NCBI GenBank assembly: GCA_025356095.1
Contig: JANXUR010000022.1
Coordinates: 1-37,653, forward strand
Length of the DNA stretch: 37,653 nucleotides
Source: Acidobacteriaceae bacterium
GTDB lineage: Bacteria; Acidobacteriota; Terriglobia; Terriglobales; Acidobacteriaceae
Reading direction: 5' to 3'
Numbering within the stretch: the first letter of the stretch is position 1; each line of letters opens with the position of its first letter. Made by a program: the position numbers and the translations under genes. Below, in pieces: positions 1-37,653 of this stretch. The notes below the pieces were generated by a model that was given only the letters and a program-made list of their open reading frames with translations, had not been told where the DNA came from and did no database searches.

Positions 1-1
1 T

Positions 2-262
2 AGCGTTGTTCGCTCACTTCGTTTGGGCGAAAAGATTGAAATCAGAGGCTTTGGCAGTTTTCGCACCCGCCAGCGAAAACCCAGAGTCGGCCGCAATCCT
101 AAAACCGGAGATCGCGTTGAGGTGCCCGCTAAGCGGATTCCTTTTTTCAAGCCCAGCAAGGAGCTTAAGGATCTGGTGAATGGCGAAGCTGTGGCCGCGG
201 CAGCTGCTGCTGCCGTGGCCGCTGCCGCCACGGCTCCTGCCGCTGAACCGCCGCAGGCTTAG
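2..262 (+). CDS. HU/IHF-family DNA-binding protein, 3' part
   Basis: Small histone-like protein that bends and compacts DNA. The frame is open to the left edge of the window, so the N-terminal dimerisation helices lie outside. What is visible is the hallmark EIRGFGSF segment, then the DNA-binding arm with the RNPKTG motif and the [12 protein letters not shown] end typical of bacterial HU/IHF chains. An Ala/Pro-rich tail of about 25 residues follows the usual end of the family; it is probably disordered. A TTG at 23 could be mistaken for a start, but it falls in the middle of the conserved fold, so the true start is upstream. HU versus IHF subunit cannot be settled from this fragment. Confidence 0.93.
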
Positions 263-290
263 CAGGGGACTAGCAACATAATTGCAAGAA

Positions 291-324
291 AAAGCGCCTA
301 CCCCGACGGGGTAGGCACTTTTTG
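291..324 (+). terminator. Bidirectional intrinsic terminator
   Basis: A perfect 9-bp stem (296-304 with 308-316, arms GCCTACCCC-type) closes a 3-base GAC loop and is followed by ACTTTTTG on the plus strand. On the minus strand the same hairpin is followed by GCGCTTTTTC. It sits between the stop of the HU-type gene and the convergent S53 protease gene, so it can end transcription from both sides. Confidence 0.9.
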
Positions 325-352
325 TTTGGGCGGAGTTAAGGTTTCACCACGC

Positions 353-3300
353 CTAGTTCACCGTGAGGCTTACGGCGACGCTGTGACTCACCGAGCCAGA
401 AGTGCCGGTCACCGTCACCGTGTACTGCCCAGGCGTTGTGCCCGGAATTATCTGCGGGGTGTTCGAACCGCCGCAAGCAGGCAGGATTGTCAAGAGTGCT
501 AGGACTGCGAGACTGCCGACGACCAGCAACACACGGCGACGGCGGCGCCCCCCTATCCCTAGAAGGAACATCCCAGCCACTCCAAAGGTCCCGCCCAGCG
601 ACCATGCGATATATTGCCCCGAGCTCGACCCTTGGTTGGGATGAACCGACGCTACGGTTTGAGGCGCAGTTGTTGTAATTGTGAGAGTGGAAGTTCCCGA
701 GCCGTTGGGCACTGAAGCGGCGGTGCATTTCGACAGATTCGGCAAGCCGCTACAGCCAAACGCCGTCGTCCCAATAAAGCCATTCAGTGGAGCGATCGTC
801 AAAGTACTTGTCGATGGCTGACCGGCTGTCACAGTGAAACTGGTCGGACTTGCAGTGAAGGTGAAGTCTCCTGCAGTGTTAACGGTCAGACTCACAGTTG
901 TCATGTGGGTCAAACCTCCGGAAACGCCAGTGATCGTAACCGTCGAAGTTCCTGTTGCGGCGGTACTGGTGGCCGCGAACGTCAGCGTACTCGACGCGAC
1001 AGTGCTGGAAGGATCTGGAGTGGCGGTGACGCCGCTCGGGAGCCCGCTTGCAGTCAGCGCCACGCTGCCTACGAAGCCGTTCAACGGGTTCACGGTGATC
1101 GTACTGGTACCACTGGTACCCTGCACCACTGTGAGGCTCGTCGGACTCGCGGAGAGTGTGAAATTGGGGGGCGGCACAGTCACCGTAAGCGATACAACTG
1201 TCGTGTGCGTCAAACTACCTGAAATACCTGTCACCGTTACGTTATACGACCCAACTGCCACAGCACTGCTCACGGTCAGCGTTAAAGTGCTGCTACTGGT
1301 CGTGCTTACGGGAGAGAACGCTGCCGTCACGCCACTTGGCATTCCACTAGCGGATAGCGCAACGGCACCAGCGAAAGTACCCATCGGGTGCACGGTAATT
1401 AGGCTCGAGCCACTACCGCCTTGGACTGCGGTCGCGCTGGTTGAGCTAAGCGAGAAGTCTGGCATCGTGAGGGTGGCATTGGCTACGGCAGAGACGCTCG
1501 AACCGAAACTGGCATCACCGGCATAACTCGCGGTGATGGCGTGAGTGCCTGCTGCCAGTGTACTCGTGCCCACCAGCACATTGCCGGTACTGTTTAGCGC
1601 CTGCGTAGTCACAGTGGCACCGTTATCGAACACCGTCAGGCTGCCGGTCGGCACACCTACACCGGATCCGCCGCCCACCGCGACGTTAAAGTACACAACG
1701 CTCCCTACCGGGCCCGAACTAAACGGGATCAGGAAGCCATTCGCATCCACCGTCTGCAGAATCAAGCTGACGCCACTGGTTTCTGCCGTCACCGTTACCG
1801 ATACTGGCGCCGAGTCGCTGGCCCCGAAGGTGGTGTCGCCCGCGTAATGCGCCACGATGCTGTTGGTGCCACCGGGCAACAGGCCTGTGCTGGTAGACAT
1901 CGTGCCGCCTGACAACGTGAAGCCATCTACGCCCTGCACAACCTGACCGCTGGAAAGCAGCGAGACATCACCAGTGGGCGTTCCTGCACCGCCCGTCGGA
2001 ACCACCGTGACCAGTACCGGAACCGACGTCCCATGAACCACGTTCACCGCGGTGCCGCCATTCAGGCTCAGGGTGGTCGTGGTGGGCGTATAAGTCACAC
2101 TGCTCCACTGATTCACTAGATTGGTAACGTTGACCGAGCCGAGGCCAGTGGCCTCGTCATACGCGACGCCCGCGTTGTACACACCAGCTGGGAAGCTGCC
2201 CGGGACGGCGTTTGTACCCACCGTAGTGTCTAGAAAGACGCACGTACTGCTCGGCGTGGCCGAAGTGCTGGAGCCGTTGCAGTTAGCGTACGTCTCACTG
2301 GCAGCGAGTTTGTAGAGCGTGTAGTTGGCCAGGCCGACCCGGCCACCCTGCTTTTGCACCACAAGCGCCATGATGCCCGCGAAAGACGGTGTAGAAGCAG
2401 ACGTGCCGCCGATACCCGCAAAGCTGATACTGCCCGCCGTGGCGCAAGAGCCGGTGATGCAAATCAGGTAAGGGTCGTGCCCTGCCGCCGAAAGCGAAAC
2501 GTCCGGCAGGGTACGAGCGTTCGCCGAAGGAATGCCCGCCACCCCAGACTGCCAGGCTGGCTTTGTGAATGCCGTGCTCGTGCCACCGCTGCCTGCGAAC
2601 AGATTGGCGCTTACGCCCGACGGACACGTGCCGACGGCGCAGCTTTCATTCCACACATCTTCGGGAATGTACGACATGGCCGAAGACAGGGTTGAGGGAT
2701 CGTTCGCGGCCTTCCAGTACTTCGCGTCATTGCCGTTTTCGTTAAACATCGTGCCGCCCACAGCGGTGTTAAACGGTGTGGAGGCCAGAATATTCACCGA
2801 ATTGCTGTTCTGCGCCAGGCTGCTGCTGGGGTTATCACAACCGGCCGCTCCACTGTCGCCAGTGGAAACAAAGTAGCTAATGCCTTGCGCAGCTGCCTGC
2901 TCGGCATTGGCCGCCGTTGCATTGATGGAGGATGACGACGCTAAAGCTTCACAGGTGCCGAAGCTTTCGGTCATGATGTCGGCAAGGTTGTTGTTGATGA
3001 TGTAGAACTCGCTCAGATCCACGCCATCGGAAACGTCGGTGGTGGCAGACACAACCAACGTCGTCTTAGCGCCCGGTGCGATGGAACTAGACCACGAAAT
3101 GTCTAGCACCGCTTCATCCTCTTCACCGCCGCCCAGGTCACCGGGATCAGGGCCCGCCAGCAACACAGTGGGCACATTGCCCGCAATGGCAAATACCGAA
3201 AAGAAGTTCTGAATGTCCGTCAAATTGATATTAGTGCGGCCTACGACCGCGATGCTGGCGCCAGCGCCATTAATGCCCGAAACGTTGGCGTTGTAAATCT

Positions 3301-4105
3301 TCTTGAAATCAGCCGGGCCCATGGCATGCAGACCCGTACTGGTGGTGAGTTCTGGACGCTGGCCGGGCACCCAGTGAGCGGTGATAGGTTCAGGCAGCAC
3401 GTGCAACTGCGGCGCTTTGCGGAAGTTGTGCAGCGACAGAAAGCCGCCAACCACTGGCGCAAGCGCGCGCGGAATCTGCGGCTCGCTCGCATTGGCCCAA
3501 TGGTCTGCGCCCTTCACGTTGAACTTGTGCATCTCGGTGTGGAAGGCAGTCTTGAGCCGCGCGGCATCGCCGGAGAACTCCACGGCGGTGCGGCCATTGG
3601 TCACTTCGATCTTTTCAAACCCCTGCGACTGCAGCCAGCCGTTGACGGCAGCCACGTCTGCATCCGAGGGCCCGAACTCGCGGCCAAACTCTTGCGGCGA
3701 CATCCACTTGTGGTACATGGGCGAGCTGGCGTTTTGCTGGTCGTCGAGCCGCGTGCGCAGAGCTTTCTCCTGATCGTCGCTCCGCTTCAGCATCAACATC
3801 ATGCGCTCAAGCCGCAGGCTGGCAGGCGCGGCACCACGGTCAAATTCGGCCCGCGCCAGCGAGTGCATGTTGCCCTTGAGCAACACCATGTCCTTGGCGT
3901 CAACGGCAGTGAGCACCCGCGACGGAATTACTGGCGGCACTACTGCTGGCACCACGGACGGCACTAGAGACGAACCCACCGGCACGCCCGACGCATTCTG
4001 TGCCTGCAAAGTAGAAGAACCGATCAAGAGGCAAAAGAGGCTAAAGCTGATAACACCAGCCAGAGAAAAGATCGCAAGTGGGCGGCGTACAGAGAAGAGG
4101 TTCAT
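353..4105 (-). CDS. Secreted S53 (kumamolisin/sedolisin) protease with Ig-like repeats and a split, membrane-anchored C-terminus
   Basis: Predicted secreted serine-carboxyl endopeptidase of 1250 residues. An N-terminal signal peptide (about 1-36, with an RR n-region and LQAQ end) precedes an S53 activation propeptide (about 65-235). The catalytic domain follows: E331 and D335 in the E-x3-D motif, oxyanion Asp D417 in STGDSG, and the nucleophile S569 in GGTSAS. Ig-like/beta-sandwich repeats run from about 675 to the end, several with a VTVTGxSG...HTTxVSLTV signature. The last repeat is interrupted at about 1166-1215 by two hydrophobic helices separated by five arginines and ending in LPACGG (see findings). 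The ATG start has GAGGA five bases upstream. Family and catalytic residues are clear; the substrate and the job of the tail are inferred. Confidence 0.93.
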   Translation of the reverse strand: MNLFSVRRPLAIFSLAGVISFSLFCLLIGSSTLQAQNASGVPVGSSLVPSVVPAVVPPVIPSRVLTAVDAKDMVLLKGNMHSLARAEFDRGAAPASLRLERMMLMLKRSDDQEKALRTRLDDQQNASSPMYHKWMSPQEFGREFGPSDADVAAVNGWLQSQGFEKIEVTNGRTAVEFSGDAARLKTAFHTEMHKFNVKGADHWANASEPQIPRALAPVVGGFLSLHNFRKAPQLHVLPEPITAHWVPGQRPELTTSTGLHAMGPADFKKIYNANVSGINGAGASIAVVGRTNINLTDIQNFFSVFAIAGNVPTVLLAGPDPGDLGGGEEDEAVLDISWSSSIAPGAKTTLVVSATTDVSDGVDLSEFYIINNNLADIMTESFGTCEALASSSSINATAANAEQAAAQGISYFVSTGDSGAAGCDNPSSSLAQNSNSVNILASTPFNTAVGGTMFNENGNDAKYWKAANDPSTLSSAMSYIPEDVWNESCAVGTCPSGVSANLFAGSGGTSTAFTKPAWQSGVAGIPSANARTLPDVSLSAAGHDPYLICITGSCATAGSISFAGIGGTSASTPSFAGIMALVVQKQGGRVGLANYTLYKLAASETYANCNGSSTSATPSSTCVFLDTTVGTNAVPGSFPAGVYNAGVAYDEATGLGSVNVTNLVNQWSSVTYTPTTTTLSLNGGTAVNVVHGTSVPVLVTVVPTGGAGTPTGDVSLLSSGQVVQGVDGFTLSGGTMSTSTGLLPGGTNSIVAHYAGDTTFGASDSAPVSVTVTAETSGVSLILQTVDANGFLIPFSSGPVGSVVYFNVAVGGGSGVGVPTGSLTVFDNGATVTTQALNSTGNVLVGTSTLAAGTHAITASYAGDASFGSSVSAVANATLTMPDFSLSSTSATAVQGGSGSSLITVHPMGTFAGAVALSASGMPSGVTAAFSPVSTTSSSTLTLTVSSAVAVGSYNVTVTGISGSLTHTTVVSLTVTVPPPNFTLSASPTSLTVVQGTSGTSTITVNPLNGFVGSVALTASGLPSGVTATPDPSSTVASSTLTFAATSTAATGTSTVTITGVSGGLTHMTTVSLTVNTAGDFTFTASPTSFTVTAGQPSTSTLTIAPLNGFIGTTAFGCSGLPNLSKCTAASVPNGSGTSTLTITTTAPQTVASVHPNQGSSSGQYIAWSLGGTFGVAGMFLLGIGGRRRRRVLLVVGSLAVLALLTILPACGGSNTPQIIPGTTPGQYTVTVTGTSGSVSHSVAVSLTVN

Positions 4106-4218
4106 TCAATCCTCACACTGAAGTTGCTTGCAAACACGGTGCCGTGGAACACGGAAGGTAGCCTTCCATTTAGAAGAAACAGGGGACCCGGGAGACAAAA
4201 TCAGTTACAGCTAGACTA

Positions 4219-4248
4219 ACCATGCGCCTACGCCGCTAGTCCTGTCAA
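4219..4248 (-). promoter_or_regulatory. Candidate promoter of the S53 protease gene
   Basis: The minus strand shows a perfect TTGACA -35 box (4243-4248) in the 245-base gap between sppA and the S53 protease gene. The -10 at 17-18 bases is poor (GCATGG or CATGGT), so this needs an activator or is fortuitous. The leader between it and the start contains two small inverted repeats, GGAAGG/CCTTCC near 4155-4169 and CACGG/CCGTG near 4136-4147. Confidence 0.35.
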
Positions 4249-4350
4249 GCCCATGGGTAAAGGCGTCGAAGCGCCTCACCGTTCTGGCACTTGTCGCCCC
4301 GCGACCTTCGCCGAGATCGCCAGCCCAACTGCGGCCGCGCGATTGCCGCA

Positions 4351-5505
4351 CTATTCCCACATATAGTAAAAACCCGGATGCCGTTCTTCTAATAGTTGAT
4401 GCGCCTGAGCAGGCAGAAGGTTGGATAGATCGCCATTCACTACGTCCAGCAGCGTGCGGCGCTTTTCACTGGGGCGCACGATATTCGGCTCGCCCGTTAT
4501 CCCCACCTCTTTGGCTGTGGCCTTCACCACGCCGTCAAAGTCTGAGATGCCATCAATCAGGCCGAGCGCCTTGGATTGCTCACCCGTCCACACCCGCCCG
4601 GTCGCCAGATCCGCCACCGTCTTTTCGTTCAGCTTGCGGCCATCGGCCACGGCATGGATAAACTGCCCCTTCATGTTGTCAATCAGGCCCTGCATGTAGG
4701 CGACTTCATTGGGCGTCAGGTCACGGGTGGGAGTGCCAGTGTCCTTAAACTCGCCGGTCTTGATAATTACCGACTTCAGTTTGGCCCACTTCAGCAGGTC
4801 GCCGTAGTTGATCCATTCAGTAATCACGCCAATCGAGCCGACGATGGAGCCGTTGTCCGCGTAGATTTTGTTGGTGCCAGAGGCGACATAGTACGCGCCT
4901 GACGCGCCCACCGACTCAATCGAGGTGACGATAAGCTTCTTCTTCTCATCGCGGATGCGGCGCACCGCGCGGTACAGTTCCTCAGACGCAGCCACTCCGC
5001 CACCGGGTGAATTCACGTGCAGGATGATGGCCTTCACCGAGTCATCATCGGCATAACTCTTAAGCTGCTCGCTCACCTGCGTGGGGCTAAGGATGACGCC
5101 GGTCAAATCCACCACAGCGATTTTGCCGCCAAAACTGAGGCTGGCACTGTGCTTGCCATCTTCTTGCAAGGTCAGATACACCAGCGTGAACACCGCCAGC
5201 ACAAACAACGCGAAGGCAGCACCACCCGCCAACAGCCACACCCACAGGCGCGACTTTTTCGCAGGCGGCGGCGCGGGCGGAGCATAGCTTACCGACGCGG
5301 CAAACACGGGCGGAGGCGGCGGTGGGGGCGGCGCAAATACTGCCGCAGGCGCCTCATGCGGAGGATAGGCTTCCGGGTTGCCCGATGACTCCGGCACGTT
5401 TGATACTTTCGACTCATTTGCTTGGTTTGCTTGGTTTGCTTGGTTCGCTTGGTTCGCTTCGTTCGCTTCGTTCGCTTCGTTCGGCGGCAGAATACTATCG
5501 GACAT
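4351..5505 (-). CDS. sppA: Signal peptide peptidase SppA, short form (S49 family)
   Basis: Membrane-anchored serine protease that degrades cleaved signal peptides and other membrane-embedded fragments. The 384-residue protein has a low-complexity cytosolic N-terminus, a single transmembrane helix at 86-113, then one S49 domain facing outward. The catalytic Ser is S202 in GASGAYY and the general base Lys is K254 in GEFKD; the 52-residue spacing matches the Ser/Lys dyad of Bacillus-type short SppA. Residues 9-31 are a tandem NEA/NQA repeat and 59-66 a run of eight prolines; neither belongs to the family core. AAGGTG lies seven bases before the ATG. The export operon starts upstream on the same strand with a 72-base gap. 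Confidence 0.93.
   Translation of the reverse strand: MSDSILPPNEANEANEANQANQANQANQANESKVSNVPESSGNPEAYPPHEAPAAVFAPPPPPPPPVFAASVSYAPPAPPPAKKSRLWVWLLAGGAAFALFVLAVFTLVYLTLQEDGKHSASLSFGGKIAVVDLTGVILSPTQVSEQLKSYADDDSVKAIILHVNSPGGGVAASEELYRAVRRIRDEKKKLIVTSIESVGASGAYYVASGTNKIYADNGSIVGSIGVITEWINYGDLLKWAKLKSVIIKTGEFKDTGTPTRDLTPNEVAYMQGLIDNMKGQFIHAVADGRKLNEKTVADLATGRVWTGEQSKALGLIDGISDFDGVVKATAKEVGITGEPNIVRPSEKRRTLLDVVNGDLSNLLPAQAHQLLEERHPGFYYMWE
5413..5481 (-). repeat. In-frame 9-bp tandem repeat in sppA
   Basis: Seven full and one partial 9-base units encode Asn-Glu-Ala three times, then Asn-Gln-Ala four times, then Asn-Glu. The units are near-identical in DNA, which suggests recent slippage. Length changes by whole units keep the reading frame, so alleles would differ only in the cytosolic tail. 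Confidence 0.9.
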
Positions 5506-5577
5506 GAGTCACACCTTGATCGCGGCCAAGCGGTGACCGGGATAGCGTGAGTGTAGCAGTTTTCAGCGAAACGAACC

Positions 5578-6690
5578 CTAAAGCGTCCGCCGGAACAGAG
5601 GCACGGCGAGCAGGCCGGCCACTAGCGCAAAGCCGCCGAGGAAGGCGAAGTCCGGCCATACCGCTGCCCAACCGGCGTCCTTTAAAAGCAGGGATTTCAA
5701 CGAGTGCACTGCATAAGTGAAGGGATCCACCCGGGCAATCCATTGCAGCCATGTGGGGAAAGCCTGAATGGGATAGATCGCGCCGCTGGGAAAGAACAGT
5801 AGCGTGTTCAGAATGCCGAAGACCGCACGCGGCACCAAGGGGTCATCCACCCGCACCAACAGCAAGAACATCATGGTGTTAAACGCGGCGGAGATGCAGA
5901 CGATAGCGGTGAGCAATAGCAGCAGCTTCGAGGGGTCGAAAATACTACTTACCCCAGCCAGCAGCGAACCAATAATCGTAATCGTGATCCCAGACATTAC
6001 TGCCTTCACTGCCCCGGCAATGTTGAGTCCGAAGATCAGCTCGAACTTGCTAATCGGCGTCACCAGATAGCCTTCGTGGACGCCTCGGGCCTTGTCGTCA
6101 ATATATAAAATTCCGCCACCAATCATCACTGAGACAAACATAGCCAACGCAATCGAGCCCGGCAGTAAGTACTTCATGTACTCAATGTAAGGATATAGTT
6201 CCACAATCTCCAGCACCGATTGCTCTAGAAGACGCGGTTCAATTTGTGGCTGGTTCAACGCCTCGACGATCTGGCCAACATGGTCGGTAAAGGTCGAGCT
6301 CATGAAGTTATCAGAATTATCTACAATCAGCGCGATACGGGGATGGTTTTTTTCGTAAACCCGGCGAGAGTAGTCTGGTGGAATCACAATCGCACCTTGT
6401 ATCTTCCCGATGCGGACGTCTTCCATCGCGGCGCGTTCGTTGTCGTAAGTAAGCGGCACAAAGGTACGCAGGTTGGCGCGCACAGAATCCACGGCCTCAT
6501 GGATGCGCAGCGCTTGGGTGCCCCGGTCTTGATCTACAATGCCTATTTTTGCGTCGCGAATCTTGCCGCCAAACGCATTGCCCAGCACAATCAGTTGCAC
6601 CAGCGGAAAGACCATGGACATCATCATAAGAAACGGCGAGCGGAAGAACTTCCGCATCTCCCGCTCGATGATGGCAAACATCCGGTTCAT
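5578..6690 (-). CDS. ABC-2 type transporter permease
   Basis: Inner-membrane permease of a drug/lipid-type exporter, resembling the YbhS/YbhR/YhhJ group. The 370-residue protein starts with a short cytosolic helix, a first membrane segment at about 20-38, a long extracytoplasmic domain (about 45-175), and a cluster of about five membrane helices to the C-terminus. This is the usual ABC-2 layout with the large loop after helix 1. It lies 69 bases after the ATPase gene and is the last gene of the operon. AGGAG lies three bases before the ATG. Only one permease is present, so the transporter probably works with a permease homodimer. The substrate is unknown. Confidence 0.9.
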   Translation of the reverse strand: MNRMFAIIEREMRKFFRSPFLMMMSMVFPLVQLIVLGNAFGGKIRDAKIGIVDQDRGTQALRIHEAVDSVRANLRTFVPLTYDNERAAMEDVRIGKIQGAIVIPPDYSRRVYEKNHPRIALIVDNSDNFMSSTFTDHVGQIVEALNQPQIEPRLLEQSVLEIVELYPYIEYMKYLLPGSIALAMFVSVMIGGGILYIDDKARGVHEGYLVTPISKFELIFGLNIAGAVKAVMSGITITIIGSLLAGVSSIFDPSKLLLLLTAIVCISAAFNTMMFLLLVRVDDPLVPRAVFGILNTLLFFPSGAIYPIQAFPTWLQWIARVDPFTYAVHSLKSLLLKDAGWAAVWPDFAFLGGFALVAGLLAVPLFRRTL

Positions 6691-6759
6691 GTGCTCCTGC
6701 CTTCCTTCTCGCCCGCTGTAAGCAAGTTACTTTGCAGTAACTATATTTCCGTTAGAAAG

Positions 6760-7776
6760 CTAGCGGCTTGGTCGCTCTGGCATTTGGTATACCGTCTTCA
6801 CTAAGTCGTCACGTAACTGCCGCCCGGTGTAGTGCACAAATACATCATCGAGCGTGGTGCTTTGCACCGTCAGCGACTTTACTTCTACCCCGAGAGTAAC
6901 TGCCAACTCCACTAATGCGACAGTCGTCTTGGAAGCGGTAGCCGTAAGCAGCCGGTACATCGCTGCCCCTTCGTGTTGCACTGCTGTAATCCCGGGCAGC
7001 GCTTTCAACTTCTCTTCCCAATCGGCGGGTGCATTCAGGAATTGCGCCTCAATCACGCTTTCGCCGGGCACGCTGTGCTTCAGGTTACTGGGTGTATCCA
7101 GCGCTACCAGCTTGCCATGATCCACAATGGCGATGCGGTCGCACAAACGGTCGGCTTCGTCCATGTAGTGCGTAGTGATGAGCACCGTCAGCTTGCGCTT
7201 GGCTTTGATGTTCATCAACATCTCCCACACCGCCACGCGCGATACCGGGTCGAGGCCGGTGGTAGGCTCGTCCAGAAAGAATACCCGCGGATCATGCACC
7301 AATCCGCGCGCAATTTCCAGCCGCCGCCTCATACCGCCAGAGAGCGTCTTAGTCTGGGCGTTGCGCCACTTAGTCAAATCCACTAACTCCAGTAACTCGG
7401 CAATCGTCTCTTTGCGGCCCTGCCGCGGCACGTCATAAAGCTTGGCGTAGATAGACATGTTCTCTTCCAGCGTCAGGTCGGGATCGCTGGTCATGGCCTG
7501 CGGAATCACGCCAATCGCCCGACGGGCCGCATCGGGATCCTGACTCACGTCGTGACCCTCGATGCGCGCCAGCCCCGCAGTAATTGGGATCAAAGTTGTC
7601 ATCATGCGGATGAGCGTACTCTTACCTGCGCCGTTCGGCCCCAGCAGCCCGAAGATTTCGCCCTCTTTTACGGCAAAAGAAACGTCATTCACGGCCGTAA
7701 AGTCGCCATACTTCTTGACGATGTTCACGACCTCGATGGCATTGCCGTTGGCGGCTGCGGCAGGCGGTGGCGTCAC
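6760..7776 (-). CDS. ABC transporter ATP-binding protein (DrrA/YbhF-like)
   Basis: ATPase subunit powering the neighbouring ABC-2 permease. It has Walker A GPNGAGKST (46-54), signature LSGGM (145-149), Walker B VFFLDE (165-170) and switch His in TTHYMDEAD (H203), then a C-terminal domain of about 110 residues typical of drug-exporter ATPases. The start is GTG; it overlaps the stop of the adaptor gene by four bases (GTGA) and has GGAG eight bases upstream, which points to translational coupling. Only one nucleotide-binding domain is present, unlike the double-domain YbhF and RbbA. Confidence 0.95.
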   Translation of the reverse strand: MTPPPAAAANGNAIEVVNIVKKYGDFTAVNDVSFAVKEGEIFGLLGPNGAGKSTLIRMMTTLIPITAGLARIEGHDVSQDPDAARRAIGVIPQAMTSDPDLTLEENMSIYAKLYDVPRQGRKETIAELLELVDLTKWRNAQTKTLSGGMRRRLEIARGLVHDPRVFFLDEPTTGLDPVSRVAVWEMLMNIKAKRKLTVLITTHYMDEADRLCDRIAIVDHGKLVALDTPSNLKHSVPGESVIEAQFLNAPADWEEKLKALPGITAVQHEGAAMYRLLTATASKTTVALVELAVTLGVEVKSLTVQSTTLDDVFVHYTGRQLRDDLVKTVYQMPERPSR

Positions 7777-8831
7777 TTCAATTTCTCCGGCCCCACCAAG
7801 ACTTCCGCCGTCATGCCGGGCACAAAGATTTTCTTCGAGTTGTCCAGCCGGACCTTGAGCGCAAGCGTCTTGATGTCGCGCTTGCGACGGCCCACGTCGC
7901 GCTGCGTGGCGAAGTCGCCCTCCGCTGCCTTGAAGAACACCTTGCCTTCAGTGACGCTGCCGCCGGGAGTGCGGATGCGCAGCGTCTCGCCCAGCGCGAT
8001 GTGGTCGGCATCCGTCTCTGGAATCCCCACGCGCACCCAGGTGTCGGTAAGATCCACCACCGTGACGATCGCTTGCCCGGGCTGCACCACTTCGCCCTCT
8101 CGCGCGGCGCGCACGGAAACAATGCCATTCACCGGCGAAATGATTTTCGTGTAACCCAAACGAATCGCCGCTTGGCTCTTCATTGCTTCGGCATTTCGCA
8201 TGTCAGCCCGAGTGGCAGCCACGATGCTTTGCGCTGCGTGGGCCTGATGCGTGCGGGCTTCGGCCGTCTTGATATCTGCCTGAGCCGAACGGATCTGATC
8301 CCTAAGCGACTGCACCTTCTGCTGCTGCGCCCGCAGAGTCGCTTGCGAGCGGTCTTTATCCTGCTGCGATGCAACACCCGAGCTGGCCAGCGCGAGCGTG
8401 CGGTCGTCATCTTGCTTGAGCCGGTCGAGGTCGGCCTGAGCTGAGGCAAGCTCGGCGCGAGCCGCTTCGTACCGCGCGTACGCACCTGTGACCGCGCTCG
8501 CGGTCTCGCCCTTCGCCTGCTCCTCCTCGGCCACGGTCATTTGCACCTTGTGTTCGAGGCTTGCGATGGTTTCTGTCGCGGCCCGTTCCTGCGCCTGCAA
8601 CTCTGCCGTGTCCAGTTCGGCGATCACGTCGCCAGCCTTCACCTCGGCACCCTCCTGCAACGTGAGTTTCTCAATGCGCCCAGCTACCCGCGCACTCACC
8701 ACCACCTGATTGGCATCCACGGTACCAATCAGCACCAAATCCTTCGAGGTATCGGTGGAGAACCAGTAGTAGGCAAATGCGCCCATCACTAAGACCAATA
8801 GAATGACGGCAAAACGATTACGCGGACTCAT
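7773..8831 (-). CDS. HlyD-family periplasmic adaptor (membrane fusion protein)
   Basis: Adaptor that links the inner-membrane exporter to an outer-membrane channel. The 352-residue protein has an N-terminal membrane anchor (about 7-24), a biotinyl-lipoyl-like half (VSARVAGRIEKL...GAEVKAGDVIAELD), a long Ala/Gln/Glu-rich coiled coil (about 75-215), the second lipoyl half (IISPVNGIVSVRAAREGEVVQPGQ) and a beta-barrel domain. It is the first gene of the adaptor-ATPase-permease operon, as in the YbhG and YhiI systems. AAGGAG lies eight bases before the ATG. No TolC-type channel gene is in the window, so a shared channel elsewhere is likely. Confidence 0.93.
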   Translation of the reverse strand: MSPRNRFAVILLVLVMGAFAYYWFSTDTSKDLVLIGTVDANQVVVSARVAGRIEKLTLQEGAEVKAGDVIAELDTAELQAQERAATETIASLEHKVQMTVAEEEQAKGETASAVTGAYARYEAARAELASAQADLDRLKQDDDRTLALASSGVASQQDKDRSQATLRAQQQKVQSLRDQIRSAQADIKTAEARTHQAHAAQSIVAATRADMRNAEAMKSQAAIRLGYTKIISPVNGIVSVRAAREGEVVQPGQAIVTVVDLTDTWVRVGIPETDADHIALGETLRIRTPGGSVTEGKVFFKAAEGDFATQRDVGRRKRDIKTLALKVRLDNSKKIFVPGMTAEVLVGPEKLK

Positions 8832-9329
8832 CTACGAGCTCCTTGCGGCGGGGCTGGAACGCGAGTAAACACAGCAGCGGAAACAAATTCGAGAACCGAC
8901 GGGCTGGGCTCCACGTGCAAATTTTATTGAACACTGGTTTGCTAAATGATGTCAGAGCTACGGCCATTTCGCAAACCGCCACCCTGCCCCCACTTTCACC
9001 GCCGTAATATTTGAGAATCCTGTGACGCTCGCCGCAGCCACCGCTGCGACTACGACCAAAATTCGGCGGTGGCAACGCAGCAGGAGCCTCATGACCACGC
9101 ATCTTGGCTCCAAGGCGTATTTGGCGCGGTGTGGCGACAGTTCTCACCATGCTGGAACTCGGAAGCGACGCTTCCCCATTGCTGGGAGCCGGGTTCCCAT
9201 GCCCCTGCCCGCCTCCTTCCCCCTCTGCTTTCGCATCTCTTTTCGCGTCTTTTCTAGCCTCTTCCCATTGCGGCCAGGCTGGCACTGCGCTACACTCAGG
9301 CTTCCCTTTATCAAACGGAGAACGCCCTT
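8832..9329. other. Gene-free divergent control region
   Basis: This 498-base stretch separates the exporter operon (-) from the kinase gene (+). The exporter-proximal part (about 8910-8960) is AT-rich and holds GCAAA and TTTGC arms about 16 bases apart, a possible but weak operator. The kinase-proximal end holds a credible promoter. Open frames cross it on both strands, but none shows a recognisable motif or a start with a ribosome binding site, so I annotate no gene. Confidence 0.6.
9268..9296 (+). promoter_or_regulatory. Candidate sigma70-type promoter of the kinase gene
   Basis: TTGCGG (9268-9273) and TACACT (9291-9296) are separated by exactly 17 bases. Transcription would start near 9303, leaving a leader of about 27 bases with GGAG at 9317-9320. 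Confidence 0.45.
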
Positions 9330-12300
9330 TTGCAGCCGAAGGCCCGGACATTCGAGGGAACTTCCCGCTTTGCAGTCAGCCGCAAGCTCGGCGAAGGCGG
9401 CATGGGAGTAGTGTATGAAGCCCATGACCGCGACCGCGGCATCCCTGTAGCGCTTAAGACCCTGCTCCACCTGAGCCCAAATGGCCTGTTGCTGTTTAAG
9501 CAGGAATTTCGCAGCGTGGCGGGCATTGTCCATCCCAACCTGATCTCTTTGCACGAGCTTTTCGCGGAAGGTGAAGTCTGGTTCTTCACCATGGAAATGC
9601 TGCACGGGCGGAACCTGATCGAGGCCCTGCGCGCCGGTTGCAGCAGTTGCGAATTCTCCACCCCGAAAGACATCTCCAGTGATGCCACCGAAGACCGCTT
9701 GAGCGCGACGATCAGCGCCGCCACCAGTGGCTCCATTCCATCGGCCTTCCCCCCTGGGGGGCAGGGCGTGGAAGGAATGGTGGTGCGCGAACCGGTGGTG
9801 CGCGGCAGCGCGCCCAACGCCGACGCGTTACGCCACGCCTTGCTGCAGGTCGCCCAAGGGTTGCTCGCGGTACACACTGCGGGCAAGCTCCACCGCGACA
9901 TCAAGCCCTCGAACATTCTGGTGACGCCTGAGGGTCGAGCGGTGGTGCTGGATTTCGGGCTGGCACAGGAGCTAGGCACCTCGGATGGAGCGGGTCGCGG
10001 CATCGCCGGCACCCTCGCTTATATGTCTCCCGAGCAAGCGGTGAACCGCACCTTAACACCTGCCACCGATTGGTATGCGCTCGGCGTCACACTGTATCAG
10101 TCCCTCACCGGGTCACTGCCGTTTGTGGGCAAGGCAACGCCGGTGCTGGAAGCGAAACGGCGGCGGGCCCTGCTGCCTCCCAGCGAACTGGCGGTCGGTG
10201 TAGATCCGGAACTCGAAGCCCTCACTATGGACCTACTGCACCCCGACCCTTGGCGGCGGCCGGGAGGAGACGCCGTAGTGGCGCGGCTTTCGGGATCCAA
10301 TGTGGTTCGCCTCCATGCCGCAACCACGCAGCCTAAGGCCAGCGGCACCAATGAGGCGCGCCCGCTGTTTGTTGGCCGCGAAGCGGAAAACGACAAGCTG
10401 CGGGAAGCGCTGACTCGCGCAGATACTGGCGAAGCAGTCTTTGTCACGGTGCACGGCTCGTCGGGCGTGGGCAAAACCGCCTTGGTGGATCACTTTCTTG
10501 AATCGGCGCCCGACAAGACCGTAGTCTTGCGGGGCCGCTGCTACGAGCAGGAGTCCGTGCCCTATAAGGCGGTGGATAGCGCCGTGGACGCGCTGTGCCA
10601 GCAGCTACTGCGCTTTTCGCGCAGTCGGCTCGCTTCGCTGATTCCGGAAAACATGGCCATGCTGGCGAAGTTGTTTCCGGTGTTACGACGTTTGGAAGAG
10701 GAGTCACCATGGCCAGAAGCCGCGTCCGCGAGCGACCCTCGGCAAGCCCGGCGCCTGGCGATTGCGGCCCTGCGTGAATTGCTGCGGCGGCTGGCCCAAC
10801 GCCGCAAAATCATCCTGGTGATTGACGACTTGCAGTGGGGCGACACCGATAGCGCCACACTTCTGGCGGACATGCTGGCGGCTCCCGACCCGCCGCCGAT
10901 GCTGGTCCTGTGCACCTACCGCGCCGAATACGCCGCCCGCAGCCTGTGCCTGCAAACCTTGTTGCCCGCTCTGGCGGAAAACTCGGCGCTTCATCTGGTG
11001 GAGATTCCGCTTGCACCCTTGTCCGCCACAGAGGCCCGCACCTTCGCCGCACAACTGATGGGAGAAAACCGCAGCGAAGCCATTGCACAAGTCGTCGCCG
11101 ACTCCGGCGGCAGTCCTTATCTAATGAAGGAACTGGCGGATTATGTGTCGGCGCGGCCTGCGGAATCGGCGGCGGGGGTCAGCCTAAATGACGCACTGGC
11201 CTCGCGCTTCGCTGGCTTGGCCCCCGATGCGCAACGCTTGCTTGAAGTGATTGCGGTTCATGGCTTGCCGCTGGCACAAATTGATGCCTACCGCGCCGCC
11301 CAGTTGGCAGGCCGCGACCCGGCACCGCTCGCCGCCTTGCGGTTTGCCAACCTCATCCGCAGCTCGGGCACGGCTGAGACCGACGAAGTGGAGGCGTATC
11401 ACGACCGGGTGCGCGAAACCGTTGTGGCACATTTGGCCACCGACTCCAAACGGGATCGGCACAGTGCGCTGGCCGCTACGCTGGAGCAGTCCGGCCGCGC
11501 CGACGCTGAAACGCTGGCCAGTCACTTTGAAGGTGCTGGCGACAATCAGCGCGCAGGCGAGCTGTTTGAAACCGCTGCGGGTCGCGCCGAAGAGACTTTG
11601 GCATTCGACCGGGCGGCGAGCTTTTATCAGCGCTCCCTGCGGCTGCGGCAACTCGGCCCTACTGCGGAACTTTCTTTGCGGCTCCGGCTGGCCGAAGCTC
11701 TGGCCAATGCGCGCGGCGGTGTAGACGCAGCGAAGGGTTTTGAAGATGCGGCCAGATTGGCCGACCCCTCTGCCCGATTGGCGTTGGAGCGGCGCGCGGC
11801 GTTTTATTACATGTCCTGCGGACGAATAGAAGAAGGCCGTGCCGTCCTGGAACGGGTGATGAAGCGCGCCCAGCTCTGGCTTCCGCAAAGCCGGGGAGCC
11901 GTGCTGGCGCTGCTGGCGGTGCGCAGTCTGCGCCTGGCTCTGCGCAGCGCGCACTTTCGCGAGCAGAACGCCGCCGCCGTGCCACACAAGATCCGGGAAC
12001 GCTTTGACGCCGCCTACGCCATCGCCGCCCCTATGGGCTTGATGGATGGCGCGCAAGGCCTCAGCTTTGGTGCGCTGTGTCTGTTGCTGGCCCTCCGCGC
12101 GGGCGACCCCGTGCGCCTCGTCTACGGCCTGCAAGTTGGCGGCTACGGCATGACGCTGCAGGGAGCACGCGGACGCCGTCGTGCCGCCGCGTTGCTTGAT
12201 ACTGCCCGCCGCATTTCGGCTGAGCGGCGGGATGCCCGGCTGGATGCCACGGTGGCCCTTTCTTCCGCCAGCCAAGCGTACGTGATCGGCCAATGGCGGC

Positions 12301-13169
12301 GCTCCCTGGAGTTGTTCGCGGAAGCGGAGCATCTTTACTCCAAATGCCCCGGAACCCACTGGGAGTTGGCCAGCGTCCGCACCTTGCGGCTCTACACCTT
12401 GTTTTCCTTGGGCGAGTTTGCCGCGCTCGCGCGCGAGTACGGCCCCGCCTTGCAAGAAGCGCAAGCCCTCGATGACCGCTACTCCTGCGCCAGCCTGGAA
12501 GCTTTCTGCCAGCCCATGGCCTTGCTGGCACAAGATCGCGTTTCCGAGGCCCGGCATGCCGTCGAAGCCAGCTTGGGTCGCTGGATGGTGCAGCAACATG
12601 GCCTACAGCAGGTGATGGCCGCGCAGAGCTTGAATGCTGCCAGCTTCTATGACGGCACTGCGGCGAACCTTACCGGGTACATGCAGGAACAATGGAAGCT
12701 GCTTGGTGCCTCCGGCATGGGCAGCTTCGACAATCTGCGTATCTCTTGGCTGGAGCGCATGGCCCGCACCGGCTTGGCGCACGCCGGGAGGTCCAACGCC
12801 AGCCCCGAGGAGCGCAAGCTCGGCCTGACCATGGCGCGCAATGCCCACCGCCAGCTTAAAAAAGAGAGTCTGCCGTGGAGCTTCGCCGTCACCAATCAGG
12901 TGGAAGCAGGCCTGTTGGCCGCCGCAGGCGACCGCGCCGGTGCGGCCGGACTTCTGCTCAAAGTCATCGAACAGTTCTCGGCGGTGGAGATGCGTGCCAA
13001 CGAAGCTTCTTGCCGGTTGTATGCCGGATACCTTGTCGGCGGCGAACGGGGTAAGGAGATGGAAGCCTCCGCCCGCCAGTGGTTTGCCTCGCAGAGCATT
13101 GTGAATGCAGATAGAATGGCCGCGGTACATGCGGGCGGCGTTCTACCGCACGATGCCACAAAACACTAA
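9330..13169 (+). CDS. Ser/Thr protein kinase fused to an AAA ATPase and helical repeats (PknK-like)
   Basis: Large cytosolic signalling protein of 1279 residues. The kinase domain spans about 14-335: glycine loop GEGGMG (21-26), Lys K43 in VALK, HRDIKPSN (188-195), DFG (208-210) and MSPEQA. Residues about 100-163 are a low-complexity insert between the lobes. An AAA_16-type ATPase follows, beginning FVGREAEN, with Walker A GSSGVGKT (376-383) and Walker B VIDD (497-500). The remaining 650 residues are Ala/Leu-rich helices of TPR character. This matches the PknK/tetratricopeptide sensor-kinase architecture but lacks a C-terminal HTH, so it is not itself an obvious transcription factor. It starts with TTG, supported by GGAG nine bases upstream. 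The next gene begins within 10 bases, so they are cotranscribed. Confidence 0.92.
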   Translation: MQPKARTFEGTSRFAVSRKLGEGGMGVVYEAHDRDRGIPVALKTLLHLSPNGLLLFKQEFRSVAGIVHPNLISLHELFAEGEVWFFTMEMLHGRNLIEALRAGCSSCEFSTPKDISSDATEDRLSATISAATSGSIPSAFPPGGQGVEGMVVREPVVRGSAPNADALRHALLQVAQGLLAVHTAGKLHRDIKPSNILVTPEGRAVVLDFGLAQELGTSDGAGRGIAGTLAYMSPEQAVNRTLTPATDWYALGVTLYQSLTGSLPFVGKATPVLEAKRRRALLPPSELAVGVDPELEALTMDLLHPDPWRRPGGDAVVARLSGSNVVRLHAATTQPKASGTNEARPLFVGREAENDKLREALTRADTGEAVFVTVHGSSGVGKTALVDHFLESAPDKTVVLRGRCYEQESVPYKAVDSAVDALCQQLLRFSRSRLASLIPENMAMLAKLFPVLRRLEEESPWPEAASASDPRQARRLAIAALRELLRRLAQRRKIILVIDDLQWGDTDSATLLADMLAAPDPPPMLVLCTYRAEYAARSLCLQTLLPALAENSALHLVEIPLAPLSATEARTFAAQLMGENRSEAIAQVVADSGGSPYLMKELADYVSARPAESAAGVSLNDALASRFAGLAPDAQRLLEVIAVHGLPLAQIDAYRAAQLAGRDPAPLAALRFANLIRSSGTAETDEVEAYHDRVRETVVAHLATDSKRDRHSALAATLEQSGRADAETLASHFEGAGDNQRAGELFETAAGRAEETLAFDRAASFYQRSLRLRQLGPTAELSLRLRLAEALANARGGVDAAKGFEDAARLADPSARLALERRAAFYYMSCGRIEEGRAVLERVMKRAQLWLPQSRGAVLALLAVRSLRLALRSAHFREQNAAAVPHKIRERFDAAYAIAAPMGLMDGAQGLSFGALCLLLALRAGDPVRLVYGLQVGGYGMTLQGARGRRRAAALLDTARRISAERRDARLDATVALSSASQAYVIGQWRRSLELFAEAEHLYSKCPGTHWELASVRTLRLYTLFSLGEFAALAREYGPALQEAQALDDRYSCASLEAFCQPMALLAQDRVSEARHAVEASLGRWMVQQHGLQQVMAAQSLNAASFYDGTAANLTGYMQEQWKLLGASGMGSFDNLRISWLERMARTGLAHAGRSNASPEERKLGLTMARNAHRQLKKESLPWSFAVTNQVEAGLLAAAGDRAGAAGLLLKVIEQFSAVEMRANEASCRLYAGYLVGGERGKEMEASARQWFASQSIVNADRMAAVHAGGVLPHDATKH
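9733..9780. repeat. Imperfect inverted repeat inside the kinase gene
   Basis: Outer arms CCATTCC (9733-9739) and GGAATGG (9774-9780), inner arms CCTTCC (9745-9750) and GGAAGG (9770-9775), and a core of six C and six G around a single T (9749-9761). The segment is translated as part of the low-complexity insert between the kinase lobes. Confidence 0.7.
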
Positions 13170-13178
13170 GAGGCTGTG

Positions 13179-14273
13179 ATGATCCTGGACCGGCTCCCCC
13201 GATGGCTCGTGAAGTTCATCGTCTGGCTCTACAAGCAGATTTGGTACCACTGGTTTGCCTCCATCTTACTGGGCTTCTGGGATACCTTGTTCGGCGCGCT
13301 TTACCGCACGCAAGAGAAAATCTTCGGCATCAGCCTGTGGAAGGACTGGCAGCACCGGCCTTGTCCCCCGTATCCCATCCCCATGACCGACGATGACGTG
13401 CCGGTAAAGCCGGAACGTTGTGATGCCTGCGGCCAATACATCGCCACCATGCTCGTTACTTACGTTCCAGTGGCTCACCTGATTGACCATCTGCCAAAAG
13501 ATGCCGAGCTCGATCCTAGCCGCATTCATATGCTGAATGGCCAAGCGATGCACTCGGTCATCTACATGCTCGGCTACACCGAGAACCTAAAGCGGGTGTG
13601 GAATCCGCTACCCGGCATCAATTACATGGAGTTCGCGGTCGGCATACCGAATGTGCGAATCAAGCGGCCCAATGGTTACGATTTTCCATTCTTCTATCTG
13701 CCCACGCTATATCTAAGCCGCTTCTATCCCGTACTCATGGGTTGGATGGTAGGCTACCGCAAGCACTGGGGATGGGTGTACGGCGAAGACAACACCTACC
13801 ACATCACTAAATTGACTGGGCAAAAAATTTTATCCGCGACCTTCGAGATTGGCTCCCTGCCGCCTCGCATTATGGGCGGCCCCAACGCCGTGCATTGGCG
13901 CGAGCTGCTCGATCAGCCACACGCCAATCCCTTCGGCCCAGACGATTTTCTTTACCTGCACTATCACTGGGATTGGCAGGACGCGCTGCTGCAACCCGTG
14001 AGCGCGGACGTGGAGGTATTTGAAGGTTTGCCCGGGCTTCCGCCGGGTAAGTACCACTTCAACCCTTTGAACACCGGTGAATGGATTGACGGCATGGCAC
14101 CGGTCGGTGCCTTCCGCTTGTGTGCACCGTTCGAACTGCTCTCGCCATTTGATCGCAAGGATCTGGAGAGGTGGCGCATCATGATGAATTTGGTTCCGGC
14201 CACAGGGACACCACCACCGCCCGGCGGCGGCGCCCCTCCCACCGACACTTCAAACCCTCCGCCTCCCCACTAG
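13179..14273 (+). CDS. Hypothetical protein, possibly acetoacetate-decarboxylase-like fold
   Basis: Unrecognised 364-residue protein. The N-terminus (about 1-50) is aromatic and hydrophobic, suggesting membrane association. The middle has a pattern recalling the acetoacetate decarboxylase superfamily: INYMEFAVGIPNV, a PTLYLSRFYPVLMGWMVGYRKHWGW segment where true decarboxylases have GRExWGFPKK, and a C-terminal barrel-like part. The catalytic Lys context is not preserved well enough to claim the reaction. A Pro/Gly-rich tail ends the protein. ATG at 13179 is preferred over the GTG at 13176 because AAGAGG then sits at a workable distance. The ribosome binding site overlaps the stop of the kinase gene, so the two are coupled. 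Its 3' end faces the flavoprotein gene across 21 bases. Confidence 0.6.
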   Translation: MILDRLPRWLVKFIVWLYKQIWYHWFASILLGFWDTLFGALYRTQEKIFGISLWKDWQHRPCPPYPIPMTDDDVPVKPERCDACGQYIATMLVTYVPVAHLIDHLPKDAELDPSRIHMLNGQAMHSVIYMLGYTENLKRVWNPLPGINYMEFAVGIPNVRIKRPNGYDFPFFYLPTLYLSRFYPVLMGWMVGYRKHWGWVYGEDNTYHITKLTGQKILSATFEIGSLPPRIMGGPNAVHWRELLDQPHANPFGPDDFLYLHYHWDWQDALLQPVSADVEVFEGLPGLPPGKYHFNPLNTGEWIDGMAPVGAFRLCAPFELLSPFDRKDLERWRIMMNLVPATGTPPPPGGGAPPTDTSNPPPPH

Positions 14274-14294
14274 CCGCAGGCGGTCACCAGAACC

Positions 14295-16442
14295 TTAGCG
14301 CTTGATCGGTATCTGGCTGCCGAACGCGCCGTAGATGAACTCGGGCTTGCCGCAGATGGCGTTGGATGCCATCATGCCCGAGATCACCGTCGCCTCAATG
14401 CAGCCAAGGTTCAACTCTGTCAAGGTCCAATCCCCGGCCAAGAACAGGTTGGGGAAGCCTGACTTGCCGGGTGGCAATCGGCACAAGGTCGTCTTGGGCA
14501 GGCTAAGGCAATAAAGCTCGGTAGGATCAATGTTGACCCGGAAGAACTGGGTGGCAAAGTTCGGTACCTTAGGGTCAAGCTTGCAGTTCACCAGCGCTTC
14601 ATCATCAAACAGCTTCGGATCCTGCGCATTCCGCAGATTGGGCCAGATCGCCCCGCAGTCCTTATCAAGGAAGATGCGCGAGTAGTCCAGTACCCGCTGC
14701 AGTTCCGCCGCCGGATAGAGTGGATCCTCAAATCCCGGCGTTTTATCATCTGGAATCACGTTGCAGAAGTAGGCGATCTGTTGCACATTGGAAGATTCCG
14801 GCCAGGTTTCGCGCGGAATGAGGTGCGACATATCTGACCAAGTATCAAACGGCTCCACCCAACTGCAACCAATGCCCCGTGCGTTAGGCCAACCCGAATC
14901 CTGCAGATTTTTGTTCATCCACAACTGCAAGCCCTGGGTTCGCACGGTCTCGCAATGCTCCACCATGTCGCGCCAGCCATCATTCGCCGCAATCAATTCC
15001 TGACAAAGATACTTATGCGCGCCCAGCGAAATGCCATAAACCACCAGATCGAAGTCAGTGCCCAGGCGCAGGGTCTTCTTGCCCACCCCCTTCCAATCCG
15101 TCCACCACGATTCCAAGCTCGGGTTCTGGCACTTCTGAATCGCCTCGGCCTCCACCACCTGCGCCCAATCCGGCTCGGTCGGCCATGAGGGGATGCCGTC
15201 AATGCCAGTGAACAGCGGCAGGTACTCACCGCCCCCTTTCACCGTCGCCTGCACGTCAATGTCAATGTGATCCACTACGCTCTTGTCCGGCGAAAGCCCC
15301 AGATTGGTTACCTTGTGGAAGAACTCGAATTTCACACCGCGCTCGCGCAGCACCAGATAGATCGGCGAAAAGACCGTCTCCCCCATCCCTGCGTTCATCC
15401 ACCACATCAACGCGCCCCGATAGGTAAAGATCAGCCGCAATGCGCCGTAGAGCGTCGTGCCAGCAGCCATCTTCATTTTGTTCGGCTCGCCGTTCTGATA
15501 GCCAAAGCATGCGTCGTACATACCGATAGTGAGCGGAGAGCGCGCATGGCGGCAACCATGCCGCTCCAGCCATTCAATAAAGTCTTCGTCGTCCAGCGAC
15601 AAAAACCCCTTGTTCAACACATCGTCCGCCACCATACCCACCACCGCGCTCAAAGCGGTCTCGATGATGATGATTAAATGCCGCAATTCGGCATCCTTTT
15701 CCATCTCACTCAGCACCAGACCGAGCAGCTTGTCGAGGAACCACTTCAAGCTGTTAATAATGGAGGTATGGTCGTCATCCAGATGCAGCTTGACGTCAAT
15801 GTGCATATCCCCAACCGCAGCAGCCACGCGATGCAATAGCGTATGCGGCTGCTCTGGAACCGCGTGTGCGGGCAGGGGTGGCAGGCCAATCAATTTGTTG
15901 AGATCTCCAAGGCTCACTTCGTAAAGCTCGGTCAGCAGTGGGTGTTTGTCCTTGTGCTCGTCAATGTGGTCGGTGACAAAGCCGATGATCCTCTTCACAA
16001 AATCCCACGGCGTCAAAGGCAACTGGCCGTCGGGTGCCGGGTCGCCGGGGAATTCGTCTTCGCTGCCCGGCCAAGTGAGGCTCCACGGTGCCCACTTGCC
16101 GCCGTACTCCTCCATAATCGGCGTATAGCGCATGGGGGAAAATGCCTTCTTGGCATCGGTAAAGGGTGAGGCTGGCATCAGGTTCTTCTGGTGCGCCTCG
16201 TCATACACCTCGCGGATCACGCGAAAGGCGTTTTCGTAGAAGCCCATCCATAGGTGGATGCCATGTTCTTCAATGCGGTCATTCATTTTGCGATTGCGGC
16301 CGCTGGCACCCTTACCACCACATCGCCAGCCCATCTGGTACACAGTGATGTCATACTTCTGCTTCCAGCCGGGGTCGTTGGTCAGTTCCAGTACCGTGCC
16401 CAACGATCCGATGCCACCGCCTAATACCGCAATCTTCTGCAT
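14295..16442 (-). CDS. Large FAD-dependent oxidoreductase (amine-oxidase/carotene-desaturase-like fold)
   Basis: Flavoprotein of 715 residues. The N-terminal dinucleotide-binding motif is IAVLGGGIGSLG (4-15), followed by the second FAD segment with GGKGASGRN and EHGIHLWMGFYENAF, and the C-terminal FAD motif NLFLAGDWTLTELNLGCIEA. These are the landmarks of the phytoene desaturase/hydroxysqualene dehydroxylase superfamily, but this protein is about 200 residues longer than those enzymes because of a helical insert roughly between residues 150 and 330. The substrate cannot be assigned. ATG at 16442 is chosen because AAGGAGAG lies a few bases upstream and the motif begins immediately; a longer frame to 16505 would add 21 Pro/Ala-rich residues without support. 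It converges with the decarboxylase-like gene, a possible functional partner. Confidence 0.85.
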   Translation of the reverse strand: MQKIAVLGGGIGSLGTVLELTNDPGWKQKYDITVYQMGWRCGGKGASGRNRKMNDRIEEHGIHLWMGFYENAFRVIREVYDEAHQKNLMPASPFTDAKKAFSPMRYTPIMEEYGGKWAPWSLTWPGSEDEFPGDPAPDGQLPLTPWDFVKRIIGFVTDHIDEHKDKHPLLTELYEVSLGDLNKLIGLPPLPAHAVPEQPHTLLHRVAAAVGDMHIDVKLHLDDDHTSIINSLKWFLDKLLGLVLSEMEKDAELRHLIIIIETALSAVVGMVADDVLNKGFLSLDDEDFIEWLERHGCRHARSPLTIGMYDACFGYQNGEPNKMKMAAGTTLYGALRLIFTYRGALMWWMNAGMGETVFSPIYLVLRERGVKFEFFHKVTNLGLSPDKSVVDHIDIDVQATVKGGGEYLPLFTGIDGIPSWPTEPDWAQVVEAEAIQKCQNPSLESWWTDWKGVGKKTLRLGTDFDLVVYGISLGAHKYLCQELIAANDGWRDMVEHCETVRTQGLQLWMNKNLQDSGWPNARGIGCSWVEPFDTWSDMSHLIPRETWPESSNVQQIAYFCNVIPDDKTPGFEDPLYPAAELQRVLDYSRIFLDKDCGAIWPNLRNAQDPKLFDDEALVNCKLDPKVPNFATQFFRVNIDPTELYCLSLPKTTLCRLPPGKSGFPNLFLAGDWTLTELNLGCIEATVISGMMASNAICGKPEFIYGAFGSQIPIKR

Positions 16443-16492
16443 GGTCTCTCCTTCTGCCGATGCGTTTGGGGGGGGCTCGGCAGGAACAAGCG

Positions 16493-16521
16493 AGGATAGC
16501 GCCATCCGGCAAAGAGCGCAA
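16493..16521 (-). promoter_or_regulatory. Candidate promoter of the flavoprotein gene
   Basis: On the minus strand TTGCGC (16516-16521) and TATCCT (16493-16498) are 17 bases apart, about 50 bases before the flavoprotein start. The region is shared with the divergent TonB-dependent receptor gene. Confidence 0.45.
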
Positions 16522-16628
16522 TTTGTTTGTTGGTACCGTGCTCAATGCCCCACTTCGAAGCTGGTATGCGAGATAATGGCGCAATCAGGATTGGTGCCGG
16601 CACGGTAGATGCTGGAGGGATGCAGGGC

Positions 16629-19600
16629 ATGTTCAAACACTGTTTATTCGCTTGGGTCATCGTAATTGCGTTGCTCACCAGCTTCAGTTTTGCCACCGGT
16701 GCCACTGGGGCATTGGTCGGCAATGTCACTGACGCCAGCGGCGCCGTCATCGCTGGTGCTGCCGTCGCGGCCACCAATCGCGACACGGGCATCGCCCGCA
16801 CCTCGGTCAGTTCCGGAGCTGGCGATTACGACATTGTGATTCTTAAGCCCGGTACCTACAAAATCACCATCCTGAAGCCCGGCTTCAAGCCCCTCGCCTT
16901 CGACGACGTCACCGTTGATGTTGACCAGGTGGTTCGCATTGATGCTCAGCTCGAAGTCGAAGCCAAGGCCGAGCAGGTGGACGTGACCGACGCGGTTCCG
17001 TTGCTGGAAAGCGAAAGCACCACCGTCGGTGCAGTGGTCAACCACAAGTCTATTTCTGGGCTACCGCTGAACGAGCGCAATTTCTTGAACTTTACTCTAC
17101 TGGTTCCGGGTGCGCAGTTCCCCGTCGCCGGTTCCAACGTCTCGGTGCAGGGTGGCAGCGTCATCGTCAATGGCGCGCGCGAAACCAGCAATACATTTCT
17201 GATTGATGGGGTTGACAACAACAGCCCGCTCATCGGACGTTCGACACTTCTGCCCTCGGTGGACGCCATCGAGGAGTTCAAAGTGCAGGCCAGCACCTCG
17301 TCCGCAGAATACGGCCGCGGCGGCGGCGCGCAAATCAACCTGTTGCTGCGCAGTGGCGCCAATCAGTTGCATGGCAGCGCCTTTGAATACCTGCGCAACC
17401 GCGTGCTCGATGCCAAGAATTACTTTGACTTGCCCGACTGCTCCGCAGGCTCCATCACCGGTACCTGCGCATCTATTCCCAAGTTCATTCGCAACCAGTT
17501 TGGCGCAACCTTGGGCGGGCCTATTGTGCGCAATCGCACATTCTTCTTTCTGAGCTATGAAGGATTGCAGTTGCGTCAGGCCAGCACTCGTGAATCCACT
17601 GTACCCTCACAAAATCTGCGGGCTGCGATTCTTGGCGGCCTCCCGCCGGACTTCCTCAATCCTGCAGGGGTAGCTGCGCTGAACCTGTATCCAGCGGCGA
17701 ACGTGGGCAGCGATCTGGCGAACTCCACGCTCTATCTGGCGGCGCCGGTGATTCGCAACGCCACCCATCAAGGCACGGTGAAGCTGGATCACCAGCTTAG
17801 CAATCATGACGCGCTATCTCTGCACTACGGCCTCTCCGACTTGGTGCGCTACAACCCGTATGACTTTGGATTCAGCGTCAGCAACTTGCCGGGCTATGGC
17901 GACAATGCCTTTTACCGTGGACAAAACACCGGCGTGAACTGGGTGCACGGCTTCAATCCCCACATCACCAACGAGTTCCGTGCAGGTTACAACCGCGACC
18001 GCCTGGGCTTGTTTCAGGAAAATCAGGGCACCGACCGCAGCGCACAGATCGGCTTCCCCTCTCCCGCCAATCCGCAGGACTTCGGCTATCCGATCCTCCA
18101 AGTGGCGGGCTATGAAAACATCGGCGAGCCCTTTCAGGCACCAGAAGACAACATCATCTCCACGCTGCATCTGAGCGAAAACCTCGCGTGGTCGCCCGAG
18201 TTTGCCGGTGGCCGCCATCACTTCCGCTTCGGAGGCGAATACCGCCACATCGGCGACAACGGCTACATTGATTTCTACCCGCGCGGCGACTTTATCTTCC
18301 TCGGCCTCACCGGTAACTCCATTGAAGATCTCGCACTCGGTCTGCCCGCTGCAGCCTTGCTCGGCTCTGGCAACTCGAGTGTCAATCTGCGCGCCAACCA
18401 GTTCGGCGTGTATGGCCTTGACGACTTCCACCTGACACCGCGCCTCACCGTGAATCTGGGCTTGCGTTGGGAGTACAACCAGGCCCCATACGACGCAAAA
18501 ACGCCGCTCAGCGCAGCGGATCTCAGCGCAAATTCCCTTACCTGCACCCCCAAACCCAACTGCCAATTTCTGCTGGCAGGCAGCAACGGCGTGCCCCGCG
18601 GCCTCTTCCAGACTAGCAAGAACGACTTCGCCCCACGCGTCGGCTTGGCGTGGCGGCCCCTGCAATCGGACAAACTGGTGCTACGCGCCGCCTATGGCAT
18701 GTTTTGGGATGCCGCGACCCTGCTGCCCAGTGCACTCACCAAGCAGAATCCGCCGTCGTACAAGTTCAACTACTCGCTCAACTCTGGCACCAATCTGATT
18801 CAAGACATTTTCGAGTCGCCAGTCAGCTTTGTGATCTCGTTCCGCCCAGCCTCCAACTACCACGACGCATACCAGCAACAGTGGAACTTTGGCATGCAGT
18901 ATCAACTAACCCCGCAACTGGTGCTGGAAACGGCTTATGTAGGCTCGAAAGGCACCCACCTCAAAGGCTTCCATGACGGCAATCAGGCGGCCGTCGGCGG
19001 TGTAGCCCCTTACCCGCAGTTTGGCAGTCTGGCGACCATTGACACCAGCCGCGCCAGCTCCTACCACTCCTTGCAGACGCGGCTCGAGCAGCGCCCGTGG
19101 CACGGGCTTTCGTACCTGCTGGCTTACACCTGGTCCAAATCCATTGACAATGGCTCCGAATTCGTTGGCAGCGCCACCGAAGGTCAGTACGCGCAAGATG
19201 GCAACAACCTGCACGGCGAACGTGGTCTATCTGGCTTCGATACCCGCAACCGCCTCGTGTGGAGCGGCGTTTACGAAGTGCCACTTGCCAAAGGAATTCA
19301 GTCCCATGCGGCGCAGGCGTTGTTGCGTTCGTGGCAGATTGGCGCCATCGTGTCCTTCCAGAGCGGCCAACCTTTCACCATTTACCGCTCTGGCTACCAG
19401 AGCTTTACTTCACTCATCACCGGAGCTGACCGCCCGGACTTGATCGCCGATCCCTACGCCGCTGGCCCCGTGGCGGCCAACCCCGACCCCACTTGCCACA
19501 CCACCATTGCACAAGGTGGCCGCGCCGCGGACCACACTCGCACCGTTCAGACCTGGGTCAATCCTTGTGCATACTCGAATCCGAATTTACTGGGGCAGTT

Positions 19601-19865
19601 CCGCTTTGGCACCTCGCCGCGCAACGGCGTCATCGGCCCCAAGCTCACCAACGTAGATCTCGGCTTGAGCCGTAGCATTCCTCTGTTCCGTGAGTCGCAG
19701 CAGCTAACCTTCCGGGCCGATGTTTTCAATCTGTTCAATCACCCGAATTTTGACCCGCCCCAGAATATATTCGACTCACGGAACTTCACATCATTGTCTT
19801 CCTCGAACCGTTTTGGGACGCGTCCACCACGGCAGATTCAGTTGGCCCTACGCTATTCCTTCTAG
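16629..19865 (+). CDS. TonB-dependent receptor with carboxypeptidase-regulatory-like domain
   Basis: Outer-membrane transporter or adhesion-type receptor of 1078 residues. A signal peptide (MFKHCLFAWVIVIALL...) is followed by a CarboxypepD_reg-like beta-sandwich (about 26-110: GNVTDASGAVIAGAAV...), a plug domain (about 120-250, with VNGARETSNTFLIDGVDNN) and a long beta-barrel ending in LALRYSF, whose terminal Phe is the usual assembly signal. This is the Oar-like type abundant in Acidobacteriota, often tied to use of plant polymers, but no ligand can be read from the sequence. GGAGG (16614-16618) is ten bases before ATG 16629 and touches ATG 16620, so 16629 is preferred; a frame to 16527 adds residues before the signal peptide. 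GATAAT at 16572-16577 is a possible -10. Confidence 0.93.
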   Translation: MFKHCLFAWVIVIALLTSFSFATGATGALVGNVTDASGAVIAGAAVAATNRDTGIARTSVSSGAGDYDIVILKPGTYKITILKPGFKPLAFDDVTVDVDQVVRIDAQLEVEAKAEQVDVTDAVPLLESESTTVGAVVNHKSISGLPLNERNFLNFTLLVPGAQFPVAGSNVSVQGGSVIVNGARETSNTFLIDGVDNNSPLIGRSTLLPSVDAIEEFKVQASTSSAEYGRGGGAQINLLLRSGANQLHGSAFEYLRNRVLDAKNYFDLPDCSAGSITGTCASIPKFIRNQFGATLGGPIVRNRTFFFLSYEGLQLRQASTRESTVPSQNLRAAILGGLPPDFLNPAGVAALNLYPAANVGSDLANSTLYLAAPVIRNATHQGTVKLDHQLSNHDALSLHYGLSDLVRYNPYDFGFSVSNLPGYGDNAFYRGQNTGVNWVHGFNPHITNEFRAGYNRDRLGLFQENQGTDRSAQIGFPSPANPQDFGYPILQVAGYENIGEPFQAPEDNIISTLHLSENLAWSPEFAGGRHHFRFGGEYRHIGDNGYIDFYPRGDFIFLGLTGNSIEDLALGLPAAALLGSGNSSVNLRANQFGVYGLDDFHLTPRLTVNLGLRWEYNQAPYDAKTPLSAADLSANSLTCTPKPNCQFLLAGSNGVPRGLFQTSKNDFAPRVGLAWRPLQSDKLVLRAAYGMFWDAATLLPSALTKQNPPSYKFNYSLNSGTNLIQDIFESPVSFVISFRPASNYHDAYQQQWNFGMQYQLTPQLVLETAYVGSKGTHLKGFHDGNQAAVGGVAPYPQFGSLATIDTSRASSYHSLQTRLEQRPWHGLSYLLAYTWSKSIDNGSEFVGSATEGQYAQDGNNLHGERGLSGFDTRNRLVWSGVYEVPLAKGIQSHAAQALLRSWQIGAIVSFQSGQPFTIYRSGYQSFTSLITGADRPDLIADPYAAGPVAANPDPTCHTTIAQGGRAADHTRTVQTWVNPCAYSNPNLLGQFRFGTSPRNGVIGPKLTNVDLGLSRSIPLFRESQQLTFRADVFNLFNHPNFDPPQNIFDSRNFTSLSSSNRFGTRPPRQIQLALRYSF

Positions 19866-20076
19866 CCCAGCGGGTGTTGCACAGGGGAGGGCGGCACTAT
19901 GGCCTTGATAAGAATTGTTGATTGTACTTTCGCCCCCTAAAGCGCTAAATATTATGTAAGAAAATTGTTGCCAATTGCGTCATCTGGCGATTGCTTTACC
20001 CGTAGGTTTGCCCACAAGGGCTGGCAGTCAGGCTGGGATTTCGCCGGGCCATTCGCCGGCATGGGAGTCATCATTC

Positions 20077-21018
20077 ATGGATTTTGATCAGATCATCACG
20101 TTTCTGGAAGTAGCGCGGCTGGGCAGCTTTTCGCGCGCGGGCGAGAAAGTATTCCGCTCGCAAAGCGCGGTCAGCGCCCAAATTCGCCAACTGGAACTGG
20201 AGTATGGCGACCGCCTGCTGGATCGCTCGGGCAAAACCGTACAACTCACGCCCGCCGGACGCATCATGGCCCAGTACGCTGAGCAAATGCTGCGCCTGCG
20301 CGATGAATCCATTAAAGCGGTGGCGGAACAAGGTGTGACTCCCCGCGGCCGAGTGTTGATCGGCGCCAATGAAGCCACTTGCCTGTATGTATTGCCCGAA
20401 GTCTTCGCGGAATACTGGCGGCTCTACCCGGAAGTGAATCTGAGTGTTTATCGCAACTTTACTTCCAAGATCGTAGAAAAACTAGAAGATGGCCAACTCG
20501 ACTTGGGCGTGGTGACCATGCCCATCAAGTCGCAAAGCCTCAAGGTTCATTCCATCTTCAAAGACCGCCTGCTCCTCATGGTCGGTGCCAACAGCAAACT
20601 GGCCAGCAAGCCTTCGGCAACCCTCGAAGAAGTGGCCCGCGAGCCCCTTATTTATCCCCGCACCGGCTACACCCGCCGCATCATGGATAAGCTCTTCCGG
20701 CCCTTCCAGTCGGAATTGAAGATTCGCATGGAACTGCCTAGCGTGGGCATGATTAAGAGTTTTGTGGAGGCTGGCTTGGGCTCGTCGCTGCTCAGTTCCT
20801 CGTTTGCACGCGACGAAGTCAGCAGTGGACGTGCGCGGCTCATCGAGATTGAAGGCGTGGAACTCTGGCGCGAGCTAGGCCTCGCCTACCGCAAGGACCG
20901 CACTCAACCGCGCGCGGTCACCGCCTTCATCCAGACCGCACGCAAAATGGCGGCGGGGCGGGACAAGGGTTCGACTACGCCCACTCCCACAACCGCCGCC
21001 GAATCACTCCGGCCTTGA
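20077..21018 (+). CDS. LysR-family transcriptional regulator
   Basis: DNA-binding regulator of 313 residues. The N-terminal winged helix-turn-helix (about 1-60: FLEVARLGSFSRAGEKVFRSQSAVSAQIRQLE) is canonical, followed by a linker helix and a two-lobed effector-binding domain (about 90-295). The C-terminal 20 residues are Thr/Pro-rich and probably disordered. ATG 20077 is chosen because the domain starts there and GGAG lies ten bases upstream; a frame from 19975 would add 34 residues of no recognisable character. It follows the TonB-receptor gene by 211 bases with an AT-rich stretch near 19940-19970, so it likely has its own promoter. LysR proteins usually act on adjacent divergent genes, but no gene is divergent from it here, so its target is unclear. 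Confidence 0.93.
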   Translation: MDFDQIITFLEVARLGSFSRAGEKVFRSQSAVSAQIRQLELEYGDRLLDRSGKTVQLTPAGRIMAQYAEQMLRLRDESIKAVAEQGVTPRGRVLIGANEATCLYVLPEVFAEYWRLYPEVNLSVYRNFTSKIVEKLEDGQLDLGVVTMPIKSQSLKVHSIFKDRLLLMVGANSKLASKPSATLEEVAREPLIYPRTGYTRRIMDKLFRPFQSELKIRMELPSVGMIKSFVEAGLGSSLLSSSFARDEVSSGRARLIEIEGVELWRELGLAYRKDRTQPRAVTAFIQTARKMAAGRDKGSTTPTPTTAAESLRP

Positions 21019-21026
21019 TTCGCTTG

Positions 21027-21050
21027 CGCTAGCTAGTTAGTTAGCTAGTT
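21027..21050. repeat. 12-bp tandem duplication with stops in all six frames
   Basis: Read on the minus strand the units are AACTAGCTAACT and AACTAGCTAGCG. The first contains the stop of the peroxidase gene, the second repeats TAG in the same frame. Every frame on both strands meets a stop inside this segment. It also contains the inverted repeat CTAGCTA/TAGCTAG and lies between two convergent genes. Confidence 0.85.
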
Positions 21051-21602
21051 AGCTGCGAGCGCTGCTTCAATCGCCTTAATCACTTCCGGTGCATCGGGCG
21101 TGGTCGGCGGGCCGAAACGCGCCACCGGGTTGCCGTTCTTGTCGAACAAAAACTTGGTGAAGTTCCACGGAATCTCTCCACCAACCTTGGGGTTCAGGTT
21201 TTTGTCCGTCAAAAATTGATAGAGCGGCGTCTTGTCATCGCCCTTCACCGAAACCTTGGCCATCATCGGGAAGCTGACGTTGTATTTACGCGAGCAAAAC
21301 GTCTTGATCTCCTCGTTTGTCCCCGGTTCCTGACTCAGAAAGTTGTTCGCCGGCACACCCACAATCACAAAGCCCTTGTCTTTGTACTTCTCATAAACCG
21401 TTTCCAGCGCGGCATACTGAGGGGTGAAGCCGCACTTGCTGGCCACGTTCACCACCATCACCACCTTGCCCTTGTAGGAGGCAAGCGGCGTGGGCTGGCC
21501 GTCAATCGAGTTGAGGGTAAAGTCGTAAATAGACTTGGCAGGCGCGGCAAACGCGGTGGCTGCCGACAGCAGTAGCGCAAAAGTTGCAGTTGCAATTCTC
21601 AT
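21045..21602 (-). CDS. Exported glutathione-peroxidase-family thiol peroxidase
   Basis: Peroxide-reducing enzyme of 185 residues with a signal peptide (about 1-20, ending AFA-AP), so it acts in the periplasm. The peroxidatic Cys is C57 in NVASKCGFTPQY, with the partner Gln Q91 in FLSQEPGTNEE and Trp/Asn W146-N147. C103 in TFCSRKY sits where thioredoxin-dependent members carry the resolving Cys. The usual PCNQF is PANNF here, so the reductant is more likely a thioredoxin-like protein than glutathione. GGAG lies five bases before the ATG. It converges with the LysR gene; no operon partner is close upstream. Confidence 0.93.
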   Translation of the reverse strand: MRIATATFALLLSAATAFAAPAKSIYDFTLNSIDGQPTPLASYKGKVVMVVNVASKCGFTPQYAALETVYEKYKDKGFVIVGVPANNFLSQEPGTNEEIKTFCSRKYNVSFPMMAKVSVKGDDKTPLYQFLTDKNLNPKVGGEIPWNFTKFLFDKNGNPVARFGPPTTPDAPEVIKAIEAALAAN

Positions 21603-21776
21603 GGTTGCTCCAGTGTTGCTCCGGTTTCAGATTGGTAAATTTCGTCTCACACTCAATTGCGCCAAACCTACCCAGCGCTCTGCGTCCAAACACCTAGTAG
21701 ATGCGCCCGAACCGCGCATGGCACCGAAAATCTGGCACAATTTTCGTCCCAAGCAAATCTTCCTGGGCTAAATCGC

Positions 21777-22190
21777 CTAGAACCACGTCCGGCTGCGGTA
21801 GTCGCGATATTCTTGCCCAAACTTCGCCTCTAGCACGGCCTCTTCCGCCCGGGAACGCCGGTATTGCAGCGCGGTTCCAATCGCCACCAGCGCCAGAAAT
21901 ATCGGCCGGTGAAAGTACAGCACCATCCCCGCGATGGCCATCGTGCCAGTCACGTATACCGGATGCCGCACCACCGAATAGATGCCGCCGATGACCAGCT
22001 TTTTCGCCTGCGGCGTGATGGAAAACGAGCTCCCTAGTTGCAGCCGTGCGGCCACGGTCAAAATCAACCCCGCCGCCAGCAAGCCTGCACCCGCCATCCT
22101 CATGGCATCCCAGCCGCCTTGTTGCGCGTCGAGCGCCAGCCAAATCAGCGCCACCACCGGCAGCACGGTGAAGAATTTTTGCAGAATCAT
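21777..22190 (-). CDS. Isoprenylcysteine carboxyl methyltransferase-family membrane protein
   Basis: Small integral membrane protein of 137 residues with about four hydrophobic segments. The C-terminal half carries the family signature: IYSVVRHPVYVTG followed by RSRAEEAVLEAKFGQEYRDYRSR, the SAM-binding pattern shared by ICMT and phospholipid methyltransferase-like proteins. The bacterial substrate is unknown. The ATG lacks a clear ribosome binding site, and the upstream leader is a tandem repeat, so expression may depend on readthrough from ddl, which ends 104 bases upstream on the same strand. Confidence 0.87.
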   Translation of the reverse strand: MILQKFFTVLPVVALIWLALDAQQGGWDAMRMAGAGLLAAGLILTVAARLQLGSSFSITPQAKKLVIGGIYSVVRHPVYVTGTMAIAGMVLYFHRPIFLALVAIGTALQYRRSRAEEAVLEAKFGQEYRDYRSRTWF

Positions 22191-22197
22191 AATCTTG

Positions 22198-22259
22198 AGC
22201 CGTCGTTTTCTTTAGCCGTCGCTTGCTTTAGCGTCGTTGTGTTAAGCGTCGTTGTGTTA
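22198..22259 (-). repeat. Four tandem 15-16 bp units between ddl and the ICMT-like gene
   Basis: Minus-strand order: two identical 15-bp units TAACACAACGACGCT, then AAAGCAAGCGACGGCT and AAAGAAAACGACGGCT (16 bp each), all sharing a CGACG core. The array ends seven bases before the ATG of the downstream gene and fills most of the intergenic gap. Confidence 0.9.
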
Positions 22260-22294
22260 CCAGTTCAAGTGGTTCGCTCCCGCTCCCTTCGCGC

Positions 22295-23404
22295 CTATCG
22301 AGTGTACTGGTTCCGCATCTTGTCGGCATGGCGGTCAAGCGCCAAGTGAATCAGCCGCGAAATCAAATCCTTGTAGCTGACGCCCGTCGCCGCCCATAAT
22401 TTCGGATACATGCTGATGGACGTGAATCCCGGCATGGTATTGATCTCGTTTACATACAACTTGCCCGGCTTGCTCGCAGAGCCAACCTCCATCAGGAAGT
22501 CCACCCGCGCCAGCCCGCAACCATCCACCGCTTGAAAAGCCTTCACGGCCAGCTCTCGCACTGACTGAATCTGCGTCTTGGTAAGCTTCGCAGGAATCTC
22601 CAGCTCTGTGCCACCCATCAGATATTTTGCTTCGTAGTCGTAAAACTCTTTGCAAGGAATGATCTCGCCCGGAATGGATGCCAGTGGCTCGTCGTTGCCC
22701 AGCACCGAGCACTCAATCTCGCGCGCCTTCTGCTTCGCACTGCCCACGCCTTGCTCAATCACCAGCTTGCGGTCATACTTCGCCGCTTCATCCAGCGCTG
22801 GACCGAGTTCCTTGCGGTCATGTGCCTTGGAGATACCCACCGAGGACCCTAGATTCGCGGGCTTCACAAACATCGGATATTTCAACGACGCCTCTATCTG
22901 TGCGATTGCCTTTTTTGGCGACAACTCCCACAGGGAACGCATCACCGTTACATGCTTGCAAATCGGCAGTTTGGCGTCGCGGAACAGGCGCTTCATCACG
23001 TCTTTATCCATGCCAACGGCCGAACCCAGCACGCCCGCGCCTACGTATGCGATGTCTGCCAATTCGAGCAAACCTTGAATGGTCCCGTCTTCGCCAAACG
23101 TGCCGTGGAGCACGGGAAAGATCACGTCGAGCTTGCCGCCCTTCGCTTGGGCTTCCAGCGAGGCGAGACCGTTGGTGGATGCAGCCTTTGGCGCAAGGAA
23201 CTTAGCCGGGTTGGCCGCGTCGCCACCAAGCATCGTAGTAGCCGTTTCGCCTGTAAGCCACTCGCCTCGCTTGGTGATGCCAATCGGCACCACGTCAAAC
23301 TTGGTGCGGTCGATGGCTTGTAGAACCGAAGCAGCGGAGAGCAGCGAGATTTCATGCTCGCCACTCCGCCCGCCAAAGAGAATGCCCACTTTAAGTTTTT
23401 TCAT
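22295..23404 (-). CDS. ddl: D-alanine--D-alanine ligase
   Basis: Cytosolic ATP-grasp enzyme that joins two D-alanines for the peptidoglycan pentapeptide. The 369-residue protein has the N-terminal [14 protein letters not shown] motif, [12 protein letters not shown] with [16 protein letters not shown], the ATP-binding [15 protein letters not shown], and the Mg/substrate site RVDFLME...[21 protein letters not shown]. Length and motifs are those of a complete, functional Ddl. The ATG has no Shine-Dalgarno-like sequence; instead a small hairpin ends three bases before it. Arginase lies 206 bases upstream on the same strand. Confidence 0.97.
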
Positions 23405-23407
23405 GAT

Positions 23408-23422
23408 TGGTATGAAGTACCA
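23408..23422 (-). promoter_or_regulatory. Small hairpin directly before the ddl start
   Basis: TGGTA and TACCA arms around a 5-base loop, ending three bases before the ATG, in the place where a ribosome binding site is expected and absent. It could modulate initiation, but a 5-bp stem is weak. Confidence 0.3.
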
Positions 23423-23520
23423 GTATCAGGTTTCAAGATCCTAGTACCGCAGTCTGGCACGCTAAAGCGGAAGACTGGTTTCGGGGAGTCGCGCCACAAG
23501 TTCGGCAGCGAAACCCCCGG

Positions 23521-23538
23521 CTACTTCTGCAGAAGTAG
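23521..23538. promoter_or_regulatory. Perfect 18-bp palindrome upstream of ddl
   Basis: CTACTTCTGCAGAAGTAG is perfectly self-complementary with no central spacer. It lies about 120 bases before ddl and 70 bases after the arginase stop. The length and symmetry fit a dimeric regulator operator; there is no T-run, so it is not a terminator. Confidence 0.5.
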
Positions 23539-23610
23539 AGCCGCGAAAGCAGAATCCTTTACACCCGCAGCGCCGTTCTGGAAACGTGAAACTCGAAAGC
23601 TGAAACTGCG

Positions 23611-24612
23611 CTACAGTATCTTCTTTCCGAACGCCGAAAGCGCCAATTCCACCGCTAACTGCGCCGTGCGGTTGTGCTCATCAATCACGGGGTTCACTTC
23701 TACAATCTCGAAGCTGGTCATGCGGCCGTGGTCGTGGATAATCTCCATCGCAAGGTGCGCCTCGCGATATGTTGCCCCACCTTCGACCGGCGTACCTACA
23801 CCCGGCGCATCTTCGGGATCAATCCAATCCATATCAAGCGACACGTGGTAGCCCGCCGTGCCGCGGCCCACAATGCGCAGCGCTTCTTCAATCACCGTCC
23901 TCATGCCGCGCTCATCAATGTCGCGCATGGTGTAAAACTCAATCCCCGACTGCCGGATGTTTTCCTTCTCGGCATCGTCCACGTCGCGAATGCCCACCAG
24001 TACGCAGTTTTCCGGAGCTACCTTTGGGCCCTCATGCAGAATACTGCCTAGCTCTACCGGCCCCAGGCCCAGCAGCGCCGCCAGCGGCATCCCGTGCACA
24101 TTCCCACTCGGCGAGGTTTCCGGCGTATTGATGTCGCTGTGCGCGTCAATCCACAGCAGACCAATACGCTGGTCTTTACGGCGGAAGTACTCGCTCACGC
24201 CAGAGACCGTTCCTGCTGCAATAGAGTGGTCTCCGCCCAGTACAATGGGAATCTTGCCCGCTTCCAACGCTTTATAGACTAAGTCAGCCCCTCGTGTGCA
24301 AGTAGCTGTGATTTCCTTTAGGTACTTAGCGTTGGCATCGCCTTCTTTCTTCTGCTCTGCAATGGCCACGGAGATATTGCCCGCATCTTCCACAATGTGG
24401 CCGAGGGCTTCTAGCTTGGCCTCAAGCCCGGCGACGCGCACCGCCGATGGACCCATATCCACGCCACGCCGCGACTGCCCTAAATCGAGCGGCACGCCAA
24501 TTACTTGAATGTGCCGCGGGGTAATATGCGAAAAGCCCGGTTTGCGAGTTTTGGACGATGAAGGCTGTGCTGGCTTTAGGGGTGTTGCTTCAGCTTGCGA
24601 TTTTTCCGTCAT
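23611..24612 (-). CDS. rocF: Arginase/agmatinase-family ureohydrolase, likely arginase
   Basis: Binuclear manganese hydrolase that converts arginine to ornithine and urea. The 333-residue protein has the metal ligands in GGDHS (H129), DAHSD (D156, H158, D160) and SLDMDWIDP (D260, D262), plus NVHGMP (H173) and EIVEVNP near the end. The SRRGVDMGPSAVR motif near residue 48 favours arginase over agmatinase. The first 32 residues are Pro/Ser/Lys-rich and precede the fold; AGGTGA just before the ATG supports this start. No urease or ornithine gene is in the window, so the pathway context is not visible. Confidence 0.93.
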   Translation of the reverse strand: MTEKSQAEATPLKPAQPSSSKTRKPGFSHITPRHIQVIGVPLDLGQSRRGVDMGPSAVRVAGLEAKLEALGHIVEDAGNISVAIAEQKKEGDANAKYLKEITATCTRGADLVYKALEAGKIPIVLGGDHSIAAGTVSGVSEYFRRKDQRIGLLWIDAHSDINTPETSPSGNVHGMPLAALLGLGPVELGSILHEGPKVAPENCVLVGIRDVDDAEKENIRQSGIEFYTMRDIDERGMRTVIEEALRIVGRGTAGYHVSLDMDWIDPEDAPGVGTPVEGGATYREAHLAMEIIHDHGRMTSFEIVEVNPVIDEHNRTAQLAVELALSAFGKKIL

Positions 24613-24687
24613 AAGTCACCTGATACTCTCTACATTTCCGCTTTCCTGGAACGTTAAGTGTTTACAGCCTATGCAAACTATTTTCGC

Positions 24688-24723
24688 GATGCACGACTCG
24701 ATGCGCGCCTCGATGCACGACTA
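24688..24723 (-). repeat. Three 12-bp tandem units at the end of asnS
   Basis: Minus-strand units TAGTCGTGCATC, GAGGCGCGCATC and GAGTCGTGCATC. The first begins with the asnS stop codon, the others carry GAG in its place, consistent with duplication of the gene end followed by point change. Confidence 0.85.
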
Positions 24724-26052
24724 CGGATACAACCGGTGCAGTGTACGTGGAAATGGAATCGTTTCGCGAACATGCTCCAAACCGCATACCCAAGCTACCA
24801 CCCGCTCAATGCCCATGCCGAACCCCGAGTGTGGTACGCTGCCGTACTTACGCAGGTCGAGATACCACTGGAAAGCTTCTTCCGGTAACTTGTGCTCTTT
24901 GATTTTTTCTAGCAACCACTCGTGACTATGGGCGCGCTGCGAGCCGCCGATGATCTCTCCATACCCTTCCGGTGCCAGCATATCGCAGCACAAGGCAACC
25001 TCTGGCCGGTTAGGATCAGGCTCCATGTAAAACGCCTTCACTACCTTCGGATAACGATGCACTAACACGGGCCGATCGAACTGATTCGCGATGTAAGTCT
25101 CATCTGGCGATCCAAAATCACCGCCCCACTCAAACTTAGTCTCCAGCGCGCCCTTGGCAAAACCTTCCTGCAAAATTGCCACCGCATCGTCGTAGCTGAT
25201 CTTGTGGAACGGTGCCTTCACGTTTTCCAGCTTACTAATGTCGCGCCCAATAAATTCCAAATCCGCACGGCGGCGCGAAAGCACACTCTGCACCACATGA
25301 CTTACTAACTGCTCAGCCAGCAGCATGATGTCCTCTAGCTCGGCAAAGGCAACTTCGGGTTCCACCATCCAAAATTCAGTCAAGTGGCGACGCGTCTTAG
25401 ATTTTTCCGCCCGGAAGACTGGCCCAAACGAATACACCTTACCCAGCGCCATCGCTGTAGCTTCAATGTAAAGCTGGCCTGACTGCGTTAGAAATGCCTG
25501 TTCGTCAAAGTAGTCCACCGGGAACAGAGTAGTCGTACCTTCACAAGCGGCGGGCGTCAGGATTGGCGGATCGGTAAGAGTGAAACCGCCATTGTCAAAA
25601 AACTCGCGGCACGAGCGAATAATCTCAGCACGAATGCGCAGAATTGCCGCCTGCCGCGGCGACCGCAGCCACAGGTGGCGATGCTCCATCAAAAAATCAA
25701 CGCCGTGGTCCTTGAGGGAAATTGGATACGGATCAGCCTCGCTCACGCGCTGCAAAACCTGCACGTGGCTCACGTCCATCTCGAACCCGCCGGGCGCACG
25801 CTGGTCCGCCCGCACCTTGCCGGTAACAATAACGCTCGACTCCTGCGTCAATCCCTTCAGCGCCTCAAAGGCCTCAGGCGCGGCATTCTTCGGCACCACA
25901 CCCTGCATCAGGCCCGATCCGTCGCGGAAGATGGGAAAGAGCAACTTGCCGCTCTCGCGCTGGTTGTAAAGCCACCCGCGGAGCGTGATGACTTCGCCGT
26001 CATGCTTGCCCGCTTCGGCGATGGTAACAATGGGAGCTGTTACTTCTTCCAT
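24721..26052 (-). CDS. asnS: Asparaginyl-tRNA synthetase
   Basis: Class IIb aminoacyl-tRNA synthetase charging tRNA-Asn. An N-terminal OB-fold anticodon domain (about 1-105) precedes the catalytic domain with motif 2 [20 protein letters not shown], the [35 protein letters not shown] region, and motif 3 [12 protein letters not shown], ending [12 protein letters not shown]. The [17 protein letters not shown] segment and ending fit AsnRS rather than AspRS, which would also be longer. ATG 26052 is preferred because CAGGA lies five bases upstream; a GTG at 26070 would add six residues without a binding site. Confidence 0.93.
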
Positions 26053-26156
26053 AAGTCCTGTCTCTTTCACTAATATTGTCTAGATCTATTCCTTATAACT
26101 CGCTCATTCGCTCTTTACTCGCAACTTGCTCTCCACCTGCCGGTCGCGGTTACAAG

Positions 26157-27017
26157 TTATCCGCCAAATAACTCCAACTTGCGATAAGTCTCGGCTAACT
26201 TCGCGGGCACATCCACGCCGTCCTCGCCCGCTACTTCCAGCACGAGCGCCGGGGGCTGTGGCAACGATCGCAGCAGCCGCATCGCCCCTGCCCAATCAAT
26301 CATAGCTGGGTTCGCATTTGCTCCCGGCCACAAATGGTGATCGCGATCCCCCGCATTGTCATGCAAATGCGTCGAGCCAATGTAGTCCTTCACAATCTCA
26401 AACTGCCCAGCGACTCCATTCGCCTCTGGCTTCTCATTGCCCAAGCACAAGTGAGCACGGCCCAAGTCGAAGCAAATCTTCAAGTCGTCGAAGTGCAGAG
26501 TCTTAATCAGCTCCACCAGCTTTTCGCCACTGCCCATCTCGCCCATATGATTTTCCAGCAGAAGCCGTACCCCAAGAGGCTTGGCAAAGGTGCGAAGGTG
26601 TTCCAAGCAAGCCATGGCATTCTCGAATTTGCGCTCGTCAAACGACTCTTCCGGACGGCAAATGCTCACCACCAGATAACCGAACGGCAGCACTTCGGCT
26701 ACTTCCAGTGCGCGCTTAATCTCGTCCATGGATTCCACGCGCTCACCCTTACTCGCTGCCGTCAGGCTCACTTCCGTGCCGCTGTTGTAGCCTGACCCGT
26801 CGTCCACCAAACGGGGCCCACGCAGCGAGTGCAACTTCACCTCATTCGACTGGAACCAACTCGCTGCCTCCAACGTCTGCGCCCGGGAGGTGTAGTCAAA
26901 GTGCTGCCGCGCGGCATAGATCTCTATGGCTTGCGCACCTCCACGCACCAGCGACTCCAGCAGGCCGGGATGCAGCCTCTGATTCAAATACACGTATGTC
27001 GAAGCTGCTCGCATCAT
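26157..27017 (-). CDS. Sugar phosphate isomerase/epimerase-like TIM barrel
   Basis: Xylose-isomerase-like TIM-barrel protein of 286 residues (AP endonuclease 2 superfamily). Typical strand ends with metal ligands are visible: IEIYAARQHFDY, VKLHSLRGP, LLLENHMG, ICFDLGRAHL, STHLHDNAGDRDHHLWPG and LVLEVAG. The ENH, FDxGRAH and HLHDN elements bind the divalent metal in this family. The substrate cannot be assigned. It lies 26 bases after the gamma-glutamyltransferase gene, so the two are probably cotranscribed, and asnS follows it. Confidence 0.87.
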   Translation of the reverse strand: MMRAASTYVYLNQRLHPGLLESLVRGGAQAIEIYAARQHFDYTSRAQTLEAASWFQSNEVKLHSLRGPRLVDDGSGYNSGTEVSLTAASKGERVESMDEIKRALEVAEVLPFGYLVVSICRPEESFDERKFENAMACLEHLRTFAKPLGVRLLLENHMGEMGSGEKLVELIKTLHFDDLKICFDLGRAHLCLGNEKPEANGVAGQFEIVKDYIGSTHLHDNAGDRDHHLWPGANANPAMIDWAGAMRLLRSLPQPPALVLEVAGEDGVDVPAKLAETYRKLELFGG

Positions 27018-27043
27018 TGATCGGTTACCATCAAATCGCCACC

Positions 27044-28768
27044 TTAAAATCCTACCGCTTTGCCGTTGTTGCGTCCGTCACTCGCGCCATACAGCGCGCC
27101 TTTTGCATCCACTGCGATGCATTCGCCGTCACTCCAATAGTGTTCGCGCTCGTCCACCCTATGCCCCATGGATTTCAGCAGCTTCACTGTGTCTGGCGAA
27201 AAACCGCGCTCCAGCACAATCTCATCCGGCTTCCACTGATGATGAAAGCGTGGCGCATCCACCGCCTCGCCTAGCGGCATCTTGTAGTCAATCACGCCCA
27301 TCAAGATATTCGCCACCGTGGTAATAATGCGCGGCCCGCCCGGTGAACCCATCACCAGAAACAGCTTGCCATCCTTCAGCACCATCGTCGGCGTCATCGC
27401 TGAAAGCGGCCGCTTCCCTGGGCCAATCGCATTCGCCGGACCTTGAATCAGTCCATAGCCATTGGGCACGCCTTGCTTACTCGCGAAGTCATCCATCTCG
27501 TCATTCAGCAGAAAGCCAAGGCCTTCCACCGTCGCCCGCGACCCAAAGCTATCGTTCAGCGTGGTGGTCACCGCTACCGCGTTGCCTTCGGGGTCCACAA
27601 CCGAGTAGTGCGTCGTGTGTTCCGGCTCCGGGCGATACTCACTTGGCAAGCGCAGCGACGCGCTTTGGTCCAGCCCGCTAAACGCCGGCCGACGCAGCTC
27701 ATCCGACTTGCTGGCATGGAGCGGATCAATCGTCTCACGCCATTTGGCGGCATAGGCGCGGTCTAGCAGTTGCGGAATCGGCAGCTTTGTGAAGTCAGGG
27801 TCACCCAGAAACTCCGCGCGATCATAAAACGCACGGCTGTAAGCTTCCACCGTCAGGTGAATCGCAGCCGCCGAACGGTTGCCCAGCTTGCCTAGGTCGT
27901 AACCCTCAAGAATATTCAGTGCCTCCAGCATCACCGTACCGCCGGAGGACGGCGGGGGCGATGAGATCACTTCATAGCCGCGATAGGTTCCGCCAATCGG
28001 TTCGCGCTCCTTTACTTCATAGCGCGCCAAATCCTCAGCCGTAATCAGGCCTCCAGCCTTCTGCACCGCCGCCGCAAGTTCACGCGCCAGCGCGCCATGG
28101 TAAAAGTCATCGGGGCTGGCGGCAATGCGTTCCAGCGTACGTGCCAGTTCGGGTTGACGAAACGTGTCGCCTTCCGCAAATCCCTTGCCGCCATTTTGAA
28201 AGATGCGCTTCGAAGCCGCGAACTTGGCCAGGTCTTCATCTCTCAAGTCTTCGGCGTCTTCGCGAGTCAGCGCGTAGCCCTCTCGCGCCAACTTAATCGC
28301 CGGAGCCATCACTTTAGCCAGCGGCAGCTTGCCAAAGTGCCGCTGCGCATACACCATCCCAGCCACCGAACCCGGCACACCCGCCGACTTATAGCCAAGC
28401 AAGCTCAGATCTGGAATCACGTCGCCTTTGGCGTCAAGGTACATGTTTTCCGTCGCCGCGGCCGGGGCCTTTTCGCGATAGTCCAGAAAGTGCGTCTTGC
28501 CATCCGCCATGCGGATCAGCATGAAGCCACCGCCGCCAATATTGCCCGCTACCGGATGCACCACCGCCAACGCAAAGCCCGTGGCTACAGCAGCATCCAC
28601 CGCATTGCCGCCGGATTTCATCACTTCCACACCAGCTCGCGAAGCTAGCTCGTGCACACTCACTACCATGCCGTGCCGCGCCACCGTAACCTGCTTTGGC
28701 ACCGCCAAAGCAAAGGCCGACAGAGCGGCAACAACCAATAAAATCAATAATTTGCGGCGAATGGGCAT
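27044..28768 (-). CDS. ggt: Gamma-glutamyltransferase precursor
   Basis: Periplasmic Ntn-hydrolase that removes the gamma-glutamyl group from glutathione and related peptides. The 574-residue precursor has a signal peptide (about 1-22), a large subunit with GGNAVDAAVATG and GNIGGGGFM, and the autoprocessing site before T385 in EHTTHYSVVDPEGNAVA; T385 becomes the N-terminal nucleophile of the small subunit. The later MGSPGGPRI element completes the active site. The ATG has only a weak GGGGGA region upstream. Confidence 0.96.
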   Translation of the reverse strand: MPIRRKLLILLVVAALSAFALAVPKQVTVARHGMVVSVHELASRAGVEVMKSGGNAVDAAVATGFALAVVHPVAGNIGGGGFMLIRMADGKTHFLDYREKAPAAATENMYLDAKGDVIPDLSLLGYKSAGVPGSVAGMVYAQRHFGKLPLAKVMAPAIKLAREGYALTREDAEDLRDEDLAKFAASKRIFQNGGKGFAEGDTFRQPELARTLERIAASPDDFYHGALARELAAAVQKAGGLITAEDLARYEVKEREPIGGTYRGYEVISSPPPSSGGTVMLEALNILEGYDLGKLGNRSAAAIHLTVEAYSRAFYDRAEFLGDPDFTKLPIPQLLDRAYAAKWRETIDPLHASKSDELRRPAFSGLDQSASLRLPSEYRPEPEHTTHYSVVDPEGNAVAVTTTLNDSFGSRATVEGLGFLLNDEMDDFASKQGVPNGYGLIQGPANAIGPGKRPLSAMTPTMVLKDGKLFLVMGSPGGPRIITTVANILMGVIDYKMPLGEAVDAPRFHHQWKPDEIVLERGFSPDTVKLLKSMGHRVDEREHYWSDGECIAVDAKGALYGASDGRNNGKAVGF

Positions 28769-28891
28769 GTTGGCTCGGCGTCCCCCGGCAAAACCTCTGC
28801 CAAGGGCCCACTCAAAGAAAGTGCAGTGGGGAGTATTCTTTCGAGGCTAGCCGAGCGGCGCAGTTGAGTCAACCTCGTCGATTACGCGAAA

Positions 28892-29938
28892 TTAGTAGGA
28901 CTGGCCTTTTTGCAGCGTAAAGCAGTAGTGGCCAGCCTGGTGCTCCCACCGGCGCAGTCTCGTGGGCGAGGGCGGACTGCTCAGCGCAAAAGTGGCGCAA
29001 AGCTGATATTGCCCGTTCTCCAGCGGGTGATACTCGTAAGGAGTTCGCGTCTCCGGATCAAGTGTGGATACCATTTGAACTTCGTCCAAGGACACTGGGA
29101 GCGACTGCTTATCGGTGGCCCGAAAGTTCGCTATCTGGTTTCCGATATTTTTCAATGCCCCGACCCTGTGTTCGTCCGCCCGCAACATCCGCTGTCGCGC
29201 GGGATTACCGACCTGCACAAAACCTAGGACAACCATTACAGCTACAACGACTGTGCTCAAAACAGCCATCCACTTGTCGCGCTGAAACCGGTTTGCGCCG
29301 TGGGCTTCGTCAGCCTTCCGAAGCCCACCGAAGTAGTAGTAGAAAACTCCTCCCGAAAGCGTCAACACCACGGACGAATTCGCGAAGAAGCGCAGAGTCA
29401 ACTCGCCGTGCAAGAAGGAACTCAGGCAGGAAATCAGGTCTCCGACAAAAATAGCCGCCGCGATCACGAGCGCCAGATAGGTAAGCCACTTACGGATCGG
29501 CGAGGCAGATTTGCCAGGGTTCGCCTCTATTTCCCGCGTGATACAACGCGCTATTAGAAAATAAATCGGAAACGCCACGAGCACAGAAGCAATCGAGTAG
29601 GGCAGCGAGTCCAACTCAAAGACCAGATCAGGGGAGAAGAGCGGATCTCCGAGCCACCGGTCAATCAGCGTGAACGCAACGGACCCCAGGCCCACCGTCC
29701 AAGTGGCAAGCGTGGAAAACGCCACTAGGTAGAAAAACGCGTCGCGCGCACCCGTCTGTCCTGCGACTCGACTGGGCACCACTAGGCCAGTCTGGCGTTC
29801 GCAAGCTGCCGCCATACCCTCGTAGATATCCTTTTCGGACCAGCCCCTGCCCTTGAGGATTCCCAATAACGAAGTCTCGGGAACGCCATTTGTTTGCGCT
29901 TGCGCAATAAAGTCAAGTAGCTCGTCATGGTTTGCCAT
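28892..29938 (-). CDS. Five-helix membrane protein resembling the DUF5671 type
   Basis: Unknown function, 348 residues. The N-terminal 60 residues form a small helical domain (DELLDFIAQAQTNGVPETSLLGILKGRGWSEKDIYEGM), then five membrane helices roughly at 70-265 (FFYLVAFSTLATW, ASVLVAFPIYFLIA, YLALVIAAAIFVGD, SSVVLTLSGGVFYYY, VLSTVVVAVMVVLGF), then an extracytoplasmic tail of about 95 residues that looks like a small folded domain. ATG 29938 is chosen over a start at 30031 because the domain begins there and AAGGGATGG lies upstream. Codon use is less GC-rich at third positions than in neighbours, which may mean acquisition. Confidence 0.75.
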   Translation of the reverse strand: MANHDELLDFIAQAQTNGVPETSLLGILKGRGWSEKDIYEGMAAACERQTGLVVPSRVAGQTGARDAFFYLVAFSTLATWTVGLGSVAFTLIDRWLGDPLFSPDLVFELDSLPYSIASVLVAFPIYFLIARCITREIEANPGKSASPIRKWLTYLALVIAAAIFVGDLISCLSSFLHGELTLRFFANSSVVLTLSGGVFYYYFGGLRKADEAHGANRFQRDKWMAVLSTVVVAVMVVLGFVQVGNPARQRMLRADEHRVGALKNIGNQIANFRATDKQSLPVSLDEVQMVSTLDPETRTPYEYHPLENGQYQLCATFALSSPPSPTRLRRWEHQAGHYCFTLQKGQSY

Positions 29939-29970
29939 CGCACCATCCCTTACCGCCAACTTACAATCGG

Positions 29971-29976
29971 AGTATA
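29971..29976 (-). promoter_or_regulatory. Candidate -10 box for the five-helix membrane protein gene
   Basis: TATACT on the minus strand, about 33 bases before the start. No good -35 box is seen at 16-18 bases. Confidence 0.3.
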
Positions 29977-30125
29977 CCCCTGTCACCCCGAAGTGCAGCG
30001 GCCCTACTCCAACTCTTGTCAGTTTTCCCAACCAGCAGAACTAGCGTAGTTTTATTGGGCGGGATGACTAACCATCGCTGTCTCTGCACGTCTCTTTGAC
30101 TGGTTACCGCTAAGGAGCTTCACGC

Positions 30126-31871
30126 ATGACGCACCGCCTCAAATTGCTGCTTGCTTTGTGTGCAATCGCTGCCTTCACGGCCTCGTCACCCTGCCAGGCT
30201 CCACCGAACGCGAATGCAGCTAAGGCAACGAGATCACACAGCCCCGGCGACAAGCAGGGTGCTAAGGCCTCCACCGCTCCCAGCAACGACAAGCTCAAGT
30301 GGTGCCGCGAGCTGCAATCCGTCGCCGGAGGTGCCTCTGGCCTCGAACCCGCTATGCGCTCTTACGTCCTCACCACCGCGGCCGGCGGCATCAAACAGTG
30401 TGACCCAGCCAAGGTGCAGTCCACGCTTACTGACGCCTTCCGCGCCACGCTCGCCATGGCCAACGAAGACACCCGCACTCAGGCAACCTTGCAGTTCAAC
30501 GCCCTCACCTCGCTCTCCCATGTGAATGAAGCCGCCACGGAATCACTGGTGGGTTCCGCCCTGCCAGACGCGCAAGGCCGCGTGCTAAGTGAGCTGATTG
30601 ACCGTGCCGTCACCGCCCGCAAATTCGACCGCGCCCTGGAATTGCTGCATCGCATTCCCGCCGAAGGCTTTCCCTATGGCGCAGCCTCTAAGCTCATGGG
30701 GGCGCTCCCGCCCAGCCGCGATGCCGACCGCCTTAGCATCTTCCGCTCGGCGCTATCCGCCGACCAAGCGCCCGCCACCGCGCGCGGTGCCCGCTTTGGT
30801 GACGACTTTGGCGATCTGATTGTGCAGCAGTGGCAGCACCTGCCGCATGACCTGACTCAGGACGCGATCCACGAGGTACTCGACAAGGCCAAAGCTGCGG
30901 ATGCCGATCCGCAAAACCACTTCGGCTTCAGCTTCAACAGCAATGGCAAGCAGGCGTCATTCAGCAAGCAATATGACTTTAAGCTGATTCAGTTGCTGGC
31001 CGTGCTGCGGGCAGTAGCACCCGAAGAGGCCGACCGGAGAATTAGCGATTCTGATTCGCTCAAACAAGCCGTGGCCGACTTCCCCAACGGCCTGCCGGGT
31101 CCCGGTACTCCGCCGCCGCCGCCGCCCGGAGCCAAACTCCACCAGCCGACCAGCGGAGCGGGCGACCAGAAACGCCAGGTTCAGTTCAGCATGAGTTCAG
31201 GCGAAGGTGCCGACGCCGTGCAACTGGCTGCCGCCGCCCAACAATCGGCCCAGCAGGCGAGCCAACAACGGCTCGATGACATCGCCAAGCAGGTGGACGA
31301 CAACCCCAAGCAGGCAATCGCCACCGCATTGGCTCTGCCGGAAAATGACGGTGAGAACCACCCCCGCGCAGAGGCGCTGTTACGCATTGCCAGAGCCGCC
31401 AAAGTAAAGCATCCGACTACCTCCCGTGATGCGCTGGAGGAGCTTGCCAAGCTCGGCAAAGATGACCAGCCCAGCAACAAGCCCGAGGCAACCGCGCACT
31501 TCTCGTGGGCCGATGCCGTGACCTTGGCGGCCGATTTGAAAGCACCGGATTTGGCTAGGAAGCTGCTTGACCGCGGCCTGGAGCAAGCCGACAAGATGAA
31601 GGGGAAGGATGCCGAAGGCGACGACCCCAACCTCGCCCTGAAGGCGTGGTGGCCCAGCACAAATGTAGCTGAAAGCATGATCGCGGCCGCAGGAAAAATC
31701 TCACCCCAAGAAGCCCTCACCACGGCGCAACAGATGCAGGATCAGGATTGGCAACTGCTGAGCCGCTTGCGTTTGGCCAATGATGCGCTGGGAGCATCCA
31801 AGGGTGAGATTCGTACCGAAGTTCGCACCAAAAGCGGCAACCAGTGGACCTCGATGGTGGATACCGACTAG
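30126..31871 (+). CDS. Secreted hypothetical protein, helical, two-part
   Basis: Unrecognised 581-residue protein. A signal peptide (MTHRLKLLLALCAIAAFTASSPCQA) is followed by an Ala/Lys/Ser-rich linker, a helical region to about 325 with repeat-like ARKFDRALELLHRIPAEG segments recalling TPR or HEAT units, a Pro run at about 328-333, then a second helical region with a Gln/Ala-rich coiled coil. The export signal and helical repeats suggest a periplasmic scaffold. AAGGAG lies eight bases before the ATG. The next gene on the strand starts within 65 bases or overlaps. Confidence 0.7.
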   Translation: MTHRLKLLLALCAIAAFTASSPCQAPPNANAAKATRSHSPGDKQGAKASTAPSNDKLKWCRELQSVAGGASGLEPAMRSYVLTTAAGGIKQCDPAKVQSTLTDAFRATLAMANEDTRTQATLQFNALTSLSHVNEAATESLVGSALPDAQGRVLSELIDRAVTARKFDRALELLHRIPAEGFPYGAASKLMGALPPSRDADRLSIFRSALSADQAPATARGARFGDDFGDLIVQQWQHLPHDLTQDAIHEVLDKAKAADADPQNHFGFSFNSNGKQASFSKQYDFKLIQLLAVLRAVAPEEADRRISDSDSLKQAVADFPNGLPGPGTPPPPPPGAKLHQPTSGAGDQKRQVQFSMSSGEGADAVQLAAAAQQSAQQASQQRLDDIAKQVDDNPKQAIATALALPENDGENHPRAEALLRIARAAKVKHPTTSRDALEELAKLGKDDQPSNKPEATAHFSWADAVTLAADLKAPDLARKLLDRGLEQADKMKGKDAEGDDPNLALKAWWPSTNVAESMIAAAGKISPQEALTTAQQMQDQDWQLLSRLRLANDALGASKGEIRTEVRTKSGNQWTSMVDTD

Positions 31872-31887
31872 TTGCGCCGCATTCCCG

Positions 31888-31909
31888 CTTGCCAAGCACT
31901 TGCCAAGCA
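31888..31909 (+). repeat. 11-bp tandem duplication between the helical protein and the lipid-kinase-like gene
   Basis: Two exact copies of CTTGCCAAGCA, beginning 17 bases after a stop codon and spanning one candidate TTG start (31900) of the next gene. Confidence 0.85.
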
Positions 31910-31935
31910 GTGCGCGCACACGGCACACTAGCGGC

Positions 31936-32817
31936 TTGCGCATCGCAGCTCTTATGGGGCCCCAGGCCCGACTTGGCGATCTCGACCCCTTCCGCACTGG
32001 CGGAACCAGCGGCATTGGGGGCATTGCGATTGAAGTCTGCTCCGCCGCCGACCCCACACCCGCCAACTTGAGCCCGTTCGACGCCGTGCTTGTACTCGGC
32101 GGCGATGGCACGCTCAATCGGCATTTGCCCTCGTTCGCACAAGCTGCCATCCCGTTTCTACCCGTGCCCACGGGCAGTGGCAATGACTTCGCCCGGGGCA
32201 TGGGCATCGGCACCAGAATGGCGGCAGAGCTTGCGTGGCAGCGGTTCGTCGCAACTCGGGTAACGCGGCCGGTGGATTTAGGCATGGTCGGCTTCGGCGA
32301 TCCCCGCTCGCCCGATGATCGCGCCTTTTGTAGTGTTGGCGGTGTTGGCCTTTCCGCCGAAGCCAATCGCCGTGCCAATGCTATGCCCGCGTGGCTACGC
32401 GGCAATGGAGGCTACGCTCTGGCCGCCGTCGGCAGCCTGCCAGCTCTGGCCATGCCGCAGGTGGAAGTCTGCGCCAACGACGATGTCCTGTGGAGTGGCC
32501 GCGCCGCAGCCGTCGTCTTCGCCAACACTTCAGCCTTTGGGCAAGGCATGCAGGTCGCGCCTCGCGCCCACCCCGGCGACGGGCTGCTCGACCTTTGCAT
32601 CGTCCCCGCCATGCCGCGCCTCCGCATCGCGGCGCTATTGCCAAGTGTCTTTTTCGGCAAGCATCTGGGGGTGCGTGGGGTGGAATACTTTCAGCGCGCC
32701 CGGTTTGTGATTCGCTGCGATATTCCTCTCCCTGTCTACGCGGATGGGGAATTTCTGGGCGAAGCCACCACCTTCGCAGCGTGGGTGCAGCCGGGCAAGC
32801 TGCGCGTGATTGCCTAG
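31936..32817 (+). CDS. Diacylglycerol kinase-family lipid kinase
   Basis: Probable lipid or sphingoid-base kinase of the DAGKc/YegS/BmrU family. GGDGT (55-59) and PTGSGNDFARG (78-88) form the nucleotide site; the C-terminal half is the beta-rich lid domain with VFANTSAFGQGMQVAPRAHPGDGLLDLCIV and YADGE near the end. The start is uncertain: TTG 31936 puts the first beta-strand RIAALMGP at the N-terminus, TTG 31900 and ATG 31954 are possible, and ATG 31780 would overlap the previous gene by 92 bases with non-conserved sequence. The classical NPxaG opening is replaced by MGPQARLGD, so this is a divergent member. Confidence 0.85.
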   Translation: MRIAALMGPQARLGDLDPFRTGGTSGIGGIAIEVCSAADPTPANLSPFDAVLVLGGDGTLNRHLPSFAQAAIPFLPVPTGSGNDFARGMGIGTRMAAELAWQRFVATRVTRPVDLGMVGFGDPRSPDDRAFCSVGGVGLSAEANRRANAMPAWLRGNGGYALAAVGSLPALAMPQVEVCANDDVLWSGRAAAVVFANTSAFGQGMQVAPRAHPGDGLLDLCIVPAMPRLRIAALLPSVFFGKHLGVRGVEYFQRARFVIRCDIPLPVYADGEFLGEATTFAAWVQPGKLRVIA

Positions 32818-32838
32818 GCCGGCTGCCATGCTCAGGAC

Positions 32839-32922
32839 TAGGCCGGAGATTAGGCCGGAGATTAGGCCGGAGACTAGGCAGGAGACTAGGCTAGAGAATC
32901 GGCTGGAGTATAGGCTGGAGTA
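32839..32922 (+). repeat. Seven 12-bp tandem units after the lipid-kinase-like gene, most carrying an in-frame TAG
   Basis: Consensus TAGGCCGGAGAT. Units start at 32839, 32851, 32863, 32875, 32887, 32899 and 32911, all in the same frame as the gene's own TAG at 32815. Six of seven begin TAG; the unit at 32899 begins TCG. A TGA follows at 32923. Confidence 0.93.
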
Positions 32923-33004
32923 TGAGGAATCCCGCACTCCCCCTGCGGAACCTCGCCCGGAATTCGGTGTCTATCTCTAGGCAGCGTGCGCGGTTCGCGG
33001 CGGT

Positions 33005-33043
33005 TGAGCATTATTGCTGAGCATTATTGCTGAGCACGATTAA
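33005..33043 (+). repeat. Three 13-bp tandem units before a small membrane protein gene
   Basis: Two exact copies of TGAGCATTATTGC and a third diverging after TGAGCA. Because 13 is not a multiple of three, the three TGA triplets fall in all three frames. Confidence 0.9.
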
Positions 33044-33083
33044 GTATTGTTGAGTATCCTAGAAGTCGAAAGAAACCCACGCC

Positions 33084-33542
33084 ATGACCACTGTTCTGAT
33101 GGATGCCCCGTTCTACGACGCTGCGAAAGTCCGGCGGCGCAAAGTTCGCTTCGCACAAATCCTGGGCGCGATCCTGCTGGTCGCTGCTGTGGTGTGGTGG
33201 TTCCGCTTTTGGCCGCAGGAACACGTGGTGAATCAGTTCCTCACCGCCTGCGAGCAGCAGCAGTACGAATCCGCCTACGGCATTTGGATGGCCGACCCCG
33301 ACTGGCAGAAGCATCCCGAAAAATACGCTCGCTACACCTTCGACAACTTCCACAAAGATTGGGGTGGCGGCGGCGAGCTTGGCCTTATCCGCTCGCACAA
33401 GATTGAAACCTCGGAACGACCCGAGGGTAGCACCACCGGCGTCGTGGTGATCGTCACTGTAAACGGACGCAACGAAAAAGCTCACCTCTTCGTGGCCGAC
33501 AGCGACAAATCCATCAGTTTCTGGCGCGATTTCTTGTATTAG
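33084..33542 (+). CDS. Small single-pass membrane protein, unknown function
   Basis: 152 residues: a basic cytosolic N-terminus (AAKVRRRKVRFA), one membrane helix (about 25-41, ILGAILLVAAVVWWF), then an extracytoplasmic domain of about 105 residues with the pattern VVNQFLTACEQQQYESAYGIWMADPDWQKHP and a following beta-rich half. The shape resembles NTF2-like/DUF4864-type small domains that follow a membrane anchor, and I recall similar proteins in Acidobacteriota, but no function can be given. Only a weak GAAAGAAA precedes the ATG. It converges with fabD. Confidence 0.75.
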   Translation: MTTVLMDAPFYDAAKVRRRKVRFAQILGAILLVAAVVWWFRFWPQEHVVNQFLTACEQQQYESAYGIWMADPDWQKHPEKYARYTFDNFHKDWGGGGELGLIRSHKIETSERPEGSTTGVVVIVTVNGRNEKAHLFVADSDKSISFWRDFLY

Positions 33543-33615
33543 CAACATCGGTAGCTGCTCCGTCAGTTGCCTACTAAGACTCGGGAATCACAGTTGCAAT
33601 CGCCGCCACAATCAC

Positions 33616-34623
33616 CTAAGGAGCCACCTCGGCAGTCGCCGTCAAGGCCGCCAGCGTCTTCTGCAGCGAGGCTGGATCAGCCACATTCAGCGCCTTCTGT
33701 GCGCGGTCTATCTGGCGCATTAAACCGCAAAGTACTTTGCCGGGGCCTAACTCTATGTAAGTGGTCACTCCCTTTGCGATCAGGACGCGGATGGATTCAT
33801 CCCAGCGCACCGCACCTGTAACCTGACGGATCAGCGCGTCGCGAGCGGCACCACCAGTTGTGATGGCAGCCGCATCCACGTTGCAAAGAATCGGTAGGCC
33901 CGGGTCGCTGAAGGGCAAGCCCATCAGATCCGCCGCCAGGCGATCTTGCGCGGGCTGCATCAGCGCACTGTGGAAGGGTGCGCTGACCGTCAGCAGTTTC
34001 GCCCGCTTGGCCCCGCGGTCGGTAGCCAGTTGCGCGGCACGTTCCACAGCGCCCTTGTGGCCGGAGATCACGATCTGATCCGGCGAGTTGATATTCGCGG
34101 GCTGGCAAACCTCGCTTTCTGAAAACGCTGCGCCACTGTCGCCGCTCGGCACAATTGCCGCGTCGGCGCACACCTGGCGCAGAGGCTCAAGCTCCATACC
34201 CAGCACGGCGGCCATCGCTCCCATCCCTACCGGCACAGCTTCCTGCATATACCTGCCACGATTCCGCACCGTGCGCACTGCGTCGGCGAACCCAATCGTG
34301 CCCGCAGCCACGTTGGCGGAATACTCGCCCAAGCTGTGTCCGGCAACGAAACTAGCGGCAATCCCATGCTGCGCCGCTGCTTCCACAAACACCCGCCACG
34401 CCGCAATGGAAACAGTCAAAATCGCGGGCTGCGTAATCTCAGTGAGCGTCAGTTGATCTTCCGGGCCGTCGAAGCACAGTTGCGACAGCTTATAGCCCAG
34501 CGCTTCATCGGCCTCGTCAAACGTTTGCTGCGCGATGGGGAATGCCTCGGCCAGTTCTTTGCCCATGCCAACGGCCTGGGAGCCTTGTCCGGGAAACAGG
34601 AATGCAAGATTTGGGGTTGACAT
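33616..34623 (-). CDS. fabD: Malonyl-CoA:ACP transacylase
   Basis: Transfers malonyl groups to acyl carrier protein for fatty acid synthesis. The 335-residue protein has the FPGQGSQAVGMG opening (10-21), nucleophile S97 in GHSLGEYSA, active-site His H218 in VSAPFHSALM, and the NRGRYMQ segment with the carboxylate-binding Arg. GAGGA lies about nine bases before the ATG. It belongs to the plsX-type cluster but is separated from plsX by the NYN gene. Confidence 0.97.
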   Translation of the reverse strand: MSTPNLAFLFPGQGSQAVGMGKELAEAFPIAQQTFDEADEALGYKLSQLCFDGPEDQLTLTEITQPAILTVSIAAWRVFVEAAAQHGIAASFVAGHSLGEYSANVAAGTIGFADAVRTVRNRGRYMQEAVPVGMGAMAAVLGMELEPLRQVCADAAIVPSGDSGAAFSESEVCQPANINSPDQIVISGHKGAVERAAQLATDRGAKRAKLLTVSAPFHSALMQPAQDRLAADLMGLPFSDPGLPILCNVDAAAITTGGAARDALIRQVTGAVRWDESIRVLIAKGVTTYIELGPGKVLCGLMRQIDRAQKALNVADPASLQKTLAALTATAEVAP

Positions 34624-34664
34624 GATGATGAGTTCCTCGCGGAAAAATACAGATTGACCTGCAG

Positions 34665-35498
34665 CTAAACCCCCAGGATTGCTTTCAAGGTCTTCCTCAC
34701 CTGAATCTTTTCCTTGGCATCAAGGGGCCTGTTTAGGACAGCACGTGTTTGTGCAAGCAAACGCCCGTCATGCTCCGATGGGACGCCCGTTCCCGTTTGG
34801 AGGGCGGCCTTCAGCGAAACACGCTCTTCGTCCCGCAAGGCGTCGAGATAGAGCCTAACTTGCACCTCAATCGTGGGTGTGACGGAGGAGGTCGGATTGA
34901 TGGGCGCTGGAGAAGCCTGCGAAGATGCGGGAGGCACTGGCGTCGCAAGTTGGGTGGGCGTGGCAGGTTTTACCGTTAGGAAACTTAGGACATCCGATCT
35001 GGGAACCTCCGTGACCGTGTCTGATTCCTGCCGGAGGGTCGCCGAACCGCTGGCACCTTCGATGGTCAAGAGGTGGACGACGGTCCCATATTCCTGAGCG
35101 AGCTCAACGCCGATGCGGAGATCCTCATCTCCTCCTAACAGAACAGCATCGGAAATAACACGGATTCTAGACAGTCCGCTAATATCCGTGATGATCTTAC
35201 CGTCAACGCCTTTTTGCTCCCCGAATCTATTCAGCACTCCGAGGCGGAGCTTGACGTAGTCGCTCGACGCTAGGATTAGATGGTCCGTGGTCAATCGACC
35301 AGAAGGAGCGGCATCGTACCAATAGATGCGAAGCAGCTCTACCTGAGAAAGTGCTTTCGCCTTTGTTTTTAGATAACTAAGTACCAAAGGAATGTCCAAG
35401 CTGGTGTCCGGTCGTCTGGTTCCGTCTACGCCCGAAACGGACCTCGCACCGCCTGCGTAAAGGTAACCGGCATCCACAAAAACCGCCACTCGATCCAT
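34665..35498 (-). CDS. NYN-domain (PIN-like, LabA/DUF88-type) putative ribonuclease
   Basis: Predicted metal-dependent RNase of 277 residues. The N-terminal NYN domain (about 1-165) shows the acidic site: D9 in VFVDAGYLY, the Asp in QKGVDGKIITDI and Asp/Glu in LLGGDEDLRIGVELAQEYG. A Pro/Thr/Ser/Ala-rich linker (about 185-220) leads to a C-terminal helical domain (about 220-277) with no recognised motif, perhaps a partner or RNA-binding unit. ATG 35498 is preferred over GTG 35499-35501 because GGAG is then four bases upstream. Codons such as AGA, AGG and CTA are common, unlike its neighbours, and the gene splits plsX from fabD, so it looks inserted. Confidence 0.88.
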   Translation of the reverse strand: MDRVAVFVDAGYLYAGGARSVSGVDGTRRPDTSLDIPLVLSYLKTKAKALSQVELLRIYWYDAAPSGRLTTDHLILASSDYVKLRLGVLNRFGEQKGVDGKIITDISGLSRIRVISDAVLLGGDEDLRIGVELAQEYGTVVHLLTIEGASGSATLRQESDTVTEVPRSDVLSFLTVKPATPTQLATPVPPASSQASPAPINPTSSVTPTIEVQVRLYLDALRDEERVSLKAALQTGTGVPSEHDGRLLAQTRAVLNRPLDAKEKIQVRKTLKAILGV

Positions 35499-35513
35499 CA
35501 CTCTCCATGCCCA

Positions 35514-35540
35514 CGAAAATAAGGCCCTCTTTCGAGGGCC
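35514..35540 (-). terminator. Intrinsic terminator between plsX and the NYN gene
   Basis: On the minus strand GGCCCTC and GAGGGCC form a perfect 7-bp stem with a GAAA loop, followed by TTATTTT. It lies about 80 bases after plsX and about 15 bases before the NYN start codon. Confidence 0.85.
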
Positions 35541-35589
35541 TGCCTACGTAGTCGCTCCGAAACTAGGCGGTAGCGGAACGAACAGCTTT

Positions 35590-35618
35590 AGAATACCCGA
35601 TGGTGACGCAATTTGCAA
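35590..35618 (-). promoter_or_regulatory. Candidate promoter for the NYN gene, upstream of the terminator
   Basis: TTGCAA (35613-35618) and TATTCT (35590-35595) with exactly 17 bases between. Transcription would start near 35583, giving a leader of about 85 bases that contains the terminator. Confidence 0.5.
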
Positions 35619-35621
35619 GCG

Positions 35622-36659
35622 TCAGGTATTGCCTAGGGCGCCGACTGCGGCCACAGTGTGCTGCCGCACCAGCTCTTCCGCAATCTTTTGGTTCACGCCA
35701 TGCTCCACAAACTCGCGCGTCACCCGAATGGCATTCTTGATGGCGTTTGCATTGGATGAGCCGTGGCCAATCACGCATGCACCCTTCACCCCCAGCAGCG
35801 GGGCACCACCATACTCGGTGTGGTCCATGGTCTTGCGGAATTCGCCGAAAGCGTTACGCAGCATAAAGCTGTTGATCTGCCGCAGCAAGGTCGCCTTCAG
35901 CGACTTCTTTAACTGATAGCGCACCAACCGGGCCACGCCTTCACTGGTCTTCAGCGCGACGTTGCCCACAAAGCCGTCGCACACCAGCACGTCCACCTTG
36001 CCGGTGTAGATGTCGCGGCCTTCCACGTTGCCAATGAAATTGATTGGCAGTTGCTTCAGCAACGCAAACGTCTGGCGCGTCAACTCGTTGCCTTTGGTCT
36101 CTTCTTCGCCAATGGAAAGCAGCCCCACCCGTGGGCGCTCCATGCCAAACATCCCGCGGCAATACGTCTCGCCCATAATAGCGAACTGCTCGAGGTTGCT
36201 GGGCTTGCAATCTACATTGGCACCAACGTCCAGCAGAATCGCAGCGGCTCCGGTCGCGGTCGGGAATACCGCCGCCAATGCCGGACGCTCCACCCCCGGC
36301 AGCGTACCCAGCACCATCTTGGCAGTGGCCATGGCTGCGCCGGTGTTGCCAGCGGTAATAAAGCCCTGCGCCTTGCCATCCCGCACTAACCGCAGACCCA
36401 CTCGCATAGAGGAGTCGCGCTTGGCGCGCACCGCCTGTGCGGCTTTGTCGTCCATGGTAATGGCTTCGCTGGCGTGGACAATTTCTATGCGCGGGTCGTC
36501 TGCCGCGCCGTGGCGATCCAACGCCAGACGCACCTCAGGCTCGCGGCCCACCAGCAGAATTTTCACGTCCTGCTCGCGCACCGCTGCCAGCACGCCCTCA
36601 ATCTCTGGCTTGGGCGCGCGGTCCGATCCCATCGCATCTACTGCAATGATGGTTGGCAT
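35622..36659 (-). CDS. plsX: Phosphate acyltransferase PlsX
   Basis: Converts acyl-ACP to acyl phosphate, the first donor for phospholipid synthesis. The 345-residue protein begins [19 protein letters not shown] and carries the [10 protein letters not shown] region, a GANVDCKP segment and the [22 protein letters not shown] ending of the family. It lies 19 bases after rpmF in the common yceD-rpmF-plsX order, so cotranscription is near certain. No clear ribosome binding site precedes its ATG. Confidence 0.97.
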
Positions 36660-36678
36660 TCAGTTTTAAGGGATCTGG

Positions 36679-36864
36679 TTACTTGCTCTCGCCGACCGCG
36701 ATCACTTCGCGGCCCTTGTAGTGGCCACACTTCGCGCAGGCGCGGTGGGGCAGCTTCTTCTCTTTGCAGTTGGGGCACTCGGCCATGGTGGGCTGGCTCA
36801 AAAAGTCGTGAGCGCGGCGGTTGCCGGTGCGCGCCTTGGAATGGCGCCGTTTAGGATTAGGCAT
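36679..36864 (-). CDS. rpmF: 50S ribosomal protein L32
   Basis: Large-subunit ribosomal protein, 61 residues: MPNPKRRHSKARTGNRRAHDFL followed by a four-Cys zinc ribbon (CPNC and CAKC). ATG 36864 is supported by AGGAG seven bases upstream; a longer open frame to 36936 would add 24 unrelated residues. The Cys-containing form is the zinc-binding paralogue type. Confidence 0.97.
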   Translation of the reverse strand: MPNPKRRHSKARTGNRRAHDFLSQPTMAECPNCKEKKLPHRACAKCGHYKGREVIAVGESK

Positions 36865-36935
36865 GACTGAATCTCCTGATGCCGGAAGGTGACTGGAACT
36901 TCGTTCCACTCCCCACAAAACCCGGCCAAAACACA

Positions 36936-36977
36936 AAATGTTTACTTCTGAATCCTTACTTCTGAACGCTTACTTCT
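36936..36977 (-). repeat. Three 14-bp tandem units over the end of the yceD-type gene
   Basis: Minus-strand units AGAAGTAAGCGTTC, AGAAGTAAGGATTC and AGAAGTAAACATTT. The TAA in the first is the gene's stop; the other two fall 14 and 28 bases on, so TAA occurs once in each frame. Confidence 0.9.
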
Positions 36978-37527
36978 TAAATTTCGCTTGCAACTCCTGC
37001 AGTGTTGCCCAGCGCGCATCCACTGGCTTTTCGCAGGTGCAAGTTTCCCGGTTGCGATCTACCCCGCAAGTCGGACATAGCCCTTTACAATCCTCGCCGC
37101 ATAACACCCGCAGCGGCAGGTCGAGCAGAATCTGCTCACGCAGTACTTCGGCCAGTTCTAAACCTTCGCCGCCGTAGAAGCTGATTTCGCTTTCCGCGCC
37201 GCTTAGTTCCAATTCTGGCGACTTCGCCTTGCCGCTCAGCGAAGGTTCCGGACGGTACAGCAAGTCGTAGTCGCGATGGATGTCGCGCTCCACCGGCTTG
37301 AGACACCGCGCACAGGGCATTTCCACCCGGGTCGCGAGCTTGCCGTGCAGACGAACATCCTGCAAAACCAAACCCTTACCATGATGTTCTTCAAACAATT
37401 CGGCGCGGCCCGTCGTCTTCACGGGAGCCACGAGTCGTCCGTCCGAGCCTAAATCTACGGCTGCGGCGGGCAACTCCTCCTCAAAATCAAGCGGCTCTAG
37501 TTCCAGCTCGCGGATGGTAATCAACAT
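36970..37527 (-). CDS. yceD: YceD/DUF177-family protein
   Basis: Conserved protein found before rpmF and linked to 23S rRNA accumulation in other bacteria. The 185-residue protein has a beta-rich N-terminal half with MPCARCLKPVERD, and a C-terminal zinc-ribbon-like cluster (LCGEDCKGLCPTCGVDRNRETCTC), the family's Cys-rich end. GGAGG lies about 12 bases before the ATG. It is the first visible gene of the yceD-rpmF-plsX cluster; the 126 bases upstream to the window edge contain no confident promoter. Confidence 0.93.
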   Translation of the reverse strand: MLITIRELELEPLDFEEELPAAAVDLGSDGRLVAPVKTTGRAELFEEHHGKGLVLQDVRLHGKLATRVEMPCARCLKPVERDIHRDYDLLYRPEPSLSGKAKSPELELSGAESEISFYGGEGLELAEVLREQILLDLPLRVLCGEDCKGLCPTCGVDRNRETCTCEKPVDARWATLQELQAKFKK

Positions 37528-37653
37528 GGGCGAACCCGCGCCTCCAGCATTTCAGTTGCAGTAGCCCCAGCCAAACGGACGAACCGGGGTGCGGGGCCCA
37601 CGCCGCACTTCAAGGTAGCGTAAGCACTTGAGGAAGCAATAGTTAAGGATAGC

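Follow-up and report, generated by a model that had tools for sequence, protein, structure and literature searches.

The locus described here raises the question why a gene for a NYN-domain ribonuclease sits between plsX and fabD, and why it stands directly behind a hairpin that resembles a transcription terminator. NYN nucleases are common across bacteria; for most of them we know of no described role. We analysed a stretch of 37,653 nt from an Acidobacteriaceae bacterium (contig JANXUR010000022.1), called the window in the following, together with loci of homologous genes, which are named by handles such as L039 where they have to be told apart.

The NYN gene between plsX and fabD

The elements concerned all lie on the minus strand of the window:

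35622-36659, minus strand: plsX, the upstream flank of the inserted cassette; its stop codon ends at 35622
35613-35618, minus strand: -35-like hexamer TTGCAA, 3 nt past the plsX stop codon
35590-35595, minus strand: -10-like hexamer TATTCT, spacer 17; its end lies 91 nt upstream of the ATG
35515-35583, minus strand: predicted short leader RNA of about 69-70 nt; the 5' end is placed where blastn similarity to the L039 cassette starts
35552-35581, minus strand: stem-loop P1, 8 bp plus an inner 2 bp, from folding; homologues show the same layout with two-sided changes
35522-35541, minus strand: terminator-like hairpin T, 8 bp with a GAAA loop, from sequence scan and folding
35515-35521, minus strand: U-rich tail UAUUUUC 3' of T, from the sequence
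35503-35506, minus strand: likely Shine-Dalgarno site GGAG, by eye
34665-35498, minus strand: NYN-domain ribonuclease gene, 277 aa, from ORF and Pfam; domains predicted
33616-34623, minus strand: fabD, the downstream flank; start at 34623; sole match in the genome

The first-pass annotation of this DNA had described a hairpin with a GAAA loop and a TTATTTT tail ahead of the NYN gene, between plsX and fabD. This is confirmed by the sequence, except that the stem comprises 8 pairs instead of 7, 6 of them G-C (AGGCCCTC-GAAA-GAGGGCCT, 35541-35522). The hairpin is directly followed by TATTTTCG, with the tail of T given as UAUUUUCG, and its stem ends 23 nt before the ATG at 35498; a GTG at 35501 is a possible alternative start. 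Both possible promoters lie upstream of the terminator-like hairpin, as had been stated. The hexamers TTGCAA (35618-35613) and TATTCT (35595-35590) precede T and reach 8 of 12 consensus matches, and the pair is therefore absent from the list of our promoter scan, which used a threshold of 9 of 12. Some readthrough of T is needed for production of the NYN protein. The deviating codon use of the gene is in good agreement with the earlier description as well: its GC3 of 0.578 is the lowest among the 21 window ORFs of at least 200 aa (mean 0.687, sd 0.038).

The gap between plsX and fabD measures 998 nt here and contains one complete cassette. From the 54 relatives with a plsX match, 29 plsX loci were read, and none of these has the order plsX-NYN-fabD. 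Within the DNA examined, fabD lies downstream of plsX in 24 of the 29 loci. In 21 of these the two genes are at most 160 nt apart, too close for a NYN gene to fit in between (L037 was left out of the gap sizes); the other five loci have no fabD there within the DNA examined. NYN homologue and plsX are found on different contigs in G005, G006, G010 and G030. Insertion of the cassette between plsX and fabD in this genome is the best explanation. Judged from gene order, the plsX/fabD setting is incidental, because relatives keep plsX and fabD adjacent and NYN homologues sit elsewhere. The idea of an attenuator with conditional readthrough, put forward in the first-pass annotation, is partly supported: the tie between leader and gene and the need for some readthrough hold, and it is incomplete in that the tie is not local to plsX and fabD. 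A different reading frame, of DinB type by eye, occupies a plsX-fabD gap of 647 nt in one relative (L022); given this frame, the site may accept insertions.

For fabD the insertion has a consequence. No hairpin was found between NYN and fabD in the window, so the module shares transcription with fabD here, and together with the single fabD match in the genome this implies that either T leaks or a promoter lies between T and fabD. No sigma-70-like site between T and fabD is listed on the minus strand, which excludes only sites reaching the threshold of 9 of 12.

The window protein matches the Pfam family NYN (PF01936) with E = 1.3e-8 and 35.9 bits, above the gathering score of 24.2, and all 21 members of our protein alignment A6 match this family at E <= 0.1. 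An AlphaFold2 model (pLDDT 89) comprises a confident NYN fold (residues 1-173 approximately), a low-confidence linker (192-205) and a four-helix C-terminal domain (about 206-277). Structural comparison of the NYN part gave the NYN domain of mouse MARF1 (5yaa; Z 17.3, 147 residues, 2.8 A), VPA0982 (2qip; Z 17.0, 151 residues, 3.1 A) and human MARF1 (Z 16.7), and the next row has a Z of 8.2. Residues D9, D99, D105, D124 and D126 are invariant in 21 sequences, and members of this set are putative catalytic residues. With a modelled PIN-like fold and a conserved acidic site, the protein is assigned to PF01936 and is likely a ribonuclease. It shares fold and acidic residues with MARF1 NYN and VPA0982 and differs from both in its additional C-terminal domain, which has no clear match, and in the RNA leader of its gene.

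The C-terminal domain alone has no Foldseek match at E <= 0.001 among the families listed. A likeness to the BEN4 domain of Bend3 or to the end of GatB was considered and dismissed as too weak, with a best Z of 5.4 (end of GatB, 60 residues, 3.0 A). In L043 (8001-9443), a leaderless relative from Dehalococcoidia, this domain is seemingly repeated about three times, by eye. The window protein matches the phage family phrog_5783 (E = 1.8e-7), for which the function is listed as unknown in a library of proteins only, without an RNA part. Assignment to a known defence protein failed, as PADLOC has no match for the window protein; seven homologues gave weak partial HEC-09 matches in four cases, with the NYN model in one of these four. 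NCBIfam has no match for the window protein.

A structured leader ahead of NYN homologues

Within the window, the leader stands out from chance to a varying degree. A loose terminator scan listed 3 sites on both strands of 5.65 kb, which is not above chance (6.3 in shuffles). Folding of a 152-nt region gave a z-score of -2.00, and the 70-nt leader alone folds at -29.6 kcal/mol (z -3.38), with 2 of 200 shuffles equally good.

The homologues provide a much clearer picture. NYN homologues at other chromosomal places, on plasmids and on viral contigs carry a leader of the same layout, i.e., a promoter-like site, an RNA of about 70 nt with P1, the terminator-like hairpin T, and then the NYN gene. 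This layout occurs in 18 of 19 IMG/VR loci (the exception is L074), on two Sinorhizobium and two Azospirillum plasmids and in genomes of several groups. The arrangement of hairpin and Shine-Dalgarno site, which the first-pass annotation had proposed to look for in homologues, is indeed shared by them: hairpins with at least 8 bp and at least 6 G-C pairs within 70 nt upstream of the start precede 41 of 45 NYN genes, as opposed to 7 of 265 other ORFs of at least 120 aa from 26 loci, and 3 of 26 window ORFs. The 45 leaders of this control include L074 and the variants, and the near-duplicates L064, L065 and L070 were left out. For the promoter and tail counts, L074, which has no leader, was dropped in addition to these duplicates, such that 44 leaders including the one of the window remain. 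In the 85 nt upstream of them, the best promoter-like score has a mean of 8.61 of 12 versus 7.10 in mononucleotide shuffles, and a score of at least 9 is reached by 22 of 44 leaders versus 5.9% of shuffles. For 35 of 44 leaders, a distance of 83-104 nt separates the end of the -10-like hexamer from the start codon; the limits of the region scanned contribute to this range. A crude check for leader peptides found any ATG at all between -100 and -35 in 22 of 48 leaders.

We built covariance models for this leader. R1 was derived from 11 leaders of one viral subgroup (alignment A3) and has 27 matches in 426 kb of 42 loci, 13 of which represent the subgroup itself and 14 lie outside it at E <= 0.012, one of them being the upstream copy in L076. 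With R2, trained on these 27 rows, 44 of 56 loci give a match at E <= 0.0022, with 45 leaders in total. Thereby 18 held-out leaders are recovered, with E from 2e-15 to 0.0022 in 482 kb; one of them, L126, scores exactly like the training row L077 and is apparently identical. Matches on the other strand than the gene re-read the T hairpin and were excluded from the leader count. There are 12 loci without an R2 match at this threshold: the window, L039, L128, L132, L133, L043-L046, L074, L140 and L142. The leaders of the window, L039 and L128 read alike, and L132 and L133 are variants in which two small hairpins with similar CCAAA loops precede the terminator-like hairpin, by eye. One stop codon is reported inside each of the NYN matches of L132 and L133.

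In three whole plasmids, R1 matches at leader sites only (E <= 0.05). Its two best matches in 385 alphaproteobacterial genomes both precede NYN genes, namely L041, from the search centre's own genome, and the new G583/L094 (E = 5.6e-7). Weak matches in 13 alphaproteobacterial genomes (E from 4e-4 to 9e-3), of which chance alone would give about 4, lack a NYN gene nearby according to tblastn and were discarded as chance terminators. Further weak matches without NYN are G506 (E = 0.0096), G504 (E = 0.03) and L063 at position 6679 (E = 0.024).

Base pairing in the leader is conserved through sequence change. In A3, aligned by MAFFT alone, 99.6% of cells are paired and two-sided changes occur in 4 of 21 pairs; A4, with 24 distinct rows, has 97.7% paired cells and such changes in 16 of 21 pairs. 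For the 41 distinct leaders of A7, 94.7% of cells are paired, compared to 72.8% in shuffles and 40-52% when the alignment is slid. Here, two-sided changes are found in 19 of 21 pairs, which bears out the covariation that the first-pass annotation had named as a check on the stem, and they fill 165 cells versus 46.8 in shuffles; as A4 and A7 were fitted to the model, their counts lean towards it. In the A7 tail following T, all 40 letters at the third position are U, and 33 of 41 at the fourth are A. Counted from the hairpin ends of each leader without A7, these values are T in 33 of 44 and A in 24 of 44, and position 7 has T in 38 of 44. Many members have an interrupted U-tract after T, and this could indicate either a processing site or a terminator of low strength.

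Our tools, which are concerned with secondary structure, gave no sign of a pseudoknot or of loop-distal coevolution. Rfam has no family for window positions 32900-37653 at E <= 1 and, except for one tRNA, no match at gathering scores in 12 homologue loci; the same holds for the AbiF RNA model RF03085 in this part of the window and in the 12 loci at the respective thresholds. These comparisons provide good support for a functional tie of the leader to the NYN gene, because the leader also accompanies homologous genes at other places and shows covariation in them.

Whether the window leader belongs to this family was judged separately. With the models built without it, significance is not reached. 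R1 does not list it at E <= 5, R2 assigns it 7.9 bits (E = 3.6, rank 2 in the window) and R3, a further model, 7.5 bits (E = 5.2, rank 4), in both cases at the right place and on the right strand. An R3 scan of its own genome lists three other weak places (E 0.37-0.92) and not the window leader. The nearest relative, L039 (61% protein identity), lies in a different genomic setting; for its leader, R2 yields a match at rank 1 (E = 0.041 in 3.7 kb, 11.3 bits), and R3, run with default filters, does not report it up to E = 1.

A blastn comparison of window positions 34401-36000 with L039 gives a single match, 35583-35056, which extends from the expected transcription start into the NYN gene and excludes the end of plsX. 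From P1 to T, the window and L039 agree in 60 of 68 positions (88%, two short gaps), with an alignment score of 103; 2000 shuffles have a mean of 11.2 and a maximum of 35. Coding DNA of the two is 59% identical, third positions 32%, and the P1-T segment thus appears to be under stronger constraint than the coding DNA. A control with free gaps yields no simple contrast: for the 115 nt directly ahead of NYN, the two sequences agree in 83 of 111 columns, and for unrelated upstream stretches in 72 of 101, with many gaps. We therefore rely on the P1-T identity and its shuffle test.

In a protein tree, the window protein falls into a clade of 43 (SH-aLRT 97), 40 of which have the leader, 38 according to the R2 covariance model and the window and L039 by layout only. 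The remaining three are L132 and L133 with the variant leader and L140 without a visible one. Seven of eight leaderless proteins lie outside the clade, and the leader label changes 3 times on the tree versus 9.3 times in shuffles. The window protein is grouped with L039 (support 100) and, with less certainty, with L129 (91), the leader of which is found by R2 with E = 1.1e-8. The tree is a quick, midpoint-rooted one with several long branches, and its deeper joins are uncertain. As in the other loci, the hairpins P1 and T lie between a promoter-like site and an NYN gene of the same clade. By model score alone, the window leader is a non-member; because of its layout, its similarity to L039 and the tree, it is taken to be a divergent member.

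Genomic settings of the relatives

The NYN gene is rare and scattered. It was found in 12 of 398 genomes of the family at E <= 1e-15 and in 10 of 396 genomes of the phylum at E <= 1e-10 (own genome included in both), as well as in 9 of 385 alphaproteobacterial genomes at E <= 1e-25, including G502, the source of L041. E. coli genomes have no DNA match to a viral-contig copy. In L005, the NYN frame is seemingly shifted near its start (about position 1495) with respect to the close relatives L002 and L003.

Ten maps of viral contigs, with neighbours named by eye from translations, show the NYN gene alone among phage-like genes, its surroundings being, e.g., tail genes, or replication genes on one side and terminase genes on the other. 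A hairpin 3' of NYN, in some cases with a U-rich tail, was counted, without a control, in 14 of all 23 loci scanned; within the main viral subgroup it is present in 10 of 11 loci. From their gene context, the viral-contig relatives have the look of morons, cassettes that would be expressed on their own in the lysogen. The window copy does not share this setting of a phage moron, with own promoter and terminator between phage genes.

On the Azospirillum thermophilum plasmid NZ_CP029357.1 (L076), the leader RNA is present in two copies, at 4738-4820 and 4911-4992 of L076. Both have a terminator-like hairpin, and only the second directly precedes the NYN gene. The extra RNA copy, noted about 170 nt upstream of the first, has its own hairpin and, by eye, a promoter-like site. 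Such a second copy points to a role of the RNA beyond control in cis.

The Sinorhizobium plasmids L077 and L126 carry the cassette next to an annotated RES family NAD+ phosphorylase and an Xre/MbcA/ParS antitoxin. L126 derives from pNGR234a (NC_000914.2) of Sinorhizobium fredii NGR234, where the copy lies at about 294,400-295,350. At 4001-4852 of L126, the annotation places the NYN start 207 nt into the matched frame, and the homologous start just after the leader, a TTG in the sister plasmid L077, was seemingly missed by the annotation.

Possible roles of the leader RNA

The leader is a whole conserved RNA that travels with its gene, and this agrees no less well with an RNA that acts on the protein than with an attenuator in cis. 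The relatives on plasmids and viral contigs suggest an undescribed RNA-controlled ribonuclease system that resembles RNA-based toxin-antitoxin pairs. By analogy to such pairs, we consider it slightly more likely than not that the locus is a mobile cassette of its own promoter, a structured RNA of about 70 nt with P1, a short linker and T, and an NYN ribonuclease, in which the RNA restrains the ribonuclease in the manner of type III or AbiF-like systems. This reading builds on the anatomy of the cassette, the conservation and covariation of the leader, its linkage to the gene, the scattered occurrence, and the predicted nuclease fold with its conserved acidic residues. From these we infer a course of events that leads from the transcription start and the efficiency of termination to RNA-protein binding, inhibition, toxicity and a role against phages. 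Transcription from the cassette promoter would mostly stop at T and yield the short two-hairpin RNA in excess, and a minority of transcripts would pass T and provide the mRNA of the NYN ribonuclease. The short RNA would bind the ribonuclease encoded downstream and hold it in check. Upon loss of fresh RNA, e.g., when a phage shuts off transcription, the nuclease would be freed.

Known systems resemble this cassette in part. According to the sections of PMC5086642 consulted, type III systems (ToxIN, CptIN, TenpIN) consist of one promoter, a short antitoxin RNA, a Rho-independent terminator and an endoribonuclease gene. By sequence prediction, the window and its homologues have the same order of promoter, RNA, terminator and nuclease gene. 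In contrast to the tandem repeat array of a type III antitoxin RNA, there is a single P1+T unit here, and among the loci scanned only L076 gave two RNA matches, as separate copies. Unlike the toxins ToxN, AbiQ, CptN and TenpN, the window protein has NYN as its only Pfam match and as its fold match. The type III RNA is pseudoknotted; here, secondary-structure tools show a small advantage of own over foreign loops in pairing with downstream segments.

For AbiF/RCd22 of the Clostridioides difficile prophage phi027, the sections consulted of PMC12373285 describe a promoter, an RNA of about 100 nt, a terminator and readthrough to the effector gene; the RNA ends near the terminator, is active both in cis and in trans, and is recovered together with the protein on purification. 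This RNA (Rfam abiF, RF03085) differs from the NYN leader, which has no Rfam match in the part of the window and the 12 loci scanned. AbiF is not known to be a NYN protein.

In AvcID, an RNA antitoxin lies upstream of the toxin; AvcI decays once transcription has ceased, inhibited transcription activates the toxin, and according to the authors no terminator is predicted between avcI and avcD (all from the sections consulted of PMC10511110). The AvcID toxin is a deaminase, whereas the window cassette has an NYN nuclease and a terminator-like hairpin. In a literature search over titles and abstract openings, outside subscription papers and preprints, no RNA-leader NYN module is among the matches listed, and the reference-list passages of PMC7180214 and PMC3710099 name no such NYN-RNA module.

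Control in cis only, in which T is an attenuator and the ribonuclease sets its own level by binding or cutting its leader at P1, T or the UA-containing tail, without any role in trans, is rather unlikely in our view, but it accounts for several observations. Hairpin, U-rich tail and Shine-Dalgarno site keep a constant order across homologues, the predicted NYN fold is intact, and the A7 tail with its U followed by A is unlike an uninterrupted U-tract, a pattern that is weaker when counted without A7. On the other hand, P1 is needless for an attenuator without a switch and is nevertheless kept by pairing like T. The separate RNA copy in L076 also speaks against it, and no alternative pairing was found between the P1 loop and T or the Shine-Dalgarno site. 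A switch of this kind was dismissed for lack of a signal: own P1 loops pair with the 5' arm of T at -3.30 kcal/mol against -2.81 for foreign loops (sd 2.15 kcal/mol) and with linker plus 5' arm at -3.81 against -3.63, and own loops pair worse with the linker alone.

The linkage of RNA and nuclease and the conserved architecture of P1 would also be expected if the RNA were a cofactor or guide that activates or aims the nuclease instead of inhibiting it, and the helical C-terminal domain with its weak resemblance to the end of GatB could be seen in this light. We regard this as improbable, since a Z of 5.4 is within the range of common helical arrangements, no target-like variable segment was noticed by eye, and the terminator-like hairpin as well as the order of RNA and nuclease match RNA-antitoxin operons. 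Even less credit is due to ordinary insulation, where T serves solely to terminate transcription from upstream, the 5' UTR has no role of its own and the NYN gene encodes a transferred ribonuclease of a housekeeping type. Terminator-like sites are common in the region, as the shuffles show, and the low GC3 fits a recent transfer, but this very improbable alternative conflicts with the promoter-like sites upstream of T in homologues, the covariation of P1 and T, the concentration of hairpins ahead of NYN genes, and a P1-T segment better conserved than the coding DNA between the window and L039.

Returning to the RNA that restrains its ribonuclease, a wider reading is tentative, with a chance slightly short of even: the cassettes would form a new class with an NYN (PIN-like) toxin held by a two-hairpin RNA from its own terminated leader, spread by prophages and plasmids as a defence against superinfection, and here fused to the transcription of fabD, an essential gene of fatty-acid synthesis. 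This class would span Acidobacteriota, Pseudomonadota and Gemmatimonadota, the last with one weakly scoring leader.

From a biological point of view, the window copy is a natural experiment, as a terminator-like hairpin lies between plsX and the only fabD of the genome. The covariance models built from NYN leaders can be used to find further members. A covarying RNA fixed in front of one clade of NYN genes offers a testable handle on the control of these nucleases, and the NYN module could add a new nuclease class to the RNA-regulated toxin-like systems.
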